From NCBI RefSeq assembly GCF_008831285.2, contig NC_045147.1:21778981-21842980 (forward strand): a stretch of 64,000 nucleotides of DNA, in the 5' to 3' direction. The position numbers and the translations under genes are program-made. Positions 1-64,000 of this stretch are shown here, one piece after another (position 1 is the stretch's first letter; the number at the start of each line of letters is the position of its first letter). Source of the stretch: Nymphaea colorata. Taxonomy: Eukaryota; Streptophyta; Magnoliopsida; Nymphaeales; Nymphaeaceae. The notes below the pieces were generated by a model, which had not been told where the DNA came from, did no database searches, and saw only the letters and a list, made by a program, of their open reading frames with translations.

Positions 1-107
1 TACGTCCAAAAAGTTTATTGTATAGTATATCTTGAAAAGGTGCAAGCCGTAATTACTGAGAGAAAGGCGGTGTCCTTTATACGTAATTACCGTGAACGAC
101 GGTTGCA

Positions 108-144
108 AAAAATCGGGCGATTCAAGTTGAATCGCCCGATTTTT
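108..144. repeat. perfect 18-bp palindrome with 1-nt centre
   Basis: The left arm at 108-125 (AAAAATCGGGCGATTCAA) is followed by a single G at 126 and its exact reverse complement at 127-144. The DNA could extrude a cruciform, and RNA from either strand would fold into a near loop-less hairpin. The G-run plus T-run resembles a bacterial terminator, but the context is plant nuclear DNA. It most likely belongs to a repeat or transposon end that extends beyond the left edge of the window. Confidence 0.85.
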
Positions 145-399
145 ACCCAATTTCTGTTACTCGTCAGAAAATCGCTTAGTAAGGGCAGTTTTAGTATTCA
201 TTTTTCGAAACGACTTTCTACATTTTCTTTCTTACTTCTTAGGAGCGGATCTCGTTTTCGCCTTCTAAGAGTACTTTTGTCCGAAAAAGCTTCGCAATTT
301 TAGTACCTTTCATCAATTTCTTGTAAGTAGAGGGACGAATTTCGAAAAATTGAATTTTAAATAATTGCACATAACTCCGAGATTGCCGTTCCGCCTCGA

Positions 400-1020
400 C
401 CGCTCCGCTCCCCTGTTCCCGCGAAGTTCATAAATGCCAAGGAAGGAAAATTTCCCGCCATCAGTTCAAACCGACGACGGAGAAGCAGAAGGGGTGATCT
501 CCACGATGCTCTTCAATTCTTGATCAAAATCGCAAACTTCCGAGGAGCCCTAGCCTGCTTTCTCAAGAAAAGTTTCTGAAGATCGGGGAAGAAGACGGAG
601 AGAGGTTATATTTTCTGGCTCCGATGGTTTATTCATCCCTTTCGAGCGGATATTTTTTCCGTTTTCTCGCAAGCGTGATGGAGACTATCGATTCCATAGA
701 TCATGAACGAGGGAGAAGGAAATTCTTAGGGGTCCGACGGCTTTCTGCAAATCTGGGAAGCGTTTCCCGATCTAAATCGTGAATTCGAAGGAAACGAAAC
801 TATCGCCAAACCCTAGCTCGGTTTCTCGGTTACCGTATCACAATGTCCGAATATGAAAGGGACGGCGTGTACCGTCTTTGTTCTTTTTTCTCTTCCATGA
901 TTTCATTTTTATCTAGTTTTTGTTTGCAATGGTTTGCCGAATCATCCTTACCTTGGACCTCCTTTTCCTTAGCCTTCACAGTTCACACACGTTGTTCGTA
1001 CTTTAATCGAATGTAACCTA
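400..1020 (+). other. gene 5'-end-like region, no assignable coding gene
   Basis: This stretch is richer in G and C than its surroundings. It carries purine-rich tracts and two plus-strand telobox-like motifs (GCCCTAG near 550, AAACCCTAG near 810), which are typical of plant 5' leaders. Two short ORFs occur: 624-782 (52 residues, containing METIDSIDHERGRRKF) and about 843-1016 (57 residues, starting MSEYERDGVYRLC). Neither is recognised. No further plus-strand exon is apparent before the end of the convergent LIN-like gene at 2090. It could be a leader plus first exon of a non-coding transcript, a gene relic, or the divergent promoter of a gene lying left of the window. Confidence 0.3.
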
Positions 1021-2089
1021 TACCTGGGGGGAGTTTTGGGTACTGTAAATATTGAATTGTAGGGTTTCTTAAAACTCTAGTTATTGGAAAATTACTCAAA
1101 AGGCTGTTTATCTCCTCAGTAATTTCGATAAGTTCGAACTTAACAAAACTGGTTTCAAAATTAAATGGTCCTCTTGGTCCTTCACTCATGTATTTATTCC
1201 TCGACAGTTCATTGCACAAACTCCTTTATTTTATTATTTTCTGAGGTTGATATACGAGTCCCATATATCCTGCTCTAGACGTGAAGTTCCACAGGGCTTT
1301 ATTTCTGGCGACACGGGAATTATTTTCTTACAAATAGTATTTCACTTCTTCATGTATATGAATGTCTCGAAAAGCATTTGGTTGACATTCTTTTTGAACT
1401 ACCACTTTAGAACGCTTTAAGTAAACTCACAAATCATCACGGCATGCAAATAATGAGAATTTGCAGAATTTCATCCCTTGGATACACTAGGTGACCGCTA
1501 GGTTTTTATTCAGTTGTTCTGGGAACACGTTCTTGAGATTGCTCCAACCTTGCCACTTCTGTTTCTTTCGAGAGACTGATCCGTCTTTATCCAGGAGAAA
1601 TAAAATTCCAAGGCAGAAATATATCAGTTATCAACAACTTTGAAAATTCTCACAGAATTGCATGGCAAATACAATTTTTTCTTTCATGGTCAGATTTAAC
1701 TGATGATGGCTACAATCACTCTTTATCCGGATAACTTTGACTTTATTTACATAATTACAGAAAACTTCCCTTTGTTGCTATGTCTTATTCTTGAACACGC
1801 ACTGATCATCTCTAGAAAGGCACGGAAAACTCCGGAAATATGGCACCTGAATACCTGAAAGAGAACTATAATGTAGTTCCCGTGTAGAAGGGCTAGATAA
1901 TCAATTGGCACCTTGATTGGACTCATTAGCCGTAGGATTTGTATTATGGACATACGAGGGACATGCTCTTTCTCGCCAAGCCTATATAAGGAGATGTTTG
2001 TTTTTGTGTCCAGCAATTCCTGTTTCATTTCATCACATCGATGGTCACTTGTCATTATGATGTTTGAATGGTTGCATCTCGTTTTTCCG

Positions 2090-5000
2090 CTAGGATGGAA
2101 TCCATGCCTGCAAAGCACGTAGATGGTGGTGGTTGGAGAAACTGGGATGAACTAAACTTCTCGCAAATTTATCAAATGGACAAGCTAGCTAGCACAGACC
2201 TTAATCATCCCCATCTGAGTTCCACAGATAACAATATCATTGGCAACCATGAGGCTTGTTATCTTGCTTCCGGCTGAAAAAGCCCCCACTTTCTGCTGCT
2301 TCTCTCTCAGCCAGACCTGGTTAAAAGATTTGCTTAATCTAAACGCTTATATCCACATAACCGGGAAACAGTGATAGCCACAAAATTATTTGACCAGAAA
2401 AAAGAAAAAGGAGAAATGAAAAACCTGAACAATGCTTGGTGAAGACTTGCAACTCAGGTACATAAAGTCCTCTACCACCGTCATTGTCCGGATCACTGTT
2501 CTCTTGCCTGCTGTTGCCATAGTGACAAGGGACCCATTCTGCCGTCTTCTTACCTGTATTGTTTATTGTTGTTATTATTATTAGTCATCATCGTTAGCAT
2601 TGTTAATATTTTAAAGAAATATTCCTGACTGAACATTTCAAGTTCATACCTTGATGTTTGAACCTTTGACAGAAGCACCTGCAGTATAGAGAAGGTCTCT
2701 GTAGACAAGAAGAGAATTGATGGGTCTGTTTTTCATCCACCAGCCCTTTGCAGGACTTTCAATTTCACGTCTCTGATCAGTAACCAAATCTATCTCCTGG
2801 GAATGATTTGGATCCTTACATGTTAATGCTTGAGGGCTACAGAGTCACAGACATATATAGACACAAAAATACACATTCTGCAGCCACTTGTATATGTCAA
2901 ATAAGTTCATCACAAGCACGTGCCTGTCATGAATTAAGGGGCATAACTGTTTAAAGCATTAATTGCTACCATCCTTGGAATTCTGGTAATGTTGTAAAGA
3001 GAAGTACTAGAACATATGGTCCTACAAATTGTGCCATTGACTTTATAATGATTAGTTCATAGCAGCAACAATTAATGCATGAAATCACTCTCAGTTTTGG
3101 GTTTTTAGTTGTTCATAACCATGAAAGATTGTGAAAGTGCTTAATGCGCTTATAGTTCTTGTAGGACAATGATAATGATAAGGAGATCACAAGTCTTGAG
3201 GAATCAATAGCAGCAACTAGTATGGATACATTTATAGTTCAGGTTTTTTGCAGAATTGTTTCTCAGCTGATTGATGGGTGCAAACTGCAAAGTACACCAT
3301 TCAGTCTACTGTTTTCATAGACAATTTTGCTTTTCCTGTTTCTTTTTAGGGTGGTTGGCTGGGATTTGCTCATCTAATTAGCAATCTTGAAGAAATTGTG
3401 AAAATTTTGAGTGTTTTCTGTTGTTGACTGCCTTTGAAGGGAACAATGATACCAGCATATCCGACGTCCCTCATATAGATGTACATGGTTAAGACTGCAA
3501 TGTTCTTATTCCTGAAGCAGAATATAGCCCTGCACGAAATACTTCTTTTGTTGAAGACCTGCAACAAGAAGACATTGAAATGCCAAAAATGCACCCGTAA
3601 GCATCTCTCTCCCTGTCTCTTTCTCTCTCTCTCTTCTCCTTTACCACAGATGGTCCTTACTGCTAAGCAAGATGCTCAAATTGATGTTAATGTCTAACAT
3701 ACTAATTTGACTTCAATTTTACGGTCTAAAGTATGTACGTTTTAGGCTTCTAGTTCAATTTGTCATTCCACATGCATGGATATTCTTGACATTTCAATTA
3801 CCATCAAGGAAAGGAACATAGGGTTGAGACCAAGCGAGTCAGTTGAAAGCATAGTATATGCATGTCTGCTTTTTGCATGCTTGACGAGGTCAACTGTCCA
3901 CCAGAATACTAAGAAAGAAATAACAAGAAGATACCTGAACACTTGAGTCTCTGCAACCTAGATAAATCTTGTTTTTTTCTACAAAAAGTGTCCTCAAGTT
4001 TTTGTTTTTGCAGACAACCTTGATAATCCCTGATGCATCACAAACCTGAAAAAACATCTTCCAGTCAAAATTCGGAGCAATGAATGGTTAAACGTATTGA
4101 TGATTATGTGTGAGTAGTGTTTCATTGCATATTCTGTGTGATGCTTATGAGCCTTACGCTTTCGTAGAGTTGGCATTTGCAAAGATCCGGAGAAACTTTG
4201 CATTTCATACAAAGGATATTCTACCTTACCTTGAGACCTCGACTCCTCGTAATTGCATAAAAGAGGCGGTCATGTGCCTCTACTCTCTGAATTGGTTCCT
4301 TCATCTCAACTACAGCCAAGCACTCCAACTTATGCTTTACCATCTGCCAAATCTGTAAAATAACAGACAAATTTTACTTGTTTCTTAAATAAGGAAAGAT
4401 GATCTTAACGTTCTGAGTAAACCCAGTACATGCTAAAAATCACATTGATTACCCTGATGGTTTTGTCCATTGAGCCACTTAAGAGGCTGTCTCCTGGCTC
4501 AAAGAGTCCGAAGCATGTCACTGTTTTTCTGTGCTCCTTGACCTCATGTACAAGCTTGACTGATCTTCCCTTGATATCCCACACCTTAGGATGTACACCA
4601 TGGTATCGGTTACAAACATGATAAAGACAACTTATATGGTCTACCTATATCACATATGTGCGGCAGCTACTGCGGCATCTATCCCCACTTCCTTTCAGGG
4701 AAAAAAATAGACACCAAAAGAACACGGCTGCAACTCAGGGAGTATGTGCAAACACATACAAAGTAACGAGATGCTACACAAAGTGTACCTTCAAGTACCA
4801 TAGTCACAACAAATAGGTGATGTTTGAAAACATTGCATATTTATTGCCAAAACAACACAAGTCATTTTTAAATGAAAAATCTCACGGTATTTTCAAAATA
4901 TTGGCAAAAAAATATATATTTAAATATTATTGAAATATTTCGACCCTTTTTATAGTTTCTTAATGTACGTTATCATATCTTTCCATATTTTGTTTGTCTT

Positions 5001-7879
5001 AAAATTTTAAAAACTTTTTTAAATCTTTATCTTGCAAAAAAGTTAATATAAAATTCTTAATTTCGTAATTTTTCTATTGTCTTATATGCTATTTGGCTTT
5101 TTGATTCCCGAGATTTTCTTTAAAAAGCCAACTTCACCGAAAAAATATCCAAGAAAAATATTGCAGGCAATAACCCGAGCGTTGCATTTATGCTTATGCC
5201 CTCGACCCATTAGAAACTATTGATTTAGGTTATGTGTAGGCTATTGCGATGAACAAACAGCTTGAGCTGAATTTGTGCTCAACTCATTTAATAAATGAGT
5301 CAAGCTCGAGCCAAAAGTCTAACTTCAGCACTTACTTGAGCCGACTTCGAGTTTCATAAACTCACCATATACAAGCTCAGTTAAGCTGGTTTGTATATAG
5401 CATTAAGTTTATTTTTTATGTTTTATTCTTTTAAATTTATCCTTTCTTCTTCTTCTTCTTCTCTTTCTCTCTCTCTGAGAAGATCCTTATAAAGGGTCCT
5501 TGGGTATCGGGCCTGGCTCTCTTATGGAGACTTTCGTCATCTAGTTGGTGGAGGTAAACCAGGTGGTTGCCCATTAAGTATAACTAACTAGGTTGTGGAA
5601 GAAGAGGGTTGAAAGTGGTTTGTTTAGGTAGAGGAACCAAACCAGTTGTTACCAGTTTGATAAATGATAAAATAGAGATGCATGAGGGGTAGCTCAGTGT
5701 GGAGCTCAAGGCGTGCTTGGTCTATTATCTTGAAGTTCGTTGGCTCTGATCTACAAGCCTAGGCAAGTCGAGTTGAAGCCTGACTACTACAGTTCGTCAG
5801 ATTTAAGTTCGAGTTTTGACTTGAGCTCCAGCCGGGTTCAAGCTGACTAGTATAATAATACCTGTACATTTTCTTCAAGCTCAACGAACCTGTTAAAATA
5901 CGGTTGATTGTCAACCATCATGCGTTAAAAAATGTAAAAATATGCTAGTGATATTTTAGAGTTTTAGTATATTGTGATCCATTGATTGTTCAACTTTGCA
6001 AAAAGCATACACACATTTCATGTAGAATGCTGATCGTATCTAGAAGGTGATTGTTAACAAAAAGAAAAAAATAGTTTCCTGTTGTTGGACTACATGCTCA
6101 GAAATCCATATATACAGGACATCATTAGTCACAAAATGGGACTGGATTTTTAGGTCCCTTTCTCTCCCTAATTTTCTATCAATTCTCGAGTGTAGAAGTT
6201 GGTTGAAAATAGAAAAATGAAAAGTAATAAGAGGGAGAGAGAAAAAAGAAAGGGTTGGAACAACCAGTCCCAAAATGGGACATGCTATATATATATATTC
6301 AACCAGTCCCACTTTGGGACTGGTTTTTCAGGTCCCCAACCTCCCTTAGGATCCACCAAATCTACGTGGCAGAGAAAAGAGAGGGTGGTTTTGGAGGGGT
6401 GGAGACCTCAAAAACCAGACCCAAAACGGGACTGGTTTTGCTTATTCCCCATATATGCATATGGAAAAAAGATACATGGGGGCAGAGAGAGATTGAATGG
6501 AGGTGTGGGTCTTCAACATGTCCTTAGTTCCTTTTTGAAAATTTTGATCACAAAGAAGGGCAGAACTAACTCAGTCAATGTTGGCAAAGCCTGATTCTGC
6601 AACAGAAGTGGCCTGTTGTAAACCCAGCCACTCTGACCACGTTGGTTTCTAGTCAAATCGAAGCTCTTTTCACATCTAAAGGATGAAAATGTCCAGTCCA
6701 GTTCAGAGCAACCAATGCTACTGGTTTTTACTTTCTCCACCCTCACCCAAGTTGCACCGATTCAGGTGTGGCACCATTTTAACAAGTTAAGCTACATAGA
6801 GTTCTAGCAATTGTTACATTTGATGTTACATTCAGTATATTGCTGCTGCTGCTTAACTTCAAATTAGAAAAAATTGTGAACCTTATGACATATCAATCAA
6901 TCTGAATTTGTTACCTTAATTGTCCCATCTGAATGGCCGCTGTGAAGCTGTCCCTTGTAATATGTAAGCGCATGTACTGCTCCACTGTTTTTTTGTCCAA
7001 ACTCCAGAAATTGCGTGTGGCCATATGAAATACTCTGCTCTTAACATCAGGGTCAGTAGGTCGATTGAAGCTAGTATTCAGCATTTATTTGTTGATTTAA
7101 ACTATTAAAAAAATTGAGTTGAATCTAAGAACCATTTACACTCTTGAAAATATGTACGACATTTCTAATTTATAGTGAAAAGAGGGCGCATATTGCAAGT
7201 GAAAAAGCTATTATAAGATTAAATTTGGTAAAGGGTAATATGCTGCAAGAGCCTGATTCTTTTATCAGTGAGCGAAACCAAAGTTACTGAAGTTTCTTTG
7301 TACAATCAGACTTTCAAAGCTAATTGAGAATGAAACTAGAATGTAGTTCACCTTTTCTAAATTCAATGGAATTGAATAATCTATTGCTTTCGCCAATTCC
7401 TCAGCCACCCAGGTCACATTTGATAGCCTTCTTAGTGATTCCCTCAGTTGTTCAGATATATTTACAAGTTTTTGCATTCCTGCAGTACTTGCGTATCAGA
7501 GGCCTGTTAGAGATTACTGTCAGAGATATAGTTCTAGCAAAATACCTTGGCTAGATGCATAGTTAAAGAGGAAGAGACATGCAAGGAGCCTTTCCTCTAG
7601 CTCAGATCCAGGATGTAGAAAGCGTGCTATTCCAGCTAATATGGTGTCACATGCTGAATCTTGTAGAGAATTTCCCAATGATGCAAATTCATATCCCATT
7701 CGTGCAACAGCTATGAGACAATCTCTTGAAACTCTTAAGGACTTGCTCTGAAGCCCCTTTCCTAGTGCATGAAATAATGGATTCCCCATAAGAATAATGC
7801 TTCTTGAGATCTTTCGGCACCAACTTTCAGAATCTAGTTCCTGAAAAAATTGTTGCCCTTGTCAGGATCAATTTATTAA

Positions 7880-7942
<63 letters not shown>

Positions 7943-10900
7943 AGACCAGCTAGTCCTACCAGTGACAATCTGGACCCTAGGATGGCTTCAGACGAAGCTC
8001 CAGATCTCCATTTCCTTTTATAAAAGGAGCGGAAAAGGAAGGTGGGTAGTTAACATTTATGATTACTACCTCCTTTTCAAAAAGGTAGAGATCTAGATCC
8101 TTGGATGCCATAACAACTTCCAGATTCTTACTCGTATGACTAGCTAATATGCTGAACTGGTCCTATCCAATTCACATATATCTGAGAGCCATGTGCCTTT
8201 TTGTACCTAACTGTGTCTATATGTGTGCATATCTATTTGAATTCCTCGCAGAAAAAATGCATAAAAATATGTAAAGATATCTATGTTAATTCTACTGGAT
8301 CATAACTGGTCAAATAGTCTCACCTGTAAGCTTTGGTCTGATATATCTAGACTTTTTATCATGCTCCTATGTGTAGAAGAGCTTAAGCCTGCTTTCTTGA
8401 TTAGCCATGCAATTGTAGATGGTTCTCCTGTAATAGTATAACTGCCTCCTAAATTCGCTAGAATAGAAGCTGCCATTGTCTGTGCCTTGGTGCTTTGGTC
8501 AGATGAAACCGATTTAAGCAGGACCTCCATGGCTTCTTCTCTGAATACACTCTTACCAGCTGCATCTTCCTGAATTAATATTTTGTTATTAACGATGCAG
8601 ATACATGCTACGAAAAAAGAGTAATGAGAACCTGGAGTTTCTTTCTGTGCCCTTAACAAATTGTATGATGTATGTCCATGGACTTCAAACAATTTTTTAT
8701 TTTTATTTTTATGGTGAACATCAATAAGATTATATTTCATTCATTGTACAGCAAATTCTTTTCTGAAAGATAGCATCAGCCATGCATATAGCTCATTCAA
8801 ACATGAGGTCAGATTAGTGGGTGTCCGTTTTTTCCCTACATCAGTAATCTGTGTACAATGCTTCTTCTACTGAAACCTTTTAACTATGAGCTAGAATGTT
8901 TACCATAATATCTAGCTCAAGCAACAAACTTGCTGCAAAAAGTTTGTGCTCAAGTTGTAGTTGCTGTATGCAGGCAACCAATGTGTGCATGATGTTGGAA
9001 TGACCTTCTTGTCGTATTTGACGTAATAGACCTACAGCTGATGACCTGATGCACAGGCAAACATCACGTCAGATCTTTAACCATTGCAAAAGAAAATCAG
9101 GAACTTAAAAAAAAAGAATTCAACAATTTGTTCTTAATTATTTGTCTAAGTAAGATAATTATCTTATCTCCTAATCTTGTTATTAGTACTTGATGAAGAT
9201 GCTCAGCCAAATGATTAGTTACATTTGCTCATTCTTCTATTCTCTAGTAAGTAATATTTTAGCATTCAATGCGGTCATAGACTCATAGCTATGGTGGTAA
9301 AAAAGAGGATACAACTAAACTAGAGAATGTGGTGGAAAAGAAAGTCTTAAGATAAAGTATGAGCAAGAATCTGGGAAGCACAAATTACGTGTTTTTGATG
9401 ATGGAAAAATTGTGATTCTTTCTTTAGGATAATGCAATTATTCATATACATATACATTTTGGATCAGAAAACCATTAATGACACAAAAAACCTGTGACCG
9501 ATATAGAGTAATCTCGTATAATGACTACAAGAATGATCAGGCTGTCTCCTAAGTCATACATGTGATTAGCTGTAACAGAGGAGGGACTTCAATTTAGTCT
9601 CCCTTTAGCTTTGTATGCATCAAGATGGATGAAAGTTGAACTAGTCTTTGTCAAATTACATAGTTACTCAACTTAATTCTAACATGTGTAACATATTATT
9701 GTGCTTGTTCACATAGTCCTAGGATATCCATGGCTTGTGTATAAAATTCTGCAAAACTCGTGTACATTATTATCTCTTTGCTTGTTCTCTACTTGGCCTT
9801 TCCTAGGATATCCATGGCCTTGTTGGATGGATTGAACATTTCCTTTTCTCTTTTGGTGTTTTCGAGATCTTTTTTGGGGTATATTTTTTTCTGTCTCCTT
9901 TCCATTCTATGTATCTTAAGCTACAACAACAGAAACCCAAATCATGTTATTTAGTTTAATAGTAAAAGAATACCTTTAACAATAATTTACCTATGGAAAG
10001 GCCAGTTGTACTCTAAGATAATATGTGTTTGATGTGCATACCTTGGTAAACGGAGAATTTCATATAAGAACTCAAGTATAACGCATCTTGCATGTTCTTC
10101 TTTACTCTGAAGTAGTCGGATAAATGGAGCCATGGGTGTTACTTGTGCCAAAAAGTTTCTACAGCCTCCATCTGACCTCATGCACCTCACCAATATGGAT
10201 GCCAAAGAGATCCTTTCCTCAAGATTCGTAGAACTGATGAGGTTCACAAGTCCAGGGAGAATTCTTAATGATAATATTGCTGTTATATGCATGTTGTTAG
10301 TTGCATCATCAAATGCTGTTACCAATCTTTCTATCATCATTAATGCTGCCACAGCAGGAACTAGAGGAATAGATATTGGTCCATTTTTATAAAGATCAGC
10401 ATTGCATATAACCTCCACTAGTGTTGGCAAAATCTCTAGTGATTTTACCTCTTCTGTAGTTGGATGTAATAAATAAATTAGGATAGCTGCCTCATATATC
10501 TTCTTGTTTAAAGCATTAGCTAGTGCATGCATGTCCATGTTTTTCTTCTTGATGTAATTGAGTGTGGAGCCTTCTTTCAATATCAAAGATGACAGAATAG
10601 ATATGCATGCCCTTATAACTTCTTCAACTTTGGATGTCAAGATAAGATGTATCAGTTGGCTAAGCACCACTTCCTGTAGCATTATACATCTTTCTAGAAT
10701 TTCATTTTCTAATTTTCCCCAAATAGTTGAAACTTCTAAAATAGCATTTTCACTATTCCCCAGCTCCTTTGAGAAGCATAATGCTGATACTGCAGTTTCA
10801 AATCTTTCTTGTATTTCTGTGCAGATGTCACTGTTGGATTTCAAGTTTACAAGGCCATGTATCTTTTCCCCTTCTGCAAAATCTATGTTTTTCCATGGAG

Positions 10901-13900
10901 ACCTCATATTATGATTGAAAGGATAGAATTTGTCCTTCTCAGGTTCCATGCACGTGCAGCGGCCTGAATAATTGATATTCTCGTTCATTCTTCTGCTAGC
11001 TAAAGTTTTCTCCCTTCTGCTGCCTGGTGGAAAGATAATATTGCTTGTTGGAAAAATGTTGGTTACGTTATCAGACAAGTCAAACAAATATTGTAGATCA
11101 GTGGTGCTGAGTTCTGAGTCAGAGAAGTTGAAGTCACTGATAGGGCTATCTGGTCTGCCAGACATGGAGAACGCTTTATTCATTCCATTGGTTTCTTGCA
11201 GTAGGCATCTTCTAGATCCCAGCGGACATTTGTTTGTGCACTTCAACACTGGAATCAAATGTTGTCTGAACAGCTTTCTGTGTGTTATCGGTACCAAAGT
11301 CAGTGAAAGCCTATAAGTTCCTTGATTCTTCTTCAGCAATCTAAATGAACCACACCAGTGGAATGAAAAGACATTTTCAATTTGAATATGGATTTTACCT
11401 CTCAAAGACACTCATATTCAGATAGTGGTCAGAGCCCTTTGATACATGAACACTAGAATTATTGACTGGGAATGCTACTGGACTGTCATTCATGTTCGCC
11501 ATTGCCTGACTTAAAGTAACTTCGTTAGTACCCAGTTTCCAGCATCATATGTGCTACTACTTTTAAATACAAGTGATTGAAAAAATGATCACGTGCAGTA
11601 CAACTGCCAAGCACATTCACTGTAAATTATCTATTATCAGTAAATTGTCACACTCTTGACCATCTATGAGGAGTTATAAGAAGTTTTAGGGTTGCATGCA
11701 ACTCATTTGCAAAAAGCAACTATGAAATTCTGGTGGGACATGCAAAAACAGGATGTATTTTGGTTGCATAGCATATTTGTTTCTCATGACATCAACAAAA
11801 CATTACTTTGGTGTTGGTTGGTTTGATCAGGTTCATGTCTTGATAGTCATGCAGTTACTGCTTAGAGATTCCTTTAACTGAATTCAGATCTTAACAAGTT
11901 TGACAGGAGTGAAAGCACGTGCTGGTCATTTGATTTGAGAACTAGAACGATAGCATGCCAATACATAAATATGTACATACATATGTATAACATGACTGAT
12001 TGACAGATAAGCATGTACACTCAACTACAAAGCACACACTTTGGTGAGTGTGTGTGAGTTTCTGTGCGTTCTTGTGCTAGTTTATCAAATTTTACTTCAA
12101 CTTCTTCATTTTCCGATCAACCACTTACCAGGCACGATTCCAGTAAGGAGTATTAGATTTTTTTCCTGTTCAACTTTTAATGTCTGTACGTAGTATTTTT
12201 ATTGTGGTTCATCTCCCTAGTTCTTTAAACAAGGCCCTGTTATTGGCTGATACTAAAAACAAGAGAGAAATAAAGAGGGAAGCATGAGGCTGGATGATTC
12301 TCATTTGGACGATGATAGTGTTTTAGATGTTTACTTGTTTACTCTTTCGCTAAAGGTGCAAGTATTTTCCTGCTTAGTGAAATCGTTAGTAAACTGATTT
12401 TTGTTTCATCCATTTTAGTAAGTGTTTGTTGAGACAAGTTGCATTCTATCAATTCCATTGCATTGAACACCAACGGAGAGGGTTTCTTATTCACTCTGGT
12501 CTCTTTTTTCCTTTTACACCGAAGTAAATGAATAATTTAGGACCCGTGTTCTGGGCATGCCATTTCTATAACATTTGGAGGGTGGGAATGCTTCTGAATC
12601 AGGTGCTACTCCAATCTCATACTGGGGTCACAAAATTTGGTGGGAAGTTTGTCCCCGGTTAAGGTCTGCATTGAATTTGGTTTTCGAAAAAAAAAAAAAG
12701 TAAAATTGGTTCGACTTGAAGAGGGTAACACACATGACTAGTCGGTCGCCTTATATTTTGTTTCAAGCGCTGTCACAAATATTGGCGATCTTTTCCCAAA
12801 TAAATGACAAAAAGGGGGAAAATAGAAGAAAAACAAAAAGGGAAAAATTGTGGTACTTTGTAAAATATTTGAAAATGAGACTATTTGCACTTTTTCTTCA
12901 GAATAAATGTTTTTTAATGTAATTTAATTTTCTGGATGAATTTTTTAAAGAAAATTAGTAGAAAACTCATTTTTTCATATTCTTTCTACAACATTTTTCT
13001 ATTTTTCATTTTTTGAATTTCTGAAAAAGCATTGCCCTTTAGTACATTGGGAGAATCTCGCCAATAAAAAACCAAGAAAGATATTTGTGAATGACGTCCA
13101 GCAACACCCTTATGGGTCAGATCTAGGTCTAACATGATCCTTGGGAAGTCATTTCATGCAAATTTACTATCATTTGAGAGTTTCTAGATGCTGCTGCTGA
13201 AATTTTTCTCTCTGTTTCAGAAGAACTGATATGGCATATGAATAGATCTTTACCTCTTGGAAGGCTTCTTTTTCAGCTTGTTGACAAAAACCCAGATGTT
13301 CCATGCCTGTCTCCTGGTACCTGTACACACAATTAGCATATAAAGATAGCTTATGGACTTGATATATAATACGCGCATGTGCACAAAAGAAGCAGCAGTG
13401 AAGCTGGCAAACTGGATATTACTAAAGAACGCAACGGAAACATTCGGCAAACAATATGAATAAATGCAATTTGTCTGGTAAGATCTCCCAGCAGTACTTT
13501 TTCCCTCATCAGACGTGCAAGGATTCCTTGTTGGTAATTTGCCTAAAATTTCTCACAGAATTCGGGGATATATGTTTCGTCATATGTGCTGTTCTGTGAA
13601 TTTCTGCAGTTGTATTGTCTGCTTGTTTTCGACAGAAAGGATGTTCTCAATGCTGAGAATGGATTTGGGCTGGCAAAAATGTAACCAGAACACTCAATTT
13701 TGTACTACATCAATGGTTCTCGGCATTATGACCCTGATCCTGATAAGAGGTGGCAAGTTGGCAGCTATTTTTTGTTTCGAGAAGTGTGTACAATTCATAT
13801 AGTTAACAAGAAAAGCAAAACGAAGTCTAGCTGGATTTTCCATTTAAGCTTCATCTTGAACTATGCGTGCACGACGCAGGCACGCTAGTGCACACACGCA

Positions 13901-14924
13901 GGCGCGCACACACACACACGCACACATATTCTTGATGCTCCTCCTTTTTGCTAGAAGCTACAAGAAAGAATCTTTTAGCAAATTCTTGCAAATTGAGAAG
14001 ATCAGAACAAGAACCTAGCTTTTCAGAAAGGCATAACAGGATACCAAAAAACAGTGCAGGTAAAGTCCTGGGACATTAATATGGGACATGCTGCTGGGTA
14101 ACTAAATGAAAGTCTTTAAATCTTCCAATCATGACTCGGACATGTCAACATTTGCATAAAGAATAATTGGCGTACCGGTATTCATGCACTTCTTCGCTGC
14201 AGGTAAATAGCTGCCAGGAGGCGCCCTCTCCATAGAAGACAACTTGGTAATACATCAACCAATCTTTGTACCTGCGAGCCTGCTGTCTTGCTGTTTCATC
14301 AATTGCATTCTCACAATACTCATCAAGCGACTCGAGATTTGGACTCCCTTGCAGATCGCACATGTTCTCTCCCACAGGACTTTGGTATACAAAAATCTGT
14401 TTCCAAAGAGAGGGTGCAAATTCTTTGCGGATGTCACGTGGTGAGACCAACATTGCTTGAAGAAAGTGGGACGTCATCTGAAGTTCCTCACTCCTGAGCT
14501 TCCAAACCAGGGAGAGATAGAAATAAGCACATGCTACAATGTACTGATTCGAAGCAGCCCCTGTTTTCCCATGTTCATCCAAGAGTGCTGGTATTTGCAG
14601 CATTTCCTCGGCTTTCTGCAAGCAGATAATTCTCGACTCACAGAACTTCGTGATCTTGAGTGCTGCTTCGATTTTTTCAATTCCCCAGTAGAGGTTGGAG
14701 ATGACAGAATGGTCAGCGAACTCAAAAAACTCCTGCTTCTTCCGAATATTGAGCTTAGAAGCACATCTGAGCTTCAGAGATTTACGTTGCTCCGGGTGCA
14801 TGAGGAGCTGGGACATGAAGTCATCAACTAAGATTATCAATGCCCTTAAGGAATTCAGGTCTAATCTTTGAAAGTTGGTGGTAGCCGAGAATGAGGAGGA
14901 AGCAGATGAGAGAAAGGAAGCCAT
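2090..14924 (-). CDS. LIN/CERBERUS-like ARM and WD40 repeat protein, 16 exons, no U-box
   Basis: Exons, 5' to 3' on the minus strand: 14924-14176, 13320-13254, 11505-11399, 11340-10042, 9045-8904, 8569-8324, 7840-7546, 7479-7352, 7034-6915, 4584-4453, 4352-4230, 4045-3935, 2796-2650, 2553-2425, 2316-2200 and 2107-2090. They total 3930 nt (1309 residues plus stop), and every junction keeps phase with GT/AG borders. Residues 1-270 match the LIN N-terminal region (MLQIPALLDEHG, YKDWLMYYQVVFYGE). About 480-1010 is helical ARM/HEAT-like sequence. 1012-1309 carries WD40 blades (SGHSDGTIK then VWDIKG; LLSGSMDKTIR then IWQMV), ending AWIPS. LIN/CERBERUS proteins are E3 ligases of the rhizobial infection pathway, but no U-box lies between the N-terminal and ARM regions here, so ligase activity is doubtful. 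The ATG at 14924 has a good context (CCCATGG). A scaffold role is an inference. Confidence 0.9.
5230..5870. repeat. degenerate GAGCTCGAG-rich transposon-like repeat in a LIN-like intron
   Basis: This part of the 2.3-kb intron between exons 9 and 10 is rich in motifs such as CAAGCTCGAGCC, GAGTTTCATAAACTC and TTCGAGTTTTGACTTGAGCTC. The same vocabulary fills the elements at 23369-23861, 35875-36478 and 61200-61570. Clear terminal inverted repeats and a target-site duplication are not visible, so it is probably an old, eroded member of that group. Confidence 0.45.
6130..6445. repeat. cluster of palindromic CCAGTCCC..GGGACTGG motifs
   Basis: Within the LIN-like intron the motif AACCAGTCCCanaaTGGGACTGGTTTTTcAGGTCCC recurs in whole or part near 6133, 6262, 6302 and 6412. 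Each copy is itself nearly palindromic. The spacing is irregular (about 130, 40 and 110 bp), so it is not a simple tandem array. It may be the ends of nested small transposons or a subterminal repeat cluster. Confidence 0.55.
7888..7940. repeat. (AG)n microsatellite
   Basis: An uninterrupted run of about 26 GA dinucleotides lies in the LIN-like intron between the exons at 8569-8324 and 7840-7546. It is likely to vary in length between individuals. Confidence 0.95.
11524..11530 (-). promoter_or_regulatory. consensus branch point TACTAAC in intron 2 of the LIN-like gene
   Basis: The minus strand reads TACTAAC 18 nt upstream of the acceptor used by the exon at 11505-11399 (TTAAGTCAG then GCAATGGCG). 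A perfect branch-point consensus at that distance supports this acceptor, and therefore the direct joining of exon 2 (ending AEKEAFQE) to exon 3 (starting AMANMNDS) without a U-box exon in between. Confidence 0.55.
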
Positions 14925-15016
14925 GGGGGCTTGCAGAGTGAGTGTAGCAGTATGAAGTTTTTTGGTTAAAAGGTAGCATGTGAAAGAGATAGGAAAGCCA
15001 AACGGATTCGAAGAAG

Positions 15017-15060
15017 AAACACTAGCCCACGGGTTCGAAGAAGAAACACTAGCCCGTGAG
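15017..15060. repeat. 27-bp tandem duplication in the LIN-like gene leader
   Basis: The unit GGNTTCGAAGAAGAAACACTAGCCC is present twice in tandem about 100 bp upstream of the LIN-like start codon, in the presumed 5' untranslated region. The reading frame stays open through it, giving SVSSSNPWASVSSSNPF if translated. An in-frame ATG far upstream (15188) therefore cannot be excluded as the start, but the extension has no family resemblance. A TTAAATAGA sequence near 15196-15204 (minus) could be the TATA box. Confidence 0.7.
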
Positions 15061-15209
15061 TGATGCAGACAAAGGACAACCCAGATTTCGTGGCCAATTT
15101 TGGTGGCCCCTAAAGACCCCTCAGTCTGAAGGATGGAAGGACGTTGCTTTCTGACTCGAGAAACAACGGTAATTATTCTCTGCAGCACTGAGGTCAGTCT
15201 ATTTAACCT

Positions 15210-16970
15210 GTCTTCTTAGTGAGGGACCTTAATTCCGAAAAGGATCCTCGCTTTTCTGGATTTCCTCATATTAGGTTACGCTATTCTAAAAACTGCCAAC
15301 CCAATCTCTCTCTCTCTCTCATAATATATATGTATACGCTGGCACACATACACACACGCAGAGTTCGAAAGTAAAACTGATTTTTTCAGTTATTTTTTTC
15401 TCACTTTTTCTTCTTTTTTACATTCCATTTCACAACCATTTTTCTCCATCTTAAGATTGATGGACCATAAGAAGAAAAAAAATGGAACTGGTATCACAGA
15501 ACACACACACACACAAATAAAGCTGTCATGAGTTGTTAGACTTGACATATCAACTAAACTGATGCTTAGTTTGAGTTTATGAGGAATCATGGGAGCAGGT
15601 TTTCGTTTGGCGGCTTCGACATAGCAGCACTTTATCAGGGTCTGAAAAAATGAAAACTCGTCTTTGAAATTAGGGCAAAACAAGGACTCTAAATATAAAA
15701 TTGAGCTTTCCTTTATCCAATGTCCAAACCCCGAAATAGGAGGACCCGCCAACCCTGTGCGCGCATGCAGCCGGTGCTTGCAGGTAGGTCATGTTGCAAC
15801 CCCGACGGTAGATTTCTTAAATCTACTGTCAACGGTGGATCCTTGCACAGTATTCTGCCATCGAAGAACAGGATCCGTGGACCATTACCAGTTTTCTCGC
15901 AACCAATGTCAACATCCTGAATGCAGGCGTCTTTTTTTCGTCAAAAACATAAAGATAATCAGTTTGTCTCTATCGTATTGAATCTGCAAAAGACACAACT
16001 TTATAAAATAAATAAAAAATGATGACGATCACGATAATTATGATCATTGTTATTATTAGTAACCAACAGGTTGAGAGCGCAAGCTCTCATTCTTGTGTTC
16101 ATTTCTATAAAATACTGTGTTCATTTCTATAAAATACCAAGCATGCTTTCAGTGTTTTAGATGAACGTTTCTACTATGTTTCAATTTGTATCTTGGTGCC
16201 CCTTTTTTTTAATATATGGAATTGACATCATATGAACTCAAGATAGAAACGAGCTGTGTCCTATTTGTTGCGCTAACCTATGAACAAATATAGATAAAAG
16301 CCCCTATTAATTATGGTATGGAAATAGGGTGTCGAGACTCTATACTTATAAAGTCCAACCTCCTATCTAGGTGTTCCTGGAGCTTTAGTTGGCAGGTAGA
16401 ATCGATTAATTTGAGAACACAGTTACATGTATCGTGGATTAAAAGAACTGGAAAAACAAGTATGATGTGGTTATTTAAAATAGTATTTCCGTAAACGGCC
16501 ATCGGAAGTGCCGCCTTCAAATTTCATCCCCAACTTTATGATTCTAAGAGGCCATTGACAGTATCGCCTTCAAATTTTAATTTTAAAAATTATGCTCACC
16601 GTGTGGTGGTTTCCAAGTTCCAATTTTCCACATAAAACTGATGGGATCGGCGATCATTGGATCCGGATCTTAAATTGGGACCACGCTGCATTATTATTCA
16701 ATTCAAGCTCTTGCATATCTAACGGGGCTGCTGCTGTTTATCTGAACTTAATAAAAGCTTGCAGACCTAATTGGATATTAATGGGTTGAACCCATTTGCT
16801 TTCTTCACGTCCACTGCAGTTTGCTGCTCTTCTGTCAGTGTAGTTCTATATCCCGATTAGATAAAGGGGTCGGATTTGTTGGTGTACTTGTTGCCAATTC
16901 TGAAATGATATATATTTAGGATTACGGTGCCAATAAGTGCCTTGCCCACGTTAGGATGTTCGTTCAACTC
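15210..16970. other. intergenic, no gene seen
   Basis: The stretch holds a CT-rich tract near 15308, a short AC run near 15500 and a 23-bp tandem duplication (GTGTTCATTTCTATAAAATAC) at about 16092-16136. ORFs of 65-120 codons occur on both strands but show no domain, no codon-bias contrast and no splice-linked partner. I see no gene here. Confidence 0.5.
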
Positions 16971-16983
16971 AATTCATTTTGGA

Positions 16984-19340
16984 GGCTATAAAACATTGGT
17001 ATGCCAGGGAACCCCAACCTCCACCTTTGAGCGAGAGAAAATTATTACAGGAATCTGAGGCATTTATTTCTCTAGTTTATTGCATGTCCAAAGAAAGTTG
17101 CAACCGAAGAAAGGGAGAACGGGATGCGGTCACGAGCTTTCACGAGAGAAGTTTTGACGTTTGCTGGATTGCAATTTTCTATCCATTTTGTTCCAGAGTC
17201 GGAATGTTTCTTGTTCTCTCTGGGCCCTAATCAATAATTTTTGACTCATATTGTTTGTCTCATGTGTCATGTGACTCGATCAGCCGGCCATGGACATGAA
17301 GCAAAGCTTTTCTTGTTAATTTCACAGGCAGTATTCAAGGAACATTGCAGATTTAAGAAGGTATGGATTTTTCCAGATTTATTCATGATTTAGATGATTA
17401 TGGTTTAGATAACTGTTTAAGCCTACCTCATCCGCGGTTTACTGTGATGCCATTTCAGAGCTGCCTTTTAGTTGGGGTAGATCTATCATTTAACCTTTCT
17501 CCTAACAGCTGCTGATGGGGTGTTAATCTCATGGATTTCATGTAAAAAGTTTACAGAAAGGCAAGCATTACTCCGAAACATCATGTAAGTTGAAGATTCT
17601 AACTCATAACGCAAGTATTATTTTGCAAAAATCCTAAAAAGGTCTTACACCTACCGTGCAGATAGAGACGGGCTAATGATCCACGCAGGATAGCTATGCT
17701 AGAATATGGACGCTATTTTTAAGCTCCCTATCTTTGGTCTGCTTACTCATTCTTGGCTGTTACTAGCTGGTAGGAGTGGTTTCGAATTTTGATAGCCATC
17801 TAATGTACCTCCAAGAAAACTGATCTCGTTCGGAGAATCGTCCAGATTATGAGCCTGTACTAGTTTTTTGGCCGTTTCCCTATCTATAGGCATCGACCAT
17901 TGATGCTGTGACAAATTTTTAGGGCAATTTATATAGATGGACCTAACTGCGGTAAATTTTCTTTAGCTGCAATGCGGTACTACACATACCTACTTTCGAG
18001 AAATTGTGGAGGTGGCCAGTTATCTTGCTTTTGCTTGCTAAGCTTGTGTTCTTAACTGTGTCTGCAGGAACAACCCGAAAAAGCTTGAGGTACGTTCAGG
18101 CTGTCCTGTTCTGTGCAATTGTTTGAGTGGACGGGGGTTTGTCCTAAACATATATGTCATGTCGGTTTATTAATGCATTTGCTACTAAATTAGTTAGTTG
18201 TTAAAACATGGAAGCATGTGAAGTTATGTCCTGATAATCAGGCTTGTAGCCTTGCACCAGCATTTGACGGGTCAAACCTCTCATTTGGATGAGAACAAAA
18301 CGCAAGCAGAGCCTGGACTAATGGGAAATCTTAGAAATTAAAAGTGAAAAATCCTTCCGTTTGTGGAATTGGTAACCACCACCTGAAGGAGATGGAACCC
18401 AACAGTAAAAGTATCAACCACTTCTTCTATTTCATAAAATGCCCAGAACAACTTCCCACAAAACAGCTACAACCTTTTATATGTTTCTGGGTGTGTTTAA
18501 GAAGTGGAAACCACCACAAGGTGGGATGCCTGGCTCTGATGATCTAACCTCTCGTACCTATGGCTGCCTTACTGATCATGCAAAATTTTCAAGGTCAAGG
18601 TCCTATGGACGTCAGGCAATTTCACAAGAGCTACGGGATTCTGCCATTACAATTTGACCAAGACTCCAGACCAAGTTCTCATTTCCTCTCAGGTTTGCTG
18701 CAAGATGATGAAGAGCATTGTCTCTTTTTTCAGAATCATGATTGAATTGGGTTATGCGGCTCGAAAAGTTGTTTGGGGGATCATGCAAGGTTTCGGCCAA
18801 AGCCACCCTGCAATTTGCAGTGTTCTATTGTATTTAGTGCTCCGAAATGGGTCCTGTTCTTGGCAGTTTTGTGAGTCTGATCCTGTTGCAATCAGCTTCT
18901 AAGCTGGGACCAGGGGTGCCACTAAATTAGGTATGCCCAATTATTTACGTTCACATTCCTTTTAATCAGTTAGGCGCATAAATTCGCATTCGATTTGTCT
19001 GGTTTCCTCATTGATAACAAGCAAAGGACAAGCTGGTAAGGGAGTTTCTTGCTTGTCGCTGGCATACTGCAGTTTCTCACAATATATATATTGGATCCTT
19101 TGTGTACTTGATATAAAATAATCTTGTGACTGCTAGAAAGTGGGGTTTTTTCTTTTGTAACTGTTGCCGAACAAAGTTTTTGTATCCCAGAAAATTTTAT
19201 GTTTTGTTCACCCAACAGCTAGTGGTAATCGAGGGAAGTACAGGTTTCCCTCGGGCATCAACCGGAAGATCATCACTGAAACACGAGGGCTTCGTCTGCC
19301 AGCTTCCTATCTGAATAAACTTGGAAATTGTTCAAGTTTC
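16984..19340 (+). ncRNA. possible spliced non-coding transcript
   Basis: A TATA-like CTATAAAAC lies at 16986. It is followed by exon-like blocks with good splice signals: an acceptor TTTCACAG before GCAGTATTCAAGG at about 17329 with a donor AAGAAG/GTATGG at about 17361, and an acceptor GTCTGCAG at about 18068 followed by a 22-nt block and the donor GAG/GTACGT. Further acceptor-like sites lie near 18690 and 19218. Short ORFs (18439-18657, 72 codons; 18560-18745, 61 codons; 19164-19349, 61 codons) overlap in different frames and none is recognised. A non-coding RNA or a decayed gene are both possible; no known microRNA or tasiRNA sequence was found in it. Confidence 0.25.
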
Positions 19341-19543
19341 CATTTCTGAACTTTTTTTCTTCTTCAAATTTTAAAAAGAGACATATTTTCTCAAATTGTT
19401 AAGAAGTACTCGAGCCTTTTACAGATTGCCAGCTAAGGACCTGATGCCACTCGTTTGTTCATTGTTTTGCACCATTTTATCTTCTATTCAGCCAGCTAAA
19501 CTTTTCATTTTTTTTCTTACTCTTCTCATAAAGCAGAGCTGAA

Positions 19544-19769
19544 CAGGGGCGGAGCCAGAATTTTCTTCAGGGGCGGGCGGAGCCAGGATTTTCTTCAGGG
19601 GCGGGCCGACAGTCCAACCTCTGGATATGGATAGGGTTAAATTGAATTCAAATCCAAAAATTACATGACATAATTAAAAAAATTTATTTTTTTCAATGTA
19701 ACTTTTTTTTTTCATTGGTCAGTGAAGCCATGGCCTTGGCGAGCCCCCCCCTCCCTCCCTCCGCCCCTG
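19544..19769. mobile_element. non-autonomous hAT-like MITE (CAGGGGCGGAG termini)
   Basis: The element is 226 bp. It begins CAGGGGCGGAGCCAG and ends CTCCGCCCCTG, giving 11-bp perfect terminal inverted repeats. It is flanked by GAGCTGAA (19536-19543) and GAGCTGGA (19770-19777), an 8-bp target-site duplication matching at seven positions, as expected for hAT insertions. The left terminus is internally duplicated (GGGGCGG..GGAGCCAG twice). It has no coding capacity, so it must have moved with a transposase supplied elsewhere. Confidence 0.85.
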
Positions 19770-19777
19770 GAGCTGGA

Positions 19778-21790
19778 CATGCCTTATGAATAAGAGGAGA
19801 AGGGCACAATGGTGGAGACAAGTGTGGGCTAATGTGCAGGATTGTTTACACTGGCTTAGTCATTGTTATTGATTTATATATTAGGTGCCCCACAAGTTTA
19901 AAATGTATACCACTAATGTCCCTAATGCAAAAATTTCTGGCTCTGCCATGTGGGGTCATGGAATCCACCTAACGTAGCTAGCAGGGAAATCGTCCTCCTT
20001 GCAAGGTAGGAGATCTCAAACGAACTAATGCTGTCCGAAAATGTTCATGTTCAGGTTTGGATCTGGGATTTTTGAGAGCTCGGTCCTTCAAGTAATTTAT
20101 AAGGTAAGAGGCAGGTCTACATCAGTAAATTGTTGATCTAAAATCATTGGAATTGGACGCGTAGCATGAGAAACAGTTTTCCTACTGCAGAGAAAACATG
20201 GAGCTGCAAGTAGACAGTACCAGCTCTGGTTTGCTCTGCTTAGTCCAGCCACTGACAGGAGCACCAGTCTGTGGGAATCTGAGGCGTTTTCTCCAATGGT
20301 AAAATTTCACTTCCCTCATCAATCATTTTCTCGCATTTATTGGTCGAGAATCAAAGAATAAAGAGAAGAAGAAGGAAAAAGTCGGCGTACATAAAACATC
20401 AAAGAATATTGACGTGGACAAATGCAATTGTAGAGAAAAAGAGGAAGGGAGAGGGAGGCAAGACAAATCGTGTAGGTTAAATTGCTGGCCTTCACGTGAA
20501 CAGCCTGTTCAGAACTCATGGAAACACCAATCGAGCACCGATTTTCAACTCCTTTGACAGGTTATGAAGAAAGAGACAAGTGATTCTCGGGAGAAATTAC
20601 ATGGAACATTGGAAGGATATGAATACGAAATGGAGTCCCTTTCATATGAAAGCGTTCACCTTTCTTACTCATAGTAGACAAGTCCAGAAACCAGGCGTCC
20701 CGTGATCTCGAGACAATGAGAAAGCAAGTGCCGGTCAAAGCCGAACTAACATGGTTCATAGGAATCTCGTTCCGATCCATGTGAGACTTCATTTCTCATG
20801 AAAATGGGCAATATTTGGTTTCACCGGAAGTGTTTTTCATGACCAACTTCGTACGTGTCGCTTTTCTCTCTTGAGGGGAGAAAGGATCATTCCTTTCACA
20901 GTACAAAACACGACAAGACGATCACTTCATTTATATTAAAATTTTGCTTACATTCTCGCTATCGTTCATGGTTATGCACATGAAGCAAGGGTTTTCAAGC
21001 ATTTTTACATTATAATTTTAGGAGAAGTACAAAGGATTTTACATTATAATTTTAGACGAAGTACAAACTCCCCAGATGCTGATGAACTTGGGATCGGTGC
21101 TATTAATGCGGGTGCGTAGATAATATTTTTTTTATTCCTCTAAGTATTCTCATTATCGATACGGCCCAATACAAACCTAATTCGCCTTTGACTTGAAAAG
21201 ACTGATCCCTGTCTCGATGGTCCAAAGTTATTTCTTCATGCCGCAACCCAACTTTAGATGAGAGAATAGATCAGTAGGTGCTGTCAGAATATCGATCTTA
21301 CACCAGATTTTTTTTTCTTTGACTATGATCCGACTTGACAAGAAAGTGCATTTGGTTTTTTGAATTCATGATTTGCTTGAATTTTCCACCCATTAGAGCC
21401 GCTGCAGCATTTAAGCCAATCCTTCCGAATATTTTTACAAGAATGGAGGAGGCTAATATTGTGCTGAGAGACCTAGCTTCTTGGTTCCTGACTCACTTCC
21501 CCTGACTGTGCAAGACTCTGCAGGAAAATCTTCAGTCCTGCAAGAACAACTTATTTTTCCCTTAAACCAAGTTTGTGGTGAGGTTTGAATTCGTGACCGG
21601 CTGCTTACCAGACAAAGACTTCCCTGGTTTTGCTAATCCGTTACATCAGCAAATCCTTCAATTTTTGCGGCAATTATGAGAGACATCTGATCATTGTAGC
21701 AAGTTGCAACTATGGGTACCGCTAACTATGTTGTTCTATCTTATCTTGTTCTATCTGAACGACATATTTTCTTATGATCCGTCAATACTC
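19778..21790. other. intergenic, no gene seen
   Basis: The stretch contains a 31-bp near-tandem duplication (TTTTACATTATAATTTTAG..GAAGTACAAA) at about 21001-21066. A minus-strand ORF at 20562-20792 (76 codons, with RDAWFLDLSTMSKKGERF) looked superficially like a copia protease segment, but it lacks the DSGA active site and has no flanking retroelement sequence. No gene is supported. Confidence 0.45.
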
Positions 21791-21794
21791 AATA

Positions 21795-22157
21795 GGAATG
21801 TCAATGGATTAGATTCGAATTGGATATGCTCTTAATCGTACTTGCTTTTTTGAATGTTCATATATGCAGATTCGAATTTGGATTCAAATACCAACAAAGA
21901 AATGTCATATCTGAATCCAAAATCCAATTTTATAATTCAAATACAATTCGAATCTGATTTTTACCTTCTTAAATCCGAATTTTGAGTCGAATCTGGTTGA
22001 TTTTCAAAATATAAGAGTATTAGACATAATATATTTATTCTTATATGATTTTTTAATTGAATATTGAAAATTTTTTCATATTCTGTTTTTTTTTTTCAGA
22101 ATGGTTTCGTTCAGATATCTAATCCAAAACAGATATATTTACATTCTTACTTTGATC
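21795..22157. mobile_element. MITE-like repeat with GGAATGTCAATGGATTAGA termini
   Basis: The left end TAGGAATGTCAATGGATTAGATTCGAA and the right end TCCAAAACAGATATATTTACATTCTTA are imperfect inverted repeats. The interior is AT-rich and repeats TCGAATNTGGATT motifs. Its right half (from about 21960) is matched near 39620-39800, and its left end near 30488-30560 (GGGATGTCAACGGATTAGATCC). No convincing target duplication remains, so the superfamily is uncertain. Confidence 0.55.
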
Positions 22158-22159
22158 AA

Positions 22160-23368
22160 CAAATTTCTAATAATATGAATGTTGAGAAAATTAAACAATC
22201 CGGAAGTATGTAAACGTACGAGCAAGATTGCCTTCCGATAACGTAATCGGTACCAAGCAAACGACTGTAAGTCCCGGCGATTTGGTCTGACTCACCTGAG
22301 TATACATTACCTCAGGTTAAATTATCGACACCACATGCGGATCCGCGTAATTCACTAGTGACAAGAACATCGAACAGGATTCACAAAGATCAGATAACTT
22401 CAAGATTGAAATAACGACACGGGAATCTTGTATCAGATAGATTATATAGTTGGTTCTTGTCATGATTCCAAAGAATCGGCCCATAAGGATCAAATTCTGC
22501 ATACTTGATCTGTTTATCAGTTAAATTATGCCTCCAGCCTAGGAAGTGAAGCATTCTCCCAAATTATTGCATTGGTGAGCAACAAAAGAACCCATTGTCC
22601 GAAGCCAAAAATCAATTAGACAATTTGTTGCGTTTGGTCAATTTATTTAACTTTATTTTGAATGATCTTGGCATGTTCCTAATGCTAAAAACAACTTCGG
22701 TCACAGGAAAAGAAATGCATTACTGAGGAGAGAGAGAGGGTGGTGGGGCTCGGAATCAGCCATATAATTGAAGCTCACTGTCTGTACTGCGATTGGCATC
22801 TTCTCCAAAAGAAGGTTGATGATCTTGCTGCCCGCTGCCTTTTCATTCAAACCTTTGTCACATTCCTTCACACATCATGCGGAACTTTCGGTGTAATAAG
22901 GACTCCGAATGCACAATATGTGCTTAAAATAATCTGAAAAGGATTTGAGCAATTTCTTATATACCTTATGGGGCTGCTAAGTACAAAGTTTATTATGCTT
23001 TCTGCTGTTTCTGCTATTTATTTATTATTCCATGTATACCATATATTTTGGATGAGTGTTTGTGCTATTCAATGATCCAGGTAGACATGTTCCCACATTT
23101 TATTACTGATACAAAATCTTTTACGACGGCAAAGCGAATGATTTTGCCTGGTTAAGCTAGGGTCCTGTTTAAGGCATGTCCTAGTTTGATTCTTATTATG
23201 TTCTTGTGTCTTAAGTGATGAGACACAGTATTCAAGCTGAATGGTATACCGTTGCCATCATTGATGCTGCAACAACTAGAACCTGGAGGTGGGGGTAATT
23301 TTTTTTTTTTTGGTAGTGGGGGAGGGGGCGGGGGTTTGGGAGAGGGCTTGGGTTCTCTTTTCTAGCAG
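22160..23368. other. intergenic, no gene seen
   Basis: A plus-strand ORF at 22740-22937 (65 codons) has no recognisable domain. The 23290-23340 stretch is a T-run followed by a G-run. Nothing in this interval supports a gene. Confidence 0.45.
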
Positions 23369-23861
23369 TAGGGCTGCACAATGAGCCGAGCCAACTTGGG
23401 CTTGACTCTAATTCGCTCGAAAAAACTCGGCTCATGCTCGATTCATTCATAAACAAGCCGAGTTTGAACTTACAAAGATACTCAAAACGATTAACGAGTC
23501 GAGTTAGAGTTTCAAGAACTCGACTCATTTATACTCGACTCACAAACCAGTACTCTATATAATATTGCCAAAACCGGTTCACCGAATCACCGGTTTTAAC
23601 TTTTAGGGTAAAAGCAATTTTTCACAAGTTACACGAGTTAAAAGCTTACATGAGTTAAACGAGTTACGCGAGTTAATGCTTACACGAGTTAAATGAGCTA
23701 ATGCTTATAGAGTTAACGTTAAATGAGTTAACACCTAGCGAGTTAAACGAGTCGAGTTTGAACTCAATTTTGTGCAGTCGAATTGAGCTCCAGCTTGCTA
23801 TGAGGAGCTTGACTCAAGTTGGAGTCGAGCTCGGGCTCAACTAGGCTCGTGTGCAGCCCTA
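23369..23861. mobile_element. hAT-like non-autonomous element, TAGGGCTGCAC termini
   Basis: The element is about 493 bp. It starts TAGGGCTGCACAATGAGCCGAG and ends CTAGGCTCGTGTGCAGCCCTA; the first 11 bp are perfectly inverted and a further 10 are partly so. The interior consists of repeated ACGAGTTAAA, GAGCTCGAG and ACTCGAC motifs with no ORF. The flanks TCTAGCAG and GGACCAGC do not match well, so any target duplication has decayed or shifted. Composition relates it to the element at 35875-36478. Confidence 0.7.
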
Positions 23862-26610
23862 GGACCAGCAGTGGGTAATAAAGCTCGTGCTCACCCGGAC
23901 AAAGCGAATGATTTTTTTTACGAGGACAACAAGGATTCCAATCATTTATTACTCATGAATGTGTTTATAGGTGATGAACTGGTTGCTAACAGAAATAATT
24001 TTGAGCAGGAATTTTCTCTTGGTTAACCTTTTCATTTTAACGGCTTCACTTATTTGGGATCACGGGCTCTAGTCTGTCCAAAAGAAATCTTTCACTCCAA
24101 TGAATTTGAATAGCCTAATCCTGACGCTTTAACAGCTTCACTTGTGTGGGGATTCACGTGCTCTAGTCTGTCCAAGATAGGCCTTTCAGTCCAATGAACT
24201 TGAATAGTCTTCTATTAAATGGTCGCTGTTGTTTAAAGTTAAACACAAGCTACAAGCCAGAGAAATCACTGGAACAAGTTTTACCATTGCACCAGGAATC
24301 TGCAAGCATGTGCACGGATGCAAAGTGTGGTCATGTGAGCGAATTTGTGCCCACATGACACTTTTTATCTAATCAACCAACTACTGGTTTGCAAGCTTGT
24401 TCCTTCTTCTTCCTCTCAAGAATAGCTAAGAATTCACCAACAAACCCATGGAAGTTTTGGGTGTGATTCGCTCAATTTCTTGAAGAAACTCTCCACCGAA
24501 AATGGATGATGTGGGTTCCCTTAGCTTTTCACGATTCCATCTTCAGGAGAAAAAAACAGGTCCAATATAAGAACATGAACTTTGAATACTTGGACGAGAG
24601 GATCCCGGGCGTCATTTTTTGAGACCTGCGAGTACTTGGTGGTTTTACTCGATTTACAGAAAACTGACTGACTGCCAATGAAGAATTACCACATTTATTC
24701 GGCTCACCTGACACCGATTTTACGGCAAGGGCCTGGGTGCCTGATGCTCAGGCCTCGTTTAAATTGAGAAAGAGAGCATCATTCTCACACAAGAATGGGC
24801 ATGGGGGCAGGCACCTCAGTACTCATCTTGGCCTTTAGAAATGGGTTGTCAGGCCAGTCCGAGCGCCTCTGATCAAGCTTGACTCGGTCCAACAACTTAT
24901 ATATAATATTATTTTATAATATATATTATTATAATTAATTATATTTATATATTATTTTATATTAAAAATATTATTTTTTAATGTCAACAGGTTGAATCGG
25001 GCAGGCGAGTCGATGCCCAACCTTACACACATATGACTACTAAATCAATAGAAAACACTAAAACAGCCAAACACTACGTTAAAATTGCCTTTAATCGTCC
25101 ATGTCAATCGACGGCTAGCCTGTTCATCGAAAGCGGAGGTTTCCCTTTGCTCCTCAAACTCGGGGACAGCAATTCTATTGAATTTGGTACGGAGTGCTAA
25201 GCGCAAGCCGAGGCGGTGAGTCGAAGAAGCCTAGAGCGTAGGCAGGATCAAGTGCATTAAGTGGTTCCCTTAAAAAAAGTAAACCAATAAACTGAAACGT
25301 CAATTCTAGAAATTAATAATAAAATTGAAGTATTTCTCAATGAAAAATGTACGACTCACGTTAGTGATAGTGAAACAATTAAAATGCAGCTAGAAATGGC
25401 TAATCTAGAACAAAGGCGCATCGGCGGCTAACTCGCCCATGTATCCTCCCATGGGTGTGATGCATCCAAAGCACTATGGGTTTTCTTCAGTGGTTACTAC
25501 CCTTTCCCAATTCCATGCTTAACAGATGTGTCAAACCTTCCTTTCAAACAACTTGTTTTTCTGAATTCTACAAAATCTTCTAATTTGACATACATACCCA
25601 TATGCTTATGTACTCAAATTACATGCAGGAAAAAAAAAAAGCTACTTCAATCCCAGAAGAAGAGAAGAAAGAAAAGAGAATTTTACCTCATACAGCAAAA
25701 TAATTAGGAAAAAAATGAGAAAATTTTCAAAAATCAAATCACCTAGGAACATCTAGCTAGGCGTTCAGCCAAGCTTAGGGGCATAGACGAGCCCAAACGC
25801 AAGCTAAGGCATGTCTTTGCAATATAGCTTCAGGGCATCACCACAACTCCATCTGTGTTTAGATTTAGTTCATTCAGTATCAAGTTGATCCTTAGACAAG
25901 AATTTGGTAAATCAATTATATTAGGAGCAAACATTAACCACTGATGCTTTCTATGTGGCCACTCCCATGGAGTTGACAAGACTCCTGCAGTGATTGACAA
26001 CTTGGACTGCTTCAATAGCCAAAAAGATTTGTTAACCACATTATAAAACTCTCTGGCTGCCAATGGGCCTTCCTGGACTAACGGCAGTGAGGTCATCGAT
26101 TTCCCAAATGTGGCAAACGGGTGCATACAATGTGTGCACCACTTCGTTCTCGCAAACAAGTGTTGCTCAAATCATGTATAGTCATTGAAGACGGGGTAAA
26201 GTTTATTGCAATAACACTGTCGGGAGGATATAAAATGTAAATGCTCTTAATAACACATAAACACTTGTACAGTAAGGGAAGAGCTCCAGCCATGCCAAGA
26301 TGTAGAACGGAACACAATATACATGATTACATATGATATCATGGTTTACTTCCCATGAACAGAGAGAACCAATATGACAACAAAAAAATGTCACCCACCC
26401 AAAAACTGATTCTGCAACAACCAATGGCCTGGAGAGAGAGAGAGAGAAAGTTGAAGCATCTGTATAACAAACGACGACCATGCTCTACCCAGTAACACCA
26501 GCAGGTGGATTCCTTGTTATGAGTTTTAAACTGAATGTCCCTAATTCGTGCTGCTTGATGGTCAGCCAACTGCGGTTCAGCATGCCCCAACTATAAGATC
26601 CCACATCTTT
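23862..26610. other. intergenic and probable 3' end of the KSHHRCRRKK gene
   Basis: The AT-rich tract at 24897-24980 is almost purely A and T, and lies inside GC-richer text (24780-25020) that looks like a decayed transposon. The 300-400 bp next to 26612 is presumably the 3' untranslated region of the minus-strand gene ending there. Minus-strand ORFs at 25830-26159 and 26203-26590 are unrecognised and lie in or near that region. Confidence 0.4.
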
Positions 26611-26611
26611 C

Positions 26612-29469
26612 CTAAGAGACGACCATTCTATATTCATGCTTCTTCCGTCTACATCTGTGATGACTCTTTTGCTCTGAAAATGCATTGGCACCAACATCTT
26701 CCATCCTCTCTGCATGTTAAAAAGGGAGATAAGTAACTGCTGCACCAAAGAGTGCACGTGTGTTGCATACACACTTGTGTCATTCACGGATACACACACA
26801 CACACACAAAGATAATGTGATGACTGCTGATTTGAGGTCACTAGTTTTTTCACCATTCTCATTTTTTTGTCGGAAATTTGCTGAGACAGTTATGATCAAG
26901 TTATGTCTTTCTCTTTGTTCTGCACGGCGATTCAAGTTAAAGCTAGCCAGTTTTTAACTGACAGAGTTGCGTGATAACAGAACTTAATCAGCAAAACTCT
27001 CTCAACTGAAATTTTACACATAACTAGATATACGCTAGGCAATCAGAATGCACATATATCCATGCACATATCATGAAAAAGTGTGTGATCTTATTCACAT
27101 GCCGTAGAAACCTAAGAAAAATTTCTTATTTTTAAGGAAAAGGATCAGTGAACTGATTGAAAAAATAAACTGAGACCACAGAAAGACTTGCCCGCAAGGA
27201 TTTGGTCAGTTCTCAAACTTTCTATCCATTATTGTGGTAAAAACGTCGGACTCGTTCAACTAAAACAAGAAATAGGATACGCTCTGCTTCATCAAGACAA
27301 TGGAATTTGCCAAGACAAAGAAAAGAAGGGTATAAAGCCAATGAGTGGAATTAAAAACTTTAGACATTTGGAAACACACCCATGTGCATAATTGTTCCAT
27401 ATAACTAAAAGGCCTTTAAACTTCTAAGAAATTGCCTGAAACCAAAGGATTGCAGTACCAATTTGTGAAACCTATTCTAGTATCTTCTCTTTGCATTTTA
27501 CATCCAAACATTGTTCTGAATTCCATAATTCCAGGATAGCAAAATTGAAGGACATTAACTAATAGCTGTTAATAGTTGAGCCTAATGGGTCTTCTAACTA
27601 AATGCCCAAGCCTCTGAGATTGGCCTCAAGACAACTCATCGGGGTTCCTTGACTTCTGCTTCCTATCTGATTGAGAGGTTCCAGAAATACTACTCCATCC
27701 TGCTGCTCACTGAAGTTATGGTTCAAGATTTAATAAAGAGTGTCCTATTGATACCTAACTGAATTAAGATCTTCAAGGGTCTTGAAGCAGGGTGGTCCAC
27801 TCGATCATTCTCTTTTTATTATGCAGAGGAGATGGTCAAACAGAGGCATTTTTTTATAAAACATTACATACAGGTAGGAAAAACCAGGCAGCAAGAACTG
27901 AAAATATGAGGCAACATTAAGAAAGAACGGTCAACATGCAGAAAAATCATGAAAAGTAGAGCCAGTTAAGGAGAAAAGAGGCCCAGCCTACAGAGCAAGC
28001 AGGTGTCCTCAGCCCTGAATGCTGACATCAAAAAGATCCATTTTGGCGCCCCAGTATGAATGAAAGCAACTAAAGTTCATTTTTCAGCTTAGCAGCAAAC
28101 TTGAACATCTAAATTCTAATGCAACTCAACAGATGCTCAAGTAGTAATCAATCAAACTACTTGTGGTGCCAATGTCCCTTTTGCAATGACAACAGAACCA
28201 TACACTACAGTTGGGCGAAATTAAGCAATGAAGTTTTTAAAATCTAAAGAAAAAACTAGACATGTGATTTTTCCTAAAATCTTGGAATCTATCTAATATT
28301 TTGGCAAATTTTCCTATCTCCTAGGTAGGCAACGGGACAAGTAATTGCTTCAAACTAAATGCAAAAAGGGACACCCATTACATCATCGAGTGATCTTAGA
28401 AGATCAAAACACCATTCAAATTTCAATACAAACTATAAGTCCCAGCTAAGCTAATCGCGAACCTGATGATGAGCTGACGAGATGGAATATAGAGAAATAT
28501 GAAGCGTCGATGGAAATGTAACATAAACCAAAGCAAGACGGGAGCTAAAAAGGAAACATAATTAGCCAACATATTAAAGGGATAGAAGATGGAAACGAAG
28601 GGTTGCTGATTTTGGAATCAATTTAACTCATGTCTCAGCAGAAATTAATCTATACATGAATTAGCACATAAAAAGAAAATTTACACAACAAAGAAAATTC
28701 AGAATCAATTTGTACCTTCAACTTCCATATCGGCGGCGCCAGAGTCGCCCCAAAACAAAATACGCGAATCATCCTCCTCTTCATCAAGCTCATCGCCATA
28801 GCCATACTCCACGTCCCCTCTATACCCTGGCTCGCTCACATACCCAGACTCGTTGTTCTGGGAATCAACAACCCCTTGCAACTGGTAACTTGAAGAGCAA
28901 ACATTTTCCCCTCCACCGACTACATCCTTCCCCTCCTTCCTGCCAGAACCCTTGGAGTCGTCGGAAACCCAATTTTGATCGCAATTGAAAAACAGCTCCC
29001 CGCTCGAATCCGTCCCTGCCCAGATGGGGAAATCCGAAGCGGAGGCCGCGGCAACCGCCGTCCGGCTCCGATCGCCGCTGCTGCGTCCAGAGGCAGATCG
29101 CGAACCCCGGCGCCTTCGTTTCCACGGGTGGCGGAAACCCACCACCATCTTCTTGGACTGCTGATTGGAATCATTAGTATCGATGAGGGTGGTGGGGCTG
29201 GCGAATTCCACGAATTCCATATTCTTTGAGATGGAGGTCTGGGGGTTCATGGGTCGGTCCGAGAGGCACTGTTTCTTGGTAGGGAGGTTGACAAGACCAT
29301 CTGGGGCCTTGGGCTTCTGCTTATTCGTGGTTATGGAAGAAGATGAAGTAGGGTCCCTGCTTGGGGAATCCGATTTCTGGGATTCAGCAGAGAGGAAGAA
29401 AGGCTTCCATCTATTGAGCTTCAGGGTGCAGGACTCTAGGGAATGGCGGGAGAAAGGTTTGTGCGTCAT
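26612..29469 (-). CDS. uncharacterised plant protein with conserved KSHHRCRRKK C-terminus
   Basis: There are two exons, 29469-28716 and 26709-26612, joined in phase 1 across a 2.0-kb intron (donor GAAG/GTACAA, acceptor AACATGCAG). The protein is 283 residues. It has a basic start (MTHKPFSRHSLES), a serine-rich stretch, a PWKRRRRGSR nuclear-localisation-like cluster, an acidic segment ending DDSRILFWGD, and a basic tail FSEQKSHHRCRRKK at about 262-275. I recall LFWGD plus a KSHHRCRRKK tail as a conserved plant-only family of unknown function; the finding of the second exon rests on that motif. A nuclear location is inferred from the basic clusters. The start at 29469 is chosen because the TATA box at 29662-29668 puts transcription start below the in-frame ATG at 29640. 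Confidence 0.8.
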
Positions 29470-29661
29470 GATGACGACGATGACGATGTTGGTAGTGCTG
29501 GTGGTAAAAATGAAGATGATAAATTGGTGGTACACATCTTCAAGAAGGCGTGGAGAAGAAGAGAGGCAACCACGAAAAGCCAGAGAGCGACTCAGAGGTA
29601 CAGGCTCGATAAGGAACAAGCAATTAAAAGGACTAATCAAAATGGTCCTGCCGACTCCTGC

Positions 29662-29668
29662 CTTTATA
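29662..29668 (-). promoter_or_regulatory. TATA box of the KSHHRCRRKK gene
   Basis: The minus strand reads TATAAAG here, about 195 nt upstream of the ATG at 29469. Transcription would start near 29635, leaving a leader of about 165 nt without another in-frame ATG. Confidence 0.5.
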
Positions 29669-29669
29669 C

Positions 29670-30880
29670 ATTATTACACTTCCATTGAGCATTATCAAAT
29701 AAGGGCCTATTCTGTTCATTTTTTCCTAATATAATGCTAAATCGTGATCAATCAGCCAGAAATTTGGATAAGTATTTCTTTTGATGACTATGCTGTTTTG
29801 AAGTTAGAAAAAAGTATGACGACCACAAGATGTTTCTCTAAAAAATGTCAGACTTTAATTTGAGTCTTTGAATTGCTAACTGTGAAAAAAAAAGCATCAG
29901 CCAAAATGCATATAAACTGAAGACATAACTGGAATCGGTTTTCATTAAAAGCTTGATTGATTGTGTCCATGGTCCTTTCATGCAAGAGTGTACTTTCCGC
30001 TCCAGAAAACGAGAAAGAAGGATGACCATCTTTGCTCAACTTTACATCCTGGTATGTAAAAATGGCTAAAGCAGTCACCTAGTTAACAGAAAACATGCCA
30101 ATAGAGAACATTGGCTAGGCTGCCTGCTTATGAAGTTCAACAACCTTCCTTGTTTGAAATCGGTCAGCCAATACTGTTCAATGTTTGTCCAAGCAACGCA
30201 GATAAAAGCACCAAATTTCTTTTGATTTTATACTAAAGGTCCAAGGCGGAAGCGAGTTGGAGAATTTTTTTTTTTTAAGTCTAAAATGCCATGAAATGAA
30301 ATACTACAACAATCTATTTGAAAGCAACAGATGTCCGATGAAATTGGAAGGAAACTAAAATATGAAGTGGACGGCTGTAACTCAAACTAAATATGCAATG
30401 CATCGGATATACAAGATTACCACTCCAAACCAAAAGAGAAAAAATGTTTAGTGGGCGAAAATGGAACTTGATTAGTAGTAGCCAGTAGGGATGTCAACGG
30501 ATTAGATCCAAATTGGATGCACCTTTACTATGTCTAATTTATTAAAATTTATGCGATGTTTTTCACGTATTCGGATTCAAAAGCAATAAAAAAAAGGTCG
30601 TGTATGTATCAAATTTTAAATTCACAACTTAATCCAATCCGGAACTCAATTTGGATGTTAAAACTGACCTCCAAATTGTTTGGATATTGAAATATAGAAA
30701 ATTTTAGCTGGTCATGTTGAGATTGAATTTTGGCTGACATTTGGTCTGAATCGGTACTAACATGCCTACGAAACAGTTTTAGAACTGAATTTGAATCCAA
30801 GTTTGACATTAAGTAAAAACTTCAGACCTTATGAGAGCTAGATCCAATTCGATTTTAGAAAGGAGGTTTTAAATTTTTAA
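29670..30880. other. intergenic, with a repeat left end near 30488
   Basis: The stretch at about 30488-30560 begins GGGATGTCAACGGATTAGATCC, related to the left end of the repeat at 21795. The rest is AT-rich and shows no gene. Confidence 0.4.
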
Positions 30881-31420
30881 TATGTCAGTGATTTTTCATG
30901 GATGTTCAGTCGCTTAGATCAACATTTTCTCACAAAGAATTGTTGGACAATGAATGGTAGTAGGAAGGGCCGAATGGAGTGGTCGGACAGGACAGGGATT
31001 ATATTCTGTTTTTGCTTTCTTTTTTCTCCACAGCTTTGAGGACGCCGCTCCATTGAGACGTAGCTTCCGCGTTGTCGCCATCACCCCACTCCCTCTTTCA
31101 TTCTTCAAAAGCAGAATAGAAAAACCCAGTCCAAAACCCTCCTTACGCGAAGGCGAAGCTGCGTGTGGGCCTCCCGACGCTCGATCAAACGCGGAAAATC
31201 AAATCCTGACTAACTTCTCTCGATTCATGTGAAAATGGTAAGGCTTTTCCAAGATTGGGTCACCTAGAAAACTTTTTCCACCCAACCAAACAGTCTGGTT
31301 CTCCAAGTTCGGCACACATCATGTACGGCTTTTCTGGGTTTTCAGTTGATGGGGAGTCTCTAACTGAAAATCCTGTATTTTTTCCCCTCAAAATTGACCG
31401 GTCTCTTGATGGCTTTAGTT

Positions 31421-31680
31421 TAGGGGTGGGCATGCTCTCGGCCGCTCTGATTTGCAGTCGGGCTTGGGTCGGCCCTCGTGCCATCTTGGCAGTTCGGACC
31501 TATGCCCGGCCAAGTCGAACTGGGTTCGGCCTGTCTTGGTTTTATTTTAATAAACAATATATGTTTTATATAAAAATATATAAAATAAATATTAATAATA
31601 AACTTTTAATCAACCGGGTTTGGCCCGATTTCTTGCGGGGCTTGAACCAGGCCTGGGCCGGTTCGACCCGAGCACTCTTA
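31421..31680. mobile_element. hAT-like non-autonomous element
   Basis: The element is 260 bp, starting TAGGGGTGGGCATGCTCTCGG and ending CGACCCGAGCACTCTTA, with imperfect terminal inverted repeats. The flanks CTTTAGTT (31413-31420) and CTTTAGTC (31681-31688) are an 8-bp target duplication matching at seven positions. The interior has a GC-rich left half and right end (GGTCGGCCCT, GGCCTGGGCCGG) around an AT-rich core. It has no coding capacity. It is absent from duplication units B and C, so it inserted after the duplication or was lost from them. Confidence 0.8.
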
Positions 31681-32522
31681 CTTTAGTCCAAGTCTTATTT
31701 ATATAGAAATCTTAGTTGCTTTTGGGTTGCATCTGTAAGTCAAATTTGGACCAATAGAAATGATTTCATGTGGAACAAAATTATGCGACATGACTTGTTG
31801 CCAAACCTTTGTTGACTTTCTAACATTTAATGCTTTTTATTTCGAGGAAAGGTCGACTTATGAATTTCGACGTAACGGGCAGAGTTTGAAACAGTGAACA
31901 AGATTTGGCGTGATGTTTTTTTGTCAGCGGTTTGTCAATTTTGGCTTACACCACTTCTTCGACGTGTAGAAAAAACAGCAAAAAATTCTCGTGTTGATTT
32001 ACTTTGACCAACTTCTTAAAACTAAAATGATCAAACAAAAGAAATTAAAACTTGGTATCCAACTTAGTTTGCCTGGCTCTATTTGAAATTGAGTCTTATA
32101 TTTGAGAACCCAGTACCTTGCATGTAAACTACATGCATAAAAGATATGATCATGAGGTTTTCGAAGGCTGTTTTTCTAAGTGAACATTTAAAAAAAAAAA
32201 ATCGTATTTGACTATTAATAGGATGAAAATAAGATATGGAACTCAAATTCAAATTCAAATACCAAACTGCATAGTGCATACCAAATCCAAATTCCATTAG
32301 TAATTAGACATTTAGACTTGAATTGCTTTAGTCCCATTGACTAAATTGATTCGAACCCCCACTCCCCAGTCTCAGGGGCCACTTTCCTGGAGCTGCGTGT
32401 GGAAAGTGGAAACTGGGAAATTATAATGAATTGCTTGGTAAATCGATGACCGACCGTGGACCATCACCAGAAGTGGTCACATACCAACGAAGATTCATCG
32501 ACAATGCCGCTTCCCGGCGATC

Positions 32523-32532
32523 CTTTTAAAGG
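32523..32532 (+). promoter_or_regulatory. conserved CTTTTAAAGG core-promoter box, copy A
   Basis: The box lies 56 nt before the ATG and sits in a block (CTTTTAAAGRCTACCAATCTCTTCAAATCCAT) nearly identical in all three copies. Position and composition fit a TATA-type element with a leader of about 25 nt. More than 100 bp further upstream is also conserved between copies. Confidence 0.5.
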
Positions 32533-32578
32533 CTACCAATCTCTTCAAATCCATCATCGCTTGCCTGTTTTCTTCATC

Positions 32579-32749
32579 ATGGGGAAGCTGATAATCTCTT
32601 CCAGCGCTGACGAACCGGATTTTGGAGGACTGTTCGTAGCCCTCATCATTGCATTGGTTTTCATGGCAATATGCTTTCCTCCAAGGCGGCGAATTCTTGT
32701 ACCGCTGTGCGGTTGCGGTTATTGCCGGAGATGCCGTCCCTTCTTTTAA
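32579..32749 (+). CDS. small single-pass membrane protein with Cys-rich tail, copy A
   Basis: The protein is 56 residues and the family is not recognised. It has an N-terminus MGKLIISSSADEPDF, a hydrophobic segment at about 17-34 (GLFVALIIALVFMAICFP), a basic RRR, then a cysteine tail CGCGYCRRCRPFF. Two paralogs downstream on the same strand (38232 and 41272) keep the length, the DEPDF motif, the membrane segment and a C-x-C-G-x-C-x-R-C-like tail. The start is chosen because homology begins at this ATG: the upstream reading frame is open here (to 32456) but not in copies B and C. No N-terminal signal peptide is seen. The tail could bind metal or be palmitoylated; both are inferences. Compared with B and C it has lost the terminal CC and gained RPFF. 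Confidence 0.7.
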   Translation: MGKLIISSSADEPDFGGLFVALIIALVFMAICFPPRRRILVPLCGCGYCRRCRPFF

Positions 32750-33539
32750 GGGAAATGAAGCTCTGTTCGTGCTTCCTGCAATCTTGTGTCTCTATTTCTT
32801 CGTCGACAAATGGAAGCACTTGTTCCCTGAATTTTGTTTTCCGTTCATGCATTTGATTTTTCATAAGCTGGACGATTGTATGCAACAACACCATCGATTC
32901 GGAAGTTGTTTGTATAAACTACCATTCACCAATCTGTGCATGTTTCGCAGAATGTAAGCAAAGGATTCGCTTCAAATGTTCAGTCCCTGTAATTATCTGG
33001 TGTGAAGGAACAAGCTGAAACACTAAGTTGGTATTGGGCAGATCCTGATGAGATTACGCCAAGAGAATTATATTCTGGAGATCAAAGGCTTGGCCTTCTT
33101 CAAATTTGAATTCTTGATTTAACCCACCAAACAGGTGAATGGAGAACTTGTTGCCATTGTTCAGTTACTCGCATGAAGCTTAATTCTGCGACCGGAAGTC
33201 TTTGCATCAGCTGTAAAGTTTGTCAGTTTAATTCCCGTGCATAACAAGAACGTTTTGTTGTTGAAAGGGCGTCTAAAATTCAATATCTTGTTCTGCTTCC
33301 CTTGCTGTGTGGTTGATCCAAGAGAAAGAGGAAACTTTTTTCTTCGGACTTGCAGACAATTTTATGCAGTTCTTCTGTAAGAGTAATATTTTCTATGTCA
33401 AATAAGGACAGGAAACCAACTCCTGTTTCATGGTTCACAAGGGGATTTTCTCACCCGGCCTCCCTGCCCACCCAATGCTCTTATTTTAGCTCGGTATCAA
33501 TGTTAGGATCCAATAGATCGAGCCTTTATTCGATCCATT

Positions 33540-35740
33540 TGTGCCAGTAACCCGGACAGAGTTTTAGTTCCTTTGATTTTGGACACTAGACCTTAATTGC
33601 AATTATCGAACAAAGTGCGCTTGTTTACAAGCCTGTTAAGCATGTGTACAGAGCTTTCTTCTTACAAATGCTCGTATAAATTTATACTAATTAATTGGTA
33701 TTAGGCAATCCCAAATTGTGTTAGGTTTGAACCATAATAACAAATCTTGTTTTTATATTTTAAATGGTGAGGTTTTTCTTCGGTATAGTACGACAAACTT
33801 GAAAAAAATGGAAAACATATGATAGATTTAAAAAAAAATTACAAAAAAATAAAAATTAGGAAAAGATAAAAATAAGTTAGAAGCTAATAAAAAAAATAAG
33901 CACGTAAACAACAAATAAAATATAAGCAGTATAACATTAAAAAGGGGAAAACGAAAAAGTGTGTGTAGATTTGGCTGACCGAGTGCATTGAGGTAACGAG
34001 AGAAAGTTGCGTGCGCGGTGCGATTTGTACATCCTAGGCTCGATTTGGGATCTAAATGGTCGATATAGTTTTGGTTTTTGTCTTGTTTTTTTTCTTTTCA
34101 GGTCGGCGGGTTTGAGTTCAACGAGATATGATTTTGAATTGGTTCTAGATTATCCAAAACAGAATCGGATACATCTCTAATCGTTTAATTTAAAGGTGGC
34201 TTTTGAAAATTGAACCAAGTTTCGTGTTTGATTCCATTCAAATCAATGGCAACCAAACTTTAGGATAAATTATCTCAAAATGAAAACAGTGATAATCAGT
34301 GATTTAAAGCTATATTTGGATGAAGGAAAGAGAGGTGTAGGAATGGATGAAAGGGAAAAAAAGAAGAAGAAATGGGAAAGAAAAGAAAAATAAAAAAAGG
34401 AAAATGATCATCCATGAATTGAAATTACATTAAAAACTTATTTCCTTTCTCTTGCATCTAAACACTTTATTTTTTTTTTCTCTATATTATTCGTTTCATT
34501 CATTTCCCTCCCTCTCCTTCCATTCAAACTGGCTGTAAAAGACAAACTGGGATTCAACGTCAGTTTTTCGTTCTGCGGTTTACTCCATTACCCGGAACCT
34601 GTTGGTTTACGAAGGTTCTTTGTGAGTTGGGGTGACAACATAAAGAAAATACGTGGTATTAGCGATTTGCGAACTCGTCTTAAAAGGTCTAACTAAAAGC
34701 CACCGAGGTGGGATTAGGAGATGACTCTTCCAATAAAACATGGGATTTATCGAGGATGATGTCGCTGAAGGCCGGGGTGGAGGACAACAAACGTTATGCT
34801 ATTGCTATGGCTGCCTGTGAGTTTCGTTTATCTTCTGTTAGTGTTTCCGTTCCGATCAAAGTGAACCTTCTCTGAAAGCCTAAAACTCGACAACCAACTT
34901 GCCAGATCGGTGCAATCTCGACATTGTGACATCGAATTTGATCTCTTGAATCGATTGTATGTTGATGCCAATGTGATCTTTTCCTCATTTCCATATTATT
35001 CCTTACCAATTTTAACGCTCACTGTTTCGTATGGTTCGTTTTGGGGCTAGTTCTGACAGTAGTAAATTAGGAGTCAGTTTCTGTATTGGGGCATAAAGAA
35101 TGAAAGGGGTTCTGGGGCAAGTGCACAGTGGTGATTTATGAAGACAGAGATTGAAGTCGACTGGTCGTGGAGGTACCATTACAGACATAATCTGAAGCAT
35201 CTTGGTACTGTAATGGGTGTGCCAAGAGTGTTAAGAAGGTTGCAGGTTGAATTTTGCAGCGTTGCAAACTGGTGCCCGATAAGTAACTTGTTTGGACATC
35301 TTAACATGCTATATGATGCTTTGAGTACTGCAGCTCTTTCTTTTTTTTTTTTTCTTTTTTTTTTGTGGAAATAATGGTGCTTGAATTGGGGACATGACGA
35401 GCTGAAAAGTTCAATATTGTATTGACCTGTAGACGGCGCTGTTTGAGCTCATCAATCAATCATGCATCTTTTAGTTTTTCTTGGTTTATAATCGATTCAC
35501 TTATTTTACTTCTAGTCCATCACTTGGCACTAAAGCGCTCTGTGCAGTGCGGTTATCAGTAAAGGAAGAGTCGTGGGGCACCTGTAGGACGTGCTGCCTT
35601 TATGGTCTCAACCAAATATTTTGGTGCTTTAACTTTTGACGAAGACAGTTGATATAGCTAGCAAAATTGTACTAAAATAGCTTAAAATTGTTGTCTTAGG
35701 ACAAACGGATTTGTAGACAGTCTAAGAGCTTGTGTCATTG
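33540..35740. other. intergenic between duplication units A and B, no gene seen
   Basis: The interval is AT-rich (33820-33960 is strongly A-rich) and includes the MITE at 34314-34530. ORFs near 34800-35370 have no partner or motif. T-runs lie at 35341-35364. Confidence 0.4.
34314..34530. mobile_element. MITE with purine and pyrimidine arms
   Basis: The left arm ATTTGGATGAAGGAAAGAGAGG at about 34314 and the right arm CCCTCCCTCTCCTTCCATTC..ACT ending about 34530 are imperfect inverted repeats, so one strand is polypurine at the left and polypyrimidine at the right. No ORF is present. A related left arm (ATTTGGTTGGAGGGAAAGGAGG) lies near 39404. Confidence 0.6.
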
Positions 35741-35744
35741 TTTT

Positions 35745-35845
35745 CTGTCTTAACAGCAGGCATTAAGAGGAAGATTTTGAGTTCTTACAATGCTTCTGTC
35801 TTAACAGCCAGCATTAAGAGGAAGATTCTGAGTTCTTACAATGCT
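35745..35845. repeat. 51-bp tandem duplication
   Basis: CTGTCTTAACAGC..GCATTAAGAGGAAGATT and the following GAGTTCTTACAATGCT occur twice in direct succession with two or three differences. It is a recent local duplication with no visible coding role. Confidence 0.85.
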
Positions 35846-35874
35846 GCCAACTAGGTTTTTCGGGCACTTGCAAG

Positions 35875-36478
35875 TAGGGGTAAGCAGCGAGCTGGAGCTA
35901 CTCGAGCTCGACTAGTTAAAGCTCGGTCAGTGAATAAGTTCGAGCCGAGTCATTTGCTTAACGAGTCGGACACGAGTTCATGTGTCGACTCGTTCAAATA
36001 ATCGAGTTGAGTTCGAGCTCAACATGTAACTGATGAGTCAAGCTCGAGCCTTAATCGAGTTTGCCGAGCCTTAATCAAGTCGATATATTCAAATGAGTTT
36101 ACGAGTTTATCGAGCCTTAATCGAGTTGAGCTCGAGCTCAATACATAATGATGGATATCAATTTTATTCAAACGAGTTTGTCGAGCCTTAATCGAGTTGA
36201 GCTTGAACTCAACCAGTAACGATGGATATCAATTATATTCAAACGAGTTTGTCGAGCCTTAATCGAGTTGAGCTCGATCTCAACATATAATGATACATAT
36301 AAATTCTATTCAAACGAGTTTGTCGAGCCTTAATCGAGTCAAGCTTGAGCTCAACACGTAATTGCCAAGTTGAGCTCGAATTGCTTCCGTCAAGCTATTC
36401 TCGAGCTCGAGGTTTCATTAGTCAAACCGAGCTCGAACTAAATGAACTTGGGCTTGACTCAGCTTGTGTTCACCCCTA
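35875..36478. mobile_element. hAT-like non-autonomous element with internal tandem repeats
   Basis: The element is 604 bp, starting TAGGGGTAAGCAGCGAGCT and ending AGCTTGTGTTCACCCCTA. The flanks CTTGCAAG (35867-35874) and CTTGCAAA (36479-36486) match at seven of eight positions. Inside, from about 36050 to 36355, a unit of about 70 bp (containing AAACGAGTTTGTCGAGCC, TTAATCGAGTTGAGCTCGA and GATGGATATCAATT) is repeated about four times. It has no transposase. The GAGCTCGAG vocabulary links it to the elements at 23369 and 61200. Confidence 0.85.
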
Positions 36479-38176
36479 CTTGCAAAAGAAGGAGAGTCTA
36501 GGTTCATTGCAGTTGCAACTCTCAACGGTTGCTTGTCTACCATGAACATTTTTTTTCCTGTGGATTCTTACATTCTTTGATTCTTATTGAAGCATTGATG
36601 TAGCACGTCTGTGGATGAGAAATCTCTCAACTCACGTATCCTGTGGTTGGTTGCATCCAGTGACTTGAACAAAGTAGTTTGAATCTGAAAGGTCCACGCT
36701 CATGATGAAAAAATAAAAGTAACATATGTTTGAGAAGCACGTAACTTCAGTATCATGGGTAGATTCTTTCGACTGGTCCCCATTTGAGAGAGAGAGAGAA
36801 TGAGTCCTTGGTCAATGATTTTTAATGGATGTTCGTTCGCTTACATCAACATTTTATCAGAAGTTTTGTTAGACAAATCCGATAGGGCTTTCGGCTTGTT
36901 TTGGGATCTTTTATTTTTTTCCATTGAAGCGTAGCTTTCGCGCTTCTTATCCACCCATTTGTCCATCTCTCTCCTCTTGCATGCCCCTTCTCTTTTTCAA
37001 AAGCTGAATAGGAAAGGCCAGTACAAAACCCTCGGTTACCAGAAAACAAACTAAAGCTTCAGACTTTTAAGAAGTTAGAAAAGTTGAAAAGAAAAGGAAT
37101 TTTTCTGAATGATCTAAATAAAATGGATGATATGTCCATTCATGAGGGCGTATTTGATTGTAAAGAAAAAATATCATGGATGAAAGATACGTATAGCCAT
37201 ATAAAACAACGTGTAAAGTACGTATAGGCGACAAAAATAATGTTTTCAAAAGGGTGCAAATAACTTGACCCCTTTCAGCATGGAGTAATTGCAAACAATA
37301 TGAGATTGGAGAAGGGAGATACTTTTTTTTTTTTTCCGGTTGCTGGGCTGTAGCTGGTAGTTCCGTCTTCTGTCTTCTTCGTGTTAATGTCATCAATTTT
37401 TTTATCTTCTGCAGCCTGCAGGCATCAATTTCTTCTGCAATCAACGGAGGATGCCCAACTTCCAGCAACTTGTCTTGTCATCTAAACTTGCAAACCAAGT
37501 TTCAAAACTGGTTAAAAGACTAATCTGCCACAAAATTTAATTTTCATACAAAGTTTTTTGAAGGTGTCATCCAAACCCATCTTAAGATTGTTTTCTAATT
37601 GATATTTGCTATGTAAAAGTGATTTATGTGATCGGTTTAACAATAAGAGTCCCTTGCATAATGTCGAGATAGAACATGTAACTTTTTAAAGGTGACATGA
37701 CTTGTCACCAAACCTTCGATAATTTTCGAAGAATGCTAGAAACGTCGGTTTATGAATTTCTCTATAAACTACTACCACCATGCATGATAACCAACCCAGT
37801 TGCAAAAAATCGTGAACAGGGTTTGGTGTGAATTTGTCGCCTTCGATTGCAAACGCTACAGAATCCATCGACAAGCATGACGCTGTGGTTCTTTGAATTT
37901 CCGCAGTTTGGTCGATTTTAGCTTGCACCGCCCCTTGGACGTGTTGAACCTGAAACTTACTGTCCACAAGGTGAATTTCGCTATTTATAAAAGGTGTGTG
38001 TTTCCTTGCCCTGTCCTGATTGTTTTACCAAGATTTTACAAGAACACATCCAAGTTGTGATGGAATTATAATTAAGTTGGTAGGTAAATCGATGTTTTCA
38101 GATCATGGGACCATCACCGGATCGACTTGGTCACTCGCTAATAAAAATTTATACGCACGACTGCTTCCTGGTCTTC

Positions 38177-38186
38177 CTTTTAAAGG
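38177..38186 (+). promoter_or_regulatory. conserved CTTTTAAAGG core-promoter box, copy B
   Basis: The box lies 55 nt before the ATG in the same conserved block as in copies A and C. Confidence 0.5.
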
Positions 38187-38231
38187 CTACCAATCTCTTC
38201 AAATCCATCGCTTGCCCGTTCTCTTGTCGTC

Positions 38232-38399
38232 ATGGGGAAGATGATAATCTCTTCTGCAGCAGATGAACCAGATTTTGCAGCAATCTGTGTAATTCTGATC
38301 GTTGCGTTGGTTGTCATGGCAATCTGCTTCTCTTCACCAAGTGGAATCCGTGTAACGGTGCGCTGCTGGCGTTGCGGTTGCCGTAGATGCTGCTGCTAG
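38232..38399 (+). CDS. small single-pass membrane protein with Cys-rich tail, copy B
   Basis: The protein is 55 residues. It starts MGKMIISSAADEPDFAA, followed by a membrane segment at about 17-34 (AICVILIVALVVMAICF), a short polar linker SSPSGIRVTV, and the tail RCWRCGCRRCCC. With seven cysteines in the last twelve residues it is the most cysteine-rich of the three copies. The upstream frame is closed relative to this ATG, so it fixes the start for the family. Mature function is unknown. The charge pattern (acidic before and basic after the membrane segment) suggests the N-terminus outside and the tail in the cytosol, which is an inference from the positive-inside rule. Confidence 0.7.
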   Translation: MGKMIISSAADEPDFAAICVILIVALVVMAICFSSPSGIRVTVRCWRCGCRRCCC

Positions 38400-39403
38400 T
38401 TACTTCTTTCAGGGAAAACGAAGCTCTGTTTCATGATTCCTGCAATCTCGCGTCTGTACTTCGTCGTCAACAACCTGAAGCACTTATCCTTGTTCCTTGA
38501 ATTTTCTTTTTCGTTCATGATTTTTCATAAGCAGGACGATTGTATGGAACAACACCGTCGATTCGAAAGTTGTTTGTGAAACTACCATTTACCAATCTGT
38601 GCATGTTTCGAAGAATGTAAGCAAAGGATTCGCTTCAAATGTTCAGTCTGTGTCTGCTGAAGTGTGATAAAACAAGCTGAAACACTAAGTTGGTGCTCGG
38701 CAGATCCTGATGAGATTATGCCAGGAGAGTTTCATTCTGGAGATCAAAGGCTTGGCCTCCTTCGATTTTAAACTCTTAATTTAACCCACCAAACAGGTGA
38801 ATGGAGAACTTGTTGCCATTGTTCAGCTACGCACATGAAGCTTAATTCTGCGCTACAAAGTCTTTGAATCGGCTGTAAAGTTTGTCAGTTTAATTCCTGT
38901 GCATAACAAGAACATTTTGTTAGAAGGGCGTCTAAAGTTCAATATCATGGCATGCTTTCCTTGCTGCGTGGTTGACTTAAAAGTCTCCTCTATCTCTTCT
39001 CTTCAGGCTTATAAACAATTTTGTGTAGTTCTTTTGTAAGAGCCATAGACAGGTTTTCTTGTCAAATGAGGACAGGAAAGCCAACTACTGCTTCACGTTT
39101 CACTCGGCCTCCTTGTCCACCTAATGGTGTTATTTTGGAGCTCGGCGGAAAGGGTTGTTTTATTTAATATGTTTAAGGGGTCTGTCCTATGAAATTTGTG
39201 GTCGCTATCACAACCCAATGTGCTACTTTCACTCACTATAAAACCGCTTGGAAGCATGTCTCAGAGACGACGGCTACAGTTCGAAAGCATGTGCTATGTG
39301 AACTCAAGGGACGATGGGCACATGGGAGAAAGGGGGCGGGCTAGATCAGTAATCCTTCTACGATTAGCCTAGGGGAATGTATGTGATTGTTCTTTAGCGC
39401 TTT

Positions 39404-39625
39404 ATTTGGTTGGAGGGAAAGGAGGGGAGGGAATGGGAAGGGAAGGGAAGAGAAAGGAAAGGAAAAGGAATGAAATAGAAAGGAAATGAAAGAGCTGATT
39501 AAAAAGTTTATTTGGATAGAAAGGAAAGAGAAAGTAATGAAATGAAAAAAAAAAAAGACTAAATAGCACTGTATTTAGAAAGGAGGGAAAAAAAAGGAGG
39601 GGTAGTGCTGAATCCAAATAATTTT
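39404..39625. repeat. polypurine MITE-like repeat
   Basis: The left end TATTTGGTTGGAGGGAAAGGAGGGG and the right end GCTGAATCCAAATAA form short inverted ends around almost pure purine sequence on the plus strand (about 39411-39480 and 39575-39600). It is related in its left arm to the MITE at 34314. The run could form triplex or H-DNA. Confidence 0.5.
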
Positions 39626-39800
39626 GAATCGAATTTGGCTGATTTTCAAAATGTAAGGGCAATAGATGTAAGATATTTGTTTAAAAATAAATATGATCAG
39701 ATGTCGTTTCTTAATTTCAAATCCAATTTGATTTCTTAATCAGATTTTTTCGGAGCAGTTCGGTCGAATATCCGATCCAAAACAGATATATTGAAATCCT
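39620..39800. repeat. truncated copy of the 21795 repeat
   Basis: TTGAATCGAATTTGGCTGATTTTCAAAAT and the terminal TCCAAAACAGATATATTGAAATCCTTA match the right half of the repeat at 21795-22157. The left half is missing and the copy abuts the polypurine repeat, suggesting a nested or partial deletion event. Confidence 0.55.
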
Positions 39801-41216
39801 TAAAATGGACAATGCTACAGTTCACTAGATATTTTTTTAAAAAAAAAGAATTATTTAAGGGGGCCAAGCCTTGTTTTCCAAAAATATTACAGAGGCCAAA
39901 CAGACATTTTTAAGCCTCTCAGAATTCCCCTTCCGTCGGAATTGACCTACTCAAAGGGAAGGACTTTTAAACACGCTCGAATGTTTGTCCGACATTTTAT
40001 GTAGAATTCTGTACTTATTCACACTTTGAGAAAGAAAAAGTCTACCTGATAACTGCATATGGTAAATTTTATTTGTAAGATTCTGTACAAGTGCTCACGT
40101 TTGGGTGACAGCATTTTGAAAACATCGTTTATATTATGTACAGGCGACAAAAAATAATGTTTTCAAAAGGGTGAAAATAACCTGGCCTCATCGTCATCAA
40201 ACACAACACCTTAGATTGTTTTTCAAACTGAAATTTGATATGTAAGAGTGATTTATGTGGTTGGTTTTACGACAAGAGTCCAACGTCTCAGATAGAACAC
40301 ATTAACTTTGTAAAGTGACATGACTTGTTACTAACCTTTCAATAATTTTCTAATAATTCTCCAGAAACGTCGACTTGTGAATTTCTGTATAAACTGCTGC
40401 CACCATGCATGATAAGCGACAAAAAATCGTGAACAGCATTAATTTGGCGGTGATTCTGTCATCTTCGATTGCGCAGGCTACAGTGGCAAGCATGACATCG
40501 TTCTTCTTTGAACGTGTTGGACGTGGAGCTCACCAGACCACAAGCTCACCAAGGTCTCCGCTATTTATAAAAGCAAAGGTGTACGTTTCATTTGACATAT
40601 TCTAAGGTCACCATGTCCTGTTGAACTAGTTTTGATTTCATCAAAGCATCCCAAAATTTTGGTTTCGCCTCAAAAGTCACGTTTTAGAGTGTCATCTAAC
40701 CGCTTCCTTAGACTTTTATTTCCTATAAATAACTTTTTAGATCAACAAAAAGTGAAGGAGAGAAACTGAAAGTTGCATGCTTTTTACTTGATCTGATTGT
40801 ATGTAATAGGATTGGCAATTGGGTTTTCTTTTCTGTAACCGAATTCAAGTTTGACTATTATAAGATCAACATTCATATGTAATAAGGATGGTTATTTGTA
40901 GGATGCAAGTGGGGTTCAACTTCCAAGTATGAAACTGCGTAACCAAATTCTGATTAGCAATTGGATTTGAATTGCTTTAATCAGATCTGACCAAATGGGT
41001 TCCAAATCGAATCGATAACTAATTTACATCCCTAACATCAAGGCCATTATACTGGCCTGCTGCATGTGGTCTTCTCTTTTCCATACCGTGGAGACCGGGA
41101 AATTATAAAAGTTGGTAGGTAAATCGACGCTTTCAAGGAACAGATCGTGTGGCCATCATCACATCGACTTGGTCTTGTCAATGAAGATCGATACGCGTGA
41201 CTGCTTCCTGCTCATC

Positions 41217-41226
41217 CTTTTAAAGA
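41217..41226 (+). promoter_or_regulatory. conserved CTTTTAAAGA core-promoter box, copy C
   Basis: The box lies 55 nt before the ATG in the block shared by all three copies; the last base differs (A for G). Confidence 0.5.
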
Positions 41227-41271
41227 CTACCAATCTCTTCAAATCCATTGCTCGCCCGTTCTCTTTCCCTC

Positions 41272-41436
41272 ATGGGGAAGCTGATAATCTGTTCTAAAGA
41301 TGATGAACCAGATTTTGCAGTATTCTGTGTAGTTCTGATCATTGCATTGGTTATCATGGCAGTCTGCTTCCCTCCAGCAATAAGGGGATTCCGTGTAACG
41401 GTGTGCCGCTGCGGTTATTGCCATAGATGCTGCTAG
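41272..41436 (+). CDS. small single-pass membrane protein with Cys-rich tail, copy C
   Basis: The protein is 54 residues. It starts MGKLIICSKDDEPDFAVF, followed by a membrane segment at about 17-34 (VFCVVLIIALVIMAVCFP), the linker PAIRGFRVTV, and the tail CRCGYCHRCC. The changes from copies A and B are mostly conservative: the hydrophobic core varies as I/V/L only, DEPDF and VMA.CF stay, and the tail keeps CxCGxCxRCC. That pattern looks like purifying selection on a protein rather than drift, but only three copies are available. It is not a canonical CYSTM protein, in which cysteines open the membrane segment. Confidence 0.7.
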   Translation: MGKLIICSKDDEPDFAVFCVVLIIALVIMAVCFPPAIRGFRVTVCRCGYCHRCC

Positions 41437-42049
41437 TTTCTTCTTTCAGGGGAAAACGGAGCTCTGCTTCATGATTCCTGCAATCCTGCATCTGTACACT
41501 ACTTCTTCGTCAACAAACGGAAGCACTTATCCTTGTTCCCTGAATTTTCTTGTTCGTTGATGACTTTTCACAAGCAGGACGATTGTATGGAACACCACAA
41601 TCTATTCGAAAGTTGTTTGTAAAACTGCCATTCACCAATCTCTGCGCGATTCGCAGAAGGGAAGCATAGGATTCGCTTCAAATGTTCAGTATGTGTCTCT
41701 TGTGAACTGTCAAATAAATAAGAAGCTGGAAGGCTAAGTTGGGTTTACATTCTGGATATCGAGGGCTTGGCCTTCTTCGATTTAAACTCTTTTACTTGAA
41801 CCCATGAATTACAAGGCAATGAAGATCTTGTTACCATTGTTCTGCGATTCGCACGAAACTTAATTCTGAGTTTCAAAATTTTGCATCAGAGTTTGTCAGT
41901 TCAATGCCGCGCATTGTTTAAAGGGCGTCTCATTCTTTCCTTTGCTGTATGGTTGACTACAGGCAATCACGTCTGGTTCTTTCTATAGAGCCATACTTTT
42001 CATAAAAACGGTTAAATGAGGGCAGGAAGTACACTTCCCTTAACCTGAA

Positions 42050-44255
42050 AATGAGAAAACCCCAGCTAAAACGAGGCTCCTGTTAAGAAACTTATTGAAG
42101 TGACTACCTTTTTTTTTTTTACATTATAAGCAAAGTGAGCTCTAAAGTAGAAATTTTCCAAAATAACACAAATGGACGAAATGAGTTGGGATGGTACCAG
42201 ACTGTATTACTCCTCTTTTTCATTTTTATCTATTTACAACAATTTTTACAAATTTTTAAACTAAATATGAAGCTGAATTTTCGTTTTTCACACGACTTGT
42301 AGAGCCAATTTATGCATGTCACTTTGCAAAACATATGTACTGATATTGCAGCATTGACATTGTCATTTTCTAAAGGGAACCATCTCAATAACTTTCCTGA
42401 AAACAATTACAATTGGTTGAAAGCTTTTTTACAATACGTTTGGTGTCCAAAATGATCAAAATGTCCTTCTGTCCAAAAAGATCAAACTGTCCTTCTGTAG
42501 AAAAAAGAGAAAAAGAGAGAGGACGACTCTCTTGTAAGGGCAAAAATGGAAAAAGGAAAAGTTTTTTTTTTTTTTTACATAATGACTAAAACGCCACATT
42601 ATTTTTTAAAATGACCCAAATATTATATAGTCTTTCAAAAGGGGGTGGGGTCGATGAAACCCACATTATTGCGCGTTCAGTTCTGGTCCGATCGTATACC
42701 GCGTTCTATCCCAATTTGAAACCCACGAGGCAAGATTTCAACGTCAAGCGTGAAGTCCGGTGAGAAACGAGAAGCCGGAGGTTAAGGTCTACGGCTACAT
42801 CGGGTTGTTCACGGAGCTCACGTCTATGAAAATCGAATAAAAAGCTTGTCTTCTACTACTCACTGGTGCCAACCCATGAAATGTAAGTCAAGGAACCAAG
42901 ATTGAGAAGAAAACTGAAAGCATGTAGACATCTTCTAACGGAACACTAACATTTAACAACAAGCTGTTTCCCGTTTTTTCACTAAAAACAAGATGCACAA
43001 AAAAGACTTTCTCATATGTAATTTTGCAGAAAAATTCCATCAAATTTGGTCATTCAAAGTTCAAACTTATCTTTAGAAAGTATCATGCCTGAAGATAAAT
43101 GATGTGAATGGAGTTAACACCCCATTCACCAACACTTTTTTGGTTTGACAAAGTTTCTCATTTTAAGAAGGCACTGTTGGGAGATACAAAGTTTCACCGG
43201 TTTCAATACGACAGGCTTTAGCTTTACTCTTATCTGACAGTTATCAGCAAAAGTTTGGGCCCATATCAGGAAAATTCAGGAACTTCAGGTCCGTTTTTGG
43301 CATTTACAACCCAACAGTAGGTCCGGAAATGGAAATTCCCTCCGTTTCTGGCTTCATTGTCTAACTGTAGCATTACAGGCAGAGATCCATTGCACTACTC
43401 CACATTTGTTTGCTTCTCACTTTGCAAGGTGTTTTATTGTAACAGTCGAGAATATGCATCCAGGTGGCTCCTTTCATCTTATCTTCAGGCTATCCGTTAC
43501 AATTCAAACCATTTGCAATATGTTGGCTACCAACATCCCCATGAGTTTAGAAGCAACTATAAGTTCATAGAAAATTATTACATACTATGTCACATAGGTA
43601 CGGGTACTGATTCGAACTATTTCAAAAAAAACTTGGATACAGGGTATATATATATATAAGAATTCAAACAATGCAAAATTTATAGTTTCTAAAGAAGAAG
43701 ATATTGAACAAAATATGAAAACGCAGATGTGTTTCCTGAGTGTAAATAGTGTAAAGAACAAAACTGAAATCCTAAATTTTGGATAGGAAAGGACTCAGTG
43801 AACTTTGATCGAATCCTAAATTGGACAGAGACCAACATTGACCGTATCCTGTATTGTTTGACCAGTACCTAAGAAGTATCCGGGACAGTACCAGTAATGG
43901 TGTCGTACCTAACCGGTAAGGGTACGCTGCCTTTACAGTAATACCTATGTGACCAATATTACATATGAGAGAGAGAGAGAGATCAACATCTTGACGTTCG
44001 CAGATATGGGCATGATACAATTTTTAGTTTTTTCCAATTAATATTCATGAGCTGACAAAATATACGTGCAGTTCAGATCATCTATACAACATTCAGTACA
44101 ATCATGAATGAGAATGAACTGTTGGTTCCACGGAACTACCGGTTTCACCAAATGGCTTGATGGGATACCCAAGCTGAACTGATCTAGAAAAATAATGAAC
44201 AAACCTACAGGATACAGTCGCTTGCAACAATTCCTGGGATCCTCAAGGAAAAACA
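42050..44255. other. intergenic, no gene seen
   Basis: The stretch contains T-runs (42110-42120, 42563-42577), a short tandem repeat of GATCAAAMTGTCCTTCTGT at 42450-42500, a TA run near 43649 and an AG run near 43970. The GC-richer patch at 42640-42850 reads KVYGYIGLFTELTSMKIE in one frame but is too short to assign. Confidence 0.4.
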
Positions 44256-45016
44256 ACATGCTACAAGACCGTACCAGTGCCTGGTTGTGCTGTCACCAGC
44301 TTATTGTATGACCTACAGTTGCCACATTTATGCCCAACTACATGAAAAAAACTTCGCTGATGGAACTGCGACCATTACAGAGAATCCAAACCTGCAACAT
44401 TTTGGTCATTAAATTAGAAAACAATTTTAGTCTTGTTCCTAGTTATGCACAATGCTACATAATATCTCATAGTCCAGAAGTGTTAAGTACTTATTTATTT
44501 CAGTTTACCAACTCTTATTAGCTCTAGTATATTACAAACATCCCAAAATTTCTGAGATAATTAACTTTAACCGAAATCACCTGAAATTTCCCTCGTTGAT
44601 AAATTTCAGAGAATGATAATTGTGACAATGATCCCAAGTCACAACAGGATAAATCCTGCTTGCTTATTCTTTTCACAAGCTGTGCTAAGCATATAATATA
44701 ATACACAAGAAAAACAAAATTGCGCCTTCTTATACCGATCTTCTTCAGGCATGACTGTAACAGCAATCTGTAAACAAGTACAGCAAGATGTCATGATTCA
44801 AAAAACAATTATACAAAACAGTGTCACTGTCACTCTTTCATGATGCCCCATATAGGAGATGAAATTACAGGAATTAGTAAAATAGAATAAAAAACTAGTT
44901 CATCTACCAGCCAGATGTTGCCTAAAACTGCAACTTAATTTTCATGGCTCAATGATCACATAAAGTCAGATATTTAAGCAAAAAGCATCAAACCAAAACA
45001 TGTTGCAAATGCACTT

Positions 45017-45290
45017 AACAACAACATCAAGAAAAACAGTGCCTTGTCACTGAAGAAAAATGCATTCTATACATATGAACCAGACCGAAGCAGCTGCACT
45101 GGTAACATTTAACATAAAAATAGACAAGAAAAGCAGAACAGCAATTTGTACTTGAATAACATCAAGAAACACAGTGCCTTGTCACTGAAGAAAAATGCAT
45201 TCTATACATATGAAACAAACCGGAGCAGCTACACTCTTAACAATAAAAATAGACGAAAACGCAGAACAACAATTTTTACTTGAAAATTAA
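45017..45290. repeat. tandem duplication, about 138-bp unit, two copies
   Basis: The unit includes ACATCAAGAAAMACAGTGCC, TTGTCACTGAAGAAAAATGC and ATTCTATACATATGAA. The copies at about 45017-45155 and 45157-45290 differ at scattered positions. It lies in a former intron of the zinc-finger pseudogene. Confidence 0.85.
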
Positions 45291-45943
45291 TCAATGACTA
45301 AAATACTCCAACTTGAAAGGCCAACTCTGGCCCCATTATCAAAACATGAATAGGCATGTGTAGGGCGTATTTGCTTAGCACAGCTTGTGAAAAGAGCATC
45401 ATGCAAGATAGAGGGAGGGAGGGAGGGAGGGAGAGCAAGAGACAGAAAGAGAGAGAGACGTCATCATCTATCATCCTCCAGATCCTTGACATGTCGAAGA
45501 TTGACTGAAGCATATGGGACAAGAATATCTACATAAAACCAATACTGAAAAAGTAAACAAAAAACTGCAAACTCATAACATTGTAAAACTCCAAGACAAA
45601 AAAATTTCTGAAAGCATGCCATTCATGTTTCTTCATTTCGTTGACACAATTCCTATGCATTGTGTGCCCACACATGAATACAGTTATATCCAATATGGAA
45701 TCAAAGAGATACTGCAATATGAAAGGGAAAAATTTAAAATCAAAATCTAATTAAGAAGAAAATAATTGTATCTAGCTGGAGTTTGACACCACAAACCTGA
45801 AAGTCACATAACTAAGTTAAAATCCTAGATCAGGAATAAAAGTGGATGGAGAAGTCTATGTCTAAATGTTGTGTAGATGGCAAACAAAGTTAAAAAAGGC
45901 CATAAACTGAAAATACACCTCACAGCAAACTGGGCAGTGATGC

Positions 45944-46575
45944 CTACTATTATGGCAAAAGTTCTGTTACAACATAAACTAGCTCAGTAATTTGCTTCCC
46001 AGATAGAAGAGATTCCTTCTGGATCATGTGTTTGACCTTTTTCAGTTGTCACCCTAAACATCAAAAAGCTTGTGCTTAAGAAAGTCCAAGTTTAGACTAC
46101 CTAAAACATTGCTAAGTTTAAAGATCCAAAATTATGATATGCAGCACTTTCAGAGAACAATCAATCCAGTTACCATTCCACCGGTGCAATGACCATGTCA
46201 GAACCAGCAAGAAGATTACATTGATTTTAAAAACATAGGCACATCAGCAACTAAGAGGACCCGATTATTATGGCAAAAGTTCAGTTACAACTTAAAAGAA
46301 CTCAAATAATTTGCTTCCCAGATAGAAGAGATTCCTTCTGGATTACGGATTTTGCCCTTTCATTTCACATTTCGGTTGTCAGCCTAAACGTCAAAAGGTC
46401 GTGCTTAGGAAGTTAAAGTTTGGACTACCAAAAAATGTTTCCGAGTTTCCTATACCTTAATGATTGAGAATGATGATATGCAGCCATTCTGAAAGAATCA
46501 GTCCAGTTCCTATTTTATCCATGCAGTGACAACGTCAACACCAGAAGGAATATTACATTTTAAGAGAACATAGGC
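45944..46575. repeat. tandem duplication, about 316-bp unit, two diverged copies
   Basis: ATTATGGCAAAAGTTCNGTTACAAC, TTTGCTTCCCAGATAGAAGA and GATTCCTTCTGGAT occur at about 45950 and 46267, and similarity continues through ATGATATGCAGC and AACATAGGCACA. The copies are more diverged than the 45017 duplication. It also lies within the pseudogene, between the CHY and RING exons. Confidence 0.8.
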
Positions 46576-47906
46576 ACAAGGGCCCAAGAGACTGCTTGTG
46601 CACCGAATAACAGGATAAATGAGAGATGAAGAACTGGTCAAGAACAGAAATTTCCAAGTTGTGGATCTTTCTGTAAAGCTAGAGATTTACAAAATTTCCC
46701 TAGGGCAGTGCACGCCAACAATCCTTAAGTCAGCAATGAAACCGATGGTATGACATTGACTGCAAATGGGACCGTAACTTCATGCTTAGACAGGTTGTCA
46801 AGGGTAGCTCACTATCCACAATGCAAAGCACGCAGTAAAAATACATGCAGGATGTAACACCAGAAAAGAACCTCACCACATGTCTTGCAGTGGTAAAAGT
46901 TATCACTCCCTCCCACTCTGACAAACAGGAAAGTTTTGTCTCAACATGGACATGAATTTATCTGAAACCAATATCTAGTAAAGACGAAAGCACCAAACAT
47001 GAACTACTAACCTGCAAATGCCACAGTCATCGCAATGAAATTGCCCCTTGGGAGTCTGCAAAACAGATGCCAACAATATTTGTCAACAGTAATGAAAATC
47101 AACGAAAAGATTCCTATAAATTGAATAACAAAAGCTCCAAAACCCTGTACTAGAAACAAGTTCATAGAAGAAGCGATGAATCTCAGAGGAACATCGAAAG
47201 CAAGCTTGCTCTTACCTCATCATCAATTTGTGCAAATGTGTGAAACCTGAATGCTTTTCTCACGTGAACAAAAAGTCATTGGAAAGAACGACAGAATTGC
47301 CGAAACATCAACTACCCACCTCTTGTTCAGTATCGCAAACTGCACAAATGACCTAAACAGAACAAGAGAAACCCAAAAAACCTGTTGAGACCAAGTACTC
47401 TTCGGTTTTGAAAAACTCAATATAAGGAACAAGCAGAGAAATCACTCAAAATTATAGAAATGAATCAGCAAGAAAGGTCATAGAAAGATGAAACTCACCG
47501 CTTGACATCGCGTCAAATTAGTTCATGGAAATCACCGTCGTAGTCCAGGTTGCTCTAAAATCCATTACATCCAACAATTACTAAAAAAATCAGCCAACAA
47601 AAGCTGAACAGAAACGGTGGATTTCCAATGAAAGCTATGTATAGGACAGCTTGTGGGCATAAGAATTTCACCATAGCCTCGTTATGGCAGTGCCGGCATG
47701 AGAACACTTCGTTGCAGCACGGCGGTTTTATCTTGCACCCTTCTTTTGTAATGCATGCACCTGGAGAGGGAAAGAGAGAGTAAACAAAACCTGCAAAGAA
47801 AGAAATTAGACCACGACAAGATGATGAGATCTCATCAGGGTCGTTAGCATAACAAAGGGACAAAATGATACCCATAATCCATCTTTCCAAAACCCCGACG
47901 CTCCAT

Positions 47907-48857
47907 GTCTTCTGTGTCAGTTTGTTTGAACGAAAGAAACGAAGCAGCAGATTAGCGTGCAAAAATGGTGGCCGATTCAAGATCAGCAGGTTAGCCTGCA
48001 AGAAGGGTAGCCGTTTCAAGATCGGTTTTTAACTACTTTTTATATTTAAAATTTTTATTTTAATTTACTTGGTAAAATAGAAGGGGGGTCAATTTCGGAA
48101 CAAATTATAATCTGCCTTTCAAGTTTCAACCATCTACACACCGACGGTGGAGCAACACTATTTGAATTTGAGAAAAAACCTTTTGCAAAAACATCAAGGG
48201 GATGCTTGTCAAAATTAAATAGCTAAGCCCTCATTTACCCCAGTTACAGTCACGGGTTGAGTGGAGCGTTTCTTTGAGAATTTGAATGGGAGGTTATGTA
48301 TGCAATTGTTAAACGACAAAGTTTGGGAAGTTTTCCGTAAATCGCTAAAAATTTGAGTGGCCTTTTGTAATTTTTTTTCTACAACGTTCCCAGATTTCAT
48401 GTATTCCAATTTTCATACAGACGATTCAAATAACAATGAGACTCACATTTGCTACTATCCAGGCCACCTAACCAATTGAACACACTTTTGGAAAAAGACT
48501 CTCTAACAGAAGCTAAATATTAAAGATGAAACTATCAAGCAACAAAACTGAACCCCAAATGGGTCTCTATGGAAGCCAACATCCGGCTTTGTATCAGATG
48601 AAGGGTAGACGATGGACCTCACAAGGTCCAGCCCAAACAGACCAGGATGTTTACGAAGTCCAGCAGAAGATCCAGGTCAAGTCCTGCAAGATGGCAGTCG
48701 TAAAAATTAGCCAAGAGAAAAATTTTAGCATCCTGCACTGTCATTTTCTGACATATCACAGCTCACATGCAGAGAAAGGGTCAAAACTGAAACGGTTTCA
48801 ATCCTACAAATGTTCGGGTTCTAAATCAGGCATGAAGTAGGAGCTTTGCCCAAGATG
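47907..48857. other. intergenic between the zinc-finger pseudogene and the MGCGGSK gene
   Basis: The interval should hold the former promoter of the pseudogene (minus) and the promoter of the MGCGGSK gene (plus). An ORF at 48526-48840 (104 codons, plus) ends just before the TATA box and has no recognisable domain. Nothing else is seen. Confidence 0.4.
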
Positions 48858-48866
48858 CATAAATAA
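48858..48866 (+). promoter_or_regulatory. TATA box of the MGCGGSK gene
   Basis: GCATAAATA lies about 120 nt upstream of the ATG at 48979, which gives a pyrimidine-rich leader of about 85-90 nt (many CTTCTTC and TCTCC motifs). Confidence 0.55.
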
Positions 48867-48978
48867 TAGAGTTCTTCTTCTGTCTCAATGCCCTCTGCTG
48901 ATTCTCTGCTTTTATTTTCATCTTCGGCCGCTCTGCTCCTCTTCTTCCTCCTCTCCTTGAGCTCTCCTCATCTTCACA

Positions 48979-50369
48979 ATGGGGTGTGGGGGTTCAAAGA
49001 GCAGCGACGTTGCAACCGGCAACACCATTATCCGCAGAGTCCTCGACAAGAAATCTGATGCTCCCAAGAAATCTGACGCACCAATCGGAAGCCTTGAACA
49101 GAAAACAACTGAGGTACACGAGAACTCCACAGAGGATGCCAACGGTTCTGACAAGCCAGCAGTCGTGGTGGCAGATGTGAAGGACATAACAGAGAACAAT
49201 GAAGTAAAAAATGGGGATGCAGTCAATGATGGTGCCCCACTTGAGGATGCTAAAGCCGGGAAGTTGATAACCGGAGACTCCCCAGACGAGTATTTTTCGA
49301 TGAGGAAGGATGAGTCTGTCGATGTAGTAGCTGTGACAGGCTTGGGATACTTCTCTCCTGGCACCGGACCAAGTGAAGGTGTTAAGAAAGAGGAAGAATC
49401 ACCTCTTGGAAATGATATTGATAACAGCAAACAGAATGAGGAGCCAGCATGCAGCAATACAGATGATAAGAAACATGAAGAGAATTTGCCAGGGAACAGT
49501 GGAGAGCCATCTTTAACAAAAGGTAAGAAACCATGATTCTGCTAATCGGATTAGATCTCCAAAATAATAGGTCAAATGCTTCATGTTCTTGTTCATACAG
49601 AGAAGGTGCATGAAGAGGGAGCTGCAGATTCAAAAGAACCAATTGTAGCAGAGGAAGCCAAAGTCGAGTCTCCTACTAAGGAAGACAAAGTAACCATTGC
49701 CGAAGGCTCAACTGAGGTATGGCCCAGCGACACTTGTAACTGAACTCTGACATTTTTTAAGACAAATCAAACCATCTTGTAAAGTTTGAAAGTTTGCTTG
49801 CTAGTGTTTGAGGTGGAAAGAGAAAAATGGGAATTAGTAAGGTTCTGAATATGTGAGATCCAATGAGATAACACCATTAATATGTCTAAGACCTTGCAAT
49901 TTTGTTTATTGATCAGTATGATTTTTCAGGATGAACTTCAACAGTAGCATTAGATGTAGAATGAACTTTGGTATATTTCTTTAATGGTCCCAAGCGTTTG
50001 AACAGATGTTGAATGTTGTCAATTAGTCATATGTCCACAATGAAAACAAGAAGCATGAGTAAAAAAAGGAAAGAAATGGTAGGGTATGATCCATGGCATT
50101 GTTGTTTCTATATGTTTATAATTTCATGGTCAGGTTTTCTGGATTTCTGAGAACATGTGATCAGAGCTTACTTTAGTACCTAGCATACTCTTGACAATGG
50201 GACAGCATCACCGAAAAAGGAAAAAAATAATGTCAAGGATGACATGAACCACCCCAACTATGTACTGGAAAAAAAAAACCATAGAATGATATCTGCTGTG
50301 TTATCATAAACTATCCTCAAGAACGTTTCTAACATGTGATTACATGAATTTCAGGAACCAAAGCCATAA
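48979..50369 (+). CDS. acidic disordered protein with acylated-type MGCGGSK N-terminus
   Basis: There are three exons: 48979-49522, 49601-49716 and 50355-50369 (EPKP then stop). Donors are AAAG/GTAAGA and GAG/GTATGG; acceptors are CATACAG and TTTCAG; phases agree. The protein is 224 residues. Gly2 and Cys3 in MGCGGSK fit N-myristoylation plus palmitoylation, so peripheral attachment to the plasma membrane is inferred. The rest is Glu, Asp, Lys and Ser rich and lacks a folded domain. Local motifs are a basic IIRRVLDKK near residue 18, DEYFSMRKDES at about 103, and GYFSPGTGPSEG at about 122. It resembles plant MGCxxSK proteins of unknown function. The third exon is unusually short and adds only four residues. 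Confidence 0.8.
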
Positions 50370-53300
50370 TCTGAAGCTGATTGCCCGTGCTTCCACACCA
50401 GATTATGTTGTGGCAATACTACTGAATGGGGTGTAAAAAAATGTCAAATACTTGTTGGAAAAAAGAAATGAAGAATGATGACTTTGATATACTGTTGACT
50501 GAAGATTGCAATTGCCTTCTGATGAACTAGACTAATGGCTGCTTATTTGATTCCTAAAGTTGGCAAAAAACTTGAACAAACGCTCAGGGTCAGGCTTGAT
50601 GGTTCAAGCAGTTCCACAATATCAAAGAATAAACATCATTTTTGCTTGAACCGCATGGCGTACGCCAAGAGTACCGGTAATAATGAAACATGAGAAACAA
50701 AAATTATGTTCTAAATACCTATTTGAGTGTCATGCAGTTTTGCAAATCATAACGCCCACAGCCTTTTGTTCCTCGCCAGAAAGTACTGTAACCCCTCGTC
50801 TTCAGAATCATGAACAGCTCTTCATCCTCGATTGAGGATCATCTCTCAGTCCTGACGCTTGCCTCGTTTATTTAGAACAGAACTTACAAGGAGTGCTGCT
50901 AAGATTATGAATTTCCATCATCTCTAACAGTTCCAGAAATTCCTAGTTCACGTGTGATTCCAAATGATGTGGAATAACAGTTGAAAGAAGGCGCCACCAG
51001 TTCAAAAATCATGAATGTGACAGGACAAAAAACAAAAACAAATTAAAAAAAAATAAAAGCCAACTAAAAGATCGATCAGTACGCATTTGTTGGGTCCTTT
51101 TCGTGGAATTTTTTTTTCACTGTAACAAACGGTAGACATCATAGCTGAAGTACTCAACCAGTTCCCACGATCCAATTATATGAGTGTCCAACTTCTTCTA
51201 TATGCAGCTGTGATAGAATCAAGGAATTGGTCGCCATCGGGGCTTTCCTTATTCATATCTTCTACAGTTTATTCAATTGAAGTCCCGTCTGCATTGCGTC
51301 CTTTCCATGCACTGGTCTAACCAGTTTCTGGGTTTAACACTAAGGAAAGCTCCAATGAACAATTCCTTTCAATTTTTCCAGACTCTTCTGTTTCCAGAGA
51401 TCGAGATGATTTAACGAAAACATCAAGAATTATGATCTTCGAAGTTCATTTCACCTGAAGGTTTTTTTTCACACTTGGGCTCTTAGAGTCGCAACCATGA
51501 ACGTCCCCCTTTTCTCAGTTGATCAATGTGGCATCACCTAAACACTCTCCTAGCATCTGTTACCCTGCAATGGTATAGTTAAACCTCTAGTACCACTTCC
51601 TTCTTCAATATAGCCCGAATCAAAGTAGTAGCTTTCCTTTTCGTAATGCAAACCATATTCCAACAAGAGATTACAGAAGGAAGAACAGAATTAAGTCTCG
51701 CTTTTTCTCCCATTTTAGGGCCACGCGGATGCTCGTTTTCTCTTCATAATTGTTCCCTCAGTTCTTATTTCTACACAAGCGGCTTCAGGGGAATGTAAAA
51801 AACACCAAGTGGAGCTTATTTAGAGAGTTCTTGTGTACAACGCCTGGTCACAGTTTCCTTTAGAAAGAGTTTCTTAGGCATCCCAATTGAACTACTAGTT
51901 AAGGGCTTTGATAACTGGAGAATTCCAGTGCCAACCGAGGATAGCGTTGTTGAATCAATTATGGTGGAACTTCAGCTGAAATGGGGAAAGGAGACCTTGA
52001 CTGGGTAGTCTTCGTTTTCGATAAATCTTCAGCCCAAAGATGATACATTGGAGACCTTTAGTTTCTACTGAATTCATCAAATTTATTTGTGAGAAACCCA
52101 AACAAAGGAAACTGGACCGCGACAACCCTAATGATCCGACCGAGCTTATTTGGCATAAATAGATTTGCCGATTTCCCATAAAAGCGATGGCATTTACCCA
52201 AAGAACAAACATGATTTTTTTTTTTTCCTTCAAAATCTTAAATTGATTGATCGTGCTTTCTTAGTAGTGAATATTAGCAAAGAATTCTAAATTGTTCTCA
52301 TAGAGATGTTCTTCGACATTGTATTTATATGTACATATAATATATAGTCGAAGAAAATTGTGGTTGATTAATAAATTAATTGAGATCTTATAGACTCTAG
52401 CAGATATTTTTGGCACCAAGAATGTACCTCCATGTGAACGCCAAGAGTCAATCGCCATCAATGCCACCACATTGAACGAAAAGAAAACCAGAGCAGCATG
52501 TTGATTGTTGTCTCTTGCCCTGCAATGTGGAACATAAACAAAGATTTCGATGGAAAAAGAATATAGAATGACAATGTTTCTTAAGGAATCCAGTATTGAA
52601 TTAACAAGATTTGTTGAAGAATCAAAAGAAATGATCGACTCATTTTTTTAAACGAGAAGCATTTCCAGAACAAGGTTTCTCGTAGAATCCCAATCACCAA
52701 TCCACCAAGAAATTAATTTAATGCACCAATTTGATACCCATGTGAGGACTAGAAACTTGATTGTACTGTTGTTTTCCATTCTTTTCTTTTATGAATTGTC
52801 TGTAGTTCCCCATTGGAGCATGATTTCTTTGAGGTACGCATATTGGCATTAATTATGTTCGTGATTACAGCAGTAGGAAAAAATCCTTCCTCACCTACTA
52901 GAACCCATAGTTATTCTCTCTTCTTCGATTCATCTTATGCAGAATCGTTCTGATTTTCATCCTCCCTTTTCTACCTTCAATTCTTAATGATGCCAATATC
53001 CGTGCAATCTTGAAGCCTCTCTCCTCAAAAATTTACGCTATAGGAGGCTTGCTGACAAGCAGCCATGAAAGTGGCAGGCCATAGCTTCACATATTTACTG
53101 AAACCAGTCCCAAATTCAAGCATACAAGTTTCAAAAATTCATGCTTTTAATGAATATTGTAACTGAGTTGTCATCCATAACCAGAAAACGTGATATTTAA
53201 TGTGTAGTCTTTAGATAGTCGCTTGTGAGTCCTTAAATTTAATCAAGTCTAAAGGTGATGCCATAGGTTCTGGACAATGTGGGTCGCTTTTTCTTTCTTT

Positions 53301-54190
53301 ACATGAATAACTAAAACTTCGTCCCTTTATGTTTCCAGGAACACTAACCGCGTGGCAATTAATAGCATCGTGCTCGTTGCATGTGTTTATTTTTCCAATA
53401 AAGCAGCTTGTTCTTTTATTTGATCTAAAAAAAATGAATCACTATAGAGAAGTTAGGGGCAGAGCATGTGTGGGCTACCTGTGGCTAATTGCGCATACAA
53501 ACCTCAAAAAGCTCTTTTTTATATTTATATTTTTGTGCAATTTTTTTTATTTATATATTGGTGTCCCTTTGCCTGAATTTTTTAGCTCTGTTCCTCGAGG
53601 AGATACTGCAATCATCAATCGCAGATCTGAGTTTCCTGTTGAAGTGGCATATTAGCTCAAGCTAACTACAAATATGTAGAAGAATACGTTAGAGCTCCGA
53701 CGCTTAATTGCCGTCGTCGCTTCCTTCACTGACGGTAACTCAACGTCACAAGCTCGTCAGTACGCACAAGCGTTCAGTGACGATAAGTTAAGCATGTTAC
53801 CTCTTCTAGATTTGACTGTGTTTACCTGTAATTTAAAGCTTATTATAGATGTTGACGTAGACTAAGTAACCGAACAAATACTTCAAGGATGGTGGTTACC
53901 ACTAAGATCCTGCTCTTGATTCAAAAACATTAAAATCAAGAAAAAGCAACAGAAAGTCGCGGAAATTATGCTTCTAGATACCCAATTTTTACTTGAAGCC
54001 AGGTCCCTTTTTTTTTTTATGAGAACAATGCTTTCTCTACAATAAAATGGGATATTAGCAATTCTTTAGGGGCTATTTGAGAATATGTTACTTTTCCATG
54101 TATCTGCTCTAAACGTTGGTACCGATTCATTGAACACTTCAAATATTCTGTCCTAATTCTTAACATACTGTTACTGTTAAGCACAAGATT
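50370..54190. other. intergenic, no gene seen
   Basis: One plus-strand stretch near 51908-52008 reads NWRIPVPTEDSVVESIMVELQLKWGKETLTG before a stop, but no adjoining exon or family could be assigned. The patch at 53690-53790 (CTCCGACGCTTAATTGCCGTCGTCGC, CACTGACGG, AACGTCAC) resembles subterminal repeats of CACTA-type elements. T-runs lie near 52216 and 54008. Confidence 0.4.
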
Positions 54191-54199
54191 GGTGGAAAG

Positions 54200-55330
54200 T
54201 TACTTGTTATTAGCTTTTCCTGTCATGGAAATGTACAAAGACAAAGTACACTTTATTGCAAAGCAGAGATCAATTATGTGGAAGAAAAATGGAACTTCCG
54301 GAGGTTGCTGAGGTGAAGACCTCAGATTAAGTCCCAGTACTGCTGCCATTTTGTAGGTTTTGCCTTGAGCCTTCTTATGGTCTTCTCCTTCTTCCAATCT
54401 TGTTTTCAAAGGCATGATAATTTAACATAGAATGCGTGGCAGCTCATCGACAGAGATCCGGATGATATTCAATTTTATGGCAAAATTTTGAGCAGGACCA
54501 TACAGTTTCTTCGAGGGCCAGAGCCGCCACTCTGGAGCTGAATAAGCAAATATATCATTGAACTGCTTGAGCCAGGAACTTATGTACCTGCGCCCATCTT
54601 CTATTACGGCCAAATCACATGACAGCATTTTCTGGTGCCTCTGGAGAACATGTACTAAATCGTGATATATCTACATATATATATATAGATTCCTACAGTT
54701 ACTTTCCGGCCATGGAAACCACGTATTCGTATCTTGTGGTGCCCGAGAAAGAAAGAGACTGAGAAAATGAGAGAACTCCTTCTTTATCGGGCCCCCCAAC
54801 ACAAATATGTGGTACCCATGGCAAAAAAGGGGCTGTCTATATATATATATATATATAGTGTGTGTGTGTGTGTGCACTTACCGAGTGAATTTGAATCCCT
54901 CTGGCTTTCATCTTCAGATACACAAACAAAAGCATCCAAATTTATGTCCTACCTTGTGGAAACCTTTCTCATTACCTTGAGGAGATGCTTGATTCATGTG
55001 ATATCTCAGACATGCAGTCATAAGACGGCCTGTCTCAGACATTCACAAACCTGTCGCAACTCTATGGCTGCAAAAATTTCCAATGCATTTTTGACATGCA
55101 TGGAACTGAGTATGGGAACCGCATCTGGGATGCAGATCTTGGGAGTTGGGACGGAATGTGTTCATCAACATTCTGTCTGCACAACTCAAACACGAGATCC
55201 AACACATTAAACTCTTGGCCTCCTTCAATTTGAAGGTCTTGAAGCCCAACCAGCGCACAAAATGTAATGAAATTAACAGAACTGCCGGCCTCTTTTTCGT
55301 GTCTGCCTAATCTTGGAAGAAGAAGAGGAT
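54200..55330 (-). other. region downstream of the minus-strand MIR169, possible pri-miRNA
   Basis: Several minus-strand ORFs of 60-75 codons occur (for example 54628-54422). One frame near 55190-55040 reads IPDAVPILSSMHVKNALEIF without a start. No domain is recognised. Being directly downstream of the hairpin at 55347-55484, this could be primary-transcript sequence. A TA/TG microsatellite lies at 54838-54872. Confidence 0.3.
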
Positions 55331-55346
55331 GAAAGGGCCTGACATG

Positions 55347-55484
55347 AGAGGCAATGTGCTAAGGCTAGCCAAGGTGACCTGCCTACTCAATGTCAAGAAA
55401 CAAGACAAGAAGAATGGCCCTTGTCTTATATCATTGAATCAAGAAGGCAAGTCATCCTTGGCTACCAGAGCACATTGGCACCTC
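55347..55484 (-). ncRNA. MIR169: MIR169 precursor hairpin (minus strand)
   Basis: The minus strand carries UAGCCAAGGAUGACUUGCC at 55464-55446 on the 5' arm (21-mer 55464-55444, ending UU), the canonical miR169 sequence. The 3' arm at about 55384-55364 reads AGGCAGGTCACCTTGGCTAGC and pairs with it except for a small 2x1 internal loop. The stem extends outward: GAGGTGCCAATGTGCT pairs with AGCACATTG-CCTC. A terminal loop of about 59 nt contains a secondary GACAAG/CTTGTC stem. miR169 guides cleavage of NF-YA transcription-factor mRNAs and responds to drought and nutrients. Arm position, pairing and length all fit the family. Confidence 0.92.
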
Positions 55485-56368
55485 CACAGGTGAGGCCCAT
55501 CCTCTGATCGATCGCTCGCCAAGCAATGACAATGATATGGAGGTTCAGCAGGCACCATTATATAGACAATGATTTGGAAGGGCAGGCCAAAGACAAGATT
55601 CGATGCATTGGAATTGAGATCATGCAATGGATCCTCCCCTCCATGCCTTCACATCTTGATTGCAACACCAAAAATATTTCTTCTCCATCTAAACCAGATA
55701 TGATATTGGTCACTTGCTTTCCCTCCTAATAGAAGATAGGGAGAATATATTCCTGTTCCACTACTGAATGCCGTTCATTCATTCACACAATAAGCTCTTA
55801 TAATCACTCGGGTAGTAATTGTGATAATCGAATTATGATCAACAAGTTAAACCGGCATTACTGTTGCTGTAAACTGGGTGGTGGCGGCCGCCGCCTTATT
55901 TTCATCCTTATGATCTTCGATCTCATTGTGGCGAATTGCTATGGTAGAGGAAACCCTCCAGATGGTTTGTCTGTTGAAGATTACTGATGATTTAACCTCA
56001 GGGATTTGACTTTCTTTCATACGTAGAAAAGGTGGTGTACTTGAATTTTTTGGGAAAAAGAAAAAGTCATATTTCTCTTTTGGCTTTAAGAAAAGATTCC
56101 ATTCTCAATTCCTATGAAACCTGGAGCGATGAATCTGTTTGTATGGTCCAAATTGGTGAAAAAGTTTCAGAGTGCCGATTGGTGGGTATTCAACGGAGCG
56201 GATGGGTATGAGGATGAACTGAACAAGAATTGAACATCGAATCAGATTTGACATTAAACTTATCGGCCAAACTTGAACATATTCAAGAAACATGCAGGTC
56301 GCGAGACAGAGGTGCCTGCATTTTTTGCCTTCGCGTGAGCCTTGGAGGGGCAGAAAAAGATCAGGTTT

Positions 56369-56493
56369 CTGGTAATGGACATTAACGCTCCACAAGAAAG
56401 CTTGTTGATCTGGTAATGGAGGTTGTTATTGCTTTCTGGTAATTAACGCTCCATAAGAAAGCTTGTTGATCTGGTAATGGAGGTTGTTATTGC
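56369..56493. repeat. 62-bp tandem duplication
   Basis: TTAACGCTCCANAAGAAAGC and TTGTTGATCTGGTAATGGAGG followed by TTGTTATTGC occur twice in succession, with two or three differences, about 660-780 bp upstream of the plus-strand MIR169 sequence. Confidence 0.85.
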
Positions 56494-56711
56494 ATGCCAG
56501 CGCAGAGAGAAAGAGGGGAAGTGGGACGTGGGGAAGAGAGAGAGAGAAATTCTTCTCTTTACTACTTTATGATCAAATATTCCAAAATTGAGAAAGACTA
56601 CTCGTATGCGCCCACCATCAAAGTCAAATGCTTACTAGGATTTTATTCATTTCTATGACCATTCCCTTCCATCTCAAATTGCCATCCTTTCTCTTTTCAA
56701 AGAAGACAAAT

Positions 56712-56713
<2 letters not shown>

Positions 56714-56745
<32 letters not shown>
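56714..56745. repeat. (GT)n(GA)n compound microsatellite
   Basis: About seven GT dinucleotides run directly into about nine GA dinucleotides upstream of the plus-strand MIR169 hairpin. Confidence 0.9.
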
Positions 56746-57135
56746 CTCTGACTTTTTGCCTTTTCTAGGCTTTGATATCTTTTGCCCAATGCACCAATCT
56801 TCTCCACTCAAGCATTAAGAAAGAGAAGCGAACTCCAACTAGCAGCTACAACCATCATATGTGATTGCCCCCTTTCCTTTCAAAACCTGGGAAAAATCTT
56901 TGTGGGTCCATTTGACTAGACAAGTGGCCAAAGAATCTGATGGGACAAGTGGAATTTCTCAATTTGATAACACTTTTTGTTCTTCTGCTACCTCCCCTGG
57001 TTTTCAACTTTACTTTTCTAGCCACCGCCCTCCCAACCTTACAAATAGAGGCTACACCACTGGTCATTCCCACGTACAGTCTCCTGTAGATTACTGTGAT
57101 CAGATGGAAGATCCAAATTTTTCTTGTCTTTCTGG

Positions 57136-57305
57136 AAGGGATGGAGTGAGCTTTGTAGCCAAGGATGACTTGCCTATAATGTTGCCTGCAAAATTAAGCA
57201 TTAGAGGCTAGAAACTAATTCATACGGTTTGGACTTTAGGCTTAGGGGGTTATATTTTAGGTGAGTTGTCTTTGGCTACATAGACTGCCTCTATTCTTGT
57301 TTCCT
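57136..57305 (+). ncRNA. MIR169: MIR169 precursor hairpin (plus strand)
   Basis: UAGCCAAGGAUGACUUGCC begins at 57156 (21-mer 57156-57176, ending UA). The 3' arm at about 57260-57280 reads GGTGAGTTGTCTTTGGCTACA and pairs with the whole 5' arm using Watson-Crick plus several G-U pairs and no bulge. The loop is about 83 nt, longer than in the minus-strand hairpin. The flanks GGAAGGGATGG and TTGTTTCC pair loosely. The two hairpins share the miRNA but hardly any loop sequence, so they are separate loci rather than a fresh duplicate. The likely product again targets NF-YA messages. Confidence 0.92.
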
Positions 57306-57469
57306 CTTGACCTTGAAAGCAATCAATTGCAGTGATGGTTGGTCTCATCTTCTAAGTTTCTTATTGCATGAGGTAATGTTTTTCTTTCCTTTTCTATGAT
57401 GAGTTGTTAATTATTGTAGTGATGATGGTCTCGATCTTTAGTTATTTCATACAAGTAGGCAAATCTCTT

Positions 57470-57505
57470 CTTCTTCTTCTTCTTCTTCTTCTTCTTCTTC
57501 TTCTG
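57470..57505. repeat. (TTC)n microsatellite
   Basis: About eleven TTC triplets lie downstream of the MIR169 hairpin, followed by CT-rich sequence. Confidence 0.9.
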
Positions 57506-57624
57506 CTTCTCTCTCTCTCCTCTCCATCTCTCTCTTCATGTTGAGAACTAAAGAAGAGGGTAGCATTCTTTGACGCACCTAGCTGGAGCTTTTTGAGTTT
57601 TTAACTGCATGGAGCTTAGTAGCA

Positions 57625-58188
57625 ATGCATAAGGGGCTGCGCCCACACACACACACGTACAGAGAGACAGACAGAGACACACACACACACACACACACAG
57701 ACTGTTACAAAGTTAGCAACACACAGCTATGTTTTCTTTTACTCTTGTTGATGTCATGGAGTGATTTGAGAGACAGATTGATGTGTACTGCACATACTCA
57801 AGCAAAACCAGTCTCCCCCTCAACCATTTCACAGTTTTCTCTCCTACCTTCATTATGCTCATCATGGCAACATTGGTGTAAAGCTCAAAGGATTCAACGA
57901 CTTCAATTCTTGCAATATCTCATGCTACCAGATATCCACACCGCCGATCTGCTAGCAAAAATCTGTGCTGCTACTGTAAATCCACCAACAACACAAGGCT
58001 TTCATACAGCTTTGAGGGTATACATGAAGACCGAATCAAGTTTAGGGAAAGGCCAGCTTTCCCAGCGGTCGAAGAACTCATCAGGTGTCCTCTGCCTAAG
58101 AAGGGCAAGGATGGAGCTAGGCTACTGTATCATGAATTATATGGATGAAATGAGCTTAGGAAAGCACGGAGTGGGAGAATTTCTCTAA
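57625..58188 (+). other. 187-codon ORF downstream of MIR169, coding status doubtful
   Basis: The frame opens through a CA microsatellite (57676-57698) that gives a His-Thr run, then continues through text such as SSWQHWCKAQRIQRLQFLQYLMLPDIHTADLL to a stop at 58186-58188. No domain or family is recognised and no splice partner is evident. As it lies 320 nt beyond the miRNA hairpin on the same strand, it may simply be part of the primary transcript. It is one of the longest open frames in the window outside assigned exons, hence recorded. Confidence 0.2.
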
Positions 58189-58753
58189 GACATTCAAGCA
58201 AGTTAATTTTGATGATAATGGTGGTGATCAGATATAATCTGCCTGAACTCATGCTCAGCAATTGCTAGCAAAGTAGATCTTAACCATGGTTAATTTTGAA
58301 AAGAATGATCAACTTTGCTGTTCTTATTCTTCTCTAACTTGTATGTTGTAGCTAAACAATCATGATTAACTGAAAAAGGGAATGAGGATGGAAGTTGTGA
58401 AGTTTAATTCTTTACTTTATGTGGCGACAATGTTAAACCGTAAATAATAAGATGAACGTCTAAAGGAAAATAGGATGATTACTTACGATCGACAAGTTCT
58501 TCCGTTCACTGCACAGAATCGATTTCTTAACAATTATTGCTTTCGATATAGTTGCTTAATTCTTTTATGATATTGCAAGAGCTTTCTTTCTTTTGTGGCT
58601 TCGTCGCAAGTTTACTACCTAATAAACTTCTTTATCCGTGGTCATGTTGGGCACGTTAAAATGAACTAAACATGAACTCGTTCCTTTTCAGTAAACAAGC
58701 AAGGCCCAGACGTGAGCTTAATTTTTGGTTTGTAGGGCATGTCATTGCCTAAA

Positions 58754-58756
<3 letters not shown>

Positions 58757-58815
<59 letters not shown>

Positions 58816-58819
58816 ACAA
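58757..58819. repeat. (CT)n(CA)n compound microsatellite
   Basis: About seventeen CT dinucleotides are directly followed by about fourteen CA dinucleotides. The surrounding 58.2-59.2 kb shows no gene. Confidence 0.95.
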
Positions 58820-59192
58820 TTCAAGTTACCTTGTATGGTACTCGATCATTTTTGGATTGGACCCGGATCTGAATATGCGTCTACCTATCATGGTTCATGG
58901 ATATCAACTGATCCTGCATGCCTCGATTCCCTTTACTAAGTATGAAGCTTATGAGTAGCAACAACAACAAGAACAAGCACATCATTATTGAAACCTAAAC
59001 CACACTTCCTCTTCACCAAGAAGACTAAAACATGCCAAAAAGCAACAAGGGACCAAAAGCAAAACAACTGGTTACAACAAAGAGTAGGGCACTTTGGCGA
59101 CGAGGCCTTAGGACACATGCTGCGTTTCATGGGGAGTAGAGCAAATCGGGATAGCTACTCGGCCCGAGTACTGGATCTAGGATTGGCATAGC

Positions 59193-60284
59193 TCAATCAC
59201 GGTGGGCACCTTGCCCTCCTTCAGTACTAGCGCTCTTGGGATGGTAGCCAGGCAGCTTCTCCTTGATCTTCTCCACTATGCCCTTCGTCTCAATTTCTGG
59301 ACCTTCACCTTCATGGTAGCGCCCCTGGGGCTCAGGTTGATGTGCCACTGTATCAGCCAGCAGCGGCGATGTTGTTGGCCGTGGCGGTGCTGGGTTGGAA
59401 TCGCCACCAGGCATTTTCTCCTTGATCTTCTCCAGGAAGCTCTTCTTCTCAGGGGGGTGTCCTTCCACTTCCACAACGGGCATCTCCTCCTTTACCAGCA
59501 GAAGCTCTTCGCCTTCAGCTCTAGGCTTCTCCTCTTCTCCACATATCTTCACCTTGATCTTGTCTTTCAGGCTCTTCTTCTCTTTTTTCTTCTTTTTGAT
59601 CTTCTCTTCGGAGTCGCCTTCTTCTTCGCCACTTGACTGAAAAGGTGCAAGAGACATTAGAACAGAAGTATTGTCTCCATGAATCGTTAAGCTGCTCTGA
59701 ACGAAAGAATCGGGAACATATAAATTCTGAAGACGAAGTCATTCTTATTAGGCTGTAGAAATCGCTTCCAAATTAGCCACCACGTGGTGTTGCTTAATTT
59801 TCATGGCATGAATCATGATCCATGACAAACAGTTAGTTCGTAACTTCATAGGATGTTTATTTTTATAATGATTTATGGTAGTGCAACGGAGATTGCATGT
59901 TCAGGTCAATCAAGGACCTGTTTCCATCTCTTCATTAAATTCAAAACACAATTCAATATGTTCCATGAATATGAACTAACAGATGGAAGGCAAATTAAAT
60001 CTATATGGATTACACCAGAATTACGAGAGTTTCAAATCAAGTATAGAAAAGAAGGTGAACATGGCACTTACAGAGCTAGAATCATCAGAACCATGGAACT
60101 TCAAGCCATGGTACTGGTCGTCCTCCTTCTCCTTCTCCACATTATCTTGCTTAAACTGCAAAACATTGACGTCCTCCAATTCAGTAGCTTGGTGGTCGTC
60201 CTCCTTCTCCTTTTTGAACACATCAAGCAAGCCCCTCCCCGAGACAACAGCCTCACTGTCATGGGACTTATGATCTTCAGCCAT
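59193..60284 (-). CDS. acidic dehydrin with F, S and K segments (LEA group 2)
   Basis: Two exons, 60284-60072 and 59636-59193, are joined in phase 0 (donor CT/GTAAGT, acceptor TTTTCAG) inside the serine tract, the usual intron position in S-segment dehydrins. The protein is 218 residues. In order: an F-segment-like GRGLLDVFKKE at 17-27, an S-segment FHGSDDSSSSSGEEEGD at about 63-79, a lysine run, a degenerate K segment EKKSLKDKIKVKICG at 90-104, and two good K segments, EKKSFLEKIKEKMPG at 134-148 and ETKGIVEKIKEKLPG at 187-201. Dehydrins are disordered proteins that protect membranes and enzymes in drying or cold cells; the K segments form amphipathic helices on membranes. The upstream DRE and ABRE cores fit stress and ABA induction. 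The first K segment has lost the LPG end. Confidence 0.93.
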
Positions 60285-60433
60285 ATTCACTGATCGAAAA
60301 GTTTCCCTGATCTGCTTCAACTTCCTTCAACCGGAAGGCTTTAAGCCAACCCACCGAACCCTCAAAAGCAGAGAAGCCTTGAAACCCTCAACAGGAAGAA
60401 GCGGTGAGGAGACGATGGTGCAGTTGGCCCCTT

Positions 60434-60439
60434 CTTATA
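60434..60439 (-). promoter_or_regulatory. TATA box of the dehydrin gene
   Basis: The minus strand reads CCTATAAGAAGG, about 150 nt before the ATG at 60284, predicting a leader of about 115-120 nt. Confidence 0.55.
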
Positions 60440-60526
60440 GGGATGACGATGAACCATGGACGCCATGACTGTGATGAGAAGCTGGCGGAAGGGCCGGTAC
60501 AAAACCGTCCAGCCAATATGAGCTCT

Positions 60527-60532
60527 CCACGT
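60527..60532 (-). promoter_or_regulatory. ABRE core ACGTGG upstream of the dehydrin
   Basis: The minus strand reads CTACGTGGAG, about 245 nt before the ATG and 90 nt upstream of the TATA box. ACGTGG is the core bound by AREB/ABF bZIP factors. A weaker ACGTGC lies near 60827-60832. Confidence 0.5.
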
Positions 60533-60656
60533 AGCCATGGGACCCACGAGGGATCCAATCTAGAGGTGGTATCGTCCTGCGTGGCGTCATCTTGACCGTC
60601 CTTCTGGATCTCCAGAGTTCTTTTTTTCGAGGAAGGAAGCCTGCCCAGGGCCCGGT

Positions 60657-60671
60657 GTCGGTGGTGTCGGT
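60657..60671 (-). promoter_or_regulatory. paired DRE/CRT cores (ACCGAC twice) upstream of the dehydrin
   Basis: The minus strand reads CACCGACACCACCGACACC. ACCGAC at 60662-60657 and 60671-60666 each match the RCCGAC core bound by DREB/CBF factors, spaced 9 bp apart and about 375 nt before the ATG. Together with the nearby ABRE this is the standard drought and cold module. Confidence 0.6.
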
Positions 60672-61199
60672 GAAATCGGGACCGTTGGGCCTTTAAGTAA
60701 GGATGGAAGGAGTACTTCGAGTATGGGAGGACGGTGTGGGTGCACATGCGGGCAAACGCCGATGAGTCAACTTCGTTGCCATCGAACCCATTTGAAACGC
60801 GTCGGATCCGAGGCAGCTCCGTCAAATGCACGTATTGATGGAATCAGATTTGATACGTCAAAAACTCCCTTACCAGATCCAGATTAATCACACAACCATA
60901 TTGGATATGATAGGATTTTTACAAATTTAGAGCTCCCGCCCTTGCATGCAGGAGCGAAATTAGGAATTTTTCATGAGGAGATCCGAATTATAGTTTCAAA
61001 ATTTTAACAAGAGGTGAAATATAGTTTTTTTTTTAATTTTTATAAATTTGAAAAAAAAAATTGAAGCAGGCGCAAAATGTAGTCCCCCTAACTCCCCCTC
61101 TCCCTGCAAGGTCCAAGGCTTTATTCAACCAAATGTAGACCACTCCAAACCCTAATTAGTATTCCAATTGAATGCTCTAGTTACGTTAGATCGGTCGTG

Positions 61200-61570
61200 C
61201 ACACATGGCTGCACATGCGCCAAGTCGAGCTCTAGTAGGGTCAACTCAAACTCGACTCAAATAAGACAACTCGAGCTCGAACTTGACTTGAACTCGAATC
61301 GAGCTCGACAAAACAAGTTCAAGCTGGACTCAATAATACAACATCAAGCTTGAACTTGACTCACTTAACTTGTTGAACTCATATATGTTATGCATGTACC
61401 ATTTACTTTGACTCCATTAACTCGTTCATTTGCCACTCACTTAATTTTAGTCGAGTTCTTACAACTCGAACACGACTCAAGCATACATTTGAACTCAAAC
61501 TTGACTTGTTTATAAATGAGTCAAGTTCGAGTCAAACTCGAGCTGGCTCGACTCTTTGTGTAGCCATGGA
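61200..61570. mobile_element. hAT-like repeat with CATGGCTGCACA termini
   Basis: The left end CATGGCTGCACATGCGCCAAGTCGAGCT and the right end AGCTGGCTCGACTCTTTGTGTAGCCATG are imperfect inverted repeats of about 28 bp. The interior repeats AACTCGAGCTCGAAC and CTTGACTC motifs and has no useful ORF. The flanks include GATCGGTCGTG on the left and GATCGTG on the right, possibly a decayed target duplication. Confidence 0.55.
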
Positions 61571-61574
61571 TCGT

Positions 61575-62855
61575 GTTTTAGAATGTAAAGGGTTTGGTGG
61601 ATTTAGGCCAAAGTCAGCTTTTGCTGAACTCAACTGTCGGATTTTATATAATTCGAGCCCAATTTAGATTTTGGATCTCTTCTAACAGTAACTAATTTTG
61701 CAGTTGACTGGCACAGGATCTGATATTTGTTGCACAATTGTGTCATATCTATGTTGGACTGTTTGTCAGATATTGAGACTTTTAGTTCTGAATCTCGTCA
61801 TAAATTTGCATACTGAAATCTCTGAATTTGATTAGATTAATCCACATCTCTACATTTGACCTAGCTAAAAAAAATCATAATATAATGAATAATCAGATAG
61901 GTCTAATCTTTCATCTATGTCCACACTAAATCAGTTTAATTAATAATTATACTCGATTTTTATTGGAAATTTTCATTCGAAAAGTATACGTCGAGATTAT
62001 GACACACCGATCAGCCTATTTTTAGAGTGACCTGAGAAGTTTGGTGCAATTTGTCCTTTTATCTTCTTAATTAGGGAATTGTCATTAATTCTGTAAATGG
62101 GACAAAGGAAGATGAAAACAAACAGACTTGCAGGTCTACGCCTTCTTTTGGCTCTTTTCTTCTTTTTCACTCCATTTTTTATCGTAGAGCGTGAGTCATA
62201 TCTGTCCCTTCGATCTATGAGCGCATAAAATGCGTTTAACATCTGTAGCGCAAGCAAGAATTACTGTAAGATTAAACTTGCACGTCTCGCATTGCCATCT
62301 GCAAAAGTTTTCTGACTTCTGCAATGTGTCATTCATCTCATGATTTTAATTCTAAAATTTTTACTTTAAAGCATCTAACTTTAATGATCAAAACAAAAAC
62401 TGAATGCATCTAAAACAGGCAGCCAATACAAAATAATCGATCGAACGTGATCCTTTACGATTAAGCACCTTACTGTAAAATGTTTCGAATCTGAAGGTAA
62501 ATGCCCAGAACATGTAATTGTTCCAACACAATCGCATCCTTAGTATTGCTTACATAACAGTTGTTTTTTTGTATTAATTAAACCATATTTCTTGAGTATG
62601 AAGTTAACGAATTTTACTTATGACTCCCACTTTGCTTCAAAAAGCCGTTGTGATTCAAGAAATAAGTATTTTGTTATTCTAACGCTAGTAATGTAAATTA
62701 AACGCATGAAAATAATTAAAAAGAGAGAAAATGGGCATACTACGCAAGCCTGAACAGATAAGCATCAAAGGTTTACGATAAAAAAGAAAACGAGAAAAAA
62801 GGGCGAAATTTTAGGTAGATGATCGTCAAAATCCTAGATTTTTTGGTTTTGACTC
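61575..62855. other. intergenic, no gene seen
   Basis: The stretch is AT-rich with no ORF above 86 codons and no recognisable feature. It forms the upstream region of the CASP-like gene. Confidence 0.4.
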
Positions 62856-62857
62856 GT

Positions 62858-62866
62858 GATATATTA
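62858..62866 (+). promoter_or_regulatory. possible TATA box of the CASP-like gene
   Basis: GATATATTA lies about 110 nt upstream of the ATG, followed by a pyrimidine-rich leader (CTTCTCC, CTCTCTCTGTC). Confidence 0.45.
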
Positions 62867-62972
62867 ACTCTTCTCCTGCCACCTTTCCCTTCTGCTACAC
62901 TCTTCTTGCTGTCGTATCGCTATTCTCTCTCTGTCTTTCCTCTCCTGTCTGATCTCTCTCAGAGTTAGTCTA

Positions 62973-64000
<1,028 letters not shown>

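Follow-up and report, generated by a model that had tools for sequence, protein, structure and literature searches.

We describe here three small open reading frames lying in tandem within a 64,000-nucleotide stretch of Nymphaea colorata DNA (the window), and we consider it likely that they belong to a small plant family, as yet unnamed, of microproteins about 50–60 residues long that cross the membrane once. The common plan comprises an MG[K/S] start, a short acidic stretch, a helix some 18 residues in length, a turn of C/S-P-P or C-M-P-R and a short basic tail, which in the trio also carries a cluster of cysteines. In young tandem duplicates the similarity of short reading frames tells us little until the flanking DNA has been compared, and the telling evidence for the trio comes from distant loci that have the protein alone in common with it. 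If the genes are expressed, an early-branching flowering plant gains a family of membrane microproteins not listed before, and comparing the tandem copies with a broken one and with the distant relatives would offer a small natural experiment on the origin and retention of such genes.

The three frames and their surroundings

The translations and their alignment give three intact frames, as follows.

32579..32749, + strand: copy 1 (P0001), 56 residues, intact from ATG to stop
38232..38399, + strand: copy 2 (P0002), 55 residues, intact from ATG to stop
41272..41436, + strand: copy 3 (P0003), 54 residues, intact from ATG to stop

A reading of the window from sequence only had proposed three such frames of 54–56 residues, each with one membrane segment and a cysteine-bearing tail, and to this extent the translations bear it out. 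It had also assigned the motif CxCGxCxRCC to all three tails, which is incorrect, as copy 1 (laid out as MGKLIISSSADEPDF, the membrane helix, CFPPRRR and CGCGYCRRCRPFF) ends in CGCGYCRRCRPFF and copy 2 in RCWRCGCRRCCC; the tail of copy 3 is CRCGYCHRCC. Each basic tail contains four to six cysteines, and the three proteins agree in 27 of the 59 columns of their alignment, among them MGK, II, DEPDF, most of the columns of the membrane core and some of those of the cysteine tail. Where the copy 1 frame ends, the DNA has a gap of 7 bp relative to copy 2 and of 4 bp relative to copy 3. Among the matches listed by searches of the whole 407.8-Mb genome there is no further copy of the trio's own grade. 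Taken as a whole, the earlier observation on the tandem trio is partly confirmed, and its interpretation partly supported.

Self-comparison of the window and the positions of motifs in the alignment define the larger units in which the frames lie.

32509..33438, + strand: duplicated unit around copy 1, 80.5% identical to 38163-39103
37203..37790, + strand: extra duplicated pieces upstream of copy 2
38064..39103, + strand: duplicated unit around copy 2, of which 38064-38655 is 82.9% identical to 41101-41698
41101..41868, + strand: duplicated unit around copy 3
32524..32531, + strand: TATA-like TTTTAAAG, 55 bases upstream of the copy 1 start codon
38178..38185, + strand: the TATA-like block again, 54 bases upstream of the copy 2 start codon
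41218..41225, + strand: the TATA-like block again, 54 bases upstream of the copy 3 start codon

The trio is the product of tandem duplication, and its copies form a mosaic of the kind that gene conversion leaves; it probably arose by duplication along one strand followed by partial homogenisation through gene conversion or unequal exchange. The extra pieces upstream of copy 2 match the DNA upstream of copy 3, and their order follows that of the copy 2 and copy 3 units (87% for 37203-37264 against 40119-40181, and 79% for 37566-37790 against 40193-40415). The 3' part of the copy 1 unit presumably covers the 3' untranslated region and sequence past it. All three copies have in common the block CCTTTTAAAG.CTACCAATCTCTTCAAATC, within which TTTTAAAG sits, and these TATA-like blocks are putative promoters of the three copies.

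The proposal that the frames are kept while the surrounding DNA diverges is not supported, because the copies resemble one another more closely in the DNA next to the frames than within them. For the pairs 1/2, 1/3 and 2/3 in turn, identity within the frames is 72.8, 78.5 and 84.6% (gap columns excluded), as against 88.2, 83.8 and 88.6% over the 70 bp upstream, 80.6, 83.9 and 89.0% from +1 to +100 downstream, and 93.4, 85.4 and 86.8% from +100 to +250. It is only from -150 to -70 that identity falls to 68.5–77.2%, and past -150 the copies are mostly unalignable. We have therefore rejected conservation of the coding part against diverging DNA as an explanation, the similarity of the adjoining 70 bp upstream and 250 bp downstream exceeding that of the frames.

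The pattern of substitution within the frames is mixed. The dN/dS ratio (NG86), which the sequence-only reading had put forward as a check, lies below 1 for two of the three pairs (0.33 for copies 1 and 2, Fisher test p=0.003; 0.38 for copies 1 and 3, p=0.023), but for copies 2 and 3 it is 2.4 (p=0.17) on only about 2.5 synonymous changes, and because dN is above dS there, albeit on few changes, constraint on these two copies is unsupported. When neutral evolution was simulated, the three frames were all kept (an ATG and 52–58 codons) in 0.25% of 20,000 runs, so that survival of all three exceeds chance, although this figure is rough and optimistic because the branch lengths and indel rate were set by hand from the alignments and the copies were treated as independent. 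The surviving simulated frames were as similar as the real ones in 28% of cases for copy 1 and 75% for copy 2, and the similarity of the trio proteins alone is thus not evidence of constraint.

Relatives elsewhere in the genome

Whole-genome protein searches identify clear relatives at C10:13.1 Mb (P0004) and C7:18.7 Mb (P0005), and a weak one at C5:18.1 Mb (P0006). With P0001 as the query the C10 locus is recovered at E=7e-6 and the C7 locus at 0.0014; P0004 in turn recovers copy 1 (2e-6), copy 3 (0.0024), the C7 locus (0.0079) and copy 2 (0.028), and P0005 recovers the P0004 locus (E=0.0019) and copy 1 (0.0063). The matches among P0001, P0004 and P0005 are thus found in both directions genome-wide, and for the distant relatives copy 1 ranks first or second among the non-self matches. 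The match to P0006 is weak (E=0.46 from P0001 and 3.7 in reverse), and this protein has a long unrelated tail. No extended DNA similarity was found between the trio and the distant relatives, and the proposal that the trio are real paralogous small genes is sustained by these relatives of the same plan. Intact homologs, whose absence from related species the earlier reading had named as a point against itself, are present at other loci of the same genome; together with the dN/dS ratios, its own checks thus turn out for the most part in its favour.

When the N-terminal part, helix and tail were shuffled separately (500 shuffles for each of the 15 protein pairs), none of the 500 reached the real score in 10 pairs, including copy 1 against each distant relative, and between one and eight did so in the remaining five. 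The plan common to the distant relatives consists of an MG[K/S] start, an acidic stretch, one membrane helix and a basic tail with P-x-R, but the cysteine tail, which had been taken as a family trait, is not general: P0005 has HCHC, P0004 keeps a single cysteine, and P0006 has none at the corresponding place except one in RRC. Because it is reduced or absent in the distant relatives, we regard the cysteine cluster as a trait of the trio and not of the whole family. The genome also contains a broken copy on C5, which is without a start codon, is split by about 8.4 kb, and retains about 71–77% identity in its 3' region. A survey of bacterial and archaeal genomes returned 593 stretches fitting the pattern, none of which was confirmed, as expected for a plant family.

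Protein features and known families

All six proteins have a 19-residue hydropathy peak of 2.6–3.3, and in all six the net charge is -2 to -5 before the helix and +3 to +6 after it. AlphaFold2 models of the trio predict one helix only, at residues 15–32 (block pLDDT 71–85), with tails below 60 and a mean pLDDT of 59.9. Inspected by eye, the sequences show no evident cleavable signal peptide. P0005 and P0006 begin with MG-x-x-C-C, which we take to resemble dual-acylation sites; these would place the N-terminal end in the cytosol, contrary to the orientation that the charge bias suggests.

The sequence-only reading had called the protein family unrecognised, and this stands, as none of the six matches a family in Pfam-A (scanned at E<=1 for P0004 and E<=10 for the other five), the sole match, to OppC_N, being insignificant (P0003, E=1.5). 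Matches to solved structures are likewise insignificant, the best having E values of 0.75 (P0003) and 0.57 (a profile of the six proteins). The family was not found named in the open-licence literature when searched by titles and peptide words, which is no proof of unpublished status.

Several known groups invite comparison. RCI2/PMP3 proteins are small hydrophobic plant membrane proteins of about 54 residues linked to stress, and the trio resembles them in size; however, RCI2 spans the membrane twice and is covered by a Pfam model, whereas the family described here has one span and no Pfam match. The plant cadmium resistance proteins (PCR, PLAC8) are similarly small plant proteins with cysteines beside membrane segments, but with a PLAC8 motif and two membrane helices, and no Pfam PLAC8 match is seen here. 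A further parallel is with the CYSTM (cysteine-rich transmembrane module) proteins (including Arabidopsis PCMs and yeast MNC1), which are also very small and have cysteines on the C-terminal side, and the trio proteins, at 54–56 residues with one hydrophobic segment, are small single-pass membrane proteins as judged from their sequences. PMC10217909 describes CYSTM proteins as having a variable N-terminal part and a C-terminal transmembrane helix holding five to six cysteines, three to four in an unbroken row, and then an acidic residue. Such a helix is absent from all six proteins; theirs holds one or two cysteines, and the cluster of the trio lies past it, in the basic tail. Membership in CYSTM was accordingly rejected, both on this placement and on the lack of a Pfam match in all six. 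PCM genes likewise form tandem clusters, according to PMC8049917.

Mechanism and alternatives

The charge bias, acidic before the helix and basic after it, suggests on charge alone that the tail faces the cytosol, where it may be S-acylated or metal-binding. We propose, as a doubtful mechanism, that the cysteine at the membrane border would be S-acylated, that those of the tail would bind a soft metal (Zn, Cu, Cd), be redox-sensitive or be acylated, and that the protein would serve at the membrane as a small adaptor in stress or defence, as proposed for CYSTM proteins. A wider reading, which we offer tentatively, is that these are representatives of an undescribed family of membrane microproteins of about 50 residues, older than the trio duplication and possibly present across flowering plants, whose acylated or metal-binding basic cysteine tail would dock on the cytosolic membrane face; in the water lily one locus would then have grown into a gene-converting tandem cluster, with rapid change in copies 2 and 3.

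There are several other readings to consider. The trio could be decaying duplicate DNA, derived from an old small gene, in which the frames persist only because the copies are young and have been homogenised by gene conversion, as might be suspected from flanks more similar than frames, the ratio of 2.4 between copies 2 and 3, the mosaic of copies, and the C5 copy that has lost its start codon and is split by about 8.4 kb. We think this unlikely, given that dN is below dS when copy 1 is compared with each of the other two (p=0.003 and 0.023), that the three frames survive in only 0.25% of neutral runs, and that relatives with the same protein plan occur at unrelated loci. The excess of dN in copies 2 and 3 could alternatively reflect positive selection on an outward-facing or secreted cysteine-rich defence or signalling peptide, which acylation would tether by its N-terminal end in the cytosol while its basic cysteine tail lay in the apoplast; the four to six tail cysteines of the trio and the MG-x-x-C-C starts of P0005 and P0006 are consistent with this, but in all six proteins the charge bias points to the reverse orientation, the excess is not significant (p=0.17), and no sign of a cleavable signal peptide is seen on inspection, which together make such a peptide improbable.

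We find it very unlikely that the conserved object is instead a transcribed RNA with an incidental reading frame. The 3' region is the best conserved, with 85–93% identity between copies from +100 to +250, above that of the frame, and it is still about 71–77% identical in the broken C5 copy. However, the trio region has no Rfam match at gathering score, the C5 copy fits mere common descent equally well, and the distant relatives resemble the trio in the protein but not in the DNA of the 3' region.

Three small frames in duplicated units

The sequence-only reading had described three tiny paralogous genes kept intact while the surrounding DNA diverged, and it was right on the objects and wrong on its main reason. 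Translation finds all three frames:

32579–32749, + strand: copy 1 ORF, 56 residues
38232–38399, + strand: copy 2 ORF, 55 residues
41272–41436, + strand: copy 3 ORF, 54 residues

The starts lie 5,653 bases (copy 1 to copy 2) and 3,040 bases (copy 2 to copy 3) apart, and alignment of the three proteins gives 27 invariant columns of 59. The proposed cysteine tail, CxCGxCxRCC, is fitted best by copy 3; in copy 1 the closing CC is absent and RPFF stands in its place, at the site of a gap in the DNA alignment. Self-comparison places the ORFs within duplicated units (32509–33438 against 38163–39103, 80.5% identity; 38064–38655 against 41101–41698, 82.9% identity), with smaller matching pieces as well upstream of copies 2 and 3. 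For every pair of copies the aligned adjoining DNA (-70 to -1 and +1 to +250) is more alike than the ORF itself, and the argument from diverging surroundings therefore fails.

Between copies 1 and 2, self-comparison also reveals a stretch of short-range tandem repeats (35743–36362). The motif GGTAGGT, which we take to be the AC element bound by MYB factors as read on the other strand, lies at 38079–38085 and 41114–41120, 153 and 158 bases 5' of the copy 2 and copy 3 ATGs, and comparison of motif positions across the three copies finds none upstream of the copy 1 ATG.

Selection and probable exchange among the copies

Comparison of substitution rates, proposed earlier as a check on the trio, gave dN/dS below 1 for copies 1/2 (0.33 by NG86, 0.41 by ML) and 1/3 (0.38 and 0.52), but above 1 for copies 2/3 (2.4 and 3.4); Fisher tests on the NG86 counts gave p=0.003, 0.023 and 0.17 respectively. 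A neutral simulation took copy 3 as its starting sequence and used a hand-set indel rate and hand-set branch lengths; in it all three frames survive in 0.25% of 20,000 runs and single frames in 4.4, 10.9 and 47.8%; the protein similarity of the trio is nothing unusual relative to the surviving simulated frames. Sites that unite two copies to the exclusion of the third number 16 for copies 1=2, 19 for 1=3 and 46 for 2=3 in the region from -70 to +150, and 70, 15 and 16 in that from +151 to +560. The closest pair switches from 2/3 to 1/2 about 150 bases 3' of the stop codon, as would be expected of gene conversion or unequal exchange, and either process may explain the unequal synonymous divergence among pairs.

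Relatives elsewhere in the genome

Protein searches of the same genome (407,766,735 bases, 783 contigs), in which the window occupies C10:21778981–21842980, identified three loci beyond the trio, and a DNA search found pieces of the trio unit at C5:15.97–15.98 Mb:

C10:13.1 Mb: P0004, 62 residues, or 48 counted from an inner MG
C7:18.7 Mb: P0005, 48 residues, start MGKICC
C5:18.1 Mb: P0006, 85 residues, start MGKHCC
C5:15973574–15982587, - strand: broken copy (L017, L018)

The P0004 and P0005 matches are reciprocal (E between 2e-6 and 0.03), and that of P0006 is weak (E=0.46 and 3.7), copy 1 being its sole non-self match in the genome. When each protein part was shuffled separately (500 shuffles, 15 protein pairs), the real score was never reached in 10 pairs and was reached 1 to 8 times in the other five, all with P0005 or P0006. 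The trio units share only short matches (13–43 bases) with the DNA around these three loci.

In the broken copy a promoter-like block survives together with a fragment that reads ADEPDFVGLFVS, and about 50 bases including the start codon are gone. Its 3' region, 71–77% identical to the three trio copies, resumes about 8.4 kb onward; the intervening stretch is repeat-rich and may be a retroelement. It contains long direct repeats, 75–79% alike, at a spacing of about 6 kb.

Protein plan and neighbouring features

All six proteins have one hydrophobic peak with an acidic side before it and a basic side after, and AlphaFold2 models residues 15–32 of copy 1 as a helix, the tails being without confidence. 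By the positive-inside rule this composition would place the tail on the cytosolic side. Where the helix leaves the membrane, a cysteine that is C32 in the trio and has counterparts in P0004 and P0005, with none in P0006, is a candidate for S-acylation, and the tail cysteines could be acylated, bind metal or sense redox state. P0005 and P0006 begin with MG-x-x-C-C, which resembles dual-acylation sites and would fit the orientation opposite to that with a cytosolic tail.

None of the six proteins has a significant Pfam match, and the family may still be annotated in plant databases; solved structures gave no significant match. The nearest known kind is CYSTM (cysteine-rich transmembrane module), but the family falls outside its definition as given in PMC10217909. 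This is an unnamed membrane-microprotein family with a tandem, partly homogenised cluster, real and modestly interesting.

Elsewhere in the window, three ORFs at 8300–15188 (- strand) represent fragments of a gene for a LIN-type E3 ubiquitin ligase (Pfam ARM_LIN, ARM_LIN_2nd and ARM_LIN_C), and 59193–59657 (- strand) is a dehydrin ORF (Pfam E=7.5e-14). An ORF of 185 residues at 48979–49536 (+ strand), whose Pfam match is insignificant, starts MGCGGSKSS, which we take to be acylation-like. Rfam adds two MIR169 precursor matches on the + strand, separated by about 1.8 kb, which together with the LIN and dehydrin pieces mark the host as a flowering plant:

55346–55482, + strand, also - strand: MIR169 precursor match
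57145–57292, + strand: MIR169 precursor match
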